NCBI GenBank assembly: GCA_017434775.1
Contig: JAFSGG010000032.1
Location: 1-54,097, forward strand
Source: Clostridia bacterium
Lineage (GTDB): Bacteria; Bacillota; Clostridia; Christensenellales; Aristaeellaceae
DNA length: 54,097 nucleotides
Direction: 5' to 3'
Shown: positions 1 through 54,097 of the stretch, piece after piece
How positions within the stretch are numbered: position 1 is the first letter of the stretch
Layout: each line of letters begins with the position of its first letter
The notes under the pieces: generated by a model
Told to the model about the DNA's origin: nothing
What the model saw: the letters and a program-made list of their open reading frames with translations, nothing else
The model's database searches: none
Made by a program: the position numbers and the translations under genes

Positions 1-115
1 CCAGTTCTTTATCCCGAAGATAGACAAGGCACATGCGGTGAACAGGTATTTCATATTGCTCCATCAAACGCTGCAAGGCGTTTTCCCGGCTTTCGGTATG
101 CAGTTTTTCGGCCAT
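1..115 (-). CDS. ECF-type RNA polymerase sigma factor, N-terminal fragment
   Basis: Only the first 38 codons lie in the window; the gene runs off the left edge. It starts at ATG (113-115, read on the minus strand) and encodes an N-terminus containing YEIPVHRMCLVYLRDKEL. This matches sigma-70 region 2 of ECF factors, where an acidic or amphipathic helix is followed by C-x-x-YL-x-D. It closely parallels the start of the ECF sigma factor at 44906 (YSDAILRTCFLYLSDQAQ), so the two are probably paralogues. The ribosome binding site is weak (GCGAGGCG). A CGTCTA motif lies upstream at 169-174. The target regulon and any anti-sigma partner are outside the window. Family assignment is fairly secure despite the short length. 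Confidence 0.75.
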   Translation of the reverse strand, partial: MAEKLHTESRENALQRLMEQYEIPVHRMCLVYLRDKEL

Positions 116-168
116 GGGATCGCCTCGCTTTCTTTTGCATTTGGTTTCTCGAGAACCTTTCACTTATA

Positions 169-174
169 TAGACG
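169..174 (-). promoter_or_regulatory. candidate ECF-type -10 element (CGTCTA)
   Basis: On the minus strand CGTCTATATAAG lies about 54 nt upstream of the partial ECF sigma gene. CGTC-type -10 elements are typical of ECF-dependent promoters. The same CGTCTA hexamer occurs before the other ECF sigma gene at 44876-44881. No convincing -35 could be identified here, so this is tentative. Confidence 0.3.
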
Positions 175-221
175 CAAAGAAGGGGTTATTTGACTGATTC
201 GAGCCGTAATTCTATGAAAAA

Positions 222-250
222 ACACGCAAAAAGGAAGGGCTTTTGCGTGT
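222..250 (-). terminator. bidirectional intrinsic terminator
   Basis: A perfect 10-bp stem (ACACGCAAAA with TTTTGCGTGT; arms 222-231 and 241-250) is flanked by an A-run on the left and a T-run on the right. It follows the stop codon of the secreted protein gene at 281 and separates it from the ECF sigma gene. Confidence 0.8.
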
Positions 251-280
251 TTTTTGCAGATTTCCGAAAGCTGAACTATA

Positions 281-937
281 TTACAGATCCTGCCAGAGAA
301 TTTCCATCCATTCGTCAAATGTTTCTGCGGTCACATCTTCCAGCGACAGGATGATTTCGTGATATTTTACCCCATTAAATGAACCGTCCCGATAATCCCG
401 GAAGGTGACGTGCAATTGATCCAGATGGGTGATGAGGGTGTAGGTGGCATTGTTCAGGCTGGCTTCTTTGTATTCTTCGGATGTTGCTTTCCGAACGGGA
501 TACAAATCCGTGCCGTCCCACTGGTAAAGGGTACTTTCAAACAAGGCACCGGCATAGCCGTTATTGGCATAGGTGGAGAGCAGTTTTTCTTTAGGATGCA
601 GTTGGAAATTGACCGCATCCCCTTCATAGCCCATCAGCCTGACGGGGGAGTAATGGTTGTTTGAGAAGACGAAGAGCTTATAGAAGAAATTGCTGGCGCC
701 CCGGGTGGTGAGGATGGTGAGATCGGGAATGCCGTCAAAATTGATGTCCTGATACTGAATAAAAGGTTCCGCTTCCCGGGAAGTGAAATAAATGATCTGG
801 CCGTTATCCGCCTGGAACCGCCAGATGAATTCATCTCCGGAAACGCCCACGACCTGGAGGGATTCCATATTGTCTTCCGCCATGGAAGGGGTGAGTGCCA
901 GCAGAAAAACCAGCAAGCAGAGCATAAACCTTTTCAT
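281..937 (-). CDS. secreted protein with a calcium-binding-like DxNxDGxxD loop
   Basis: This is a 218-residue exported protein of unknown function. The start is the ATG at 937 because GAAGGAGG sits directly upstream; a longer in-frame extension to 967 lacks such a site. Residues 1-20 form a signal peptide (MKRF, then a hydrophobic core ending SMA). Residues 64-72 read D-I-N-F-D-G-I-P-D, an exact D-x-N-x-D-G-x-x-D loop as in FG-GAP/VCBS and dockerin calcium loops. The remainder is rich in beta-prone segments, consistent with an extracellular beta-rich fold. It is monocistronic, with a terminator at 222-250. The signal peptide and loop are directly visible; the role is unknown. Confidence 0.75.
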   Translation of the reverse strand: MKRFMLCLLVFLLALTPSMAEDNMESLQVVGVSGDEFIWRFQADNGQIIYFTSREAEPFIQYQDINFDGIPDLTILTTRGASNFFYKLFVFSNNHYSPVRLMGYEGDAVNFQLHPKEKLLSTYANNGYAGALFESTLYQWDGTDLYPVRKATSEEYKEASLNNATYTLITHLDQLHVTFRDYRDGSFNGVKYHEIILSLEDVTAETFDEWMEILWQDL

Positions 938-1092
938 AAGCAGCAGCCTCCTTCTTCGTTCCACCATAAAGACGAAACAGCAAAGACAATTGTTGCAAAA
1001 ATTGAGAAAAAACCGTGCATTTTACTTTCATTGGGAAGGAAAAGCGGTTTTCTGACCGAACATATAGGTATCAAACATCGGAGGACGGAAAT

Positions 1093-1986
1093 ATGCAGAG
1101 AAAAACCGGGTCTTCGGACCATATCACAAGGGCTTATCTGGATAGTTTGTTATTGGAAGTGAGGCATCTGGACAGTGTGATGCCGGATACCGGTATGAAT
1201 CTTTTCGGCTGTCATTTTGATACACCGGTGATGACCGCCGCTCTTTCGCATCTGCACAACACCTGCGAAAACGGCATGACGGAATTTGCCCGGGGCGCAG
1301 CCCTGGCCAACGCCGTGTGCTTCAGCGGCATGGGCCCGGAAAAGGAACTGGAAGGGATGATCGATACCGGGGCCAAAGTGGTGAAGATCATCAAAACTTA
1401 TGCGGACCGGGACAGCATTTACCGCAAAATTCAGCATGCGGAGCATTACGGCGCCTTAGCGGTGGGCATGGATATTGACCACGCTTTCAGCCACCATGGA
1501 TATGACTGCATTGAAGGCATGGAAATGCGGCCGCTGACCACGGAAGAACTGAAGCAGTATGTCAACAGCACCAAGCTGCCTTTTGTCATCAAAGGCGTGC
1601 TCAGTGTGCAGGATGCATTGAAATGCAAGGAAGCGGGCGTTAAGGGGATTGTGGTATCCCACCACAACGGACGGCTGCAGTATAGTTTGCCGCCGCTGAT
1701 GGTGCTGCCGGAAATTATGAAAGCCGTGGGCGGCAGCATGGAAGTGTTTGTGGATTGCAGCCTGGAAAGCGGCATCGATGTGTATAAGTGCCTGGCACTG
1801 GGCGCCAAGGCCTGCTGCGTCGGACGGCCTTTGATGAAGCGGCTGGGGGAAAAGGGCGCAGAAGGCGTGAAGGAAGGGATTCTGGAGATTACCCGGGATC
1901 TGCGCTATACCATGGCCATGACCTGCGCTAAGGATTTGCAGAGCATCGATCCAACCGTTATGCGCATGGGCAGCTTTACCTGGTGA
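1093..1986 (+). CDS. FMN-dependent alpha-hydroxyacid oxidase/dehydrogenase family protein
   Basis: This 297-residue TIM-barrel protein belongs to the LldD/glycolate oxidase/lactate oxidase family, which oxidises 2-hydroxyacids with FMN. The start at 1093 follows CGGAGGACGG. The family landmarks are present but altered. VIKGV around residue 168 keeps the active-site lysine. The usual SNHGGRQ is SHHNGRL (His191 and Arg194 kept). The usual DGGIRRG phosphate-binding loop is DCSLESG from residue 221. ALGAKACCVGRP (residues 235-246) is retained. The protein is shorter than the usual 350-400 residues and lacks part of the N-terminal region. Its stop overlaps the start of a Nudix gene (TGATG), so the two are co-translated. 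The substrate may be atypical, or flavin binding may be altered. Confidence 0.8.
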   Translation: MQRKTGSSDHITRAYLDSLLLEVRHLDSVMPDTGMNLFGCHFDTPVMTAALSHLHNTCENGMTEFARGAALANAVCFSGMGPEKELEGMIDTGAKVVKIIKTYADRDSIYRKIQHAEHYGALAVGMDIDHAFSHHGYDCIEGMEMRPLTTEELKQYVNSTKLPFVIKGVLSVQDALKCKEAGVKGIVVSHHNGRLQYSLPPLMVLPEIMKAVGGSMEVFVDCSLESGIDVYKCLALGAKACCVGRPLMKRLGEKGAEGVKEGILEITRDLRYTMAMTCAKDLQSIDPTVMRMGSFTW

Positions 1987-2462
1987 TGCGTATGGACTGG
2001 ATTTTTTCGGGCGAAAACTGGACCTGCGGCGTGCGCGTAGCCGGGGTGCTGATAAGGAATGACAAAATCCTTCTGCAGCGGGAGGAAAACGGGCATGAAT
2101 ATGCCGTGCCCGGCGGCCACATTAAAATCGGAGTAGCGCTGGAAGACGGGCTGAAAAGGGAGTGGCTGGAGGAAATGGGCACGGCGATTTGCTGCCAAAG
2201 GCTCCTGTGGACGGAAGAATGCTTGTGGGAATGGAAAGGGAAGAAAAACCATAGCCTTTCCTTTTACTACCGGATCGAAACGGAAAACCCGTCCGATCTA
2301 CCGGATGACGGCCTGACCCATTGCCACAAGGATAACAGCCATATTGTGCTGGAATGGGTGGAACTGGATGCGTTAAACGATATCGTGGTTTACCCAGAAT
2401 TTCTGAAGGAAGCCATCTTCCGTCTGGATGAACCCATGCGGCATTTTGTAACAAGCGCATAA
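1986..2462 (+). CDS. Nudix hydrolase
   Basis: This 158-residue Nudix-fold protein would hydrolyse a nucleoside diphosphate linked to another moiety. Its Nudix box starts at Gly44 and retains the catalytic R-E-x-x-E-E-x-G core at residues 58-65. The first conserved glutamate of the box is replaced by Val50, which weakens but does not abolish the signature. ATG 1986 overlaps the preceding stop codon in TGATG; another ATG two codons later (1992) is possible. Translational coupling to the FMN oxidoreductase suggests a shared pathway, possibly clean-up of a flavin- or nucleotide-linked metabolite. That link is inference. A strong terminator follows. Confidence 0.85.
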   Translation: MRMDWIFSGENWTCGVRVAGVLIRNDKILLQREENGHEYAVPGGHIKIGVALEDGLKREWLEEMGTAICCQRLLWTEECLWEWKGKKNHSLSFYYRIETENPSDLPDDGLTHCHKDNSHIVLEWVELDALNDIVVYPEFLKEAIFRLDEPMRHFVTSA

Positions 2463-2475
2463 AGGAAAACAAAAA

Positions 2476-2503
2476 ACCGGTGGAAATTCCACCGGTCTTT
2501 TTT
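2476..2503 (+). terminator. bidirectional intrinsic terminator between Nudix gene and ferredoxin
   Basis: The inverted repeat ACCGGTGGAA/TTCCACCGGT (arms 2476-2485 and 2487-2496) has T2498-2503 on the plus side and A2471-2476 on the other. It can therefore terminate the convergent Nudix and ferredoxin genes. Confidence 0.85.
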
Positions 2504-2511
2504 CGCTTTGA

Positions 2512-2682
2512 TTAAGCCTGTTCGGGAGCGCCAACGGGGCAGGCATCAGCGCAAGCGCCGCATTCGATGCACTTGTCAGCGTCGATATCGAACTTGCCGT
2601 CGCCTTCGATGATAGCTTCCACGGGGCATTCAGCAGCGCAAGCGCCGCAAGCAATGCAAGCATCAGTGATCTTGAAAGCCAT
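2512..2682 (-). CDS. 2[4Fe-4S] ferredoxin
   Basis: This 56-residue clostridial-type ferredoxin carries electrons at low potential for enzymes such as pyruvate:ferredoxin oxidoreductase and hydrogenase. Two complete cluster motifs are visible: [12 protein letters not shown] and [12 protein letters not shown], each C-x2-C-x2-C-x3-C-P, separated by a short acidic linker. The family is usually about 55 residues, so the gene is full length. The start at 2682 follows TTGGAGG. Expression is probably high, since the promoter (2726-2754) is near consensus and a strong terminator follows. Small size can hide it from ORF callers. Its presence is good evidence for an anaerobe. Confidence 0.96.
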
Positions 2683-2725
2683 GATAGTTTACCTCCAAAC
2701 GAATTTTCGCTTTCGCGTTGCTATT

Positions 2726-2754
2726 ATTATACGCCTGTTCCGCCCAAAATGCAA
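2726..2754 (-). promoter_or_regulatory. promoter of the ferredoxin gene
   Basis: On the minus strand TTGCAT (2749-2754) and a perfect TATAAT (2726-2731) are separated by exactly 17 bp, upstream of the ferredoxin ribosome binding site. Confidence 0.8.
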
Positions 2755-2771
2755 GGGGAAAGGCATATATT

Positions 2772-3623
2772 TTACGGTTGGGTTTCGTTGGTGACGGTAT
2801 TTCCATGAATATCAATGCGGAAGGAAACGCCGTTTTCCTCCACCGGGGCCGTACCGTTTTCAAAATCATCCGCCTGTGTAAACCGGGGTGAAATGACAAC
2901 ATGCCCGGCAAGATCGGCATAGCCGTACAGCTGGGTTTCTTTCGCCTGAACGACGATTCGCCCATCTTTGGCAACGGAACCGTAGACGGCTGTAATCCCT
3001 TCCGGAAGCGGGATGAGGGTTCCGGTTTCATCGATCAGGATATAGTCTTCGGCCCCTTCGTCCAAAACATTGGAGGCAATGCCTTCTGAAAATTTACCGG
3101 GCAAAACCCCTGCATACAGGCAGGGAATCACCAGTTCGCCGGTGGTGCGGCTGGCGTACCCGGCGCGCATGTTTTCGTCCAGTACCGGTACCAGATGATC
3201 GCAGGCCATCCTGGTGAGTACTTCACGCCATTTTACGCCGGAGAAAACGCCGCTTTTTGTATCAAAAAAGCCGAAAAGCGTATTTTCCTGTACCAAAGAA
3301 ACCCCAAACAGGCCGGAAAGGGTTTCGACATCGCCGTCATCGATATAGATATGGTATTCTGCCGGCAGGATGAAGGAACCGGAGGAATCGATGATACCGT
3401 CATGATTCAGTGGCTGTTCACTGCGATTTACGCTGACCCGGGCATAGCCGTTCAGAAAAGGATCTGCTTCGTCGAAGGCAGGAGGGATGCGCCATTGACC
3501 GTTGGTATCCTGATAGCCCCATTTCCCGGAAGTGTCATCATATACGGGAAGGAGATCTGCGTTTTCAGCCAGACAAATCCACGGCAAAAAGAGCAATATC
3601 AGCAAAAGGAAGAAGTTCTTCAT
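2772..3623 (-). CDS. secreted WG (KWG) repeat protein
   Basis: This 283-residue exported protein contains WG-type beta repeats, for example KWGYQDTNGQWRIPPAFDEA near residue 35 and weaker copies (LFGFFDTKSG, LYGYADLAGHVVISPRF) spaced through the chain. A signal peptide is evident at residues 1-19 (MKNF, hydrophobic core, CLA). WG repeats are thought to form beta structures in surface or interaction proteins, with no known enzyme activity. The start follows AAGGAGGTG. It lies alone between terminators, downstream of the TIGR01440 operon and upstream of the ferredoxin. The call on repeats is firm; the function is unknown. Confidence 0.85.
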   Translation of the reverse strand: MKNFFLLLILLFLPWICLAENADLLPVYDDTSGKWGYQDTNGQWRIPPAFDEADPFLNGYARVSVNRSEQPLNHDGIIDSSGSFILPAEYHIYIDDGDVETLSGLFGVSLVQENTLFGFFDTKSGVFSGVKWREVLTRMACDHLVPVLDENMRAGYASRTTGELVIPCLYAGVLPGKFSEGIASNVLDEGAEDYILIDETGTLIPLPEGITAVYGSVAKDGRIVVQAKETQLYGYADLAGHVVISPRFTQADDFENGTAPVEENGVSFRIDIHGNTVTNETQP

Positions 3624-3685
3624 GGCACACCTCCTTGGGGATTTGTTATATAAACGAAGAGACTATGGAAATTCCTGCAAAAAAG

Positions 3686-3703
3686 CCCGGCATTTTGCCG
3701 GAC
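3686..3703 (-). terminator. intrinsic terminator after the TIGR01440 gene
   Basis: The stem CCGGCA/TGCCGG (3687-3692 and 3696-3701, extendable by flanking pairs) is followed on the minus strand by a run of T (A3679-3684 on the plus strand). It ends the mrfA-to-TIGR01440 operon. Confidence 0.75.
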
Positions 3704-3710
3704 TTTTGCT

Positions 3711-4256
3711 TTATTGATATACAGCCCTTTCTCCGCCGATGTAGGGCAGGCGGGAATAGGCACAGGTCACATGGGCGCTGCCCACTTTGTCAATTTCGCC
3801 CCGGAAGGGAACGGCTACGGGGCGAAGATGCATGCCGATGAGGGTATCGCCGATATCGATGCCGGCGTTTGCCTGTACAGCCAACACCAGGCAGGGGTTC
3901 TCCAGCATCTTCCATGCGGCGGCAGGCACGCTTCCCCCGGCCTTGGGCTGGGGCACGGCGCACACTTGCAGGTATCCGGCCTTTTCGGCGGCAGCCTTAT
4001 CCATTACCAGCGCCCGGTTCAGGTGTTCGCAGCACTGGAAAATGGGGGTGAGATTGGCGTTTTTGCAGAATTTCAGCACCGCTTCGGCAATCCATTCACC
4101 GATCTGGGGGGCGCTGTTTTTGCCGATTTTTCCGCCGGCCACTTCGCTGGTGGAGCAGCCGATGACCACCTGGGCGCCGGCTTGCAGCTTGCCGGCGATT
4201 TTCAGATCCAGCAGGGCTTTGGTCACCTGAGCCGTAATCATTTCGTAATCCGTCAT
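3711..4256 (-). CDS. TIGR01440/DUF436 (YwlG-like) family protein
   Basis: This 181-residue protein matches the conserved UPF0340 family found in Firmicutes (B. subtilis YwlG): an N-terminal helical region, then VVIGCSTSEVAGGKIGK around residues 31-47, and a C-terminal half with conserved Gly/Asp turns (IDIGDTLIGMHL). The molecular function of the family is not established. The start follows GGAGGAAGAAAACC. The preceding SpoU methyltransferase gene ends 15 bp upstream on the same strand, so it is the last gene of a four-gene operon beginning with mrfA. A terminator lies immediately downstream. Confidence 0.85.
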   Translation of the reverse strand: MTDYEMITAQVTKALLDLKIAGKLQAGAQVVIGCSTSEVAGGKIGKNSAPQIGEWIAEAVLKFCKNANLTPIFQCCEHLNRALVMDKAAAEKAGYLQVCAVPQPKAGGSVPAAAWKMLENPCLVLAVQANAGIDIGDTLIGMHLRPVAVPFRGEIDKVGSAHVTCAYSRLPYIGGERAVYQ

Positions 4257-4271
4257 GGTTTTCTTCCTCCG

Positions 4272-4988
4272 TTATTTCTTGAATGTATACATACCGATGG
4301 CCGTGGCAATGGCCAGGTTCAAAGAATCGATATCGTCAGAGTGGGGAATGCGCACAGCCCGGCCCATCTGAGCAAATTCCGGGGGCAGGCCGCTGCCTTC
4401 ATTGCCCATCACCAGGGCGCAGGGGCGGATGATGTCTTTCGCCGCTTCTTCCAGCAGGATGGACCCATCCAGCATGAAGGGATACAACTGATGTTCCGGA
4501 AACTCGGCCCGGTAAGCATCAAAATTCTCATATTCCCGGACCCGCAGGGAAAACAGGGCGCCCATGGAGGAACGCACCACTTTGGGGTCATATACGTCGG
4601 TAGCCGGGCGGATGATGGCAATATCATGGAAGCCCAGCCCCAGCGCCGTGCGCAAGATGGTGCCCAGGTTGCCGGCGTCAGAAATATGGTGCAGCACCAC
4701 ATGATCGCCTTGCTGCAATACAGCAGGCTGCTTTTCAAACACCGCGGCGGCAAAACAGTTTTCCTTCCCGGAAATGCGGGAAAGGGCTTTATCCGCCGCT
4801 TCGATGCGGATGTTGTTTGCCTTGGCCAGGGCGGTCAGCTTTTCCACGCCCTCGCCCTCCGTGGCTTTGGAAGAAAGCAGAAGCCGCCGCACCAGATGGG
4901 GGGCTTTCTTCATAGCTTCCATGGAAGGGAACATGCCGGGGGCGTAGGAATAATCCAGATTCCGTTTATAGGCTTCCAATGCAGGCAT
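4272..4988 (-). CDS. SpoU/TrmH-family RNA 2'-O-methyltransferase
   Basis: This 238-residue SPOUT methyltransferase would transfer a methyl group from SAM to a ribose 2'-OH in tRNA or rRNA. The three SpoU motifs are clear: NLGTILRTA (motif 1, with the catalytic Arg), VMGNEGSGL (motif 2) and IPHSDDIDSLNLAIA (motif 3, forming the trefoil knot). The N-terminal ~90 residues resemble the substrate-binding extension of RlmB/TrmH proteins but are divergent, so the target nucleotide cannot be assigned. The start follows AGGAGGGCCCT. It lies 9 bp after the aldehyde dehydrogenase stop and 15 bp before the TIGR01440 gene. Confidence 0.9.
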   Translation of the reverse strand: MPALEAYKRNLDYSYAPGMFPSMEAMKKAPHLVRRLLLSSKATEGEGVEKLTALAKANNIRIEAADKALSRISGKENCFAAAVFEKQPAVLQQGDHVVLHHISDAGNLGTILRTALGLGFHDIAIIRPATDVYDPKVVRSSMGALFSLRVREYENFDAYRAEFPEHQLYPFMLDGSILLEEAAKDIIRPCALVMGNEGSGLPPEFAQMGRAVRIPHSDDIDSLNLAIATAIGMYTFKK

Positions 4989-4997
4989 AGGGCCCTC

Positions 4998-6359
4998 CTA
5001 TTTCAAAAACTTCTTGATTTTTTGCAGCTTTGCAGGGGAATAGGGCGGATAGCGGAAAGAAAAATCCATAAAGCGGCTCTTTTTCAGCACGGCCTTCTGA
5101 TTGGAGAAGGTATCGAAGGTGTATTTGCCGTGGTATTTGCCCATACCGCTCATGCCTACGCCCCCAAAGGGCAGATGGGAAGAAGCCAGATGCATGATGG
5201 TATCGTTGATGCAGCCGCCGCCAAAGGAAATTCTGCTCAGCACCTTTTCCTGGGCGGAAGCACGATTGGTGAACAGATACAGCGCCAGGGGTTTTTCCCG
5301 GACGGCGATTTGCCGGATGGCTTCGTCCAGCCGGTCGAAGGTAATCACCGGCAGGATGGGAGCAAAAATCTCTTCCTGCATGATGGGGGACGCCCAGGTG
5401 ACCCGATCCAGAATGGTGGGGGCGATGCGGATGCCGTCGCCGATGCCGCCGCAGTAGATAATCTCCTTATCCATCAGTTCCATGGCCCGGGCGTAATGCC
5501 GGGGAGAGATCATTTGGGGCCAGGCAGGGTTTTCCAGGGCGTTGCCGTAAAATTCCTGCCAGCAGGCGGCAATTTCCTTCAGCAGCTTCTTTTTCACGTC
5601 GGAATGCACCAGAAGATAATCCGGCGCCACGCAGGTTTGCCCGGCATTGAGGGCTTTGCCAAAGGCAATGCGCCGGGCAGCCAATTTGATATCGGCGGAA
5701 TCATCCACAATGCAAGGGCTTTTGCCGCCCAGCTCCAAGGTGGTGGGGGTCAGGTATTTGGCGGCCTTTTCCTGCACAATTTTGCCCACGGTGACGCCGC
5801 CGGTGAAAAAGATGTAGTCAAAATGCTCGTCCAGCAGCTGCTGGTTTTCCGTACGTCCCCCCAGCACCACGGCTGCCTGTTCGGCCGGGAAGCATTCGCC
5901 GATGATCCGGGCCATGAGATCACTGGTGGCAGGGGCATAATTGCTGGGTTTTAAAATAGCATGGTTTCCGGCGGCCAGTGCGCCGATGAAAGGCGCCATG
6001 GTGAGCAGGAACGGATAATTCCAGGGCGCCATGATCAGCACCACGCCGTAAGGCTCGCTGAGGATGCGGGATTTGGCCGGGAACAAAACAAGCGGTGTGC
6101 GCACCTTTTTCGGCGCTGCCCAGCGGTGCAGATGGCGGATGAAATGGCGGATTTCAGAAAGCACCATGCCCACTTCCGTCATATACCCTTCTTCCGGGCA
6201 TTTGCCCAGATCTTGCTGCAGCGCATGGCAAATATTCCCTTCCCGTCGCTGGATAATCTCCTGCAGCCTTTCCAGGGCAATGATGCGCTCATCCACGGAA
6301 TAGGGGTGATTCCGGGCGAAGGAATTGCGCTGTAATACTACCAGTTCGTGTACAGTCAT
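4998..6359 (-). CDS. NAD(P)-dependent aldehyde dehydrogenase (class 3-like)
   Basis: This 453-residue aldehyde dehydrogenase would oxidise aldehydes to carboxylic acids. The length and lack of an N-terminal extension fit the ALDH3/YwdH-type class. Visible motifs are the cofactor segment APWNYPF, the general-base glutamate in LELGGKSP, and the nucleophile in AGQTCVAPDY. The C-terminal LPFGGVGMSGMGKYHGKYTF is typical of class 3 enzymes. The start is ATG 6359, whose ATGA overlaps the TGA of mrfA (6356-6358). A longer reading upstream to 6461 lies wholly inside mrfA and is rejected. Translational coupling to a DNA-repair helicase hints at a role in aldehyde or chemical damage, but this is inference. 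Confidence 0.93.
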   Translation of the reverse strand: MTVHELVVLQRNSFARNHPYSVDERIIALERLQEIIQRREGNICHALQQDLGKCPEEGYMTEVGMVLSEIRHFIRHLHRWAAPKKVRTPLVLFPAKSRILSEPYGVVLIMAPWNYPFLLTMAPFIGALAAGNHAILKPSNYAPATSDLMARIIGECFPAEQAAVVLGGRTENQQLLDEHFDYIFFTGGVTVGKIVQEKAAKYLTPTTLELGGKSPCIVDDSADIKLAARRIAFGKALNAGQTCVAPDYLLVHSDVKKKLLKEIAACWQEFYGNALENPAWPQMISPRHYARAMELMDKEIIYCGGIGDGIRIAPTILDRVTWASPIMQEEIFAPILPVITFDRLDEAIRQIAVREKPLALYLFTNRASAQEKVLSRISFGGGCINDTIMHLASSHLPFGGVGMSGMGKYHGKYTFDTFSNQKAVLKKSRFMDFSFRYPPYSPAKLQKIKKFLK

Positions 6360-8611
6360 TGAAGCAGAGCCTCCAGAATGGCCTTGGCCATTTGTTTGCC
6401 CCGGCTGCCGATTTCGCCCACCGGGCCCACACAGGAGGGGCAGCCGCCGGGGCAATCGCAATCGGAAACCAGTGTCAGGGCGTGGGTCAAAAGAATTTTA
6501 CGCATGCGGAAGGCCTTTTCGGACAAGCCGATGCCGCCGGGACAGTTATCGTAAATGATGAGGGTGGGGGCGTCAGTAAAGGGGCATTTCACCTGATAGG
6601 ATACCGCAATGTCCCGAGGGCTGCACATCAGATACAAGGGGCACAGGATGCGCAAAAGGTTGGCAATGCCCAGCATACCGCTTTGCAGATCGTCCTTTTC
6701 AAAGGCTGTGGCAATCTTTTCTGGCACGGTAAACCAGCTGGCGGCGGTGTGCATATCCGTTTCCGGCAGGCGCACCGGGCCGAAGCCCACATTTTCGTTA
6801 TTGTCAAAGCGCATTTTCTTAAAAATTTTCACCAGCGCCGTGACCTTCACCTCGCCAAAGTATGCGTTTTCTTCCTGTTTTTCGATGTCCAACAGGCTCA
6901 AAGATACGTTCAGGTCCGCATCGGTATAGTAATCCACGTTCACCTTGCGGATGAAAGCCTTGCAGGCGTCAAAATCCAGCTTTTCCACCTGGTAGGTTTG
7001 CCCTTCGTGCATGTAAATGGCGTTTTCATGCAGCAGCATGGGCACGGTGAACCGGTCCATTTCGCCCACCATCCGGGGACGGGCAGGATCGGTGATATCC
7101 ATGATCAGGTAGTTTTCCGTCATGGCGGAGCGGAGGCTGATTTCGCTGGCCGGGAAATCTTCGGCACTCCAGTGGTAGGTATCGCCCACCTGCCGCAGGA
7201 TATTGGCATCGCACAAATAATCCAGCATTTCTTCGCTGCCCATGGCGTTGCCAAGGGTTTCGCCAGCCTTGAAAGGCAGTTCATAGGCTGCGCACTTGAA
7301 ATGATTCAAAAGAATATACAGGTTATCCGGATTCAGCAGAGCATTTTCTGCCGGCTGATCGAAAAAATACTCGGGGTGGGTGGCAATGAACTGATCCAGC
7401 GCATTGGAGGAAGCCACCATGAACGTGGCGCTGACCCCATGGCGGCGGCCGGCACGGCCGGATTGCTGCCATGTGCTGGCGATGGTGCCGGGATAGCCGC
7501 ACAAAACGCAGGCTTCCAATGCGCCGATATCAATGCCCAGTTCCAGGGCGTTGGTAGAAATAACGGCGTCAATTTCCCCGGCCCGGAGGCCTTTTTCAAT
7601 TTCCCGGCGTTCATGGGGCAGATAACCGCCCCGATAGCCACGGACTTTCCCGGAATTGCCAAGGGGATCCGCCACCAGCGCTTTCAGCTGCCTTGTCATC
7701 ACTTCCACCTGCAGGCGGGATTTGGCAAATACAATGCTCTGCACATGGTTTTTCAGCAGCATGGCGGCGATTTGCTGGGTCTGGGACAAAACGCTTTTAC
7801 GGATGCCCAGCTGCCGGTTCACCACCGGCGGGTTATAGAAAATATAGTGCTTTTCTCCGGAGGGCGCACCGTTATTATCAATTAGTTTCACCGGCCGGCC
7901 GATGAGGGTTTCCGCCAGTTCCTTGGGGTTCTGGATGGTGGCGGAGCAGAGGATGAACCGGGGATGGCTGCCATAGAATTCACACAAGCGAAGGAGCCGG
8001 CGCAGAACGTTTGCCAGATTGCTGCCGAAAATGCCGCGATAGGAATGGATTTCGTCGATGATGATGTATTGCAGGTTTTCAAACAGCTTCACCCATTTGG
8101 TGTGCTGGGGCAGAATACCGGAATGCAGCATATCGGGGTTTGTGACCACCACATGCCCGGCCTGGCGCACGGCACGGCGGGCAGCGGCCGGGGTATCGCC
8201 GTCATAGGTGAAGGTTTTCACATCCACCTGCATCAGCTCGATCAGCTCATACAGTTCGCTCACCTGATCGGCGGAAAGGGCTTTGGTGGGGAACAGGTAC
8301 AGAGCCCGGGCATCCGGGTTTTTCAGGATGGCGGAAAGCACCGGAATATTATAGCACAGGGTTTTGCCGGAAGCGGTGGGGGTGACCACCACATAATCTT
8401 CGCCGTTTCTGGCTGCCTGCAGGCATTCGGCCTGATGGGTGTACAATTGATGCACCCCATGTTTAATGAGTGCATGGGGGAGCCGGGGATCAATATCGCA
8501 AGGCCAGGGAGCATATCGCGCTTCTCTGGCAGGAAGGGTGCGCCATGCGGTCACATTTTCCATGAAAAAAGGATCGTTCTTCAGTTTTTCCAGCAGCTGG
8601 GATAAATTCAT
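6356..8611 (-). CDS. mrfA: MrfA-type DEAD/DEAH helicase with C-terminal cysteine domain (DUF1998)
   Basis: This 751-residue superfamily 2 helicase is similar along its whole length to B. subtilis MrfA (YprA), a helicase required for repair of mitomycin C adducts. Walker A is TPTASGKT, the DEAD-like box is DEIH (IIDEIHSYRG), and motif VI is QSGRAGRRHG. The C-terminal DUF1998 region ends with the four-cysteine cluster CDCPGGCPSC that coordinates metal in MrfA. The B. subtilis partner nuclease MrfB is not encoded in this window. It is first in an operon with aldehyde dehydrogenase, SpoU methyltransferase and TIGR01440 genes. A near-consensus promoter lies at 8638-8666 and AAGGAGGTG precedes the start. 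Confidence 0.93.
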   Translation of the reverse strand: MNLSQLLEKLKNDPFFMENVTAWRTLPAREARYAPWPCDIDPRLPHALIKHGVHQLYTHQAECLQAARNGEDYVVVTPTASGKTLCYNIPVLSAILKNPDARALYLFPTKALSADQVSELYELIELMQVDVKTFTYDGDTPAAARRAVRQAGHVVVTNPDMLHSGILPQHTKWVKLFENLQYIIIDEIHSYRGIFGSNLANVLRRLLRLCEFYGSHPRFILCSATIQNPKELAETLIGRPVKLIDNNGAPSGEKHYIFYNPPVVNRQLGIRKSVLSQTQQIAAMLLKNHVQSIVFAKSRLQVEVMTRQLKALVADPLGNSGKVRGYRGGYLPHERREIEKGLRAGEIDAVISTNALELGIDIGALEACVLCGYPGTIASTWQQSGRAGRRHGVSATFMVASSNALDQFIATHPEYFFDQPAENALLNPDNLYILLNHFKCAAYELPFKAGETLGNAMGSEEMLDYLCDANILRQVGDTYHWSAEDFPASEISLRSAMTENYLIMDITDPARPRMVGEMDRFTVPMLLHENAIYMHEGQTYQVEKLDFDACKAFIRKVNVDYYTDADLNVSLSLLDIEKQEENAYFGEVKVTALVKIFKKMRFDNNENVGFGPVRLPETDMHTAASWFTVPEKIATAFEKDDLQSGMLGIANLLRILCPLYLMCSPRDIAVSYQVKCPFTDAPTLIIYDNCPGGIGLSEKAFRMRKILLTHALTLVSDCDCPGGCPSCVGPVGEIGSRGKQMAKAILEALLQ

Positions 8612-8637
8612 GACAGCACCTCCTTGATCGTCTTTTT

Positions 8638-8666
8638 ATTATACCGTTTTTTGCCTTATTTATCAA
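8638..8666 (-). promoter_or_regulatory. promoter of the mrfA operon
   Basis: On the minus strand TTGATA (8661-8666), a 17-bp spacer and TATAAT (8638-8643) lie about 27 bp before the mrfA start. Confidence 0.8.
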
Positions 8667-8682
8667 GCAGCAGAAATGAAAA

Positions 8683-8702
8683 CGCCCTGACAATTCAGGG
8701 CG
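8683..8702 (-). terminator. hairpin after the nitroreductase gene
   Basis: The perfect 8-bp stem CGCCCTGA/TCAGGGCG (8683-8690 and 8695-8702) has a 4-nt loop and is followed on the minus strand by GTTTTC. The T-run is short, so this is a probable rather than strong terminator. Confidence 0.6.
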
Positions 8703-8723
8703 ATGATGATACAAAAATGGATA

Positions 8724-9281
8724 TTACCGGACGAAAGAAATGCGGTCCGTCGCCGGGAGATGGGCGGGCTTATGATCGGTGGGAGTGCCCACGGCGATGG
8801 CGATGGTGAATTCGTGGGTTTCGGGGAAGAGAAGGGCCTTGCGGAACTGATCTGCCTTTTCATTCTGGAAGGCAGCCCGGGGCATGCCCAGGATTACCGT
8901 GCCCAGGCCAATGCTTTCGGCGGCCAGGCAGATGTTCTGGCAGGCGATGCCGCTGTCCATGTGGTTCCAGTAGTTTTCCTTATCAGCAGAAATAAAAATC
9001 ACGGTGGGGGCATGATAAAATACATCAAAATTGGGATCGGCAAACCGGGGGCTGCGGTTTTCGGGATTCTGTTTCATGGTTTCTTCCCAGACAGCCTGAT
9101 TGATTTCTTTGAGCAATGCCTGATTTTGCACCACGGTGAAATGCCAGGGCTGGCGGTTTACGGCAGAGGGAGAATCCATACCGGCTTTCAGCAGGATCTG
9201 AATCTGCTCTTCGGTGAGCTGGGTGGGGGCATAGGCGCGGTGGCTGCGGCGGGCAGCGATGGTGTCCAATACCTGATTCAT
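8724..9281 (-). CDS. nitroreductase-family FMN oxidoreductase
   Basis: This 185-residue protein belongs to the nitroreductase superfamily, which uses FMN and NAD(P)H to reduce nitro compounds, quinones or flavins. The N-terminus IAARRSHRAYAPTQLTEEQI is the classic FMN-phosphate-binding start (RRSxRxY), followed by GMDSPSAVNRQPWHF, and GLGTVILGMPR near the C-terminus. The start at 9281 follows AAGGAGG; a longer reading upstream would overlap tadA and is rejected. It is transcribed divergently from tadA with only 66 bp between the two start codons. The physiological substrate is unknown. Confidence 0.92.
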   Translation of the reverse strand: MNQVLDTIAARRSHRAYAPTQLTEEQIQILLKAGMDSPSAVNRQPWHFTVVQNQALLKEINQAVWEETMKQNPENRSPRFADPNFDVFYHAPTVIFISADKENYWNHMDSGIACQNICLAAESIGLGTVILGMPRAAFQNEKADQFRKALLFPETHEFTIAIAVGTPTDHKPAHLPATDRISFVR

Positions 9282-9296
9282 GGGAAAACCTCCTTG

Positions 9297-9325
9297 TTGA
9301 TATGAAAAATGGAATATGGTATAAT
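9297..9325 (+). promoter_or_regulatory. promoter of tadA
   Basis: TTGATA (9297-9302), a 17-bp spacer and TATAAT (9320-9325) lie in the short divergent region. They show that the upstream ATG at 9309 lies inside the promoter, which favours the start at 9348. Confidence 0.8.
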
Positions 9326-9347
9326 GAAACAAAGTGAGGTGAAGGGA

Positions 9348-9785
9348 ATGCACGCACAGGAGATGATGCGCCTGGCCCTGGAAGAGGCTGTCCGGGACGA
9401 AAATGAAGTGCCGGTGGGGGCAGTGATCGAAAAAGACGGGCAGATCATTGCCGTGGCGCATAATGAACGGGAGAAGGGCAGCTGCTTTGCCCATGCGGAA
9501 GTGCTGGCCATGGAGCGTGCCTGCAAGGCACTGGGTACCCGACGGCTTACCGGCTGTACCCTGTACGTCACGTTGGAACCCTGCCCCATGTGTGCCGGGG
9601 CCATGGTGATGGCCGGGCTTTCCAAATGCGTGTTTGGCGCCTTTGATGAAAAGCAGGGCTGTTGCGGCAGCGTGTATCTCTTGACGGAAGACCCGGCCTT
9701 TTACCACCGGGTAAAAACCACGGGCGGCGTGCTGGAACAGGAATGCCGGCAAGTGCTGCAGCGCTTTTTTGAAAACAAACGATAG
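9348..9785 (+). CDS. tadA: tRNA adenosine-34 deaminase
   Basis: This 145-residue deaminase converts adenosine to inosine at the wobble position of tRNA-Arg(ACG). The zinc and catalytic residues are all present: H49-A-E51 (HAEVLAME) and C79-P-M-C82 in TLEPCPMCAGAM. The length is usual for bacterial TadA. The start at 9348 (MHAQEMM) is preceded by GTGAGGTGAAGGG, whereas the in-frame ATG at 9309 lies within the promoter. No partner gene follows closely. In many Firmicutes tadA precedes dnaX or the SRP RNA, but neither is visible here. Confidence 0.95.
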   Translation: MHAQEMMRLALEEAVRDENEVPVGAVIEKDGQIIAVAHNEREKGSCFAHAEVLAMERACKALGTRRLTGCTLYVTLEPCPMCAGAMVMAGLSKCVFGAFDEKQGCCGSVYLLTEDPAFYHRVKTTGGVLEQECRQVLQRFFENKR

Positions 9786-9973
9786 TACCTACCCGTATAT
9801 TATAAACGGGATGAAGTTGTTTCGCAAGGTGCGCCAATGAGAAATGTGGCCAAATCGTGAACAGGATGTAAAATCCGGCGAAATGCCGGAAGGATATCTT
9901 GCGGATGAAAAGAAAATGTGGTTAAATGATAAAGTATCATCGCATACATCTTATGGAAAGAGAGACGAACACA
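9786..9973. other. intergenic region with two small hairpins, no gene recognised
   Basis: This 188-bp stretch between tadA and the PrsA-like gene contains an inverted repeat CCCGT...AACGGG near 9792-9811, a CCGGC/GCCGG hairpin near 9875-9889, and a near-palindromic ATGATAAAGTATCAT at about 9926-9940. A possible promoter for the foldase gene is TTGCGG (9899-9904), 17 bp, TTAAAT (9922-9927). I looked for SRP RNA and 6S-like features and did not find them. Confidence 0.35.
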
Positions 9974-11200
9974 ATGAAGAAATGGACTTGTTTGCTTCTG
10001 GCGCTGGTGATGGTATTCACCATGGGCATGGCAATTGCGGAAGAAGAAACCGGTGATATTGCCGTTACCGTAAACGGAGAAAGCGTATCGGCTGCGCTGG
10101 TGATGCAGTATGCCGAATATCAGCTGGCTAACGGCTATACCGAAACCCTGGATTATGAAACGGCCATTACGGATTTGACGGAAAATGTGATTATCAATCA
10201 GAAGATCCGTGAATTGGGGCTGGATCAGTTTACCGATGCGGAAAAGGAAGCTTTTATGCTGGATGCTCAGGCCCAGTGGGAGGCCATGATTGACGATTAT
10301 GTGGCTTATTATCTGACCGAAGATACCGAAGAAGCCCGGGCACAGGCCAGGGCGGATGCGGAGGCTTTCTATGGTGCATACGGTTACAGCGTGGAAGTGC
10401 TGTGCGAAGATATGATGAATAACGAAAGCTTCAATCGCCTGATGGAATACATGCTGTCCACGGAAGACGTAACCGTGACCGATGAAGAAGTGACCCAGGC
10501 TTTCATGGAATATGCCATGATGGATGAACTGTATTTCAAGGATCAGATTCCCACTTACGAATATTATACCCAGTACAGCGGGTATCAGTCCCTGTATGTG
10601 CCGGATGGTTACCGCAGTGTCATTCATATTCTGCTGGAAGTGGATGACGAACTGCTGATGAATTACATGAATGTTGCAGCACAGCAGGAAGAAGAGGGAA
10701 GTAACGTGACCCCGGCGGATACGGATGCTGCCCTGCAGGCTGTGCTGAACAGCCGCAAGGAAGATATCGACGCCATTTACAGCCGGCTGGATAACGGCGA
10801 AAGCTTTGAAACCCTGATTGCCGAATACGGCACCGATCCCGGCATGCAGAATCCCGCTTATCTGGCGGAAGGGTATCTGGTGCACAAGGAAAGCATCGTG
10901 TATGATCCGGTGTTCACCAAGGCTGCATTCAGCGACAAGATGGTGCAGCCCGGCGACGTGAGCGATCCGGTGGTGGGTTCTTACGGCATCCACATTCTCT
11001 ATTATCTGCGGGACGTGCCCGGCGGTTATGTGGAAATGACGGATGAAATGCGTACCCTGTTCTACGATTATCTGCTGGGCGAAAAGCAGAATGCGGTGGC
11101 GGAAGCCCAGCTGCAAAGATGGGTGGAAGAGAGCACGGTGGTTCGCAATGAAGAAGTGATCGCCTCCCTGATGGCCGGTGAAACTGCGGAAGCAGAATAA
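9974..11200 (+). CDS. exported parvulin-type peptidyl-prolyl isomerase (PrsA/SurA-like foldase)
   Basis: This 408-residue extracytoplasmic foldase would help exported proteins fold. Residues 1-22 form a signal peptide (MKKW, hydrophobic core, AIA). It has no lipobox cysteine, unlike classical PrsA. The N-terminal helical part (IAVTVNGESVSAALVMQYAEYQL; LTENVIINQKIRELG) is typical of SurA/PrsA chaperone domains. The C-terminal ~150 residues hold the PPIC domain: VIHILLEVDD, then FETLIAEYGTDPG and VGSYGIHILYYL. The start at 9974 was chosen because the signal peptide begins there; the upstream in-frame codon at 9926 would bury it. The protein is notably acidic. A terminator-like hairpin follows. 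Confidence 0.88.
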   Translation: MKKWTCLLLALVMVFTMGMAIAEEETGDIAVTVNGESVSAALVMQYAEYQLANGYTETLDYETAITDLTENVIINQKIRELGLDQFTDAEKEAFMLDAQAQWEAMIDDYVAYYLTEDTEEARAQARADAEAFYGAYGYSVEVLCEDMMNNESFNRLMEYMLSTEDVTVTDEEVTQAFMEYAMMDELYFKDQIPTYEYYTQYSGYQSLYVPDGYRSVIHILLEVDDELLMNYMNVAAQQEEEGSNVTPADTDAALQAVLNSRKEDIDAIYSRLDNGESFETLIAEYGTDPGMQNPAYLAEGYLVHKESIVYDPVFTKAAFSDKMVQPGDVSDPVVGSYGIHILYYLRDVPGGYVEMTDEMRTLFYDYLLGEKQNAVAEAQLQRWVEESTVVRNEEVIASLMAGETAEAE

Positions 11201-11208
11201 AAAACAGA

Positions 11209-11236
11209 AACAGTCTGCTGTTTGGCAGGCTGTTTT
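11209..11236 (+). terminator. probable intrinsic terminator after the foldase gene
   Basis: Arms AACAGTCTGC (11209-11218) and GCAGGCTGTT (11225-11234) pair with one G-U pair and are followed by a short T-run. Confidence 0.6.
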
Positions 11237-11248
11237 GATAATATGTCA

Positions 11249-11276
11249 TTGACAAACAGGAAAAAGATGATAGAAT
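11249..11276 (+). promoter_or_regulatory. promoter of the sensor-GGDEF-EAL gene
   Basis: A consensus TTGACA (11249-11254) is followed after 16 bp by TAGAAT (11271-11276), about 70 bp before the start codon. Confidence 0.7.
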
Positions 11277-11343
11277 AATGATAATGGGTTACATATCTGG
11301 AAACACAAGTTAATTTACAAATTACTCTTTGGTGGTGTGGCAT

Positions 11344-14061
11344 ATGATCAATGGCAAGCGGGTCATCGGTGTTTGCATGACAAAACTGCATTGGTCCGGC
11401 CGTTCAGAATATCTGGACAGCCTGCGTTGCTATGCCTGTGAGAATAATTTCAAACTGATCATTTTCAACAGCTTTGTGGATTTCTATAAAAATGATGAAA
11501 ACGATCAGGGCGCCTGCAGCATATACGATGTAATCAACTATGATCTGGTGGATGCGCTGATCATTTTCGATAACAGTTTCAATAACAAGCAGTTGGTGCA
11601 TGAACTGGCGGAAAGAGCCAAAGCCCATCACACGCCGGTGATTGTGCTGGAGGGTAAATGCGACGGCTGTTTCAGCATCAACGGCGATTATGATGAAGCG
11701 TACGAGTCCCTGATGACCCATGTGATCCGGGAACACAATGCCCGGGATACATATTTTATGGCCGGCCGGAAGGAAGGGGATCCCACTTCCCAGCAGCGTA
11801 TTGAATGTTATCGACGGGCATTGAAAACCTGCGGCCTTCCTTTTGAAGAAGAGAGGGTGGGTTACGGCGAATTCTGGAGCGATCCGGCCAAGAAGATTGT
11901 GCAGCAGATGGTGGAAAGCGGAAAGAAGCTGCCGGACGCCATTTTCTGTGCCAATGACTATATGGCCATTGCAGTTTGTGATAAGCTGCAGGAATATGGT
12001 TTGCGTGTGCCGGACGATGTGATCGTCACCGGCTTTGATGGTACGGATGCTGCACGGTATGCCGTTCCCCAGATCACTACCTGCGCGGAAGACCAGAAGC
12101 TGCTGGCCCGGCTGAGCATGGAAACCGTAATGGCGGCATTGGACGGTGCGCCCTGCTGTGAAGTGAAGAATCCTTTCAAATGCATACTGACAGAAAGCTG
12201 CGGCTGCAAGCAGATGGAACACATGGACTTTCGCGATGTGGCTGCCCAGCTGCATGGTCAGGTGGATGCGGTGCAGATGCATGAAGACTATATGTATGCC
12301 TGGATGAACCGTATGTTCACTATTCAGGATATGAATGGCCTGTATACCGCAATTGCCGGCAGTATTCTGGAAAATTCCTATGTGTGTCTGAATTCCGATA
12401 TTATTGCCAGCATCACCGAAGGACGCAGCCGGCAGGAAACGCAGTTTACCGATCAGCTGGTGATTATTTCTTCCCGCTATACCGCCGCGGAAAAGAACGT
12501 AGGCACGTCCTTCCGGCTGAAGGATATGGTACCCGGGCTGGAAAGCTGGAGCCGGGATGATACCGTCTTTGTGCTCAATTCCTTGTATGTGGGGAAAATG
12601 GTGTGCGGCTTTTACGCCTACCGCACCGATCATTTATCCCAAAGCGCCCATAAGATCAAGCGGATTGTGAACACGGTGAATCTGGCGTTCTCCGTGGCCA
12701 TCAGTTATTATGACAAGGCCAATCTGCGCCTGATTGTGGAAAAGGCGGCCCTCACCAATCCGGTGACCCACCTGCCCAACCTGAAGGGCTCCATGAAGTG
12801 GTTCCAGGAATTCGGGACGGAAGAAAATCGGAAAAAGACTCTCTGCGTATCCGTTTACGGCATGCCCAAGTATGCCTATATTCAGGATAATTACGGCATT
12901 GATGCGGTGGAGGAAGCGGAAGTATTTGTGGCGGAAGCACTGAAGCTTGCCAATACGGATGATTGCTTCATCGGTCATATTGCGGACGACGAATTCCTGG
13001 TGATCAATTATTTTGATCCGGCCAGGTGCGATGTGAGCACGGCCATCAGCGAAACCATTGACCGGGCTACCAGCATGTTCTACAAGCTGGTAGAAGAATA
13101 CAATGGCGGCAGCGGCAAGGAATACTATGTGGAAGTGAACTGCGGCTGTTCTCCGGTGGATGCCGGCTGGGAACTGAATCTGGAAAGTTTCATCAAGTTT
13201 GCCAAGGGCGAAATGTATATGAACCGTCTCAAGAGCGGTATGGGCGCCGTGGTGAAGGAAGAATCGGCCCCCGGTGAATACTATAAGGCTTTCAATCTGC
13301 TCATTGAAAAGAACCTGTTCTCTTATCATTTCCAGCCCATCGTCAGCATCAAGGATGGTTCTATTTACGGCTATGAAGCGCTGATGCGCACCGATAAATC
13401 CATCGGCATGAATCCTCTGGAAGTGCTGGAAGCTGCCCGGGAATATAATCGGCTGTATGAAATTGAAAAGGCCACCATGTACAATATCATGCAGCATTAT
13501 TCCGCTCGGAAAGAGGAATTCTGCGGCAAAAAGGTGTTCATCAATACCATCCCCGGCTATTTCCTGAAGGACCAGGATATGCAGCAATTGATCACGCTGC
13601 ACGGCAGCTATATGGATAGCTTCATCTTTGAACTGACGGAGCAGAACACCGTTTCCGATGATGAACTGAACGCCATTCGTAATTTCAGCGGCGGGGAAAA
13701 GAGCGGTCGTATTGCCATTGACGATTACGGTACGGGCCATTCCAATATGGCCAACCTCCTGCGCTATGCGCCCCGGATCATCAAGATTGATCGGTTCCTC
13801 ATCGAAAACATTCACCGCAACCAGAACAAACAGCTCTTCGTTCGCAGCACGGTGGAGTTTGCCAAGCTGAACGGCATTCTGGTGCTGGCGGAAGGGGTGG
13901 AAACATCCAACGAACTGCACACCGTCATCGATTTGGGTGTGGATCTGGCCCAGGGGTATTATCTGGGCCGGCCGGTGCCTGATCCCATTGCGGAGATCTC
14001 CCGGGATATTCAGCGCGAAATTCTGGAAGCTAATCCGCTCTTTGGTCAGGACAGATCCTGA
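11344..14061 (+). CDS. LacI-like sensor / degenerate GGDEF / EAL c-di-GMP protein
   Basis: This 905-residue modular signalling protein has no signal peptide. Residues ~5-290 resemble the periplasmic-binding/LacI sugar-binding fold without a DNA-binding helix (VCDKLQEYGLRVPDDVIVTGFDGTDAA; then TESCGCK). Residues ~310-465 look like a GAF-type linker. A GGDEF domain at ~470-640 has ADDEF (547-551) in place of GG(D/E)EF, so cyclase activity is doubtful. The C-terminal EAL domain is well preserved: E678-A-L, IDDYGTGHSNM, IIKIDRFLI, LAEGVET and AQGYYLG. It is therefore probably a ligand-sensing c-di-GMP phosphodiesterase. ATG 11344 follows GGTGGTG; a TTG at 11329 is less likely. It is monocistronic. 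Confidence 0.9.
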   Translation: MINGKRVIGVCMTKLHWSGRSEYLDSLRCYACENNFKLIIFNSFVDFYKNDENDQGACSIYDVINYDLVDALIIFDNSFNNKQLVHELAERAKAHHTPVIVLEGKCDGCFSINGDYDEAYESLMTHVIREHNARDTYFMAGRKEGDPTSQQRIECYRRALKTCGLPFEEERVGYGEFWSDPAKKIVQQMVESGKKLPDAIFCANDYMAIAVCDKLQEYGLRVPDDVIVTGFDGTDAARYAVPQITTCAEDQKLLARLSMETVMAALDGAPCCEVKNPFKCILTESCGCKQMEHMDFRDVAAQLHGQVDAVQMHEDYMYAWMNRMFTIQDMNGLYTAIAGSILENSYVCLNSDIIASITEGRSRQETQFTDQLVIISSRYTAAEKNVGTSFRLKDMVPGLESWSRDDTVFVLNSLYVGKMVCGFYAYRTDHLSQSAHKIKRIVNTVNLAFSVAISYYDKANLRLIVEKAALTNPVTHLPNLKGSMKWFQEFGTEENRKKTLCVSVYGMPKYAYIQDNYGIDAVEEAEVFVAEALKLANTDDCFIGHIADDEFLVINYFDPARCDVSTAISETIDRATSMFYKLVEEYNGGSGKEYYVEVNCGCSPVDAGWELNLESFIKFAKGEMYMNRLKSGMGAVVKEESAPGEYYKAFNLLIEKNLFSYHFQPIVSIKDGSIYGYEALMRTDKSIGMNPLEVLEAAREYNRLYEIEKATMYNIMQHYSARKEEFCGKKVFINTIPGYFLKDQDMQQLITLHGSYMDSFIFELTEQNTVSDDELNAIRNFSGGEKSGRIAIDDYGTGHSNMANLLRYAPRIIKIDRFLIENIHRNQNKQLFVRSTVEFAKLNGILVLAEGVETSNELHTVIDLGVDLAQGYYLGRPVPDPIAEISRDIQREILEANPLFGQDRS

Positions 14062-14071
14062 AAATAGAATT

Positions 14072-14105
14072 AAAAACGCCGGGCGGCAAAATGCCCGGCG
14101 TTTTT
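14072..14105 (+). terminator. strong bidirectional terminator
   Basis: A 13-bp perfect stem, AAAAACGCCGGGC (14072-14084) with GCCCGGCGTTTTT (14093-14105), lies between the convergent EAL gene and GNAT gene. Confidence 0.9.
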
Positions 14106-14123
14106 CGTTTGCAGATCCGTGCT

Positions 14124-14549
14124 TTATTCCTTCGCAATCCATTTGGACATACCGGCGCCGCTGTGCTCATGGGGATGGAGCGCGTAGCCGGCTTTGCAAT
14201 AAAAGGCTTCTTTTCCTTTTGCGCTGACCAATTGCAGATAGCCGGTCCAGCCGGGCTGCAATTGGCTGCGGATGTATTCTTCGATATGAGCCAACAGTCG
14301 CCGGCCCGCACCCCTTCCCTGAAAGGAGGGTTCGATTACAAAATCCTTCAGAAAGAAAGCCATGGCACCGTCGCCCAGCAGCCGTGCCATACCGATGATT
14401 TTGTTTTCGTACAGAACGGAAAAAGTGGCATAGCTGTTTTGCAGCGCTGTTTCTGCCATGGTTCGGGGCAGATCCCCCCATCCGGCAGCGGCAAAAAGAC
14501 GGAGAAAATCGTCTGTATTCAGTTGATTATCCAGAATAATGCAGTTCAT
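14124..14549 (-). CDS. GNAT-family N-acetyltransferase
   Basis: This 141-residue GNAT acyltransferase would use acetyl-CoA to acetylate an amine. The acetyl-CoA pyrophosphate loop is visible as FQGRGAGRRLL, preceded by the strand FLKDFVIEPS and followed by FYCKAGY near the C-terminus. The start at 14549 follows AAAGGAAC; a start six codons upstream is possible. It is the last gene of the operon that contains the 346-residue unknown protein, the RluA-type synthase and the HAD hydrolase, and starts 27 bp after the HAD stop. The substrate is unknown. Confidence 0.88.
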   Translation of the reverse strand: MNCIILDNQLNTDDFLRLFAAAGWGDLPRTMAETALQNSYATFSVLYENKIIGMARLLGDGAMAFFLKDFVIEPSFQGRGAGRRLLAHIEEYIRSQLQPGWTGYLQLVSAKGKEAFYCKAGYALHPHEHSGAGMSKWIAKE

Positions 14550-14576
14550 GACTGTTCCTTTCCCCAATGGACAAGC

Positions 14577-15401
14577 TTATTTCCCGACCAGTGCCCACTT
14601 GCGGATGGCTTTGGCCAGCCCGTGGTTATCGTGGGTGTCGGTGACGAATCGGGCGGCAGCTTTGGCGCTTTCCGTGCCGTTGCCCATGGCAATGCCATAA
14701 CCGGCAGCCTGCAGCATAGGCACATCATTTTCATGATCCCCCAGCGTCATCACCTGCTCCATGGGAATACCGTAATGCTTGGCCAGCATACGCACGCCGG
14801 TGGCTTTATCCGCACCGGCCGGGATCACTTCAATATTGCTGTTGCCGGACTGGGTGAGGGCAATGCCGGGAATCTTTTCCAGCCGCTTCCACAGGGGATC
14901 GTCCCGGTACCCTTCACAGATGTAGTATTTATGCACCGGGGTTTCCACGCAGGAAAGCATTTCTTCCCGGCCATGGTAATAGGTGAAGCCCAGTGCCTTA
15001 ATGTCTTCCGGCCTCGTTACTTCGCTGTGGTGGGGCAAATCTTTGTGGGAAGTACACACGCTGTGGGTGTTGAACATGAAAAAATCAGCCTTGTATTCAT
15101 ACAGCACGTCCATCACTTCCCGGGCGGCGGAAGGATCCATGGCGGCGGTGAAAATGGGCTGCAGCTTTTCATCGGTAATGTGGCAGCCGTTCACCCCGAT
15201 GATGGGGCAGGAAAGGCCGTACGGCTGAATGCGCACATACACGTTTTCCGGGAAGCGGCCGGAAGCAATGGCAAAAATGATGCCTTTTTCCTGGGCTGCC
15301 CGGATGGCTGCAATATTTTCTTCCGGTATGATGCCGTGACTGTTGAGCAATGTGCCGTCCACGTCGCTGGCAATCAGGCGGATGGGGAAAGGTTTGTTCA
15401 T
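14577..15401 (-). CDS. Cof-type HAD-superfamily phosphatase
   Basis: This 274-residue HAD hydrolase belongs to the Cof/YidA subfamily, which dephosphorylates sugar phosphates or flavin and pyridoxal phosphates. Motif I is ASDVDGTLL (nucleophile and acid-base Asp), motif III lies near DKATGVRMLAKHYGI, and motif IV is LGDHENDVPML. The C2-type cap inserted between motifs identifies the Cof class. The start is ATG 15401 (MNKPF) because AAAAGGA lies 8 bp upstream; ATG 15410 overlaps that site. It follows the pseudouridine synthase by 14 bp. The substrate is not predictable from sequence. Confidence 0.92.
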   Translation of the reverse strand: MNKPFPIRLIASDVDGTLLNSHGIIPEENIAAIRAAQEKGIIFAIASGRFPENVYVRIQPYGLSCPIIGVNGCHITDEKLQPIFTAAMDPSAAREVMDVLYEYKADFFMFNTHSVCTSHKDLPHHSEVTRPEDIKALGFTYYHGREEMLSCVETPVHKYYICEGYRDDPLWKRLEKIPGIALTQSGNSNIEVIPAGADKATGVRMLAKHYGIPMEQVMTLGDHENDVPMLQAAGYGIAMGNGTESAKAAARFVTDTHDNHGLAKAIRKWALVGK

Positions 15402-15415
15402 AACATACATCCTTT

Positions 15416-16267
15416 TCAGAATGGCGGTTGGATGGAGAAGGTGCGCCCGTCCAGGTAAGAAAGGCAGCCGGACAGGTGCAGGGTCAGCCTGACGGCGCAA
15501 AGGTGCAGGGCGGTTGTTTTCATGCGCTTGTTAAAATTCCGGTCACCGTATTTATCGTCCCCCAGCAGGGGATGGGATAAAAAGGCCATGTGTGCCCGGA
15601 TCTGATGGGTACGGCCGGTGAGCAGCGTCACCTGCAGCCGGGAAAGGGTTCCGTCAAAAGACAGGGTTTCATACAGGGTTTCAATGGGCTGGGCGCCGGG
15701 GGTTTCGTGGGTGATGACCCGGACGGTGGCGCGGGCAGCATCTTTTATAAGATACGCTTTCATCCGGGCCTTTTCCGGCCGCATCTGGCCTCGCACCAGA
15801 CATTCATACACCTTTTCCAATGTGTGGTTTTCGAAGGCTTCCAGCAGAACTTGTTCGCTTTCGTCGTCCTTGGCCAAAAGGAGAAGACCGCTGGTCGGAT
15901 TATCCAGCCGGTGGCACAGCCGGGGTACATAAGCGCCGGCGGCCATTTTTTCTGCTATATTCAGAACCGTCATGCCGCCGCGGCTGTCCTCATCACAGCT
16001 GATGCCGGCCGGCTTGTGCAATAGCAGAATGTGCTCATCCTCATACACGATGGGAATTGTGGCTTTGTGAGCGGTGTACAGCTGCACTTTGGCGCCGGGC
16101 AACAGCAGGGTATCCCGGGTGCATCGCTGTCCGTTCTGCTTTACGTCCTTTTTTGCCAAAGCATTGCGGATCACATGGGGCGGCAGCAGGGGAAAAGCGC
16201 GGCTTAAATAATTTTCCAGCCGCTGGGTCGGTGCATTTTCCGGCACGAAGGCTTCGTATACATTCAT
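15416..16267 (-). CDS. RluA-family pseudouridine synthase
   Basis: This 283-residue enzyme isomerises uridine to pseudouridine in rRNA or tRNA. An S4-like N-terminal segment (RLENYLSRAFPLLPPHVIRNALAKKDVKQNG) precedes the catalytic domain. The active-site motif is CHRLDNPTSGLLLLAK with the catalytic Asp, and LLTGRTHQIRAHMAFLSHPLLGD is the classic C-terminal RluA motif. HRLDNPTSG is a variant of the usual HRLDxxTSG. The start at 16267 overlaps the upstream stop by one base (TGATG), giving translational coupling with the unknown 346-residue protein. The exact target position in RNA cannot be assigned. Confidence 0.93.
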   Translation of the reverse strand: MNVYEAFVPENAPTQRLENYLSRAFPLLPPHVIRNALAKKDVKQNGQRCTRDTLLLPGAKVQLYTAHKATIPIVYEDEHILLLHKPAGISCDEDSRGGMTVLNIAEKMAAGAYVPRLCHRLDNPTSGLLLLAKDDESEQVLLEAFENHTLEKVYECLVRGQMRPEKARMKAYLIKDAARATVRVITHETPGAQPIETLYETLSFDGTLSRLQVTLLTGRTHQIRAHMAFLSHPLLGDDKYGDRNFNKRMKTTALHLCAVRLTLHLSGCLSYLDGRTFSIQPPF

Positions 16268-17307
16268 CAGTTCAATACCGCCGATCGGATGCCCATCCAA
16301 CGCACCGTCTGCAGGTGCAATTGGCTCAGGGCGCTTAACATGCCCGGGGTGGGCAATACAAACAGCATGCTTTCCAGCACTTCTTTCATTTCATCCAGGG
16401 TAGCGCCCTGCTTGGCCATCATACGCAAGTCTTCCAGCGCTTCATTTACATCCAGATCCGGCCGGACAGCGCCCTCCAGCATGCCCCGCATATTTTCGGT
16501 GCTGGCTACTTCTTCCGGCAAGATGCCGTTCATACCGCCCAGCATCATTTCCTGGGTCAAGTGGATGGCGGTGGGCTTGATGCCGGACAGGTTCATCAAA
16601 AGGTGATTGGGGTCCGCCAGGCCGGGATGGAGCAGCAGCATTTCGCCGATATTGGTCTGGGTATAGTCAAAAGCTGCGCGCATGTAGCGGTCAATGAAAG
16701 TTTCGGCATGGGGAAGGGGCATGTCTTTCACCATTTCACAAAAATGGGCGGCCGGTACCGTGGCATGCAGAAAGCCGGAAAGATACAACAAGCTGTGCAG
16801 CGTGGCGCTGAAGGAAAAGAGCAGGCTTTGCAGGGCGGTGTAGGTTCCACTCAGCATGGCTTCTGTCAGCGGTTTTGCAAGGGTGGGATGCAGCTGGAGG
16901 GCGGCGGTTTCATCATCCCGGATTTCCAGGGTGCACCAAAGCCTTGCAATCAGTGCTTCCGCAGCGGAGATTTCCGTCCACTCGGCAAGCAGGGTTTCGT
17001 TGTTTCCGGCCAGCATACGTTTTACCAGCGCATCTTCTTCCGTGGATAAAAGGCACACTTCATTTGGCAAAAAGTTCAGCACCTTTCGCCGCAGGGCGTT
17101 GATGCCGGGAAAGCGGCCACGCATCTCCTGGGCATAAAAGGAAGAAGAAAAGATCAGCCGGGCTTCGTCTTCGTTTTCGGTATCAAAAATGGAAACAGCC
17201 GGGCGGCGCATCAGCCTTTCCTGACAGGCTTCCAGCTGCTTTTCCTGCAGCACGCTCATGGTTTTATCACACCAGGGCTCCCGGTGGTAGGTGTAGGTTC
17301 TCAGCAA
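16267..17307 (-). CDS. unknown cytoplasmic protein, 346 residues
   Basis: I do not recognise a family. The protein is largely alpha-helical by composition, with no signal peptide or membrane segment. Notable stretches are a Leu/Phe/Ser-rich helix (TALQSLLFSFSATLHSLLYLSGFL, residues ~156-179) and a C-terminal VRPDLDVNEALEDLRMMAKQG. The N-terminus mentions CQERLMRRPAVSIFDTENEDE. The start is uncertain: TTG 17307 has AAAGGGG 12 bp upstream, while the next in-frame ATG is at 17259. A four-codon mini-ORF (ATG at 17315, stop overlapping the start region) has a better-placed ribosome binding site. It heads the operon with pseudouridine synthase, HAD and GNAT genes, behind a consensus promoter. Confidence 0.7.
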   Translation of the reverse strand: MLRTYTYHREPWCDKTMSVLQEKQLEACQERLMRRPAVSIFDTENEDEARLIFSSSFYAQEMRGRFPGINALRRKVLNFLPNEVCLLSTEEDALVKRMLAGNNETLLAEWTEISAAEALIARLWCTLEIRDDETAALQLHPTLAKPLTEAMLSGTYTALQSLLFSFSATLHSLLYLSGFLHATVPAAHFCEMVKDMPLPHAETFIDRYMRAAFDYTQTNIGEMLLLHPGLADPNHLLMNLSGIKPTAIHLTQEMMLGGMNGILPEEVASTENMRGMLEGAVRPDLDVNEALEDLRMMAKQGATLDEMKEVLESMLFVLPTPGMLSALSQLHLQTVRWMGIRSAVLN

Positions 17308-17345
17308 AGGCGCATCACGCCCCTTTCTATTCTGAATACAGTACG

Positions 17346-17373
17346 ATTATACAGGCAAAAAAGGGCCTGTCAA
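17346..17373 (-). promoter_or_regulatory. promoter with internal dyad, upstream of the 346-residue protein operon
   Basis: On the minus strand TTGACA (17368-17373) and TATAAT (17346-17351) are both perfect, with a 16-bp spacer. The spacer holds an inverted repeat ACAGGC/GCCTGT (17365-17370 and 17351-17356) that overlaps the edges of both hexamers, a possible repressor site. Confidence 0.8.
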
Positions 17374-17396
17374 GGGTGTTTGAACACAATACCAGT

Positions 17397-19373
17397 TCAT
17401 CTGTTTTCTGCCATGGAAAGCAGTTCAGCTTCCGAAAGCACGGGGATGCCCAGCTTTTGTGCTTTGTCCAGCTTGCTGCCGGCCTTTTCCCCGGCCACCA
17501 CAAAGCTGGTCTTTTTGCTGACGGAAGATGCGGCATTGCCGCCGTTTATTCGGATGAATTCTTCAGCCTCCTGCCGGGAGAGGGTGGGCAGGGTGCCGGT
17601 GACCACCAGCGTCATGCCCTGGAAAGCGCCGCCGGATGTTTGGGCCTGGGCTGCCTGCGGCTGCACACCGGCCTCCAATAGCCGTTGTACCATATTCCTG
17701 TTCTGGGGCAGGGCGAAGAAATCTGTAACGCTCTGGGCCACAATATCGCCGATTTCGTCGATTTTGAGGAGACTTTCCAGATCGGCCTCCATCACGTTTT
17801 CCAGGGTGCCGAAATGCTGGGCCAGATCCCTTGCCGTGCGCTTGCCGATGTTGGGAATGCCAATGGCCAACAGGAATTGATCCAATTGACATTGCTTGCT
17901 TTTTTCCAGAGCGTCCAGCAGGTTCCGGGCCTTTTTTTCTTTGAACCCCTCCAGCTGCAAAAGCTGATCCATATCCAGCCGGTACAGATCCGCCGGATCC
18001 CGGACAAATGCGGCATCGTAGAGCTGATCCGCCGTCATTTCGGAAAAACCGGTGATATCCATAGCGTCCCGGGAGGCAAAATGGGACAGGCGCATGACCG
18101 CCTGGGGTTTGCAGCTTTCCCGGTTGGGGCAGAACAGATGGGCACCGATCTGCTGCACCTGAGTGCCGCAGGCCGGGCAATGGGTGGGGGGCAGGATGGG
18201 CGCACCTTCCATGCCGTCATCCACTTTGCCTAAGATTTCCGGGATCACGTCGTTGCTGCGGCGTATCCACACCCGGCAGCCCAGGGACAGGTGTTTACGC
18301 TCAATATCCCCCATATTGTTGAGGGTGGCTTTCTTCACCGTCACCCCTTCAAATTCCACCGGGGTCACATGGGCCAGGGGGGTCAGTTTGCCGGTGCGGC
18401 CTAGTTCCCAGGTCACGCTTTCCAAGGTGGTGGTGTTTTCCTCGGCGGCGAATTTATAGGCCACGGCCCACCGGGGGAATTTATCTGTGTAGCCAAAGGA
18501 AAGGCGGGTGCGGCTGTCCATCACTTTGATGACGGCGCCGTCGATGAGGTAATCCAGGGTGGGCCTGGCTTCCTCAATGCCCTGGAGCAGAGCATATACT
18601 TCTTCCCTTGTCCGGGCCGTTTCAAAATATGGACTGACGGGGAAGCCCTGTTCCTTCAGAAAGGCGATCATGCCCGTCTGCTCCGTGTAGGGCGGATTTT
18701 CAATGGTGCCCACCTGATAGAAAAAGGCGGATAATTTCCGGGATGCGGTGACGGCCGGATCCAGATTGCGCAGGGCACCGGCGGCAGCGTTCCGGGCATT
18801 TTTCAGGGGTTCCTGAGCCGTTTCATTGTACTTTTTCAAGGTGCTCAGCCGCATGATGCATTCGCCTTGCACTTCGATTCTTCCCTGCCACGGAATGGAC
18901 AGGGGAACGCCCTGCACCGTTCTGGCCTGAGGCAGGATGGCTTCGCCCACTTCGCCGTTGCCCCGGGTGGCGGCTTGAATGAGCTTTCCGTTTTCATAGG
19001 TCAGGTTCAGGGTGAGACCATCAAATTTGTATTCGATGCCGTACGTCAAGGGTGGCAGGCCCTCTTCCTGGGCGTGCAGTTTTTCCGTGCGGTCAAACCA
19101 GAGGGAAAGTTCTTCTTCCGACTGGGCTTTGTCCATGCTCCACAGCCGGGAAATGTGCCGGTGTTCCGCAAATGCGGACAGGGGCGCACCACCCACCCGA
19201 TGGGAGGGGGAATCCGGCAACGTGATGCCCGTTTCTTTTTCCATCTGCAAAAGCCGGTTATACAGTTTGTCCCATTCGGCGTCGGAAATCAGGGGATTAT
19301 CCAGCACATAATAGGCGTGCGCCGTTTTGTTCAGATAATCCACCAGTTCCTGCATGGTCAAGAATTCAGGCAT
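17397..19373 (-). CDS. ligA: NAD-dependent DNA ligase
   Basis: This 658-residue ligase seals nicks during replication and repair. Domain Ia (YYVLDNPLISDAEWDKLYNRL, then DSPSHRVGG), the adenylation domain, OB fold, a four-cysteine zinc finger (CPACGTQ...CPN...C), helix-hairpin-helix repeats and a C-terminal BRCT domain (GMTLVVTGTLPTLSRQEAEEFI) are all present. The adenylation motif reads EYKFDGLTLN with the nucleophilic lysine, differing from the common (E)LKIDGLA. The following RGNG replaces the usual RGDG and EVQGE replaces EVRGE, so this is a divergent LigA. It follows pcrA by 16 bp, the conserved Firmicutes order. Confidence 0.95.
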   Translation of the reverse strand: MPEFLTMQELVDYLNKTAHAYYVLDNPLISDAEWDKLYNRLLQMEKETGITLPDSPSHRVGGAPLSAFAEHRHISRLWSMDKAQSEEELSLWFDRTEKLHAQEEGLPPLTYGIEYKFDGLTLNLTYENGKLIQAATRGNGEVGEAILPQARTVQGVPLSIPWQGRIEVQGECIMRLSTLKKYNETAQEPLKNARNAAAGALRNLDPAVTASRKLSAFFYQVGTIENPPYTEQTGMIAFLKEQGFPVSPYFETARTREEVYALLQGIEEARPTLDYLIDGAVIKVMDSRTRLSFGYTDKFPRWAVAYKFAAEENTTTLESVTWELGRTGKLTPLAHVTPVEFEGVTVKKATLNNMGDIERKHLSLGCRVWIRRSNDVIPEILGKVDDGMEGAPILPPTHCPACGTQVQQIGAHLFCPNRESCKPQAVMRLSHFASRDAMDITGFSEMTADQLYDAAFVRDPADLYRLDMDQLLQLEGFKEKKARNLLDALEKSKQCQLDQFLLAIGIPNIGKRTARDLAQHFGTLENVMEADLESLLKIDEIGDIVAQSVTDFFALPQNRNMVQRLLEAGVQPQAAQAQTSGGAFQGMTLVVTGTLPTLSRQEAEEFIRINGGNAASSVSKKTSFVVAGEKAGSKLDKAQKLGIPVLSEAELLSMAENR

Positions 19374-19389
19374 GGTAAGCGCCTCCCTT

Positions 19390-21636
19390 TCAGGTTTCTA
19401 TTTTCACAATGGGGGCAATGGAAAGGGAAAATTCCCTGGTGCCATAAGCGGTAAAAGCAATCATGATCCGGGCATCAGCGCCGGTGCCGGTGACGGACTG
19501 TACCGTGCCTTCGCCGAACTTGCGGTGCAGAACCTTATCCCCGGGGCGGAAAAGCACAGTGTTTGCCTGTAAACTGCGGGCTGGGGACGGGGCAAAGCCC
19601 TTCTGAACCCCGGGGATATTCAGGGCAGATGGCCGGGCAGCCGCCATGCCGGGAGTGCCGAAGGAAAGGTTCCGCTGGGGCTGGCGCTGCACGGGAGCAT
19701 GGGACGGGGAAGCAGGCCGGGAAGCCCATTCTTCCTGTATCAGGCGGCCGGGAATTTCCTTGAGGAACAGGGAAGGCGCGTTGTGGGTGATCTGGTTATA
19801 GAGCATGCGCCGCCGGGCAAAGGAAAGATATAGCCGCTTCTTGGCTCTTGTAATGCCCACATAGCAAAGCCTGCGTTCTTCTTCCATTTTGTTTTCTTCC
19901 GTGATGGAGCGCATGGAGGGGAAAATGCCCTCTTCCAGGCCGCAGAGGAACACGTCATCGTATTCCAGGCCTTTGGCGGAATGGAGGGTCATGAGGGTTA
20001 CATATTGGGGTGCATCTTCCTGCCGGTCCAGGTCCGTGACCAGGGACACATTTTCCAAAAAGGCTTCCAGCGTTTTTTCGGCGCTTTGCTGTTCAAATTC
20101 CTTGGCGGCACCGGCAAATTCCATCAGGTTTTCCAGCCTTGTCTGGGCTTCATCGCTGCCGTCCACTTCAAACTGGGCTTTGAGCCCGGTTTCGTCCAGC
20201 ATTTTTTCCACAAATTCTGAAAGGCTCAGGCTTTCTTTCATCAGGGTCAATTGCATCAGCAGCATGGAAAAAGCGGAAATGCTCTTTTTCGCCCGGCTGG
20301 ACAGGCTGTCTGGCGGGGCGGCCAGCACAGAAAAGAGCGGCAGTTCTTCCTCTCTTGCGTATTCCTGCAGGGCGGCGATGGTGGTATCGCCGATGGAGCG
20401 TTTGGGGGTGTTGATGATGCGGGTGAGGGACACGTCGTCTGCCGGGTTTACAATCACCCGCAAATAAGCCAGCGCATCCTTCACTTCTTTGCGGTCGTAG
20501 AATTTGGTGCCGCCGAACACGCGATAGGGGATGCCGGAGCGCATGAACATTTCTTCCAGCACACGGCTTTGGGCGTGGGTGCGGTAAAGAACGGCGATTT
20601 CCGCCAGATTATTGTGCATTTTCTGCAGCTTTTTGATGGTTACGCAGATCCAGGCGGCTTCTTCCCGCTCGTCCCCGGCGCTGAAGAGGTGAATTTTTTC
20701 GCCCTCGTCTTCATCCGTCCACAGGGCTTTTTCCTTGCGGCCGGTGTTGTGGGCGATCACCTGATTGGCCGCATCCAGAATATTGGCGGTGGAACGGTAA
20801 TTCTGCTCCAGTTTAATGACGGTGGCGTCGGGGAAGTCCGTTTCAAAATCCAGAATGTTGCGGATGTCCGCGCCGCGCCAGCCGTAGATGGACTGGTCGT
20901 CGTCGCCCACCACGCAAAGGTTGCGGCTTTCCTGGGTCAGCAGGCGCACAAAGGTATATTGAGCCATATTGGTATCTTGGTATTCGTCCACATGGACGTA
21001 AGCGAATTTCTGCCGGTAATAATCCAGCACCGGCGGATGTTCCACAAAAAGCTGCAGGGTGCAAAGCAGCAGGTCGTCAAAATCCAGGGCGTTGGCGTTA
21101 TGCAGCCGTTCTTCATAATAGCGCATGATATCGTGGATCTGCTGGGAGCGGAAATCCCGGGGGGATTCCTGGAACCATTCGTCCGGGGACAGCATGCGGT
21201 TTTTGGCATCGGAAATTTTCGCCCGGATTTCCCGGGGCGGCAATTGCTTTTCGTCGTAATGCAGGGCTTTCAGGGCGTCCTTGATCACCCGCTGCTGGTC
21301 ATCTTCGTCATAGATGGTGAAGGAACGCTGATAGCCGATTTTTTCGATATCCCGGCGCAGAATGCGCACGCAAACCGAGTGGAACGTACCCAGCCACATT
21401 TCGTCCACATCGCTGCCCACCAGCCGTGCCACACGTTCCTTCATTTCCCGGGCGGCTTTGTTGGTAAAGGTCAGGGCCAGAATGCGCCAGGGGGCCACGC
21501 CGCTCTCGATGAGATTGGCGATGCGGAAGGTGATGGTGCGGGTTTTGCCGCTGCCGGCGCCGGCCAGAATCAATACCGGTCCTTCCAGCGTTTGGGCAGC
21601 CTTGCGCTGCATGGGGTTGAGCAGGGATAAATTCAT
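19390..21636 (-). CDS. pcrA: UvrD/PcrA-type ATP-dependent DNA helicase
   Basis: This 748-residue superfamily 1A 3'-5' helicase acts in repair, rolling-circle replication and removal of RecA. The Walker A motif is AGAGSGKT, followed by TFTNKAAREMKERV (motif Ia), DEYQDTN (motif II), VGDDDQSIYGWRGA (motif III), QNYRSTANIL (motif IV) and LMTLHSAKGLEYDDVFLCGLEEG (motifs V-VI). The C-terminal region ends with a Tudor-like segment (PGDKVLHRKFGEGTVQSV) typical of PcrA that binds RNA polymerase. The start follows GAGGAACG. It is first in a pcrA-ligA operon and has its own -10 element downstream of the plsY terminator. Confidence 0.96.
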   Translation of the reverse strand: MNLSLLNPMQRKAAQTLEGPVLILAGAGSGKTRTITFRIANLIESGVAPWRILALTFTNKAAREMKERVARLVGSDVDEMWLGTFHSVCVRILRRDIEKIGYQRSFTIYDEDDQQRVIKDALKALHYDEKQLPPREIRAKISDAKNRMLSPDEWFQESPRDFRSQQIHDIMRYYEERLHNANALDFDDLLLCTLQLFVEHPPVLDYYRQKFAYVHVDEYQDTNMAQYTFVRLLTQESRNLCVVGDDDQSIYGWRGADIRNILDFETDFPDATVIKLEQNYRSTANILDAANQVIAHNTGRKEKALWTDEDEGEKIHLFSAGDEREEAAWICVTIKKLQKMHNNLAEIAVLYRTHAQSRVLEEMFMRSGIPYRVFGGTKFYDRKEVKDALAYLRVIVNPADDVSLTRIINTPKRSIGDTTIAALQEYAREEELPLFSVLAAPPDSLSSRAKKSISAFSMLLMQLTLMKESLSLSEFVEKMLDETGLKAQFEVDGSDEAQTRLENLMEFAGAAKEFEQQSAEKTLEAFLENVSLVTDLDRQEDAPQYVTLMTLHSAKGLEYDDVFLCGLEEGIFPSMRSITEENKMEEERRLCYVGITRAKKRLYLSFARRRMLYNQITHNAPSLFLKEIPGRLIQEEWASRPASPSHAPVQRQPQRNLSFGTPGMAAARPSALNIPGVQKGFAPSPARSLQANTVLFRPGDKVLHRKFGEGTVQSVTGTGADARIMIAFTAYGTREFSLSIAPIVKIET

Positions 21637-21685
21637 ATCGTTCCTCTTTCATGGTTGTCATTGAAGGCTATATTCACCTACGATA

Positions 21686-21691
21686 ATTATA
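21686..21691 (-). promoter_or_regulatory. -10 element of the pcrA promoter
   Basis: On the minus strand GCTATAAT lies 50 bp upstream of the pcrA start. The -35 region falls in the T-rich tail of the preceding terminator and is weak. Confidence 0.55.
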
Positions 21692-21713
21692 GCATATTTA
21701 TTGTATAAAAAAA

Positions 21714-21742
21714 AGCGCTGCGGACAAAAAATCCGGAGCGCT
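21714..21742 (-). terminator. intrinsic terminator of the DUF512-der-plsY operon
   Basis: On the minus strand an 11-bp stem with one mismatch (AGCGCTCCGGA/TCCGCAGCGCT; arms 21732-21742 and 21714-21724) is followed by a run of at least seven T. Confidence 0.88.
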
Positions 21743-21756
21743 CCTGCTGTTTTCTG

Positions 21757-22356
21757 TCAGGCTTTGGCCTTCTGGCCGATTTTGTTTTCGCAGCCGTTCT
21801 TGAGCCGTTCGATGTTAGCCCGATGCCGCCATACCCCAAGGGCCAGCAGCACAAAAGCCCATGCGCCATAGGGCCAGACGCCGGGGGTGATGGTGACCAA
21901 TACGAAGAAAACAAACAGCATGGTCAGGCTGCCAAGAGAGATATAGCGGGTGAAATAAATAACGGCCAGGCAGATGGCAATGGCAATCAGCCCTTGCCAC
22001 CAGAAGGTAAGCAGCACAATGGCGGCGGAGCAGGCAATGCCCTTGCCGCCCTTGAAGCCGAAGAAGATGGGCCAGTTATGCCCCAGCACCACGCACAGGC
22101 CGCCCAGCATGGCACCGTACTTGCTGCACAGCAAATAGCCGAGCAAAACGGCCAGGGATGCCTTGATAAAATCGCCGATGAATACCATGGCGCCGCCCTT
22201 TACACCCAGCACACGCAGGGCGTTGGAGGCACCGGTGTTTTTGCTGCCTTCGTTGCGGATATCGTGCCCCTGACGGGAGGCTACCAGAATACCGGTGGAG
22301 AAGCTGCCCAGCAAATAGGCGGCAATGGCGATGAGGATGTATTTGAGAACAATCAC
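21757..22356 (-). CDS. plsY: acyl-phosphate:glycerol-3-phosphate acyltransferase
   Basis: This 199-residue multipass membrane enzyme transfers acyl groups from acyl-phosphate to glycerol-3-phosphate, the first step of phospholipid synthesis. Conserved PlsY motifs are GSFSTGILVA, the glycine-rich S-K-N-T-G-A-S-N-A-L-R segment, and GHNWPIFFGFKGGKGIA. The C-terminal ~20 residues are basic and cytoplasmic. The start codon is GTG 22356, which overlaps the stop of der in GTGA, with AGAAGGAGGACC upstream. In many Clostridia gpsA and spoIVA follow plsY, but here a terminator follows directly. Confidence 0.95.
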   Translation of the reverse strand: MIVLKYILIAIAAYLLGSFSTGILVASRQGHDIRNEGSKNTGASNALRVLGVKGGAMVFIGDFIKASLAVLLGYLLCSKYGAMLGGLCVVLGHNWPIFFGFKGGKGIACSAAIVLLTFWWQGLIAIAICLAVIYFTRYISLGSLTMLFVFFVLVTITPGVWPYGAWAFVLLALGVWRHRANIERLKNGCENKIGQKAKA

Positions 22357-23702
22357 GGCTTCTGGTCCTCCTTCTTCTTTTCACGGAGCAGGAAACGGAT
22401 GGGCGTGCCTTCGAAGCCGAAGGCTTTGCGGATGCAGTTTTCCAGATAACGCTGATAGGAGAAGTGCATCAGTTCTTCGTTATTGATGAACAGGGCGAAA
22501 GTGGGCGGGCAGGCGGCCGGCTGGGTGCCGTAGTAGATTTTCAGCTTGCGGCCGCCCATCATGGGGGGCTGCAGGGCCATCTGGGCATCACCCAGCACGT
22601 CGTTGAGGGCGCCGGTGCCGATATGGCGGCAGGCTTGTTCATATACCTTGTTCACTTCCGGCAATACCTGCACGGCCCGCTGGCCTGTAAGGGCGGAAAT
22701 GCACAATACCGGCGCATAATCCATGAATTTCAAATCTTCCAATACCTGTTTTTTATACTTTTCAAAGGTGCCGGTTTCCTTTTCCAGGGCATCCCATTTA
22801 TTGACGATCACCACAGCCGCCTTGCCTTCTTCATGCACCATGCCGGCAATGCGGGCATCCTGCTCGGTGACCCCTTCCTGAGCATCGATGAGCATGAGGG
22901 CCACGTCGCAGCGCTTGATGGCGGCAATGGAGCGCAGCACGCTGTAGCGCTCCAGGGAAGCATCTTCAATGGCGCGCTTGCGGCGGATGCCGGCGGTATC
23001 GATGATGTTGTAGCGGGTGCCGTCCGGGCCGGTGAACTCGGTATCGATGGCGTCCCGGGTGGTGCCGGGGATATTGGAAACCATGGTGCGGTTCTGGCCC
23101 AGCAGCCGGTTCACAAGGGAGGATTTGCCCACATTGGGCCGGCCAACCACGGCCAGCTGGATCACATGATCTTCGCCTTCTTCTTCCTCTTCTTCCTTGG
23201 GCGGGAAGTGGCTGACGATTTCGTCCAAGAGGTCGCCAAGGCCCAGCATGTTCACCGAGGAAATGCCGATGGGGTCGCCCAGGCCCAGGGCGTAGAATTC
23301 GTAACGCACGTCTTCCAGGCCGCTGTGGTCCAGCTTGTTCACCACCAGAATCACGGGCTTATGGGTGCGGCGGAGCATGACCGCCACTTCTTCATCATCC
23401 GGGGTGAGGCCAACCCGGGCATCGGTGAAAAAGCAGATCACGTCGGCCATGTCCATGGCAATCTGGGCCTGATGGCGCATTTGGGAAAGCAGCACGTCGT
23501 CGGATTTGGGGTCGATACCGCCGGTATCGATGAGGGTGAATTTACGGTCCAGCCATTCCACGTCAGCGCAGATGCGGTCCCGGGTGACGCCGGGAATATC
23601 TTCCACGATGGCAATGCGATGGCCGGTGATTTTGTTGAAGAATGTGGATTTGCCCACATTGGGGCGGCCCACGATGGCAACCAGAGGTTTGAGAGCAGGC
23701 AT
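22353..23702 (-). CDS. der: ribosome biogenesis GTPase Der (EngA)
   Basis: This 449-residue tandem GTPase is needed for 50S subunit assembly. Two complete GTPase domains are visible: the first with GRPNVGKSTFFNK and NKLD, the second with GRPNVGKSSLVNR, DTAGIR and NKWD. A C-terminal KH-like domain (KLKIYYGTQPAACPPTFALFINNEELMHFSYQRYLENCIRKAFGFEGTPIRFLLREKKK) binds rRNA. An acidic linker (PPKEEEEEEGE) joins the two G domains. The start follows AAGGAGGATT. It lies between the DUF512 gene and plsY, the usual clostridial order. Confidence 0.97.
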   Translation of the reverse strand: MPALKPLVAIVGRPNVGKSTFFNKITGHRIAIVEDIPGVTRDRICADVEWLDRKFTLIDTGGIDPKSDDVLLSQMRHQAQIAMDMADVICFFTDARVGLTPDDEEVAVMLRRTHKPVILVVNKLDHSGLEDVRYEFYALGLGDPIGISSVNMLGLGDLLDEIVSHFPPKEEEEEEGEDHVIQLAVVGRPNVGKSSLVNRLLGQNRTMVSNIPGTTRDAIDTEFTGPDGTRYNIIDTAGIRRKRAIEDASLERYSVLRSIAAIKRCDVALMLIDAQEGVTEQDARIAGMVHEEGKAAVVIVNKWDALEKETGTFEKYKKQVLEDLKFMDYAPVLCISALTGQRAVQVLPEVNKVYEQACRHIGTGALNDVLGDAQMALQPPMMGGRKLKIYYGTQPAACPPTFALFINNEELMHFSYQRYLENCIRKAFGFEGTPIRFLLREKKKEDQKP

Positions 23703-23722
23703 GAAAAGGAATCCTCCTTGAT

Positions 23723-25021
23723 TTATTCAAGCCCCAGCAGTGCCTGGAAAAGTTCGGCACCGCCATTGGGCGCAACAGTCAGTTTCATGGGGATGGAAGC
23801 ACGCAAGGCTTCAAGCGGCGTATCATCCAGGAACAGATCGCCCTCTTCCCGGAGGGTGTTGCCGCAAAGGATGGCTTCGTCTTCCGTGCGGTCTTTCAGG
23901 GCGTTTATAAGGTCGCCGCCGGTGAGCAGGCCGGTGACGGTGACGGTTTCCCCAAAGAAGGTGTTTTTTACCGGCAATACCGTGACGGAAATCCCATCCG
24001 GGGCGTAGGTTTTCATCCATCGAACCATCACCGGGGCAATGGATGTGCCGCAGGGAATCACGATGGAACGGGGCTTGGCATGCCGGGTGTTTTCGGCAGC
24101 CGCCATTTTCAGGGCTTCTTCAGTCTTGCGCACCAGGCCCACGCCGTTTTCAATCTGGGGATACCCTTCATACGCTTCTTCTTGCGGAATGGCCCGGCCG
24201 GCCATCAGCATCAGTTCGTCGGAGGGGAAAACAAAGCGGGTACCAAGTTCATTCAGTGCCTTTTCCTGGAAACGATCGGCAATCTGCAAAACGGCTTCGG
24301 CAGTTTCTTTGGTGAAGGGCTGCACGTTTTCCAGCCCATCCCGGAAGCGGGTGAGCCCCACCGGCACCAGCGCCACGGATTTGGCCGCCGGGCACAGGGC
24401 GTAAAGATCGGTCAGGGTGTTTTCCAGCTGCTTTCCGTCATTCCAGCCGGGACAGAGCACCACCTGGCAGTGGAAGGAAAGCCCGGCATCTTTCAGCCGC
24501 TGCAGCCGTTCCAGAATGTTCCCGGCAAAGCGGTTGTTCATCATGCGGCAGCGAAGGGCTGCATCCGTGGCATGGACGGAAATGTACAGCGGGCTGGCTT
24601 TGCGGCGGAGGATGCGGTCAAATTCCGGTTCGTCCACGTTGGTGAGGGTGACATAATTGCCCATCATCAGGGAAAAACGCCAGTCATCGTCCTTTACATA
24701 GAGGGTTTCCCGCATGCCGGGGGGCATCTGATCGATAAAGCAGAAGATGCATTTGTTGTGGCAGGTGCGGGGGGAAACACAGGCGGTATCGGCCAGTACC
24801 ATGCCAAGGGGTGCGTCCTTGGCCTTGATGATGCGCACATTCTTTTCTTCGCCGTCTTGGGTGCGGATCGCCAGATCCACCTTTTGCCGGGAAGACAGGG
24901 CCTGATAATCGATATGATCGATGATTTCTTCCCCGTTCATTTTCAACAGCGTATCCCCCGGACGAATGCCCCGCCGCCAGGCGATGCCGTGGGGCTGGAC
25001 GGATAAGATCCTGTGTTCCAT
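23723..25021 (-). CDS. DUF512 radical-SAM-like Fe-S protein with N-terminal PDZ domain
   Basis: This 432-residue protein has a PDZ-like N-terminus (HGIAWRRGIRPGDTLLKMNGEEI, residues 11-33), then a radical-SAM-type cysteine triplet C87-x3-C91-x2-C94 (CHNKCIFCFIDQMP), and the DUF512 C-terminal region (CGTSIAPVMVRW; LTGGDLINAL). It is the family often adjacent to der in Clostridia; its reaction is unknown. The start at 25021 follows CGGGAGGTATTTTC, which excludes the longer reading to 25054. It is first in the DUF512-der-plsY operon with a 20-bp gap to der. Confidence 0.93.
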   Translation of the reverse strand: MEHRILSVQPHGIAWRRGIRPGDTLLKMNGEEIIDHIDYQALSSRQKVDLAIRTQDGEEKNVRIIKAKDAPLGMVLADTACVSPRTCHNKCIFCFIDQMPPGMRETLYVKDDDWRFSLMMGNYVTLTNVDEPEFDRILRRKASPLYISVHATDAALRCRMMNNRFAGNILERLQRLKDAGLSFHCQVVLCPGWNDGKQLENTLTDLYALCPAAKSVALVPVGLTRFRDGLENVQPFTKETAEAVLQIADRFQEKALNELGTRFVFPSDELMLMAGRAIPQEEAYEGYPQIENGVGLVRKTEEALKMAAAENTRHAKPRSIVIPCGTSIAPVMVRWMKTYAPDGISVTVLPVKNTFFGETVTVTGLLTGGDLINALKDRTEDEAILCGNTLREEGDLFLDDTPLEALRASIPMKLTVAPNGGAELFQALLGLE

Positions 25022-25058
25022 GAAAATACCTCCCGAATAGGCATAAAACAACATATTA

Positions 25059-25087
25059 ATTATGCTTTATTTTTTATAAAAAGTCAA
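25059..25087 (-). promoter_or_regulatory. promoter of the DUF512-der-plsY operon
   Basis: On the minus strand TTGACT (25082-25087), 17 bp, CATAAT (25059-25064), about 40 bp before the start. Confidence 0.75.
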
Positions 25088-25180
25088 GGCGGACAGATGG
25101 CTTCCATCGCAGGGTAACAAAAATAAATCGGAAAATGATAAAAAACGGTGGGAAAGCGTTGCTTTTTGTTCCGGTTTCGG

Positions 25181-25209
25181 TTGACAAGAGGGAAAGGGAA
25201 CTGTAAAAT
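25181..25209 (+). promoter_or_regulatory. promoter of typA
   Basis: TTGACA (25181-25186), a 17-bp spacer and TAAAAT (25204-25209), with AAGGAAG before the start codon at 25251. Confidence 0.8.
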
Positions 25210-25250
25210 ATATTGTTGGTTCAGTGTTAACCGAAAGGAAGTAAGAACGC

Positions 25251-27077
25251 ATGATTCGTAACGATATTCGCAACATTGCCATTATCGCCCACGTTGACCA
25301 TGGCAAGACTACGTTGGTGGACCAGATGCTGCGCCAGGGCGGTGTTTTCCGCCAGAACCAGCAGGTGGCTGAACGCGTGATGGACTCCAACGATCTGGAA
25401 AAGGAACGCGGCATTACCATTCTGGCCAAGAATACCGCCGTGCATTACGGCGATGCCAAGATCAACATTGTGGATACCCCCGGCCATGCCGACTTTGGCG
25501 GCGAAGTGGAACGCGTGCTGAAGATGGTGGATGGCGTGCTGCTCTTGGTAGACAGTTTCGAAGGCCCCATGCCCCAGACCCGCTTTGTGCTGCAGAAGGC
25601 CCTGGGCCTGAAGCTGCCTGTGCTGCTGGTGGTGAACAAGGTGGACCGTCCCGACGCCCGTTGCGACGAAGTGGTGGACGAACTGGTGGATTTGCTCATC
25701 GAACTGGATGCCGATCCCGAAACGCTGGATAGGCCCATCATCTACGCCTCTGCCCGGAAGGGTACCGCCACGCTGGATCTGGACAAGCCCGGCGAAGATC
25801 TGCAGCCCCTGTTTGAAACCATCATGAAGTATATTCCGGCTCCCGAAGGGGATATGGAAGGCCCGGCTCAGGTGCTCATTTCTACGATTGATTATAACGA
25901 ATATGTAGGCCGCATCGGCATTGGCCGCATTACCCGGGGTACCCTGAAGGATGGCATGATGGTGGTGCGCTGCAATGCGGAACATCCTGAAAACACTACG
26001 CCCCCCTGGCGGCTGACCGCCCTTTCTGTATACGACGGCCTGAAAAGAGTACCGGCCAGCAGCGTTTCCATGGGCGATATCGTGGCGCTGACGGGATTGG
26101 CTGATATCTCCATTGGTGATACGGTGTGTGATCCCGCTCAGGTGGAAGCACTGCCCTTCGTGGCCATCACCGAACCCACCGTGACCATGACCTTCTCCGT
26201 CAACGACAGCCCCTTTGCCGGTCGGGAAGGCACTTTCGTCACCAGCCGCCATCTGCGCGCCCGTCTCTTCCGGGAACTGGAAACGGACGTTTCCCTCCGC
26301 GTCAAGGAAGGCGATACCCCGGATCAGTTCGAAGTGTGGGGGCGAGGCGAACTGCACCTGTCCATCCTGATTGAAACCATGCGCCGTGAAGGGTACGAAT
26401 TCCAGGTGAGCAAGCCGGAAGTTATTTATCGCTATGAAGACGGCAAAAAGATGGAACCCATCGAACGCATGGTGGCGGACGTTCCCCAGGCCCATGCCGG
26501 TGCGGTGATCGAAAAGATCGGCCGTCGCCGCGGTACCCTGGAAAGCATGGGCGGCGGCGATCGGGTGCGCCTGGAATTCCTGGTGCCCAGCCGGGGTCTG
26601 TTTGGCTATCGCAGTGAATTCCTCACCGATACCCGGGGTGAAGGCATTATGAGCGCCGTGTTTGACCATTACGAAGAATACAAGGGGGATATTCCCCACC
26701 GCAATGTGGGCGCCCTGGTGTGCTACGAAACCGGTGAAACCACCCAGTACGCTCTGTTCTATGTGCAGGAACGCGGCACGCTGTTTATCAGCAACCAGAC
26801 CCCTGTGTACGCCGGCATGATCTGCGGCGAATCCAGCCGTCCCGGCGATATCGTGGTGAATGTGTGCAAGCAGAAGCATGTGACCAACATGCGCAATGCT
26901 TCCGCATCGGAAGACAGTCTGCGCCTGGTATCCGTGCATCCTCTGACCCTGGAAGAATGCCTGGAATTCATTGACGATGATGAACTCTTGGAAATCACCC
27001 CCAAGTCCCTGCGCATGCGCAAGCGCACCCTCAGCCACGAACAGCGCGCCAAGGATCTGAGCAAATTGAAGAAATAA
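25251..27077 (+). CDS. typA: translational GTPase TypA/BipA
   Basis: This 608-residue EF-G-like GTPase binds ribosomes and helps 50S assembly and stress adaptation. The G1 motif is [16 protein letters not shown]2/G3 are visible as RGITI and [14 protein letters not shown], and G4 is NKVDRP. EF-Tu domain 2, EF-G domain III/V-like and the BipA-specific C-terminal domain ([20 protein letters not shown]; ending [17 protein letters not shown]) follow. The length is typical. Codon use is strongly biased to GC-ending, high-expression codons compared with its neighbours. It is monocistronic, with its own promoter and terminator. Confidence 0.97.
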
Positions 27078-27091
27078 AAGATTGATACAGA

Positions 27092-27117
27092 AAGACCGCA
27101 TATTGCGGTCTTTTTTG
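27092..27117 (+). terminator. intrinsic terminator of typA
   Basis: Arms AAGACCGCA (27092-27100) and TGCGGTCTT (27104-27112) have a 3-nt loop and are followed by T27111-27116. Confidence 0.92.
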
Positions 27118-27127
27118 TTGCGAAGTT

Positions 27128-27212
27128 TTACAATTGTAACAATGAGAAAACAGGCAGAAAATGCCCTTGACAAAAAGTGGTAGACAAGTGTAGACTTTCG
27201 GTAGACAGCTGT
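27128..27212 (+). promoter_or_regulatory. promoter with three ACA-nn-TGT dyads upstream of the BlaI/M56 genes
   Basis: TTGACA (27167-27172) and TAGACT (27191-27196, 18-bp spacer) form the promoter. Three dyads share the core ACA-nn-TGT: 27130-27137 (within TTACAATTGTAA), 27184-27191 and 27205-27212. The last two are 21 bp apart, two helical turns, one touching the -10 and the other just downstream. BlaI/MecI operators have a TACA-nn-TGTA-type core, so these are likely operators for the repressor encoded next. Confidence 0.65.
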
Positions 27213-27238
27213 CAACTGATGCAAAGGAGGGTTCTATC

Positions 27239-27607
27239 ATGCAAGTGCAATGCACCGAAGCGGAATGGAAAATCATGGAGGTATTATGGGAAAACAGCCC
27301 CTGCACCATGCCGCAAATCACGAAAGCCCTGGCCCCCTCCACCGGCTGGACTCGGCATACGGTAATCACCTTATTGAAGCGCATGGCAGAAAAGGGCAGT
27401 ATTGCCGTGGATGAAACGGGCCCGGTGAAGGAATATACACCATTGGTTAGCCGGGCAGTGCTGACAAAAAGCCAGACGAAGAAACTTTTGAACCATGTGT
27501 TCTCCGGGAGAGCATCCATGCTGGTACAGAATCTGGTGGATACAGGGGAAATGACCGTAAAGGAAATAGAAGACCTTTTGCAAATGCTGAAACAGAAGGA
27601 GCCCTGA
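27239..27607 (+). CDS. BlaI/MecI-family transcriptional repressor
   Basis: This 122-residue winged-helix repressor begins LTEAEWKIMEVLW-like (CTEAEWKIMEVLWENSPCTM) and continues with the recognition helix region TGWTRHTVITLLKRMAEKGSIAVDE, the classic BlaI/MecI/CopY signature. The C-terminal ~50 residues form the dimerisation part (SRAVLTKSQTKKLLNHVFSG). In the paradigm, the M56 partner triggers cleavage of the repressor. The start follows AAAGGAGGG. It is followed 15 bp later by the M56 sensor gene, and three likely operators overlap its promoter. No beta-lactamase gene is nearby. Confidence 0.95.
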   Translation: MQVQCTEAEWKIMEVLWENSPCTMPQITKALAPSTGWTRHTVITLLKRMAEKGSIAVDETGPVKEYTPLVSRAVLTKSQTKKLLNHVFSGRASMLVQNLVDTGEMTVKEIEDLLQMLKQKEP

Positions 27608-27622
27608 GAAGGAGGGGAGAAG

Positions 27623-29254
27623 ATGCGAACGGCGGTTTTATATAATTTTTTAATTGAAGCCAATGTCATGGCGACCATTGCCATTGTGCTGATGATGGTG
27701 CTGCGAAAATTTGTACGCAAACCTTTGGGAAATGGAGCCCTGTGTTTTGGTTGGATGTTGGTGGCAGTGCGGCTTTTGTGCCCACTGGCTCTGCAGAATC
27801 CTGTTATTAGCGAAATTCGGCCTGAATGGGAGCTGGATACAGCCATACGGCCCATCAGTGCACAGGTGCTGGTGCGTACAAGGGATACGCTATCGGATAT
27901 GTATCGATTCAGCCGCAGAACTTTGGGCATTGCGGAAGAGAACGTTGTTACCGACAGCATTCGTAAGGCTTATCAGGGAATGTACAATGGCGAATTTCCA
28001 CAATTCCTGATGGTTTTGTATGCAGGTGTTCTGGCGGTTCTTCTGGGCGGATTCATCTGCAAAAATGTTCAGTTCCGATTGAAGATGAAAAAGAACCGGG
28101 TGGAGCCTTTATCCGGGGAGCTGCTGGAGCAATACAGGGCATTATGCAGCCGTATGGGCATTAAAAAGCCTTTGCCTGTTTACTTTACGGATCCACTTCC
28201 CAGCGCCAGCCTGGTGGGGGTGTTGAAACCTTATATCGTGCTGCCTCTGACGGCGGCTCAGGCAAATGTACCCTTGATTCTGGAACATGAACTGTGTCAT
28301 TACAAGAACAGGGATCATTTGTGGGCCATGGTGCGGCTGGTATGCTGTTTGCTGCATTGGTTTAATCCGCTGGTATGGCTGGCTGCCCGGATGAGCCGGA
28401 CGGATATGGAGCTGCGTTGCGATGACCGGGTGATCCGGAACAAAGATGAAAGCCAGAAAAAGACCTATGCAGCGGTGTTGGTGATGGCAGCGGCACGGAA
28501 AACTGTTCCCGGTCTTTCCGTGCTGGCCACCGGCATGACCATGACCGGCAGACGCATGAAAAAAAGGGTGCAGCAGATCATTGGCGGCGGAAAGGCTGTG
28601 AAAGCAGTGTCTGTAGCTTTTATGGTGCTGGCCAGTATGCTGCTGGTGGGGGCCTTTGCTACAGCGGAAATGAATGGTATGCCTTTTGGAACCACATATA
28701 TCAGCAGTAAGCAATTGGCTTTTATTCCGCCTTTTGAGGGTGAAATGCTGTATCATTTTGAAAATCTGGACACGGATGAGAAAAGAATCGAAGCAGCCGT
28801 GATGCTGTCAGCCATGCCCATGATGACAGAGATTGACCTGACGGATGTGGAATGGAATGTGGAGCCTGCCCACCGAATCCCAAATGCATGGGAGATTACG
28901 GCAAAGCGAGGCGATGAAGCTGTCTATCGGGCGATTGTTGATGATGATGGTGAGATATTTGCAGTGGATAACAATGCGTATCAGATGCCCGATGGTACTG
29001 AAAGCAGAATCTATTTGACTGACCCATGGAAATTTTCCGCCACCGAATTTGCGCGGGATTGGCTGAATGTGGCTTGTCCTTCCATGGCGGAAAATGTTGT
29101 GGAAATTCGTTGTGTTGTGGCATACGAAAGGGGAGGGAAAGCATTTTGTCTGGTGGAAGCGATGCTCAAAGAGATGCCGTATACGAACATCTTCTTTGAA
29201 TTTCAGTTGACTCCCCAGGTACGTATTATTCGCTTTTCCCCAGGCGTGGGCTGA
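27623..29254 (+). CDS. BlaR1/MecR1-like M56 membrane metalloprotease sensor
   Basis: This 543-residue membrane protein has N-terminal transmembrane helices (from residue ~12, ~45 and ~125), the zinc-protease motif H222-E-L-C-H226 in LILEHELCHYKNRDHLWAM, and a further helix near residues 330-348 (VSVAFMVLASMLLVGAFA). In BlaR1 the last part is a penicillin-binding domain with an SxxK serine. Here the ~195-residue C-terminal extracytoplasmic part lacks that signature and looks like a small alpha/beta domain (AWEITAKRGDEAVYRAIVDDDGEIFAVD, reminiscent of PepSY folds). The ligand is therefore probably not a beta-lactam. The start follows AAGGAGGGGAG. Confidence 0.92.
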   Translation: MRTAVLYNFLIEANVMATIAIVLMMVLRKFVRKPLGNGALCFGWMLVAVRLLCPLALQNPVISEIRPEWELDTAIRPISAQVLVRTRDTLSDMYRFSRRTLGIAEENVVTDSIRKAYQGMYNGEFPQFLMVLYAGVLAVLLGGFICKNVQFRLKMKKNRVEPLSGELLEQYRALCSRMGIKKPLPVYFTDPLPSASLVGVLKPYIVLPLTAAQANVPLILEHELCHYKNRDHLWAMVRLVCCLLHWFNPLVWLAARMSRTDMELRCDDRVIRNKDESQKKTYAAVLVMAAARKTVPGLSVLATGMTMTGRRMKKRVQQIIGGGKAVKAVSVAFMVLASMLLVGAFATAEMNGMPFGTTYISSKQLAFIPPFEGEMLYHFENLDTDEKRIEAAVMLSAMPMMTEIDLTDVEWNVEPAHRIPNAWEITAKRGDEAVYRAIVDDDGEIFAVDNNAYQMPDGTESRIYLTDPWKFSATEFARDWLNVACPSMAENVVEIRCVVAYERGGKAFCLVEAMLKEMPYTNIFFEFQLTPQVRIIRFSPGVG

Positions 29255-29323
29255 AAGAACATGCAAGATTGCAATGAACATGTGAAAACAGAGACGTATG
29301 ATCCGTATATAATTCTTCCCATC

Positions 29324-29351
29324 AGCTGTGCCGGCTATCGGTACAGCTTTT
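29324..29351 (+). terminator. intrinsic terminator after the M56 gene
   Basis: Arms AGCTGTGCCG (29324-29333) and CGGTACAGCT (29339-29348) have one mismatch and are followed by T-rich sequence. Confidence 0.75.
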
Positions 29352-29352
29352 C

Positions 29353-29381
29353 TTGTGTTTGCAGTTTTCTCATGCTATACT
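29353..29381 (+). promoter_or_regulatory. promoter of the methyltransferase operon
   Basis: TTGTGT (29353-29358), 17 bp, TATACT (29376-29381), with an extended TGC before the -10. Confidence 0.7.
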
Positions 29382-29419
29382 GAAAGAGTGAAAGGATCAG
29401 AGGAGTCGTGTATATTGCT

Positions 29420-30184
29420 ATGGAATATATAAAAGAAAACCAAAGGATATGGGATGAGCGATCGGAAAATAACGATATCTGGTCCATTCCGGTAACGAGT
29501 GAACAAGTGAAACTGGCAAGGGAAGGAAATTGGCAGATTGTACTGACACCCACCAAGCCTGTGCCGGACAATTGGTTTCCGGAGGAACTGAAAGGGAAAA
29601 AGCTCTTGTGCCTGGCCGGCGGCGGCGGACAGCAGGGGCCCATCCTGGCTGCTGCCGGGGCAGATGTGACGGTATTTGACAATAGCCTGAAGCAGTTGCA
29701 GAAAGACGAATATGTGGCTCGAAGGGATAACCTGCACATCAAAACCATTCAGGGAAACATGCAGGATCTGTCCGTATTTCCGGATGAAAGTTTTGACTGC
29801 ATTGTGCATCCCTGGTCCAACGGATATGTGGATAATGTACTGCCCGTCTGGAAAGAATGCGCCCGGGTGTTGAAGAAAAATGGCCTGCTGCTGGCAGGTT
29901 TCGGCAATCCCATTGAGCATATTTTTCATGTAGGCAAGCTGGTGCAGGGGATTTTGTCCGTTGAAAACACCATTCCTTATGCCGATATGGATCACATGGA
30001 TGATCCGGATACGAAAAGGGAAGTGGAAAGCGGCGGCTATCTGTGGAGCCATACGCTGGAAGACCAGATTCAGGGGCAGATCGCAGCCGGATTTGCCATC
30101 GTTGGCTTTTATGAGGATATCGGCGGTACGGCGCTGGATCAATACATCAACTCGTCCATTGCCACGAAGGCAATGAAACTGTAA
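29420..30184 (+). CDS. SAM-dependent class I methyltransferase
   Basis: This 254-residue Rossmann-fold methyltransferase has a glycine-rich SAM loop (LLCLAGGGGQQGPILAAAGADVTVFD), an acidic residue ending strand 2, and SFDCIVHPWSNGYVDNVLPVWKECARVLKKNGLLLAGF as motifs IV-VI. The N-terminal EYIKENQRIWDERSENNDIWSIPVTSE is typical of the YcgJ/Tam-like small-molecule methyltransferases. The start is ambiguous: AGGAG lies 2 bp before GTG 29408 but 14 bp before ATG 29420. It is followed by phosphatase and HGS-motif genes on the same strand with gaps of 20 and 22 bp. The substrate is unknown. Confidence 0.88.
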   Translation: MEYIKENQRIWDERSENNDIWSIPVTSEQVKLAREGNWQIVLTPTKPVPDNWFPEELKGKKLLCLAGGGGQQGPILAAAGADVTVFDNSLKQLQKDEYVARRDNLHIKTIQGNMQDLSVFPDESFDCIVHPWSNGYVDNVLPVWKECARVLKKNGLLLAGFGNPIEHIFHVGKLVQGILSVENTIPYADMDHMDDPDTKREVESGGYLWSHTLEDQIQGQIAAGFAIVGFYEDIGGTALDQYINSSIATKAMKL

Positions 30185-30204
30185 ACCTATATGGAGGGAA
30201 AACC

Positions 30205-30771
30205 ATGGCTTCTTTGCTGAAATCGACCCTGAATACTCGTTTTTTGCCGGGCAGCGGCGAACGATTCATCCGCAGTGATGCACCTGTGAACCTGACGGAA
30301 AATGAAATTGGCTGGCTGGAGGAACAGAATATCCGTACGCTGGTGGATTTGCGGTCGGAGGAGGAAGCGGAGCGAAAGCCATGTCCTTTGAAGGACAGAA
30401 AAGGTTTTATGTATCACCATCTGCCGGTGACGGGCGGCGGCGATACCCCAAAGAGCCGGGAACATCTGCATCATGTGTATGCCGGGATGGTGGACGGGCA
30501 GATGGAGAAAATCATCCGTACCATTCTGGCGGCAGAAACCAAAGTGCTTTATTTTTGCACCGCCGGAAAGGATCGCACCGGCGTGGTTTCGGCTTTGCTG
30601 ATGAAAAGAATGGGTTGCGATGAAAAGGAAATTATTGCGGATTATATGACATCCAGGGAAAACCTGATGGATATGCTGACTGCCTATGTGGCTGGCCATC
30701 CGGAAGTGAAGATGGATATTATTGTGCCCCGGGAAGAGAATATGGAAAGGCTGCTGCATAGCCTTGGGTGA
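30205..30771 (+). CDS. protein-tyrosine/dual-specificity phosphatase (IphP-like)
   Basis: This 188-residue phosphatase has the P-loop C118-T-A-G-K-D-R124 (CX5R with following T-G) of the cysteine phosphatases. The fold is that of bacterial IphP/DSP proteins: RFIRSDAP near the start, LVDLRSEEEAERKP before the active site, and a C-terminal helical region. The usual HC preceding the cysteine is FC. A general-acid Asp is plausible in VTGGGD (residue 80). The start follows TGGAGGGAAAACC. Targets may be phosphotyrosine proteins or phosphoinositides; neither is shown by the sequence. It is second in a three-gene cluster. Confidence 0.9.
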   Translation: MASLLKSTLNTRFLPGSGERFIRSDAPVNLTENEIGWLEEQNIRTLVDLRSEEEAERKPCPLKDRKGFMYHHLPVTGGGDTPKSREHLHHVYAGMVDGQMEKIIRTILAAETKVLYFCTAGKDRTGVVSALLMKRMGCDEKEIIADYMTSRENLMDMLTAYVAGHPEVKMDIIVPREENMERLLHSLG

Positions 30772-30793
30772 ATAAGAGGGGGCAAAAGATGTT

Positions 30794-31114
30794 ATGAAAA
30801 TTGAACTGAACGCCGATGGCATCTGGTATCATGGTTCCGATAAGCTCTTTGAGGAATTGCGGCCAAACAGCACCGTTACGCCATGGAGAGCGTTAGCAGA
30901 AGCCTTTTCCCATCAGCCCACCAGGCTTTCCTATGACGATGACGGAAATATTTTTCATAACGGTACTCAGAAAGGGTATCTATATGTGATTGATGAACCC
31001 ATTATAGTGGGAGAAGATGTGTATCAGCATCCCCGGACCACCATGGATGAGAATGCGGAATTCTTGATCCGGCGGCCGCTGAAGGTGAAACGGATCAGTG
31101 AAGTAGATTTATAA
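30794..31114 (+). CDS. small protein with a WYHGS motif, possibly ADP-ribosyltransferase-like
   Basis: This 106-residue protein starts with IWYHGSDKLFEELRPNSTVTPWRALAEAF. The HGS triplet after an aromatic residue, followed by a loop ending Ser/Thr-Val-Thr, recalls the NAD-binding start of PARP/ART-fold proteins. It continues with NGTQKGYLYVIDEPI and a C-terminal LIRRPLKVKRISEVDL. It is shorter than known transferases of this kind, so it may be a non-catalytic binding protein. The start is ATG 30794; an ATG at 30789 is out of frame. It ends the methyltransferase-phosphatase cluster and a bidirectional terminator follows. The fold assignment is an inference. Confidence 0.72.
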   Translation: MKIELNADGIWYHGSDKLFEELRPNSTVTPWRALAEAFSHQPTRLSYDDDGNIFHNGTQKGYLYVIDEPIIVGEDVYQHPRTTMDENAEFLIRRPLKVKRISEVDL

Positions 31115-31116
31115 AC

Positions 31117-31158
31117 AACAAAACCTCTGCGTGACAAGCATCATGCAGAGGTTTTGTT
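31117..31158 (+). terminator. bidirectional terminator between the HGS gene and pfk
   Basis: A 14-bp stem, AACAAAACCTCTGC-like left arm (31117-31130) with GCAGAGGTTTTGTT (31145-31158), has T/A-rich flanks between the convergent genes. Confidence 0.88.
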
Positions 31159-31168
31159 TTGATTCGTA

Positions 31169-32218
31169 TCAGAACACGTTAACGGTGTTGTACAGCTTTT
31201 TATTGAAAGTATGCTTGGCGGCAAGAGCCTTTTCGATGGGCATGTAGAAGGTGCGGCCGTTCTTCATACCGATCACCTGATTGCTGATGCCCTGCTTGAG
31301 AAGATCAATGGCCATAGCGCCGGCTTCAAAGGCAAAGATGCAGTCCCGGGCAGTGGGATTGGCACCGCGCTGGGTGTAGCCCACCACGGTGGAGCGTACT
31401 TCGATCATGCCGCACTTGCGCTTGAGCACGCTGGCCAGGCGTTCGGCGGTCATGGGTTCGCCTTCGTACACTTCCTTGCCGTAGGGCTTGAGGAATTTAT
31501 ACACATCAAAGGGCTTCATGGAGGCCCAGCATCCTTCAGCGATGACCACGGTGGCACGGGTGTTGCCGCGCTTGATCTGGAAGTTCAGCTTATCGGCAAT
31601 TTCATCCACACTCCACTTTACTTCGGGCACCACCACGATTTCGGCGCCGGTGGCGGCAGCGGTGCTCAGGGCGATATCGCCGCAGTCACGGCCCATCACT
31701 TCCACTACGTGGGGACGATCGTGGGAACGGGAGGTGGCACGGATGGCACGCACAACATCGGCGCAGCAGTTGACGGCGGTATCGTAACCCAGGGTCATTT
31801 CGGTATAGGCCAGGTCATTATCGATGGTGCCGGGAATGCCAATGCAGGGGATGCCCAGTTCACAAAGGCGCATGGCCCCCTGGAAGGAGCCGTTGCCGCC
31901 GATGACCACAAGACCCGTCACATCCATATCCCGCAGGCGCTGGGCGGCACGTTCACGAACAGCAGGGTCCAGGAATTCCGTGCAGCGGGCGGTGCGAAGG
32001 TAGGTGCCGGGCAGGTCGGCAATATCCAAAACAGTATCAAGATCCAGCCGGACAAAATCGTCTTCCAGCTTCCCGGAACGGCCGAGCAATCCGTTATAGC
32101 CGCGCTTGATGCCGATCAGGGGCATATCCAGCCGATTGGCGGAGCGGGCTACGCTCATAACGGCTGCATTCATGCCGGGGCTGTCGCCGCCGCTGGTGAG
32201 GACTGCAATGTTAGGCAT
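31169..32218 (-). CDS. pfkA: 6-phosphofructokinase
   Basis: This 349-residue enzyme phosphorylates fructose-6-phosphate in glycolysis. The N-terminal LTSGGDSPGMNAAV binds phosphate, PGTIDND (residues 129-135) carries the catalytic Asp, and VMGRDCG (MGR motif) binds fructose-6-phosphate. The nucleotide loop reads GGNGS (Asn109) where E. coli PfkA has GGDGS. The glycine after it favours ATP over pyrophosphate as donor, but the Asp-to-Asn change at the magnesium-contacting position is notable. The length is slightly above classical PfkA (~320). The start follows AAGGAGAGTG; a -10 (ATTATA on plus strand) lies at 32282-32287. It is monocistronic, convergent with the HGS gene. Confidence 0.93.
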   Translation of the reverse strand: MPNIAVLTSGGDSPGMNAAVMSVARSANRLDMPLIGIKRGYNGLLGRSGKLEDDFVRLDLDTVLDIADLPGTYLRTARCTEFLDPAVRERAAQRLRDMDVTGLVVIGGNGSFQGAMRLCELGIPCIGIPGTIDNDLAYTEMTLGYDTAVNCCADVVRAIRATSRSHDRPHVVEVMGRDCGDIALSTAAATGAEIVVVPEVKWSVDEIADKLNFQIKRGNTRATVVIAEGCWASMKPFDVYKFLKPYGKEVYEGEPMTAERLASVLKRKCGMIEVRSTVVGYTQRGANPTARDCIFAFEAGAMAIDLLKQGISNQVIGMKNGRTFYMPIEKALAAKHTFNKKLYNTVNVF

Positions 32219-32281
32219 GGAAATACACTCTCCTTAAAAATCTGTGGTACACAGCATATCGCCAAGACGATGTGCCGAATT

Positions 32282-32287
32282 ATTATA
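32282..32287 (-). promoter_or_regulatory. extended -10 element of the pfkA promoter
   Basis: On the minus strand TGGTATAAT gives a TGn-extended perfect -10 about 64 bp upstream of the start. The -35 region (TGGCAT) is weak. Confidence 0.55.
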
Positions 32288-32443
32288 CCACAGGAATGAA
32301 TCTTATGCCATAGCCAAAATGCAAAAATGGAGAAAAAATTCATATAAATTGCTGCCAAAAAAGAGAAAAAGCCATAAGACGCTGCAAAAAAGCGATCCAG
32401 GATCAAAATATGCAGAAAAATTATATAATTTTCAAAATAATAC

Positions 32444-32490
32444 TTGACAAATAATATTATTGTGTTAATATTATATCGAAAATAATATTA
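32444..32490 (+). promoter_or_regulatory. promoter with three TAATATTA palindromes (putative operator)
   Basis: TTGACA (32444-32449) and TAATAT (32466-32471, 16-bp spacer) form a promoter. The identical 8-bp palindrome TAATATTA occurs at 32452-32459, 32466-32473 and 32483-32490, covering the spacer, the -10 and the start region. This layout fits autorepression by the adjacent GGDEF protein, which ends in a ribbon-helix-helix-like segment. Sequence-level repeat is certain; the regulator is inferred. Confidence 0.6.
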
Positions 32491-32504
32491 CGGAGGTCGT
32501 ATTC

Positions 32505-33134
32505 ATGAAAACCAACAAAGTAAACGAAGTGCTTCAGTTCCCCGACGGTCAGGCGTTTGAAGAAAAACTGACAGTGATTCTGGCGGATGAGAATGCAGGT
32601 GTAAATGCGGTGATTGCCCTGCTGGACGTGGATCATTTTATGCATGTCAACGATGATTTCGGCCATGATGCAGGGGATCGGGTGCTGATTGAACTGGGGC
32701 AGTACCTGCAAAAGGGCGTTGAGGGCCAGGGCGAAATCTACCGTATTCAGGGTGACGAATTTGGCATTCTGTTCAATGCCGATCTGGAAAAGGAAGATGC
32801 ATTCCTGCTGATGGAACAGCTGCGCCGGGGCTTGGATATCAAACTGCCCGATGGCGAACAGGTTACCATTTCCGTGGGCATTGCCGCTGCCTTCGAAGAT
32901 GCATCCCGCTATCAGGAACTGGTGCGCAAGGCAGAAAGTGCCATGTTCCGGGTAAAATATGCCGGTCGGAATAAGGTGGCCCTGTGCCGGGAAGAAAAAA
33001 TGATCCCCAAAACCAGCCATTACACGTCCGATCAGCTCAAGCGGCTCACCAAACTGTCCAAACGGGAAGGCATCGGCGAAGCAATTTTGCTGCGGGAAGC
33101 GCTGGATATGCTGCTGAAGCGGTATGACGTATAA
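32505..33134 (+). CDS. GGDEF-domain protein with C-terminal ribbon-helix-helix DNA-binding segment
   Basis: This 209-residue protein has a GGDEF domain at ~20-160: DVDHFMHVNDDFGHDAGDRVL (residues 41-61) is the conserved substrate/metal region, followed by QGDEF (82-86; first Gly of GGDEF is Gln), ISVGIAAA and GRNKV. There is no RxxD inhibitory site at the usual place. Residues ~169-207 (KTSHYTSDQLKRLTKLSKREGIGEAILLREALDMLLKRY) match the ribbon-helix-helix pattern of CopG/ParD regulators: a short strand, helix, glycine turn and LLREAL helix. The fusion suggests a one-component transcription factor with a nucleotide-sensing domain. Cyclase activity is not assured. The start follows CGGAGG. Confidence 0.88.
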   Translation: MKTNKVNEVLQFPDGQAFEEKLTVILADENAGVNAVIALLDVDHFMHVNDDFGHDAGDRVLIELGQYLQKGVEGQGEIYRIQGDEFGILFNADLEKEDAFLLMEQLRRGLDIKLPDGEQVTISVGIAAAFEDASRYQELVRKAESAMFRVKYAGRNKVALCREEKMIPKTSHYTSDQLKRLTKLSKREGIGEAILLREALDMLLKRYDV

Positions 33135-33137
33135 GCA

Positions 33138-33166
33138 TTGACAAGGGCGGAAGGGTATGGTATAAT
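33138..33166 (+). promoter_or_regulatory. promoter of the structured leader and CNNM/CBS gene
   Basis: TTGACA (33138-33143), a 17-bp spacer and TATAAT (33161-33166), only a few bases after the stop codon of the GGDEF gene. Confidence 0.88.
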
Positions 33167-33172
33167 ACCTCC

Positions 33173-33312
33173 CGGAGTATTTCTCCAAAAGGAGTGTGGT
33201 TACCCCGTGGAGGGTGATTATGGCAGTAGTAATGCCATAGAGCCGGAACCCGAGCCCGGTAGTAAGATGAAAACACAGGCGCACCTTGGGCAAAGCCTTG
33301 GGTGTGCTTTTT
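33173..33312 (+). ncRNA. structured 5' leader with terminator (candidate riboswitch or attenuator)
   Basis: From the expected transcription start at about 33173, roughly 140 nt precede the CNNM/CBS gene. Visible helices are CTCC/GGAG (33183-33194), TATGGCA/TGCCATA (33219-33239, loop GTAGTAA), a CCGG/CCGG pair around 33243-33259 and outer pairing possibilities between CCTCC and GGAGG (33168-33214). The leader ends with a long stem (arms 33279-33291 and 33295-33307) followed by T33308-33312, an intrinsic terminator before the ribosome binding site. This is the layout of a transcriptional attenuator. I could not match it to a known riboswitch family. CNNM/CBS proteins are linked to metal export, so a metal ligand is possible. 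Confidence 0.55.
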
Positions 33313-33340
33313 GTGTGTAAAAAAGGAGTATTTTAGGAAA

Positions 33341-34585
33341 ATGGAAATGCAAATCCTGGTGATGGTTGTGCTTGTGATGCTGTCGGCCTTCTTTTCGGCC
33401 ACGGAAACGGCCTATTCTTCCCTGAACCGCACAAGGCTGAAGAGCCTGGCGGATAATGGAAATAAAAAGGCTGCCCGTGCACTGAAGCTGGCGGATAATT
33501 ATGATGATCTGCTTTCTACCATTCTGATCGGCAATAATATTGTGAACATTGGCCTGGCTTCCATCGCCACGGTGTTTTTTGTGAACTTGCTTGGCGGCGG
33601 CGCCGGTCCCAGCGTTTCCACCATTGTGACCACGGTGGTGGTATTGATCTTCGGTGAAATTTCCCCCAAATCCATGGCCAAGGAGAGCCCGGAAAGCTTT
33701 GCCATGGCGGTGGCCGGTATTGTGACGGCATTGACAAAAGTCTTTAAGCCCATCAACTGGCTGTTCAGCAAATGGAAGCTGCTGTTGTCCAAGCTGTTCA
33801 AGGTGAAGGACGACCGCCGACTGACCCAGGACGAACTGATCACCATGGTGGAAGAAGTGGAACAGGAAGGCGGCATGGATGCGGACGACAGCGATCTGGT
33901 GCGCTCCGCCATCGAATTCCATGATCAGGAAGTGGCCGATATCCTGACCCCCCGTGTGCGGGTGGAAGGTGTGCCGCAGGATGCCAGCTTTGCAGAAGTA
34001 TCCGAGATTTTCGAAGAAAGCGGCTATTCCCGCTTGCCGGTGTACGAAGAAACCATCGACCGCATTGTGGGTGTGATTCATCAGAAGGATTTCTACCGCA
34101 AAACCAAGGATGCCCAGCTGAACATGAATGAAATCATGAAGAGCCCGGTGTTCGTTACCGAAAATACCAAGATCAGCGACCTGATGCGCATGCTGCAGCG
34201 CACCAAATCCCAGCTGGCGGTGGTGGTGGATGAATACGGCGGCACCGTGGGTATTGTGACTATGGAAGATATTCTGGAAGAACTGGTAGGCGAAATCTGG
34301 GACGAGCACGACGAAATTGAAGTGGAATTCCAGGAACAGAAGGACGGCAGCTGGCACATTGTGGGCAGCGCGCCGCTGGAAGAAATGGAAGAACGCTTTG
34401 GCCTGGGCTCCAATGCTGATGCCAGCACGGTGGGCGGCTGGGTGATGGAACTGGCCGAACGCATTCCCGACGAAGGGGAAGTGTTCCATTGTGGCAGCTG
34501 GGACGTGCAGGTGCTCAAGGCCGATGACCGGCACGTGCAGGAAATTCTGCTCAAACCCCATGTGATGGAAGAAACGGAAAAATAA
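33341..34585 (+). CDS. CNNM/DUF21 membrane protein with CBS pair and CorC/HlyC domain
   Basis: This 414-residue protein has an N-terminal DUF21/CNNM membrane domain (helix [27 protein letters not shown], then [18 protein letters not shown] and [20 protein letters not shown]), a CBS pair around residues ~200-320 ([58 protein letters not shown]) and a C-terminal CorC_HlyC domain. Homologues such as B. subtilis MpfA export magnesium; others are labelled hemolysin C by old annotation. The GEISPKS motif is conserved in the family. It is expressed behind the structured leader. The start at 33341 has AAAGGAG 13 bp upstream; ATG 33347 is also possible. Confidence 0.92.
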
Positions 34586-34589
34586 AACC

Positions 34590-34620
34590 AAAGCCCGAAG
34601 CAAAACATGCTTCGGGCTTT
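34590..34620 (+). terminator. bidirectional intrinsic terminator
   Basis: Arms AAAGCCCGAAGC (34590-34601) and GCTTCGGGCTTT (34609-34620) lie between the convergent CNNM/CBS and ACT-MBL genes. Confidence 0.9.
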
Positions 34621-34632
34621 TATGTGCCGTTT

Positions 34633-36075
34633 TTACGGCTGCACCTCCACGGTGTATTCTTTACAGCTGCCGTGGGCGCCGAAAATGCGCCAGGGCCCCG
34701 GCCCCAGCCGCTGCAGCATCATTTGCCTTTCCTGGGCGCACAGGGCGGGGTCTGTATCCACAGAGGTCATCAGGATGGGCGCGTAGTGGTTATAGCGCGC
34801 CTGTTCGGCGGTGAAGCCCTTCAGATTCAGGTATACGTCGCCGGAGAAAACGATATGGTGGGCATAATCAATCAGGATGATTTCCCCGGGCAGATGGCCG
34901 CCCTTGCCCTCGTATACTTCAAAATGCAGATCTCCGAATGTGAAAAAGCCGGTGAGCATCAAAGGCGCATCATTATCCGCGCGGCCGGGATGCAGAACCT
35001 GAATTTTTTCGGGGGTTGGGGGCATGTAGCCGGTGAGTATTTTGCAGATATTGATGTAGGGCCTGTGCAGTGTGTTCTGTTCCCGGAAGCCGTTCTGATG
35101 ATGATATTCTGCATGCAGGCAGTCAGCGCTGCGCTGGCTGGCTATGATGGTATCAAACAGGGGCAGCAGGCCGCAGTGATCCACATCGGCATGGGTTATC
35201 AATACGGTCTTGTGCAGGGCGTCGTAATCCGGCAGCAGCTTGCGGAATAAGGCTTCCATCTCCTGACGATAGCAGGCGTAGCCGCAGTCGATGAACAGGG
35301 TCTGGTCTTTGTGGCGCAAAATGGCGGTGTTGCTGCCGCAGGGCGGCTCAATCAGTGTGAGATGGGTTTCTTCTGTCAGCGCGTGGGAGGAAATGCGGGG
35401 GTTAAATTGTTCTCCTTTGCAGGCGGCCAGCAGTTCGGCAAAGCGGGCAATGCTGTCAAATGTCCGGTAGGGGGACTGGCCCTGTTCATCCAATGTCTGC
35501 ATGGCAAGGTTGGTGTTCACAAGCAGGGCGTTTTCCATTTCGGCCGAAAGATGCGCCCGGGCGGAAAGCTCGGAAACAAAGCTGTTGTAAAAAATGCTGT
35601 TGTCATAGGTGTTTTTTGCGGCACTGTATTGAATCACCTTTACCGGACACAGCTTTTTGGCTTCTTCCAGAAAGTGCTGAATCTTTTCCACATCATCCAC
35701 ATGAAGCCCCATTTTGAAGGGCTGAATATCACTGCCGTTTTCCTGGGAACTGATATAGGAAATATTGAAGTCAAACTGCTGGATCAATGCCAGCACATCG
35801 GTTACGCTGCCGGGCACATCCGGCAGACTGAATTCCAGCAGCACAATGCTGCTTTCCGTCCTCTGGGATGGCAGGTAGCCGATTTCGGAAAGCTTTTTAT
35901 CGGCCTTTTCCAGTTGATCGGCCGTGCCTGACGCATCCAGAAACAGGGTGTTGGAATCGATGGCCTTGTTATAACTGACCCGGGTGATATTGATATCTAG
36001 CTCGGCAAAGCAGCGACTGGCCTTTAAGAATGCGCCGATATCATCCGGCATGGTGGTGACATAGGTTTTTTTCAC
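34633..36075 (-). CDS. two ACT domains fused to a metallo-beta-lactamase-fold hydrolase
   Basis: This is a 480-residue protein. Residues ~1-70 and ~77-148 form two ACT-like domains; the second has the hallmark FSLPDVPGSVTDVLALIQQFDFNISYISS. ACT domains usually bind amino acids. Residues ~240-480 form an MBL fold: GSNTAILRHKDQTLFIDCG, the metal motif H295-A-D-V-D-H300 (usual HxHxDH, with Asp297 in place of the second His), GGHLPGEIILIDYAHHIVFSGDVY and a terminal FGAHG. This is an unusual allosteric-hydrolase architecture. The start codon is GTG 36075 behind AGAAGGGA. It has its own promoter and is monocistronic. The substrate is unknown. Confidence 0.88.
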   Translation of the reverse strand: MKKTYVTTMPDDIGAFLKASRCFAELDINITRVSYNKAIDSNTLFLDASGTADQLEKADKKLSEIGYLPSQRTESSIVLLEFSLPDVPGSVTDVLALIQQFDFNISYISSQENGSDIQPFKMGLHVDDVEKIQHFLEEAKKLCPVKVIQYSAAKNTYDNSIFYNSFVSELSARAHLSAEMENALLVNTNLAMQTLDEQGQSPYRTFDSIARFAELLAACKGEQFNPRISSHALTEETHLTLIEPPCGSNTAILRHKDQTLFIDCGYACYRQEMEALFRKLLPDYDALHKTVLITHADVDHCGLLPLFDTIIASQRSADCLHAEYHHQNGFREQNTLHRPYINICKILTGYMPPTPEKIQVLHPGRADNDAPLMLTGFFTFGDLHFEVYEGKGGHLPGEIILIDYAHHIVFSGDVYLNLKGFTAEQARYNHYAPILMTSVDTDPALCAQERQMMLQRLGPGPWRIFGAHGSCKEYTVEVQP

Positions 36076-36115
36076 AGAATCCCTTCTTTCTGTGTGATGA
36101 GAAATGAATAGGATT

Positions 36116-36144
36116 ATTATAGCACGTCAGAAAATGGCGAACAA
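36116..36144 (-). promoter_or_regulatory. promoter of the ACT-MBL gene
   Basis: On the minus strand TTGTTC (36139-36144), 17 bp, TATAAT (36116-36121). Confidence 0.7.
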
Positions 36145-36167
36145 GGAATACGGCAGGAGAATACACC

Positions 36168-36200
36168 AAAAAAGCAGTATCCCCGGCACAACCGGGGATA
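36168..36200 (-). terminator. intrinsic terminator of the DUF1292-uvrC-NYN-DUF2284 operon
   Basis: The stem TATCCCCGG/CCGGGGATA (36178-36186 and 36192-36200) is followed on the minus strand by CTGC and a run of six T (36168-36173). Confidence 0.8.
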
Positions 36201-36208
36201 TTCTTTCG

Positions 36209-36733
36209 TTATTCCACAAACACGGCGGCGTACCAGTTCTGTTCTTCGTTGGCAGGGTCTTTGAGGGTATGGATGGGCAGGCCGAACTGGCGCACGGTTT
36301 TGAACACGTCAATGCCCACGCTGTGGAAAGCAGGCCGGGCTTTGAGGGGATTGCGGCATTCACCGCCGGTGTGGCCGGCGCAGGTTTTGCACAGGCCGCA
36401 GTCGCTCATGGAAAAAGCGAAATAGTAACCGTCTCCGAAAGCCTTGCCTTCCAGATGGTAGGAGACCTTCTGGGTGATGTGCTTGTTATGTCCGCCGATG
36501 ATGATGCCCCAGCTGTATCGGCTGAGCATTTCCCGGTATTGTTCCATGGTGGGACTGCCGGGACGGGAAGGGCAGGTGAGACCCTTGCCCCAGTCGTTGC
36601 AGCCGAACATGCATTTGAGCAGGGTGCGGCTGTCAAAGCAGATTTGGGAAATATTAAAGGGCGTGGCGCTGGCAGCGCCCATTTCCAGGGCGATCTTTTT
36701 CAGTTCCTGGGCATAGGCAGGGATATCATGCAT
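36209..36733 (-). CDS. DUF2284 predicted metal-binding cysteine-rich protein
   Basis: This 174-residue protein has the cysteine pattern of DUF2284: C-x(7)-C-x(3)-C near residues 32-45 (CFDSRTLLKCMFGC), then GLTCPSRPGSP, and DCGLCKTC-AGHTGGEC further on. It is a predicted iron-sulfur or other metal-binding protein without known activity. Residues ~80-100 (KVSYHLEGKAFGDGYYFAFSMSDCGLC) are typical. The start at 36733 follows AAAGGAGGC. It is the last gene of the DUF1292-uvrC-NYN operon, 21 bp after the NYN stop, so a stress- or DNA-linked role is possible but unproven. Confidence 0.88.
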   Translation of the reverse strand: MHDIPAYAQELKKIALEMGAASATPFNISQICFDSRTLLKCMFGCNDWGKGLTCPSRPGSPTMEQYREMLSRYSWGIIIGGHNKHITQKVSYHLEGKAFGDGYYFAFSMSDCGLCKTCAGHTGGECRNPLKARPAFHSVGIDVFKTVRQFGLPIHTLKDPANEEQNWYAAVFVE

Positions 36734-36754
36734 GGGGCGGAAGCCTCCTTTGTA

Positions 36755-37747
36755 TCAGATCATTTTGATGAGCATATTCTTCTGTTCGTCAAATTCCAAT
36801 TGCAAAAGCTTTTCTTTTTCCATTTGCTTGAGTACATCGGAAAAGCGCTTGAAGCCGATGGCATGTTCGGAATAATCGGGGAAGGAAGACTGAATATCGG
36901 CTTTCAGGATGGAAGGGTTTACCCGCTCGAAACCGTCGTCCTTATACCGCTGCAGCTGTTCGCAGAAAGCATTGCGCCAGGTATCCGGGGTCAGGCTCTT
37001 TTTGGCGGCGGTTTCCGGTGCATCGGCGTTGAGGGACACCATCACATTGTAATTATCGTTCCGTACCCGGAGGGAGCCGAATTTATTGGCCAGCTTATTG
37101 AGCAGCTTACCGAAGGATGCGCAGCCGAAGGATTTTTCGTTGAAATCCGGGCGCAGGCGCAGCAGCACGCCTTTCAGTTCGCTGGCATACATTTCGTCTT
37201 CGTCCGTCTGTTCGGAAAGGATGCTTTCCAGCACTTTGTTGAGACCGGCATCATCCAAGGGTTCGTCCTTCAGTTGCTTTTTGCCCCGGCGTTTGTCCCG
37301 GTTGACGGCGGAAACGGATTCCAGAAACTGAAATTCGTTGCAGGCATTGATGAAGATGGAAGAAGCCACTTCGCTGCGGCTCATGCCAAGGACGAACTTG
37401 CCCATGCTTTTCAGCCGGCCTACCAGGGGCGTATAATCGCTGTCGCCGGACACGATGCAGAAAGAATCGATGAGGGGGTTGGTGTAGGCTACTTCCAGGG
37501 CGTCCAGCACCAACAGGATATCGGCATTATTCTTCTGGGCCACGCCGTGGCGCAGGGAAGGAACCACGGTAAAGGTATTGGAAAGCAGAAGCTCCTTCAG
37601 TTCGGAAAAGCGGTCGGTATAGCCGTAGACTTTGCCAAGCAATATATCGCCGCGGATTTTCACTTTGTCCAGAATATTGTTCAGCGTGGGCGCCTTGGCC
37701 CCGCAGTTTTCAAGATCCACAAAAATAGCAAAACGGGATGTACTCAA
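36755..37747 (-). CDS. NYN-domain nuclease-like protein with OST-HTH/LOTUS repeats
   Basis: This 330-residue protein has an N-terminal NYN (PIN-like) domain with acidic residues in FAIFVDLENCGA (D11, N14), NNADILLVLDALE and SGDSDYTPLV, a set typical of metal-dependent RNases. Two C-terminal winged-helix OST-HTH/LOTUS-like segments (ELKGVLLRLRPDFNEKSFGCASFGKLLNKL; KADIQSSFPDYSEHAIGFKRFSDVLKQM) likely bind RNA. The start is uncertain: TTG 37759 directly abuts AGGAG with no spacing, whereas TTG 37747 lies 12 bp beyond it, so I prefer 37747. Starting at 37759 would overlap uvrC by 8 bp. It is in the uvrC operon. Confidence 0.85.
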   Translation of the reverse strand: MSTSRFAIFVDLENCGAKAPTLNNILDKVKIRGDILLGKVYGYTDRFSELKELLLSNTFTVVPSLRHGVAQKNNADILLVLDALEVAYTNPLIDSFCIVSGDSDYTPLVGRLKSMGKFVLGMSRSEVASSIFINACNEFQFLESVSAVNRDKRRGKKQLKDEPLDDAGLNKVLESILSEQTDEDEMYASELKGVLLRLRPDFNEKSFGCASFGKLLNKLANKFGSLRVRNDNYNVMVSLNADAPETAAKKSLTPDTWRNAFCEQLQRYKDDGFERVNPSILKADIQSSFPDYSEHAIGFKRFSDVLKQMEKEKLLQLEFDEQKNMLIKMI

Positions 37748-37751
37748 AGGT

Positions 37752-39596
37752 TTATTCAACTCCTGATGATTGTTTTTCGTCCGGGTGGGCCCATTGATAG
37801 ACGGCTTCAGCCGCTGCTTTATTTATTTTCGGGCAGGCAAGCAAAGCGTCCATCCCGGCTTCCCGGATGTCTTTGACAGATTTAAAATATTGCAATAAGG
37901 CACGCCGCCTGGCAGCACCGATGCCGGGAATATCCTCCAGAACACTGCGGACGGCATTTTTTTCTCTTAATCCTCTGTGATGGGTGATGGCGAAGCGGTG
38001 GGCTTCGTCGCGGATGCGCTGGATCAGGTGCAACGCCGGGGTGTGGTGATCCAGCAGGATGGGTTTGTCTTTTCCGGGCAGATAAATGGCTTCCAGCCTT
38101 TCTGCCAGGCCGAACATGGGCACATTGGCCCCGGCTGCCAGCATGGCTTCCCGGGCAAAGGCCAATTGCTCCGGGCCGCCGTCGATGAGCACCAGATCCG
38201 GCAGCGGCCATTTTTCGCCGCTTTCCGGGCTGATGCTGCGCTTGAAACGCCGGCCCAGCACTTCGTTCATGGAAGCGAAATCGTTAGCGCCTTCCACGGT
38301 TTTGATGCGGTAATGCCGGTACTCTTTCGAGGCGGGCACACCATCAATAAACACCACCATGGAAGCCACGGAAAGGGTTCCCTGGGTGTTGCTGATATCA
38401 AAGCCCTCAATGCGCCGGGGCACGGTATCCATGCCGATGGCTTTGGCCAGGCTTTCGCAGGCGCCGATGGTGCGCTCGTGCTGCACCTGCTGTTTGGCAT
38501 TGCGCTTTTGCAGGGCATCCCGGGCATTCTTTTCGGAAAGCAGCACCAGCGCCCGTTTATCTCCCCGTTTGGGGATCGTGAGGGTACAGGCACCGTCCCG
38601 CTTTTGCCGCAGCCATGCTTCCAGATCTTCTGCAATTTCTTCCGGCAGATCGGGGCAGAGAACCTCCCTTGCCGGCTTTCGTTCATCATAGAACTGCAGA
38701 ATAAAATCGAACAGCACTTCGCCCTTGTTTTCCCTTCCTTCTCCGGGCAGGGCAAAGCTGTCGCCCCCCACCATACGGCCCCGGCGCACATACATCACCT
38801 GAGCCATGCAATCCATATCGTCGCCCCACAGGGCAAACACATCCTGCTCTGCGCCGGATACCTGAATGGCCTGCTGGCGCTGCATGAGGCCTTCGATATC
38901 GTTCAGTTGATCCCGGATCCGGGCGGCTTTTTCAAATTCCAGCTTCATGGCGGCAGATTGCATATCTTTTCGCAGATCCGCCGTGATTTCCTGGTATTTG
39001 CCGCCCAGAAACTGCACCACCCGGTTCACCACCTGCCGGTATTCGCCTTCCGTGCATTTCTGGCAGCAGGGACCCAGACAGCGGCCGATTTCGTAATTGA
39101 TGCAGGGCCGCTGCAGTTTCTTTTCCGGCAGGTTATGTTTGCAGGTGCGCAAGGGGAACAATTTGCGCAGGGTGTCCAGCACGTCCCGCACCGCCGTGGC
39201 CCCGATGTAGGGACCGAAATATTTGGCACCGTCGTTTTCCTGGCGGCGGGCCAAAGTGACCTTTGGGTACATGTCCTTCAGGTCCAGGCGGATATAGGGG
39301 TAGTGCTTGTCATCCTTCAGCAGGATATTATAATAGGGCTTATGGAGCTTGATGAGATTGCACTCCAAGATCAACGCTTCCAGATTGGTGCGGCACAGGA
39401 TGATATCGAAATCGTCGATATGCGAAACCATGGCCGCCACCTTGGGGGTGTGGTCGCGGCCATGGAAATAACTGCGCACTCGGTTTTTCAGGTTGACAGC
39501 CTTGCCCACATAGATGATTTTCCCCTTTTCCTTCATCTGGTAGCAGCCGGGGGAATCAGGCAGCAGGCGCAGCTTTTGTGCAATCGTTTCGTTCAT
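37752..39596 (-). CDS. uvrC: excinuclease ABC subunit C
   Basis: This 614-residue nucleotide-excision repair nuclease makes the 3' and 5' incisions with UvrAB. The GIY-YIG N-terminus (DSPGCYQMKEKGKIIYVGKAVNLKNRVRSYF), the UVR helix motif (MKLEFEKAARIRDQLNDIE), the RNase H-like C-nuclease (GFDISNTQGTLSVASMVVFIDG and DLVLIDGGPEQL) and the C-terminal tandem helix-hairpin-helix (LEDIPGIGAARRRALL) are all present. The length is typical. It starts 6 bp after DUF1292, with only a weak ribosome binding site, suggesting coupling. The operon continues with NYN and DUF2284 genes. Confidence 0.97.
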   Translation of the reverse strand: MNETIAQKLRLLPDSPGCYQMKEKGKIIYVGKAVNLKNRVRSYFHGRDHTPKVAAMVSHIDDFDIILCRTNLEALILECNLIKLHKPYYNILLKDDKHYPYIRLDLKDMYPKVTLARRQENDGAKYFGPYIGATAVRDVLDTLRKLFPLRTCKHNLPEKKLQRPCINYEIGRCLGPCCQKCTEGEYRQVVNRVVQFLGGKYQEITADLRKDMQSAAMKLEFEKAARIRDQLNDIEGLMQRQQAIQVSGAEQDVFALWGDDMDCMAQVMYVRRGRMVGGDSFALPGEGRENKGEVLFDFILQFYDERKPAREVLCPDLPEEIAEDLEAWLRQKRDGACTLTIPKRGDKRALVLLSEKNARDALQKRNAKQQVQHERTIGACESLAKAIGMDTVPRRIEGFDISNTQGTLSVASMVVFIDGVPASKEYRHYRIKTVEGANDFASMNEVLGRRFKRSISPESGEKWPLPDLVLIDGGPEQLAFAREAMLAAGANVPMFGLAERLEAIYLPGKDKPILLDHHTPALHLIQRIRDEAHRFAITHHRGLREKNAVRSVLEDIPGIGAARRRALLQYFKSVKDIREAGMDALLACPKINKAAAEAVYQWAHPDEKQSSGVE

Positions 39597-39602
39597 AGAA
39601 GA

Positions 39603-39887
39603 TTATTCGTCGCCGAAGGTGGATTCCACCACATGGATCAATTGATCCATCAGTTCGTCTTCCACGGGCACAAATTCTTCCATTTCTTCGCCGTCCTCAT
39701 CTTCCAGGGGAACGACCTTCATCACATAATGGGAAACTTCGTCCTTAGGCTTATTCTGGCCGCAGTCATCGCTGAGCAGCACATATTCATCGCCGTTGTA
39801 GAAGAAATAGCGGTCCACGCACAGGCGCAGCAGTTCGCCGTCTTCACTTTCCAGTTCGATGATATCCAGTTCTTCGTTATTACACAT
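39603..39887 (-). CDS. DUF1292 family protein
   Basis: This 94-residue acidic protein matches DUF1292 (YrzB-like), common in Firmicutes: an N-terminal beta-rich half (IIELESEDGELLRLCVDRYFFYNGDEYVLLSDD), then YVMKVVPLEDEDGEEMEEFVPVEDELMDQLIHVVEST. Its function is unknown. The start follows AAGGAGAGATTGCC. It precedes uvrC by 6 bp and heads the operon. Its promoter (TTGTTT-17-TATAAT, minus strand, 39927-39955) is near consensus and diverges from the murC promoter. Confidence 0.92.
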   Translation of the reverse strand: MCNNEELDIIELESEDGELLRLCVDRYFFYNGDEYVLLSDDCGQNKPKDEVSHYVMKVVPLEDEDGEEMEEFVPVEDELMDQLIHVVESTFGDE

Positions 39888-39926
39888 GGCAATCTCTCCT
39901 TAATTTTTGATTGTTTGCCCACAGAA

Positions 39927-39955
39927 ATTATACCCTAATTTTCACAAAAAAACAA
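39927..39955 (-). promoter_or_regulatory. promoter of the DUF1292-uvrC operon
   Basis: On the minus strand TTGTTT (39950-39955), 17 bp, TATAAT (39927-39932). Confidence 0.75.
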
Positions 39956-39998
39956 GCGGCAGAAAAAAGGCCGAAAAGCGCAGAAGAACGAAAAAAGA

Positions 39999-40027
39999 TT
40001 GATATTTTGGCTTATGCATCGTATAAT
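39999..40027 (+). promoter_or_regulatory. promoter of murC
   Basis: TTGATA (39999-40004), 17 bp, TATAAT (40022-40027), 30 bp before the murC start. Confidence 0.85.
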
Positions 40028-40057
40028 AGAAAAAGAGTTTTGTTTGGAGGTGCCAAG

Positions 40058-41446
40058 ATGGTTCACATCCGTGATTATAAAGGCAAAAAGATTCACATGA
40101 TCGGCATCGGCGGCAGCAGCATGAGCGGCCTGGCCGAAATGCTGCTGAAGGAAGGGTACACCCTTTCCGGCAGCGATAACGCCAATTCCCATGCAGTGGA
40201 GCGGCTGCGGAGAATGGGTATTCCGGTGACGGTGGGTCATTTTGCGGAAAATGCGGAAGGGAAGGATCTGATCATCTTTTCTGCCGCTATTTCCGAAGAA
40301 AACCCGGAGCGCGCTAAGGCGAAAGAACTGGGCATTGCCCAGATGGAGCGCTCCACTTTGCTTGGCCAATTGATGCAGAACCACGACCATGCGGTGTGTG
40401 TCTGCGGCACCCATGGCAAAACCACCACATCTTCCATGATCGCCCAGGCCTTGCTGACCTGCGGAAAAGACCCCACCGTGCACATCGGCGGCCGGCTGGA
40501 TGCGCTGGGCGGCGGCAGCCGCATTGGGGGCAAGGATGTGTTTGTGGCGGAAGCCTGCGAATTCCACGGCAGTTTCCTGGAAATGCAGCCCACCACAGCG
40601 GTGGTTTTGAACATTGAAGAAGATCATCTGGATTATTACAAGGATATTTACGATATCTGCAATGCCTTTGCCAAGTTCCTTTCCCTTTTGCCGGAAGACG
40701 GGCTGGCCATCGGCTGGGGGGAAGATCCCTGGATTCCCGGGCTGTTCAAAAAGCTTACCTGCGAAACCAGAACCTACGGCAACACCGATGCCTGCGATTA
40801 TTACCCGGAAAATCTTTCGTTCAATGATACCGGCTGTGCCCGGTTTGACGTGATGTTCCGGGGCGAAAGGGAAGCCCGGGTGAAACTGAATATCCCGGGT
40901 AAATTCAATGTGCTGAACGCTTTGGCCGCCTATGCTGCCGTGCGCAGCGCCGGGGTGGAAGCGGAAGAAGCAGCCAAGGCGCTCACAGCCTTTACCGGGG
41001 TACACCGGCGGTTTGAGCTGACGGGGATCATCGACGGTGTGAAGATGTACCACGATTACGGCCATAACCCCACGGAAATGAAAGCGGCGCTGGACGTGGC
41101 GAAGATGCAGAAACCCGGGCGGCTCTGGGCGGTGATGCAGCCCCACACATACAGCCGGGTGAAGGGCTTGTTCAACGATTACCTGACCTGCACCGCCGTT
41201 GCGGATTTCACGCTGGTGACGGATATCTTCGCTGCCCGGGAAAAAGACCCCGGGGATATTAAAACCGAAATGCTCATTGAGGGCATGCGGGCAAACGGCA
41301 TCGACGCCGTGCATACCCCCACCTTCAACGATACGGAAAAGTATCTGAGGGAACATTGGCAGCCCGGTGATCTGGTGCTCACCATGGGCTGCGGCAACAT
41401 TAATCTGCTCAACGAACAGATGCAGCTCCACGGGGACACCAAATAA
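40058..41446 (+). CDS. murC: UDP-N-acetylmuramate--L-alanine ligase
   Basis: This 462-residue Mur ligase adds L-alanine to UDP-N-acetylmuramate in cell-wall synthesis. The N-terminal Rossmann loop is MIGIGGSSMSGLAEMLL, the ATP loop is GTHGKTTTSSMIA, and the central VAEACEFHGSFLEMQPTTAVVLNIEEDHLDYYKD matches MurC. EACEF replaces the EADESD seen in proteobacterial MurC. HRRFELTG and YHDYGHNPTE mark the C-terminal domain. The start at 40058 follows GGAGGTGCC and excludes a longer reading to 39911 that would cross the promoter. It is monocistronic and ends at a bidirectional terminator. Confidence 0.95.
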   Translation: MVHIRDYKGKKIHMIGIGGSSMSGLAEMLLKEGYTLSGSDNANSHAVERLRRMGIPVTVGHFAENAEGKDLIIFSAAISEENPERAKAKELGIAQMERSTLLGQLMQNHDHAVCVCGTHGKTTTSSMIAQALLTCGKDPTVHIGGRLDALGGGSRIGGKDVFVAEACEFHGSFLEMQPTTAVVLNIEEDHLDYYKDIYDICNAFAKFLSLLPEDGLAIGWGEDPWIPGLFKKLTCETRTYGNTDACDYYPENLSFNDTGCARFDVMFRGEREARVKLNIPGKFNVLNALAAYAAVRSAGVEAEEAAKALTAFTGVHRRFELTGIIDGVKMYHDYGHNPTEMKAALDVAKMQKPGRLWAVMQPHTYSRVKGLFNDYLTCTAVADFTLVTDIFAAREKDPGDIKTEMLIEGMRANGIDAVHTPTFNDTEKYLREHWQPGDLVLTMGCGNINLLNEQMQLHGDTK

Positions 41447-41460
41447 AAATGCAAACAAAA

Positions 41461-41496
41461 AGCCCTGCCTCCAAATGGAAGCAGGGCTGAATTTTT
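41461..41496 (+). terminator. bidirectional terminator between murC and ackA
   Basis: The stem AGCCCTGC/GCAGGGCT (41461-41468 and 41481-41488), with inner TCCA/TGGA pairing, is followed by T41492-41496 and preceded by A-rich sequence. Confidence 0.85.
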
Positions 41497-41498
41497 GC

Positions 41499-42713
41499 TT
41501 ACTTGCTCACCAGTTCCAGGGTGTCCCGGGCGATGGCGATTTCTTCGTTGGTGGGGATGACGCAGATGAGCACTTTGCTGTCATCGGCGGAGATAACGGC
41601 TTCATGCACATTGGGCCAGGCCAGGGCGGCGTTCTTTTCCTTATCCAGCTTGGCGCCCATGTATTCGAAACCAGCCATGATGTCTTCACGCAGGCCATAG
41701 TTGTTTTCGCCGATGCCGGCGGTGAACACGATCACGTCCACGCCGTTCATGGCAGCGGCATAGGAACCGATGTACTTGCGGATGCCGTAGACCAGCATGT
41801 CACGGGCCAGCTGAGCCCGGGGATGGCCTTCCTTGGCGGCGTTGTCCACATCGCGCATATCGTTGGAAATGCCGCTGATGCCCAGCAGACCGCTCTTTTT
41901 GTTGCACAGGTTCAGCATCTGACCCACGGTGAGGTTTTCTTTATCGCAGACAAATTCCACCACGGCAGGGTCCAGGTTACCGGAGCGGGTGCCCATCAGC
42001 ACGCCTTCCAGGGGCGTGAGGCCCATGGAGGTATCCACACACTTGCCATATTCCACGGCGGCCAGAGAAGAACCGTTGCCCAGGTGAGCCGTGATGATGC
42101 GCAGGTCTTCCGGCTTCTTGCCCAGGAATTCCGCGGTGCGCTTGGAAACAAAGCGGTGGGACGTGCCGTGGAAGCCGTAGCGGCGCACATGATGCTTTTC
42201 GTAAATTTCGTAGGGCAGGCCGTACATATAAGCCTTGGGGGGCATGGTCTGGTGGAAAGCGGTGTCAAACACGGCCACCATGGGGGTAGAGGGCATCACT
42301 TCCTGGCAGGCTTTGATGCCCATCAGGTTGGCGGGGTTATGCAGGGGGCCCAGGGGAATATTTTCTTCGATGGCGGCGATCACTTCGTCATTGATGATCA
42401 TGGATTCGGAGAACTTGCTGCCGCCGTGCAGCACGCGGTGGCCTACGGCGCTGATTTCGTCCATGCTCTTCACGGCGCCCTTTTCGGCATCGGTCAGTGC
42501 GGCCAGCATCATTTTGCAGCCCTGCACATGATCGACGATTTTATCTTCTGCCCAGTCCACGATCTTTTCGCCGTTCACTTTGCATTCGTGATGGCCGTTT
42601 TCCGCCATACCGATGCGTTCTACCAGGCCCTTGGCCAGGGTCTGTTCATTGTCCATATCAATCAGCTGATACTTCAGCGAAGAGGAACCTGCGTTTACGA
42701 TCAGAATTTTCAT
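41499..42713 (-). CDS. ackA: acetate kinase
   Basis: This 404-residue ASKHA-fold kinase converts acetyl phosphate and ADP to acetate and ATP, the final energy step of acetate fermentation. The N-terminal NAGSSSLKYQ motif, VGHRVLHGG, FDTAFHQTMPP, RRYGFHGTSHR and the ATP-binding AHLGNGSSL and FTAGIGENN are complete. The length is typical. Its usual partner pta is absent from the window. The promoter at 42762-42790 overlaps the stop codon of the upstream YlbJ-like gene on the same strand. The start follows AAAAGGAAGAAGGG. Confidence 0.98.
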   Translation of the reverse strand: MKILIVNAGSSSLKYQLIDMDNEQTLAKGLVERIGMAENGHHECKVNGEKIVDWAEDKIVDHVQGCKMMLAALTDAEKGAVKSMDEISAVGHRVLHGGSKFSESMIINDEVIAAIEENIPLGPLHNPANLMGIKACQEVMPSTPMVAVFDTAFHQTMPPKAYMYGLPYEIYEKHHVRRYGFHGTSHRFVSKRTAEFLGKKPEDLRIITAHLGNGSSLAAVEYGKCVDTSMGLTPLEGVLMGTRSGNLDPAVVEFVCDKENLTVGQMLNLCNKKSGLLGISGISNDMRDVDNAAKEGHPRAQLARDMLVYGIRKYIGSYAAAMNGVDVIVFTAGIGENNYGLREDIMAGFEYMGAKLDKEKNAALAWPNVHEAVISADDSKVLICVIPTNEEIAIARDTLELVSK

Positions 42714-42761
42714 TGCAAAATACCCTTCTTCCTTTTAATCATCAGAAAAATACCAAAGATT

Positions 42762-42790
42762 ATTATACAGGATGCTGCGCTTTTTTTCAA
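42762..42790 (-). promoter_or_regulatory. promoter of ackA
   Basis: On the minus strand TTGAAA (42785-42790), 17 bp, TATAAT (42762-42767). The -35 overlaps the TGA of the YlbJ-like gene (42787-42789). Confidence 0.8.
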
Positions 42791-43602
42791 CCGATAAAAG
42801 GAAGATTTTGCAGGAAAAAACAAAGAATTCCGGAAAGGAAGCCGTGCAGAAGGCGAATCCCTGCCAGATGGAGGAGGGAAACGCCTTTTTCCTTCCAATA
42901 TGCGTGATTCTGCATCAGGATGGACAGACCGCCAAAGGAGATCACGGAGCACAAAAGGGGCAGAGGAAAGCAGCTTGCAATCATCTGTTTTGTGCCGCCG
43001 GTGACTTCCGCAAAGCTTTGCAGCAGGATGGAACAAAAAGGCGGAAGATGGGGAAAAACGCAGCCGATCATCCGGGCGGAAACAAAGCCCAGCATCACGT
43101 AATACCCGATTTGCAGCAGAGCATTTACTGCCTGCTGTATGCATCTGGGCAGGGTCAGGGGAGTGGAAACTGCAGGCTGTGCCGGCTGGCCTGGTATGCA
43201 CAAAGCCGACAAGCAGGCACCGCAAAGATGGCAGAAATAAAGAAGGACGGCAGCTTTTTCGTTCTGCATCCACTGGGACACGGCGGACAGGAAAAACAGA
43301 GGACTGATGACCCCGGTGAGGGCGGCATCGTGAAGCGCACTTTTTGTATCATACACATTTTCCTGCATCAGCCGGGCACCGCCGGGAGAGCCGCAAAGGA
43401 AGGCGGAAAGGAGCTGCAAGGAGCGTCTGCCCGGCAAATGCGTGCAAAGATACAGGCAAAGCGCCATGGCCGGGCCCAGAGAGGGTACCAGAGAAAAGGC
43501 CCAGGCCTGTAATCCTTCCCGGGCGGCTTCTGCTGCCGGATGAGGGAAAATGTACAAAACGCCAAGCAGTGCGCCGGTCAACACGCAGGAGAAAAATGCC
43601 AC
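42787..43602 (-). CDS. YlbJ-like nucleoside-recognition family membrane protein (short)
   Basis: This 271-residue hydrophobic protein has about seven membrane segments. GLQAWAFSLVPSLGPAMALCLYLC, LLSAFLCGSPGGARLMQENVY and ALTGVISPLFFLSAVSQWM match, respectively, the N-terminal, glycine-proline gate (GxPxGA) and membrane elements of YlbJ/nucleoside-recognition proteins. YlbJ proper is about 400 residues and needed for sporulation, so this is a short relative. The start is GTG 43602 with AAGGAGG 7 bp upstream. It lies inside a longer open frame to 44811 that runs antisense to the KDG kinase; only this part is coding. It lies upstream of ackA. Confidence 0.75.
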   Translation of the reverse strand: MAFFSCVLTGALLGVLYIFPHPAAEAAREGLQAWAFSLVPSLGPAMALCLYLCTHLPGRRSLQLLSAFLCGSPGGARLMQENVYDTKSALHDAALTGVISPLFFLSAVSQWMQNEKAAVLLYFCHLCGACLSALCIPGQPAQPAVSTPLTLPRCIQQAVNALLQIGYYVMLGFVSARMIGCVFPHLPPFCSILLQSFAEVTGGTKQMIASCFPLPLLCSVISFGGLSILMQNHAYWKEKGVSLLHLAGIRLLHGFLSGILCFFLQNLPFIG

Positions 43603-43715
43603 GGAAAGACCTCCTTCTTTTTTGCCTGTAGAAACAAGAGAAAAATATGCACAATTCCGGCATTCAGGCAGGAAAAAGGAACGGAACGCAGAAAAGAAAA
43701 AAAGGAATGAAAGCG

Positions 43716-43733
43716 GCCTTTCATCCGAAAGGC
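43716..43733 (+). other. small hairpin upstream of the KDG kinase
   Basis: The 7-bp stem GCCTTTC/GAAAGGC (43716-43722 and 43727-43733) lies about 30 bp before the kinase start. No clear promoter hexamers were found nearby, and no further role is visible. Confidence 0.3.
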
Positions 43734-43764
43734 ACTCAACAAAGATGAACAGGAGTGTATGCAA

Positions 43765-44787
43765 ATGAAAGCGGTATGTTTCGGTGAAATCATGCTCCGT
43801 CTCAGCCCCGAAGGGTATCTGCGTTTTCCCCAGGCCAATAAATTCGAAGCCACCTATGGCGGCGGCGAAGCCAATGTGGCGGTTTCTCTGGCCAACTACG
43901 GCAACGATGCTGCCTATGTAACGGCTGTGCCTGCCCACGAAATCGGCCAGAACGCCGTGAACGCCCTTCGTCAGTACGGCGTGGATGTAAGCAAGATCCT
44001 GCGCCAGGGTCCCCGTCTGGGCATTTACTATTGCGAAAAAGGCGCTTCCCAGCGCGGCAGCAAAGTGGTGTATGACCGTGCCGGTTCCTCCGTGGCCCTT
44101 TCCAAGCGGGAAGATTACGACTGGGAAAAGATCCTGGACGGCGCCACCTGGTTCCACTTCACCGGCATTACTCCCGCTCTGGGCGGCGAACTGCCCGAAA
44201 TCTGCCTGGATGCGCTGAAGGTGTGCAAAGAAAAAGGCATCACCGTTTCCTGCGATCTCAATTACCGCGGCAAGCTGTGGACCCGGGAAATGGCCGGCAA
44301 GGTCATGGGTGAGTTGATGCCCTATGTGAACGTATGCATCGCCAACGAAGAAGATGCCAAGGACGTGTTCGGCATTGAAGCCAAGGATACCGATATCAAT
44401 TCCGGTAAGCTGGATAAGGAAGGCTATGTATCCGTGGCTCAGCAGCTGAAGGAACGCTTCGGTTTTGACTATGTGGCCATCACCCTGCGCGGCAGCATCT
44501 CTGCCTCCGATAACAACTGGAGCGGCATGCTCTACGACGGTGAAAAAGCTTACTTCGCCAAGAATTATCTCATCCACATCGTGGACCGCGTGGGCGGCGG
44601 CGATAGCTTTGGCGGCGGCCTGATCCATGCCATGAACAAGTGGCCCAGCGACTGCCAGCAGGCCATCGAATTCGCGGTTGCAGCTTCCTGCCTGAAGCAG
44701 ACCATCGAAGCAGACTTCAACCTCTGCTCTGAAAAAGAAGTGCTCACGCTTGCCGGCGGCAACGCTTCCGGCCGTGTGCAGCGCTGA
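43765..44787 (+). CDS. PfkB-family sugar kinase, probably 2-keto-3-deoxygluconate kinase
   Basis: This 340-residue ribokinase-fold enzyme would phosphorylate 2-keto-3-deoxygluconate in uronate degradation. The N-terminal CFGEIMLRLSPEG and GGGEANVAVSLANYG, and the signature DRVGGGDSFGGGLIHAM containing the catalytic Asp, are typical of KdgK. SCDLNYRGKLWT is also shared. There is no aldolase or isomerase gene adjacent, so the substrate is family-based. The start at 43765 has AGGAG 9 bp upstream; the ATG at 43759 is only 3 bp from it. Codon use is strongly biased, suggesting high expression. A terminator follows. Confidence 0.88.
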   Translation: MKAVCFGEIMLRLSPEGYLRFPQANKFEATYGGGEANVAVSLANYGNDAAYVTAVPAHEIGQNAVNALRQYGVDVSKILRQGPRLGIYYCEKGASQRGSKVVYDRAGSSVALSKREDYDWEKILDGATWFHFTGITPALGGELPEICLDALKVCKEKGITVSCDLNYRGKLWTREMAGKVMGELMPYVNVCIANEEDAKDVFGIEAKDTDINSGKLDKEGYVSVAQQLKERFGFDYVAITLRGSISASDNNWSGMLYDGEKAYFAKNYLIHIVDRVGGGDSFGGGLIHAMNKWPSDCQQAIEFAVAASCLKQTIEADFNLCSEKEVLTLAGGNASGRVQR

Positions 44788-44800
44788 GAATCGCAAATAA

Positions 44801-44827
44801 AAGTCCCGCATCAGGCGGGGCTTTTTT
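44801..44827 (+). terminator. intrinsic terminator of the KDG kinase gene
   Basis: The stem AAGTCCCGC/GCGGGGCTT (44801-44809 and 44815-44823) has one G-U pair and is followed by T44822-44827. Confidence 0.88.
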
Positions 44828-44852
44828 GTGTTAAGAAAATTTTTTCAAAACA

Positions 44853-44881
44853 TGAATTTTTTTCCCTGTTCTTCTCGTCTA
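44853..44881 (+). promoter_or_regulatory. candidate ECF-dependent promoter
   Basis: TGAATT (from 44853) and CGTCTA (44876-44881) are about 17 bp apart, 25 bp before the sigma gene. The CGTC -10 type is common for ECF sigma autoregulation. Confidence 0.45.
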
Positions 44882-44905
44882 AAAGAGTGAAGGAGGTGAT
44901 CGGAA

Positions 44906-45433
44906 ATGGATTGTGCTGTGGTACCCGGCATGAATCGAGAAGAAAGATTGAACCAATGGATTGAAACATATTCCGATGCAATCCTGCGGACATGCTTTCT
45001 CTATCTGTCCGATCAAGCTCAGGCTGAAGATGCTCTTCAGGATACCTGGATCAAGGCTTGGAAGCATATGAGCGAATACGAAAACCAAGGAATTCAGAAT
45101 GAAAAAGCATGGTTGATGCGAATTGCAATCAATACCTGTAAAGATTATCGGCGCACAGCCTGGTTTCGGCATATTGATAATCGGAAAGCGCTGGAAGAAC
45201 TTCCTGACCGTCTATTACGGACAGAAGCGGAAGATCGCAGCCTGTCGCTCATGATCATGGATTTGCCCAACAGATACAAACAGGTTGTTTTGCTGTACTA
45301 TTTTCAGGGGTTTACGCAGGCAGAAACCGCTGCGGTACTTGGCATATCTCCCTCATCTGTTTTGCGGCGGTTGAGAAATGCAGAAGCTTTGTTGAAGCAA
45401 TCCCTGACTGGAGGTGAAGAGCATGAAAGATGA
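44906..45433 (+). CDS. ECF-type RNA polymerase sigma factor
   Basis: This 175-residue sigma factor has region 2 (LNQWIETYSDAILRTCFLYLSDQAQAEDALQDTWIKAWKH, residues ~15-54) with the conserved D-A-x-D-x-x-Q-D-T motif, then region 4 (LPNRYKQVVLLYYFQGFTQAETAAVLGISPSSVLRRLRNAEALL, residues ~120-163) that binds the -35. The ribosome binding site AAGGAGGTGATC is a near-perfect complement to 16S rRNA. It overlaps the following membrane protein by 11 bp, so this is a sigma/anti-sigma pair. Base composition is more A/T-rich by eye than the neighbouring kinase and clpB genes, compatible with later acquisition, though this is weak evidence. Confidence 0.95.
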   Translation: MDCAVVPGMNREERLNQWIETYSDAILRTCFLYLSDQAQAEDALQDTWIKAWKHMSEYENQGIQNEKAWLMRIAINTCKDYRRTAWFRHIDNRKALEELPDRLLRTEAEDRSLSLMIMDLPNRYKQVVLLYYFQGFTQAETAAVLGISPSSVLRRLRNAEALLKQSLTGGEEHER

Positions 45434-47135
45434 ACAGATGAAAGATTTCATCCTGCAAAAGCTGAATATTGAGTTATCATCCCTTCACACCTCTTCTTTT
45501 CAGCGGGAACAATTGTTTTTGCACGCAACAGGAGGATATAAAGTGAAGAAAAAACTGACTGTCGGGCTGATATTGGTCATTGTGCTTATTTTGACTACAT
45601 TGACGGCTATGGCTATTGAATTGATGACAGGAAAAGAAGTGGTTGAGCAAGTTGCTGTGCCGATGGCACAAAATAATGATACAGCAGCCTATACACAGGA
45701 ATCCTATACGCACGAAGAACTGGTTCAGCTGATCCGGACACTGAACGAAAATGGCATTACACTGGAAGAGGATAGCACAATCATGATGGCTATGAAAAAT
45801 GGTCATGGATATTGGGAAGAAGAAGTGCTGATGGCTATCTGCCGCGAGGCCTTCGGGGGAAGTTTTACATCGTGGTCGATAGAGGAAAAATACTGGTATG
45901 AAAATATGGCAATCAAAATCGGCTACAAGGAAAAGAACCCATATCGGATTCCAGGAGAAGGAGACATGTCTGTTCCGGAAGCCAGAGCACATGCAGCATC
46001 ATTGCTGCAAAAGGAATACAGTGTAACACTGCCCGATGAAAGTAGTGAGAAATGGTTCATCCAGGAATGGTTCTATGCATCATGGACGGACATGGATGGA
46101 TTCCATCCGGCTGAATGGAGATTTGAATATGTCAACAGGAAGACCAATGTTCAGGAATACAATGTGTCCTTCAATCAGGAAGGGAATCTTCTGGACATTC
46201 AGGAAGCCGGATTCCACGGCGAGATGCCGGCGTTTGATTCGTTCAGTATGGCTGACCGATACTTTACACTCAAGTACGGTTCCAACCCTCTTTGGCCACT
46301 GGAGGCATGGGCGGAATTTGCTGATGCGATTGCCGATTTGGAACCGGAAAGTGCAAATCAATGGTGTTATATCAATGCCGGCTATCGCCTGCCTCCGAAT
46401 GGCGCCATCTGTCCGGAACAAGCAATCAGCATTGCTCAGGAGCACATTGCGCTGCAGGAAATAGCAAGAACTTTCATTATTTGCTGCACATCAAACGATC
46501 TTCCCATTTACAAAGTAACGCTTTCGTATAGATTCCCTGAAATTGCACCACATGGTAAATATGATGCTGTGTGGTGCCTGGAGCTGGACTGTATGACAGG
46601 TGAGATTCTTGATAAGTGGGAGTACACCTATGGTCCGGATTCAAAGCCCATCCGTATGTATGTGCCCTTTTCCGTTCAGGAAAGTGCACCTGTTTTTGAT
46701 AATTCGCAAACACAGGAAGATCCGGCAAAAATTGCGGAAAAGGAGCGACAGGCGCGCGCTTATGATCAGCACAGCCGGCAATATGACAGTACTTGGTATT
46801 TCTGGCCCCTGGAAGCGCAGAAAGATGCGCTGGGCGGCTGTCACGCTGTTCCGGTTCAGGGCGAACTCACCCGCGATGAAGCTGTTGAAATTGCACTCAA
46901 TGCCATTGGGGAAAAGTATGGCCAGGAAGCACTTGATCATCTCGGTGATTACAAAGTGGGCGCAATTTTCTGCAGAAGCCAGGAGAAAAAAGGCATTCGT
47001 GCAACCTGGGAAATTTATGTTACCAGCGATCCTGAATACCTTAGCAACGGATACAGGGTTCGCTTCGACGATCCGAATCGATACCAGATCAACACAGAAA
47101 TAATGGTTGAACCTGCCAATGCAGAAAATGGATGA
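45423..47135 (+). CDS. single-pass membrane protein, likely anti-sigma factor with large extracellular part
   Basis: This 570-residue protein has a short cytoplasmic N-terminus (residues 1-43; SLHTSSFQREQLFLHATGG), a single membrane helix at ~45-66 and a large extracellular region of about 500 residues. That region contains repeated beta-alpha-beta segments beginning with a P/E-EA-x-xIA pattern (VPEARAHAASLLQKEY; PEQAISIAQEHIAL; RDEAVEIALNAIGEKYG) reminiscent of PepSY-type repeats. Gene order after an ECF sigma gene with overlapping start (11 bp) supports an anti-sigma role; the sequence itself does not prove it. Start at 45423 follows GGAGGTGAAGAGC. A terminator follows. Confidence 0.82.
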   Translation: MKDEQMKDFILQKLNIELSSLHTSSFQREQLFLHATGGYKVKKKLTVGLILVIVLILTTLTAMAIELMTGKEVVEQVAVPMAQNNDTAAYTQESYTHEELVQLIRTLNENGITLEEDSTIMMAMKNGHGYWEEEVLMAICREAFGGSFTSWSIEEKYWYENMAIKIGYKEKNPYRIPGEGDMSVPEARAHAASLLQKEYSVTLPDESSEKWFIQEWFYASWTDMDGFHPAEWRFEYVNRKTNVQEYNVSFNQEGNLLDIQEAGFHGEMPAFDSFSMADRYFTLKYGSNPLWPLEAWAEFADAIADLEPESANQWCYINAGYRLPPNGAICPEQAISIAQEHIALQEIARTFIICCTSNDLPIYKVTLSYRFPEIAPHGKYDAVWCLELDCMTGEILDKWEYTYGPDSKPIRMYVPFSVQESAPVFDNSQTQEDPAKIAEKERQARAYDQHSRQYDSTWYFWPLEAQKDALGGCHAVPVQGELTRDEAVEIALNAIGEKYGQEALDHLGDYKVGAIFCRSQEKKGIRATWEIYVTSDPEYLSNGYRVRFDDPNRYQINTEIMVEPANAENG

Positions 47136-47143
47136 CAAACAGA

Positions 47144-47172
47144 AACTGCCCACCGGTATCCGGTGGGCAGTT
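47144..47172 (+). terminator. strong hairpin after the anti-sigma-like gene
   Basis: A 13-bp stem, AACTGCCCACCGG (47144-47156) with CCGGTGGGCAGTT (47160-47172), has a 3-nt loop and is followed by TTCTTAATT. The T-run is imperfect but the stem is strong. Confidence 0.75.
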
Positions 47173-47278
47173 CTTAATTGGATACAGTATGCTTTTAAAT
47201 TCTTGTAACATCAGGAAAAAAGACAAAGAATGATTTCCTGTGTCTGTGAAGGAATTCAGGGAGGAGCCTCTGGTGAGG

Positions 47279-47298
47279 GGAAGGGTTAAATCCCTTCC
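47279..47298 (-). terminator. hairpin downstream of clpB
   Basis: The stem GGAAGGG/CCCTTCC (47279-47285 and 47292-47298) lies 13 bp beyond the clpB stop codon. It lacks a T-run and is tentative. Confidence 0.4.
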
Positions 47299-47310
47299 GT
47301 GATTTCCCCC

Positions 47311-49911
47311 TTACGCTTTCACAGAAGCGACATAGCCTTCATTTTCGTCGGTATCGATAACGATCTCCTGCCCCGGCAGTACCTGGCCGGACACCAGCAG
47401 TTTTGCCGCCAGGGTTTCCACTTTGCTTTGCAGCAGGCGCTTCATGGGGCGTGCGCCATAGATGGGGTCATAGCCCTGGGCAATCAGCCGTTCCTTGGCG
47501 GCAGGAGTGAGGGAAAGAGAAAGCTGCTTCTGGCTGAGGCGCTTGCGCAGCCGTTCCAGCATCAGATTCATGATCTGCTCCACCTGATCTTTCTGCAGGG
47601 GAGTGAACATCAGGGTATCATCGATGCGGTTCAAAAACTCCGGACGGAAGTGGCTTTTGATGAGGGACTGCACGTTCTGCTTGGCTTCATCGGAAAGGTT
47701 ACCGTTTTCATCAATGCCCTCCAGAATCTGCAAAGAGCCCAGGTTGCTGGTCATGATGAGGATGGTATTGGTGAAGTCCACGGTGCGTCCCTGGCTGTCG
47801 GTGACCCGGCCGTCATCCAGAATCTGCAAAAGGATATTGAACACATCCGGGTGGGCCTTTTCCATTTCGTCAAAGAGCACCACGGCATAGGGCTGGCGGC
47901 GGACGGCTTCGGTAAGCTGACCGCCCTCTTCATAACCCACATAGCCGGGAGGTGCCCCGATGAGGCGGGAAACGGAGAATTTCTCCATGTATTCGGTCAT
48001 ATCGATACGGATGATGTTTTTTTCATCGTCAAAGAGGGCTTCGGCCAGCGCCTTGGCCAGCTCCGTTTTGCCAACGCCGGTGGGCCCCAGGAACAGGAAG
48101 GAGCCGATGGGTCGGTGTTCATCTGCAATGCCGGCCCGGCTGCGCAGGATGGCTTCGGAAACGGCGGTGACGGCCTCGTCCTGGCCGATGACCCGCTGAT
48201 GCAGCACGTTGGAAAGCCGCAGCAGTTTTTCCCGTTCTCCCTCCACCAGCTTGCTGACCGGGATCCCCGTCCAGCGGGCCATGATTTTTGCAATTTCTTC
48301 TTCCGTTACCCGGTCACGCAGCAGGGAGGCTTCTTCGGAAGGCTCCTTTTCGGCTGCTTCCAATTCAGCTTTCAGTTTGGGCAATTGACCATATTTCAGT
48401 TCGGCGGCCCGGTTCAGGTCATATTTGCGTTCAGCCTGTTCAATCTCGGCGTTCACCTGCTCCATCTCTTCCCGCAGGCGCTGCACTTTGCCGATATCGT
48501 CTTTTTCATTCTCCCATTTCGCCTGCATGGACTGGAACTGATCCCGCATATCGGATAGCTCCTTGCGCAGGGTTTCCAGCCGGGAGAGGGACAGCGCATC
48601 CGTTTCCTTTTGCAGCGCAGCTTCCTCAATTTCGTGCTGCATGATGCGGCGGCGGATATCGTCCAACTCCACCGGCATGGAATCCATTTCGGTACGGATC
48701 ATGGCGCAGGCTTCGTCGATGAGGTCGATGGCCTTGTCGGGCAGGAAACGATCGGTGATGTAACGGTTGGACAGGGTGGCAGCGGCAATGATGGCGGCGT
48801 CCTGAATTTTGACGCCGTGGAACACTTCGTAGCGTTCCTTCAGGCCGCGCAGGATGGAAATGGTGTCTTCCACCGTGGGTTCATTCACCAGCACGGGCTG
48901 GAAACGGCGTTCCAGCGCGGCATCCTTTTCCACATATTTGCGGTATTCATCCAGGGTGGTAGCGCCGATGCAGTGCAGTTCGCCCCGGGCCAGCATGGGC
49001 TTGAGCAGGTTTCCGGCATCCATGGCACCGTCGGTTTTGCCGGCGCCTACGATGGTGTGCAGTTCATCAATAAAGAGAATAATGCGCCCTTCACTCTTTT
49101 TGATTTCGGTGAGCACAGCTTTCAGCCGTTCCTCAAATTCCCCCCGGAACTTGGCCCCGGCAATGAGGGCTCCCATATCCAGGGAGAAAACGGAGCGGTC
49201 CTTCAGAGAATCCGGCACGTCTTTGCGCACAATGCGCAGAGCCAGCCCCTCTGCAATGGCGGTTTTGCCCACGCCGGGTTCGCCGATGAGGACAGGGTTA
49301 TTTTTGGTTTTCCGGCTGAGGATGCGGATCACATCCCGGATTTCGCTGTCCCGGCCAATGACGGGATCCAGTTTGCCTTTCCGTGCCAGTTCTACCAGAT
49401 CCGTGCCGTATTTGGCCAATACGTCATAGGTGTCTTCCGGATTTTCGCTGGTGACCCTGGCAGCGCCGCGAAGAGACGACAGGGCAGAAAGCACATCGTT
49501 TTCGTTGATCTTCATGGACTCAAACAGCGCTTTAATATCCCGGTCGGGCGCATCCATCAGGCCCAGGAACAGGTGTTCCACGGATACATAGTCGTCCCGC
49601 ATCTGTTCGGCCCGTTTCATGGCTGCCTGAATGGCTTTTTCCAAGGAAGTGCTGATGTAGACTTTGCCTTCTTCCCGGGCAGAAAGCTGTACTTTGGGCA
49701 AGCGCTGCAGCAGACTTTCTGCTGCTTGCAGCATTTTTTCCGCGGAAGCGGCGCACTTATTCATTAACTGGGGGATAAGGCCGTCCCTCTGGGAAAGCAG
49801 AGCATGGAGCAAGTGGGCCTGCTCCAGCTGCTGATGGCCATATTCCATGGCGGTACGCTGTGCGGACTGAATGGCTTCCATGGATTTTTGCGTGTATTGA
49901 TTGCCGTTCAT
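47311..49911 (-). CDS. clpB: ATP-dependent chaperone ClpB
   Basis: This 866-residue AAA+ disaggregase works with DnaK to rescue aggregated protein. It has an N-terminal Clp_N double repeat (residues ~1-150), first Walker A GEPGVGKT and DELHT, a long coiled-coil middle domain ([27 protein letters not shown]), second Walker A GPTGVGKT with the [12 protein letters not shown] sensor, and a C-terminal D2-small domain. The middle domain distinguishes ClpB from ClpC. Start at 49911 follows GAAAGAAGGATG. A CtsR-type operator lies directly upstream. Confidence 0.97.
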
Positions 49912-49966
49912 TGGGCATCCTTCTTTCAATAATGAAATGTCGGAGAGTCATAATCTATTTGTTGAC

Positions 49967-49983
49967 TTTGACTTTCCTTGACC
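49967..49983 (-). promoter_or_regulatory. CtsR-type operator upstream of clpB
   Basis: On the minus strand GGTCAAG-GAA-AGTCAAA (arms 49977-49983 and 49967-49973) matches the CtsR heptad repeat RGTCAAA-NAN-RGTCAAA with one mismatch. A third GTCAA half-site follows at 49962-49966. It overlaps the region just downstream of the -10. No ctsR gene is in the window. Confidence 0.75.
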
Positions 49984-50011
49984 AATATAGCATATTTTCT
50001 GGATTTGTCAA
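49984..50011 (-). promoter_or_regulatory. promoter of clpB
   Basis: On the minus strand TTGACA (50006-50011), 16-bp spacer, TATATT (49984-49989). The CtsR box abuts its -10. Confidence 0.75.
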
Positions 50012-50075
50012 GGGTTTGTGCAGAAAAAGTTACGGGAAACAAAAATTTTTACTAAAAAAGTCGTACGAAAAATGA

Positions 50076-50104
50076 TTGTATTCAGCTTAAAAATGTGTTA
50101 TGCT
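50076..50104 (+). promoter_or_regulatory. promoter of the HAD phosphatase gene
   Basis: TTGTAT (50076-50081), 17 bp, TATGCT (50099-50104), close to the start codon at 50127. Confidence 0.6.
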
Positions 50105-50126
50105 ATAAAAGCGGAGGCATACCACC

Positions 50127-50729
50127 ATGGATGAAAGATTATTGAAGGCAAAAAACATTGTGTTTGACATTGGCAATGTGCTGCTGCGGTTCCGGCCGGA
50201 AAAGGTGTGTACCTTTTTTCCGGAGCATATGCGCAGTGAGATGCATGAAGCCATGTTTATGCCGGATATCGGCATGAGCCGATGGGACATGTTTGACCTG
50301 GGCGTGCCGGATAATGAAACCATTGCCAAGAGCATGGCGGAAGCGGCAGGGTTTAAAGAGGCAAAAGAAACCGTTCTGCAGTTTCTGGAAGCGTTTCCGC
50401 GTTTGATGGATGAAATGCCCTTGTACCGGATGTTGCCGGAACTGAAGGCAATGGGGAAGAGGATCTACGCGCTGACCAATTATCCTGAGCCGTCTTTCTC
50501 CCGTACGTTGGAATTGTACCCCCATCTGCAGCTGATGGATGGTGTGGTGGTTTCTTCCCGGGAGAAGATGAAAAAGCCGGATGAACGTATTTTTCGCCTG
50601 ATTGCAAAAAGATATGCCATTGTCCCGGAAGAAACATTGTTTATTGACGACAGAGCGGATAATATTGCTGCCGCTGCCCGGGTGGGGTACAAAACATGGC
50701 ATTATCAGATACCCACCGAAATGTTGTAA
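50127..50729 (+). CDS. HAD-superfamily phosphatase (YihX-like)
   Basis: This 200-residue HAD hydrolase has motif I as FDIGNVLLRF, where the usual second Asp of DxDx[TV] is Gly-Asn, as in the YihX/epoxide-hydrolase-N-terminal subgroup. Motif II is ALTNYP, motif III K-K-P-D-E-R-I-F, and motif IV LFIDDRADNIAAAARVG. These proteins act as sugar-phosphate phosphatases. A C1 helical cap separates motifs I and II. The start follows GCGGAGGCATACCACC. It is monocistronic, divergent from clpB, with the lipoprotein gene 107 bp downstream. Confidence 0.9.
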   Translation: MDERLLKAKNIVFDIGNVLLRFRPEKVCTFFPEHMRSEMHEAMFMPDIGMSRWDMFDLGVPDNETIAKSMAEAAGFKEAKETVLQFLEAFPRLMDEMPLYRMLPELKAMGKRIYALTNYPEPSFSRTLELYPHLQLMDGVVVSSREKMKKPDERIFRLIAKRYAIVPEETLFIDDRADNIAAAARVGYKTWHYQIPTEML

Positions 50730-50776
50730 GAAAAAATTACCAGAGAACGGAACAAAAGCCCCTTTTGTTTCGTCAA

Positions 50777-50782
50777 TATAAT
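50777..50782 (+). promoter_or_regulatory. -10 element of the lipoprotein gene
   Basis: A perfect TATAAT lies 54 bp upstream of the lipoprotein start. The -35 is weak. Confidence 0.5.
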
Positions 50783-50836
50783 GAACGAGTCATTTGGCAG
50801 ATAAACTGCATGGATAATCGGAAGGAAGGATGACCC

Positions 50837-52546
50837 ATGAACAATCGCCGTATGGTAAAATGGCTGCTGGCAGCAATGCTGGTGGTATTGTCCCTGACAC
50901 TGACCGGCTGCTATGAAACGCCGGATATTCAGACGGGCGGCAATGCCAACAATGGCATCGGGGCGTTCCCCACATTTGCAGCGGCCACCACCAGGCCCCC
51001 TGTTCCCACCAATGCACCGGTGACCCCCAATATCAATGTGCCCGTGAATACGCCTTCGGGCGGCGGGATGGTTGTTTTGCCCACGCAGAGCGGCAATACC
51101 GGCAACTGGGGTCCTGTTGTGCTGCCCACCATTCCCGGCAGCACCGGCAATACCGGCGCAACCATTACCATGCCGCCTGCCACAAGCAGCGCTACGCCTG
51201 CTGCAGTCAGCGGGCCGTTGAAGCTGGGGTCCCAGGGCGAACTGGTTCGTGAAATGCAGCGCCAGCTGAAGAATCTTGGCTTTTACACAGGTCAGGCGGA
51301 CGGCGATTTCGGCCCTGCCACCGAAGAAGCCCTGAAGGCTTTCCAGAAACAGTACGGGCTGGCCGTTGACGGCGTGGCCGGTACGGAAACCCTCACCAAG
51401 CTGGCCGGTGCCAAGGCTACCATGAAGCCTGCCGTGACGGCTACGCCCGCTGCTTCCCTGAAGCTTGGCAGCACCGGTGAAAACGTGCGCACGGTGCAGC
51501 GCCGGCTGAAGGATTTGAAGTTCTATAACGGTTCTGTTGACGGCGATTTTGGCGAAGGAACCGAAGAAGCCGTGAAACGCTTCCAGAAGCAGTATGGCCT
51601 GGATGTGGACGGTAAAGTGGGCGCTGCCACCCTGGAAGCGCTGCGTAACGCCCGGGCGACGGCCAAGCCTGCTTATCTGCCCGTGACGCCTACGCCCCGT
51701 CCCACTGCCACCCCTGCATTCAGCCAGAACACTTATCTGCGCAACGGCAATTCCGGCAGCGATGTAAGAAAAATGCAGGAACGTCTCATTTCTTTGGGTT
51801 ACCTTTCCGGTGAGCCCACCGGCCGTTTTGATGATGCCACCGAAGCAGGCGTGATCGCATTCCAGCGCCGCCATACCGATTATGCGGACGGCGTGGCCGG
51901 TCCCGATACGCTGAAGAAGCTTTATTCTTCTTCTGCCCGTTCTACCTCTTCCGCCGCTGCGGTGATCGGCGTTTCGCTGAAAGCTGGCAGTGAAGGCACC
52001 GTTGTGCGTAATGTGCAGACCCGGCTCAAGTCCCTGGGTTACTACAAGGGTTCCGTGGACGGCTCCTATGGCACCGGTACGGAAGAAGCGGTGAAGGCTT
52101 TCCAGAAGGCCAACGGCCTGAAGGCAGACGGCAAGGCCGGCGCCGATACGCTGAACAAACTCTACTCTGATAATGTGAAGACGGCAGCTCAGGCCCGTGC
52201 TACGGCCACGCCCAAGCCTCGTCCCACCGCCCGGCCCACGGCAACACCCTATCGTACGGCCACGCCGCTGCCTGCCGGCACCTGGGTGAAGGTAACCCCC
52301 AATCCCAGTGAAGATATCATTTATGTGACGCTGCGTCCCGGTTATTACGGCACGCCCGTTGAAAAAATGCAGGAAGCGCTGAAAGAACAGGGCTACTACA
52401 GCGGTGTGACCGATGGTTATTATGGGACCGGTACCGAAGCAGCTGTGAAGAAGTTCCAGACCCGGCACGGTCTCAGTGCTGACGGTGTGGCCGGCCCGGC
52501 AACGCTGCGGTATCTGTACTACGGCGCATTCCCGGATGGAGCCTGA
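50837..52546 (+). CDS. lipoprotein with five peptidoglycan-binding (PGB) repeats
   Basis: This 569-residue lipoprotein has signal II with lipobox LTGC (Cys25). After a Thr/Pro-rich linker (residues ~30-125), five PG_binding_1 repeats follow, each ~60 residues, with the pattern V-x-x-x-Q-x-x-L-K-x-L-G-(F/Y)-Y-x-G-x-x-D-G-x-(F/Y)-G-x-x-T-E-x-A-V-K-x-F-Q. Repeats 2 and 3, and 4 and 5, are separated by TP-rich linkers (TPTPRPTATPAF; TPKPRPTARPTATPYRTATP). No hydrolase domain is present, so it probably anchors to the cell wall or spore peptidoglycan. Start follows GGAAGGATGACCC. Confidence 0.9.
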   Translation: MNNRRMVKWLLAAMLVVLSLTLTGCYETPDIQTGGNANNGIGAFPTFAAATTRPPVPTNAPVTPNINVPVNTPSGGGMVVLPTQSGNTGNWGPVVLPTIPGSTGNTGATITMPPATSSATPAAVSGPLKLGSQGELVREMQRQLKNLGFYTGQADGDFGPATEEALKAFQKQYGLAVDGVAGTETLTKLAGAKATMKPAVTATPAASLKLGSTGENVRTVQRRLKDLKFYNGSVDGDFGEGTEEAVKRFQKQYGLDVDGKVGAATLEALRNARATAKPAYLPVTPTPRPTATPAFSQNTYLRNGNSGSDVRKMQERLISLGYLSGEPTGRFDDATEAGVIAFQRRHTDYADGVAGPDTLKKLYSSSARSTSSAAAVIGVSLKAGSEGTVVRNVQTRLKSLGYYKGSVDGSYGTGTEEAVKAFQKANGLKADGKAGADTLNKLYSDNVKTAAQARATATPKPRPTARPTATPYRTATPLPAGTWVKVTPNPSEDIIYVTLRPGYYGTPVEKMQEALKEQGYYSGVTDGYYGTGTEAAVKKFQTRHGLSADGVAGPATLRYLYYGAFPDGA

Positions 52547-52564
52547 TACATAAAGCATAATCAA

Positions 52565-52597
52565 AACCCCCGTTTCCATCAAGGAGACGGGGGTTAT
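52565..52597 (+). terminator. intrinsic terminator of the lipoprotein gene
   Basis: A 13-bp stem with one wobble pair, AACCCCCGTTTCC (52565-52577) with GGAGACGGGGGTT (52583-52595), is followed by ATTTTG. The A-run at 52563-52566 could serve the opposite gene. Confidence 0.85.
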
Positions 52598-52632
52598 TTT
52601 GATATTGGCTGAAAAAAGGGAGCGTACTTTGA

Positions 52633-53031
52633 TTACAGTTCAATCAGGGAAAGCCCCTGCTCCATGGCATCCTTTATTTTCAGAAGAGCTTCCACAGCTT
52701 CTTCCTTGGTTTTATAGGCACACAGGTTGTTCCAACTGCTGATGCGGGTCTGCACCTGCAAGGTGGTGCCGTCAATGCGCAAGCCGCCGTAACAGGGATA
52801 CAGCCGGGTTTTATCCGGGCTGAGCACCTTGGTGCGTTGCCGGGGCTGAATCACGGTGCCGTCTTTGAGAACAAACTGATGATTATGCAGAATTTCTTCC
52901 ATGCCTTCGGCGAAAAATTCGCTGATGGAATCGCTGATCAATTCCTGCAGCTTGTCTTCCAATTCCTCCCGCATATCCTCCAGGGCGTCTTCCAGCAGGA
53001 CTTGCAGATCATCCATCATTTCGTTATCCAT
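52633..53031 (-). CDS. unknown small protein in the deoB-pnp operon
   Basis: I do not recognise a family. The 132-residue protein has an acidic, heptad-like N-terminal half (LQVLLEDALEDMREELEDKLQELISDSISEFFAE, probably a coiled coil or helical bundle) and a C-terminal half with beta-prone segments (QFVLKDGTVIQPRQRTKVL; LYPCYGGLRIDGTTLQVQTRI) and a final helix. It starts 12 bp after the pnp stop on the same strand, so it is the third gene of deoB-pnp. The ribosome binding site is AGGGTGAACG. The coding call rests on operon position, length and clean start. Confidence 0.75.
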   Translation of the reverse strand: MDNEMMDDLQVLLEDALEDMREELEDKLQELISDSISEFFAEGMEEILHNHQFVLKDGTVIQPRQRTKVLSPDKTRLYPCYGGLRIDGTTLQVQTRISSWNNLCAYKTKEEAVEALLKIKDAMEQGLSLIEL

Positions 53032-53043
53032 AGTCGTTCACCC

Positions 53044-53859
53044 TTACATTTTTTCGATTACGGCGGTAACAAGGGCGGCAAAGCTGTCCCGGGCTTTGAG
53101 CCCCATTTCCATCACTTCCTGATGATTGATGGGCTGGTCCAGCACGCCGGCAGCCATATTGGTGAGGCAGGAAATACCCAGCACCTGCATGCCGCAGTGG
53201 TTGGCCACAATGGTTTCGGGCACCGTACTCATGCCCACGGCATCGCCGCCCAGGGTACGTACCATGCGGATCTCCGCTGGGGTTTCGTAGCAGGGGCCGC
53301 TCATCCAGGTGTACACACCCTGCTGCAGGGGAATGTTCAGCTCTTTGGCACAATCAAGGGCGAGGGCGCGCAGTTCCTTATGGAAAGCATTGCTCATATC
53401 CGGGAAACGAGGGCCGAATTCGCTGAGGTTTTTGCCGATCAGGGGGTTCATCCCGGAAAGGTTGATAAAATCGGTGATGAGCATCAGATCGCCGGGGTAG
53501 AAAGCGGTATTGACCGCCCCGGCGGCATTGGTGACGATGAGCTTTTTCACGCCAAGCTTTGCCATGACCCGGATGGGCAGGGTCACATCCTGCATGGGAT
53601 GGCCTTCGTAGGCGTGGAAGCGGCCGCTCATGACCAGAATACGTTTGCCGCCCTTGAGACCGGTGGAAAGCACACCGGCGTGGCCTTGCACGGAAACGGA
53701 AGGGAAGCCGGGAATTTCGGAGTAGGGGATGGAGCGGGTGTCGGAAAGGGTATTGCCGAAATCGCCCAGGCCGCTGCCCAGGATGACGGCGATTTCTGCC
53801 GTGCCAATTTTTTCTTCAATGGCTTTGGCAGCCAGTGCGATGCGTTCCATATAATCCAT
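53044..53859 (-). CDS. punA: purine-nucleoside phosphorylase
   Basis: This 271-residue trimeric-type phosphorylase splits purine nucleosides into base and ribose-1-phosphate. Motifs are VILGSGLG (phosphate loop), GHAGVLSTGLKGGKRILVMSGRFHAYEG, VTNAAGAVNTAFYPGDLMLITDFIN, YTWMSGPCYETPAEIRMVRTLGGDAVGMSTVPE and a C-terminal VTAVIEKM. ATG 53859 starts 3 bp after the phosphopentomutase stop, with TTGGAGGG upstream. It and phosphopentomutase feed nucleoside sugars into the pentose phosphate pathway. Confidence 0.97.
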   Translation of the reverse strand: MDYMERIALAAKAIEEKIGTAEIAVILGSGLGDFGNTLSDTRSIPYSEIPGFPSVSVQGHAGVLSTGLKGGKRILVMSGRFHAYEGHPMQDVTLPIRVMAKLGVKKLIVTNAAGAVNTAFYPGDLMLITDFINLSGMNPLIGKNLSEFGPRFPDMSNAFHKELRALALDCAKELNIPLQQGVYTWMSGPCYETPAEIRMVRTLGGDAVGMSTVPETIVANHCGMQVLGISCLTNMAAGVLDQPINHQEVMEMGLKARDSFAALVTAVIEKM

Positions 53860-53862
53860 GGT

Positions 53863-54097
53863 TCAGCCCTCCAAATCGTTGGCGAAGGAGTGGGCTGCAA
53901 AATGCGCCTCTGCCCCCAGATAGTCACAGATGGTAGCGGCCAGATCCGCATAGGTTTCCCGGGTGCCGATGGAAGAAAGGCCGTCCATGCCCTTTTTCCA
54001 GCAGAGGATGGGAATGTATTCCCGGGTGTGATCGGTGCCCTTGAAGGCGGGATCGCAGCCGTGATCGGCGGTGATGATGAGCAGGTCGTCATCACCC
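53863..54097 (-). CDS. deoB: phosphopentomutase, C-terminal fragment
   Basis: The last 77 codons of a gene running off the right edge. The visible part reads LLIITADHGCDPAFKGTDHTREYIPILCW, the metal-binding TADHGxDP...TDHTRE signature of DeoB, and ends with LGAEAHFAAHSFANDLEG before TGA (53863-53865). The enzyme converts (deoxy)ribose-1-phosphate to the 5-phosphate. It directly precedes punA by 3 bp, the classic nucleoside salvage arrangement. Confidence 0.95.
   Translation of the reverse strand, partial: GDDDLLIITADHGCDPAFKGTDHTREYIPILCWKKGMDGLSSIGTRETYADLAATICDYLGAEAHFAAHSFANDLEG

Follow-up and report, generated by a model that had tools for sequence, protein, structure and literature searches.

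According to our analysis, a 209-residue protein encoded in a 54,097-nt stretch of DNA from a Clostridia bacterium (contig JAFSGG010000032.1; hereafter the window) is a fusion of a GGDEF domain with a C-terminal ribbon-helix-helix (RHH) domain and belongs to a real Clostridia family of small GGDEF proteins with an RHH tail. We estimate a probability of roughly 0.7 for the reading that the members of this family are transcription factors that repress their own gene; that a nucleotide tunes this repression we propose with less confidence. The RHH tail and the autoregulation are strongly supported by the conservation of the family and by the occurrence of a predicted operator almost only before its gene. 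The features of the window are as follows.

32423..32443, no strand assigned: operator-like copy O1, ATATAATTTTCAAAATAATAC, with 4 mismatches, ending where the -35 element begins
32437..32457, no strand assigned: overlapping weaker repeat with 4 mismatches, 14 bp beyond O1
32444-32449, plus strand: promoter -35 element TTGACA, by consensus match only
32466-32471, plus strand: promoter -10 element TAATAT after a 16-nt spacer, by consensus match only
32468..32488, no strand assigned: predicted operator O2, ATATTATATCGAAAATAATAT, an inverted repeat with 2 mismatches to the family consensus
32492..32496, plus strand: GGAGG ribosome-binding sequence, read from the sequence
32505..33134, plus strand: gene of the GGDEF-RHH fusion, 209 aa, from the ORF, Pfam and family homologues
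32547..32975, plus strand: GGDEF domain, residues 15-157 (Pfam PF00990)
32748-32762, plus strand: QGDEF loop, residues 82-86, within the GGDEF domain
32991..33131, plus strand: conserved C-terminal tail with the RHH domain, residues 163-209 (PF12651 above cut-off)
about 33000-33023, plus strand: presumed recognition strand of the RHH tail
33024-33125, plus strand: RHH match in Pfam (PF12651), residues 174-207

The initial annotation had described the protein as a GGDEF domain with QGDEF at residues 82-86, joined to a C-terminal RHH segment, and both parts were confirmed. The GGDEF domain scored 94.8 bits against a Pfam cut-off of 23.8 (E 6e-27), and the RHH_3 model scored 24.8 bits against 21.6. 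The RHH_3 alignment covers positions 10-43 of the 44 in the profile, so that the helices are included and the strand is left out. Antitox_RHH (PF20605) stayed below its cut-off in the tail, as did a RelB-like antitoxin match when the tail alone was compared with NCBIfam. The matches of the whole protein in NCBIfam were mostly cyclase and phosphodiesterase models, with only the general GGDEF domain model above cut-off. At E ≤1, Pfam listed neither an EAL domain nor a LuxR-type HTH for the 209-residue protein; membership of the PucR/CdaR group is not indicated by Pfam either, with GGDEF_2 at 14.5 bits against a cut-off of 24.5 and no HTH match. The only solved RHH relative found by sequence was 7by2_A, a weak match (E 0.11), and the best stretches of the 53 solved sequences that match the family profile all end by position 195 of 235. 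In the register of CopG, which we take to apply to the tail, T170 and H172 would point toward the DNA and residues 171 and 173 toward the core. Across 63 proteins (69 minus 6 near-duplicates) neither T170 nor H172 varies, while residue 171 is S, A, T or V and residue 173 is Y or F; in five class members the T170 and H172 positions read S and Y.

The search for homologues of the same fusion revealed that the pairing of the two domains is not confined to the window. Scanning 84,980 species genomes with a pattern, an approach that detects close relatives only, yielded 39 loci with 55-86% identity, whose titles name Lachnospiraceae, Butyrivibrio, Acetatifactor, Clostridiales or Clostridia and in many cases the rumen or gut. 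The family profile was built from 39 rows, namely the window and 38 of these loci; L039, where the gene is truncated at the contig end, was excluded from the alignment, the upstream counts and the neighbour clustering. All 39 aligned members match both GGDEF and RHH at E ≤0.05. The gene was found in 8 of 29 genomes of the window genus (E ≤1e-25) and in 38 of 300 genomes sampled from the family (E ≤1e-45), where all 39 matches extend to position 234 or 235 of 235. In the order sample, 11 of 396 genomes matched at 1e-38, each from the window's own family; in the class sample, the matches at 1e-30 (8/391) were the window's genome and seven genomes of five other families. RHH_3 reached 17.0 bits, under the 21.6 cut-off, in L134, one of three class members scanned. 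Many of the compared genomes are incomplete assemblies. The tail was never found standing alone: its profile hit only fusions, one in each of 12 of 120 genomes (E ≤1e-4). Plasmid copies were likewise not found, since none of the 191 matching records spans 80% of the query, and the 15 plasmid matches listed are annotated as ordinary cyclases.

The tail is the most conserved block of the protein, with a mean major-residue frequency of 0.86 over 70 proteins against 0.67 for the GGDEF domain. The loci closest to the window (L013-L015) have fusions 70-86% identical to that of the window, tails 94-96% identical, and flanking genes 96-97% and 89-90% identical. Because the identity of the fusion is far below that of its tail and of the flanking genes, the GGDEF part diverges fast and the tail hardly at all. 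Many members among L021-L051 carry about 25-30 extra N-terminal residues with an RPITVxDH-like motif, which the window protein lacks.

The -35 and -10 elements of the window fit a sigma-70 promoter with 10 of 12 consensus bases, and an alternative -10, AATATT, shifted by one base, scores equally. The initial annotation had read three identical palindromes in this promoter as binding sites. Three copies of TAATATTA do occur there, at 32452, 32466 and 32483, and they are the only ones in the 54 kb, against 0.22 expected; none of 100 shuffles reached three. The element conserved across relatives is, however, a 21-bp inverted repeat, ATATTATTTCnGAAATAATAT, of which the window has one good and one weaker copy, and for this reason the reading with three separate TAATATTA operators was dropped. 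Most of the second and third TAATATTA falls inside the halves of O2, which overlaps the last bases of the -10 as well as the expected start, while the first lies mostly inside the weaker repeat at 32437-32457, which also spans the -35. At the position of O1, stronger copies are present in relatives such as L013, L014 and L116.

The 21-bp repeat was recognised from upstream regions set side by side. At ≤3 mismatches, 37 of 39 genes have it in the 300 bp before them (shuffled sequences: mean 0.04, maximum 1), the set being the window and 38 loci, with L031, whose upstream region is 48 bp, scored as a miss. In the wider set, which leaves out L031, it precedes 58 of 62 genes. The start of L030 was set at 5971 in the side-by-side reading and at 5872 afterwards. 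Placed relative to TTGAC, a copy (≤4 mismatches) begins 39-44 bp past the start of this element in 44 of 62 upstreams; copies 24-26 bp past it were found in 11/62, including 8/8 of the window genus, and copies 20-23 bp before it (≤4 mismatches) in 18/62, including 7/8 of the genus. These upstream and spacing counts are not blind, because the consensus was read from the same upstreams, and a check split by genus still chose its training sites with the 21-bp consensus. A k-mer count is free of the consensus, and its most enriched 9-mers were ATATTATTT, present in 52 of the 62 upstreams, and AAATAATAT, present in 49, where about one was expected. Pairs of exact half-sites in facing orientation and 14-bp register, a count that is likewise not blind, occurred 49 times and in none of 60 shuffles.

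The conservation of the palindromes before homologues, proposed earlier as a check, therefore holds within the window's family of genomes and fails in the seven distant class members (L129-L135), whose best upstream matches to the 21-bp consensus have 5-8 mismatches. Two further loci, L046 and L126, have no operator even at ≤4 mismatches. Some of the seven distant upstreams, for example those of L130 and L134, carry other AT-rich palindromes at or beside TTGACA. A co-variation of recognition strand and operator was considered and rejected: L131-L135 differ in both, but in L129 and L130 the consensus is missing and the presumed recognition strand is the same as in the others, so that no recognition code can be claimed.

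Whole-genome scans, which test the placement of the consensus, connected the repeat with the gene. Within the genus (≤3 mismatches), all eight gene-bearing genomes carry the site and 11 of their 11 sites precede the gene, whereas of the 21 gene-less genomes a single one, G027, carries any (two sites). Within the family (≤2 mismatches), the site is present in 25 of 38 gene-bearing genomes, the other 13 having none at this threshold, vs. 3 of 262 gene-less ones (Fisher p 8e-24); the gene-bearing genomes have 29 sites in total, every one of them in the 300 bp that precede the gene. The gene occurs twice in G270, and each copy is preceded by a separate site. A reversed control pattern occurred in 2 of 29 genus genomes and 2 of 300 family genomes. 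Sought with the full consensus, a larger regulon was not found, as nothing lay away from the gene in the gene-bearing genomes. The sites of gene-less genomes have no common target: those of G027 (L060 and L064, at 2 and 3 mismatches) precede genes that are unrelated, that of G186 (L113) is near the start of an unrelated ORF, and that of G191 (L106) has no evident target.

A pattern of exact half-sites alone matched once in each of 9 of 12 genomes, in all nine cases at the gene; among the 12, G035 had no half-site match at all. With one mismatch allowed, scattered extra matches appeared in these genomes, as did matches of the reversed control, in 5 of the 12. Among the matches read, one kind recurs in G000, G005, G044 and G152, and in the first three it precedes a PadR-like regulator gene. 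Pfam PadR is above cut-off in L136 and L138, and L137 is PadR-like by its similarity to both; in L139 the sequence is cut, and no PadR-like ORF was called there. A palindrome like ATACTATnCnnnGTATAATAT lies over the PadR-like promoter in L136 (G000:C3), L137 and L138, and the next ORF there has about 350-390 aa. Because the middle of the recurring kind is unlike the TTTCnGAAA of the operator, it is probably the PadR-like regulator's own operator and less likely a second, weaker target of the fusion protein. Another pair with one mismatch is common to G185 and G205, near a transporter-like gene, and singletons were seen in G093 and inside an ORF of G000 (G000:C52).

A site nearly confined to one gene, lost together with that gene, whose product has a DNA-binding tail, leads us to infer that the product itself binds the 21-bp repeat; judged from the genomes, the distribution of the operator is the signature of a dedicated autoregulator. 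Of the autorepression that the initial annotation had considered natural, the autoregulation is thus upheld by a site that lies almost only before the gene, and the sign is suggested by the copy over the -10 and the start. Repression is favoured because copies lie over or after the expected start in most upstreams, although the copy that adjoins the -35 could serve an activator as well. Pairing in the manner of known RHH proteins, the C-terminal RHH domains would bind the halves of the repeat, whose half-sites start 14 bp apart; in the window they would find a good copy at the -10 and start region and a weaker one adjoining the -35 on its upstream side. An occupied operator would exclude RNA polymerase, and the protein would in this way limit its own amount.

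The GGDEF domain would most likely contribute a pairing that depends on the nucleotide. D41, D43, N49, D58, D84 and K151 are invariant in all 70 proteins in which pocket and tail were compared, and in the window D41, N49, D58, D84, E85 and K151 are all present, with Q in place of the first G of GGDEF. By comparison with PleD, these would be a metal-binding D, an N and a D in contact with guanine, the acids of the GGDEF loop and a phosphate-binding K. The loop reads GGDEF in 48 of 63 proteins and AGDEF, QGDEF, RGDEF or SGDEF in 11 more. In seven of 70 (L090, L115, L116, L126, L130, L131 and L132) the loop lacks its second G or an acidic residue, L133-L135 not being counted since the script flagged an alignment gap there; the altered loops include GGDQF (in L116), GGDAF, AADRF, TRDQF and NKDEF, and the pocket residues and the tail are retained. 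An RxxD inhibitory site is common in diguanylate cyclases but not required. At the position where we assume this site by analogy with PleD, it is absent in 63/63 proteins, none of which has R at 73 or D at 76 (E73 and G76 in the window). Cyclase activity is therefore likely in most of the closer members, as judged from their motifs, and doubtful in some others.

EAL domains were found in all eight genomes tested, and the window's own genome has four other GGDEF-type matches, which together make a turnover of c-di-GMP plausible. The window also encodes, at 11329-14061 on the plus strand and about 18 kb upstream of the fusion, a 910-aa protein with a periplasmic-binding-like part, a weak GGDEF match just under cut-off and an EAL domain; in G005, about 17 kb separate the fusion gene from an EAL match. 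No PilZ domain was found at E ≤0.001 in eight genomes (G000, G005, G185, G205, G156, G117, G035 and G110), where controls matched in 5 of 14, and EAL domains are present in these PilZ-less genomes. A search for c-di-GMP-I riboswitches gave no match, its controls being equally silent.

Because the seven members with altered loops keep the tail, the GGDEF domain may sense a nucleotide besides, or instead of, making c-di-GMP. The retention of pocket and tail in all 70 proteins, despite some doubtful cyclases, is the pattern expected from nucleotide sensing, without amounting to proof. Occupation of the active-site pocket by GTP or c-di-GMP would determine the arrangement of the RHH dimers and thereby tune the repression, a control that would stand in for the missing RxxD feedback site. 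That nucleotide binding affects DNA binding we rate only slightly below an even chance. Put more fully, the protein might be a “trigger diguanylate cyclase,” a self-repressing c-di-GMP enzyme in which GTP or c-di-GMP sets the spacing of the RHH dimers on an operator of 14-bp register; this we propose tentatively, at somewhat under even odds.

The RHH tail could instead keep a cyclase at a low and steady level as a plain dosage autorepressor, with DNA binding indifferent to GTP and c-di-GMP, which we regard as possible, though less likely than not. An operator found almost only at the gene, an xGDEF loop intact in most members and a plausible c-di-GMP turnover, with EAL proteins in 8/8 genomes, would all agree with such a protein, yet the members with degenerate loops that keep pocket and tail suggest a role beyond synthesis. 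Nor need the same placement of sites mean repression: the protein at O1 might aid RNA polymerase at the -35, with O2 secondary, as an autoactivator for which PdeL provides a precedent (PMC5052742). The copies before TTGAC, present in nearly all upstreams of the window genus, would suit it, but the copies over or after the expected start (44/62 and 11/62, the latter with the whole genus) and a window -35 that is already full consensus make it unlikely.

Two further explanations separate the repeat from DNA binding by the tail. If the repeat belonged to another regulator and the RHH tail served, for example, oligomerisation, then the distant members that have the same presumed strand and lack the consensus would be accounted for; such a regulator would, however, have to act at a single promoter and to lose its site along with the gene, and gene-less genomes almost never carry the site, so that we consider it quite improbable. 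The repeat might also form an RNA hairpin in the leader, a reading that would agree with the symmetric changes seen (ATATGATTTCAGAAATCATAT) and with an O2 located at the expected start or beyond it. Since other copies precede the -35 and would not be transcribed from this promoter, and since the half-sites keep their 14-bp register, we consider a hairpin a very remote prospect.

The fusion gene appears to stand alone, because just 3 of the 38 other loci have the window's two flanking genes beside it and widely shared neighbour families are lacking: among ORFs ≥90 aa none had a fixed place, and the largest cluster covered 8 of 39 loci at scattered positions. The clustering took the longest ORF of either strand, sometimes that of the wrong strand, and the flanking genes were checked separately. 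The role of a type II antitoxin was rejected, as no conserved adjacent toxin gene was found among ORFs ≥90 aa, a size limit that could hide a toxin gene of very small size. Downstream of the fusion, the window segment 33138-33320 (plus strand) begins three bases past the stop codon with a perfect promoter (TTGACA, 17 nt, TATAAT). About 150 nt after this promoter are predicted to fold well (z -3.55) and are strongly conserved in L013-L015; the segment ends in a hairpin with a run of T, and a CNNM/CorC transporter gene follows. It had no Rfam match even at E ≤5, and only 1 of 46 predicted pairs had a two-sided change; it is possibly an undescribed leader RNA or riboswitch.

No GGDEF-RHH fusion was described in the open-licence literature searched, although one may exist in print elsewhere. 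The nearest analogue is PdeL (YahA) of E. coli, a “trigger phosphodiesterase” that joins a LuxR-type HTH to an EAL domain and activates itself at low c-di-GMP (PMC5052742, as far as the text available goes). In the portions of the literature covered, direct DNA binding by a c-di-GMP enzyme is described for PdeL alone, which acts in breakdown (PMC5052742; PMC12564702). The window protein may work alike, without being a member of that group. Both combine a c-di-GMP enzyme domain with a DNA-binding domain and an imperfect palindrome at their own promoter (PMC5052742, available part), binding being predicted in the present case. The EAL domain of PdeL, however, breaks c-di-GMP and the protein activates, whereas here a GGDEF domain, of the kind that makes c-di-GMP, is joined to RHH, with a site suggesting repression.

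Other known proteins resemble the fusion in one part only. CdbA of Myxococcus xanthus is an RHH protein linked to c-di-GMP, and its exposed strand residues K8, S10 and Y12 resemble K169, S171 and Y173 here, in an uncertain register (PMC7156744, available part). According to the same portion, CdbA is a small protein that binds c-di-GMP through its RHH and acts genome-wide on the nucleoid, whereas the window protein has its RHH joined to a GGDEF domain and a strong predicted site at one promoter. MabR, of the PucR type, also unites a GGDEF fold with a DNA-binding domain in one transcription factor, but its GGDEF-like domain is PF17853, with HGTWL for the catalytic motif, and its DNA-binding domain is a PucR HTH (PMC11617747, available part); the fusion has PF00990, a nearly intact active site and RHH. 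The RHH_3 and Antitox_RHH proteins (PF12651, PF20605) share the DNA-binding domain family of the tail, and unlike them the fusion has its RHH at the C-terminus of a GGDEF domain and no conserved partner toxin gene was found. CdeR, in the part of its description available, is a Ner/Nlp-like HTH protein that raises the expression of a cyclase gene and is not a fusion.

Overall, if the proposed reading is true, product feedback in this family would have moved from the inhibitory site of the enzyme to its own promoter, and in the members with altered loops the GGDEF domain would be purely a nucleotide sensor. The family would then provide a counterpart of PdeL on the side of synthesis, with a target of nearly one gene, in which it would be testable in vitro whether a GGDEF domain can serve a transcription factor as its ligand switch.
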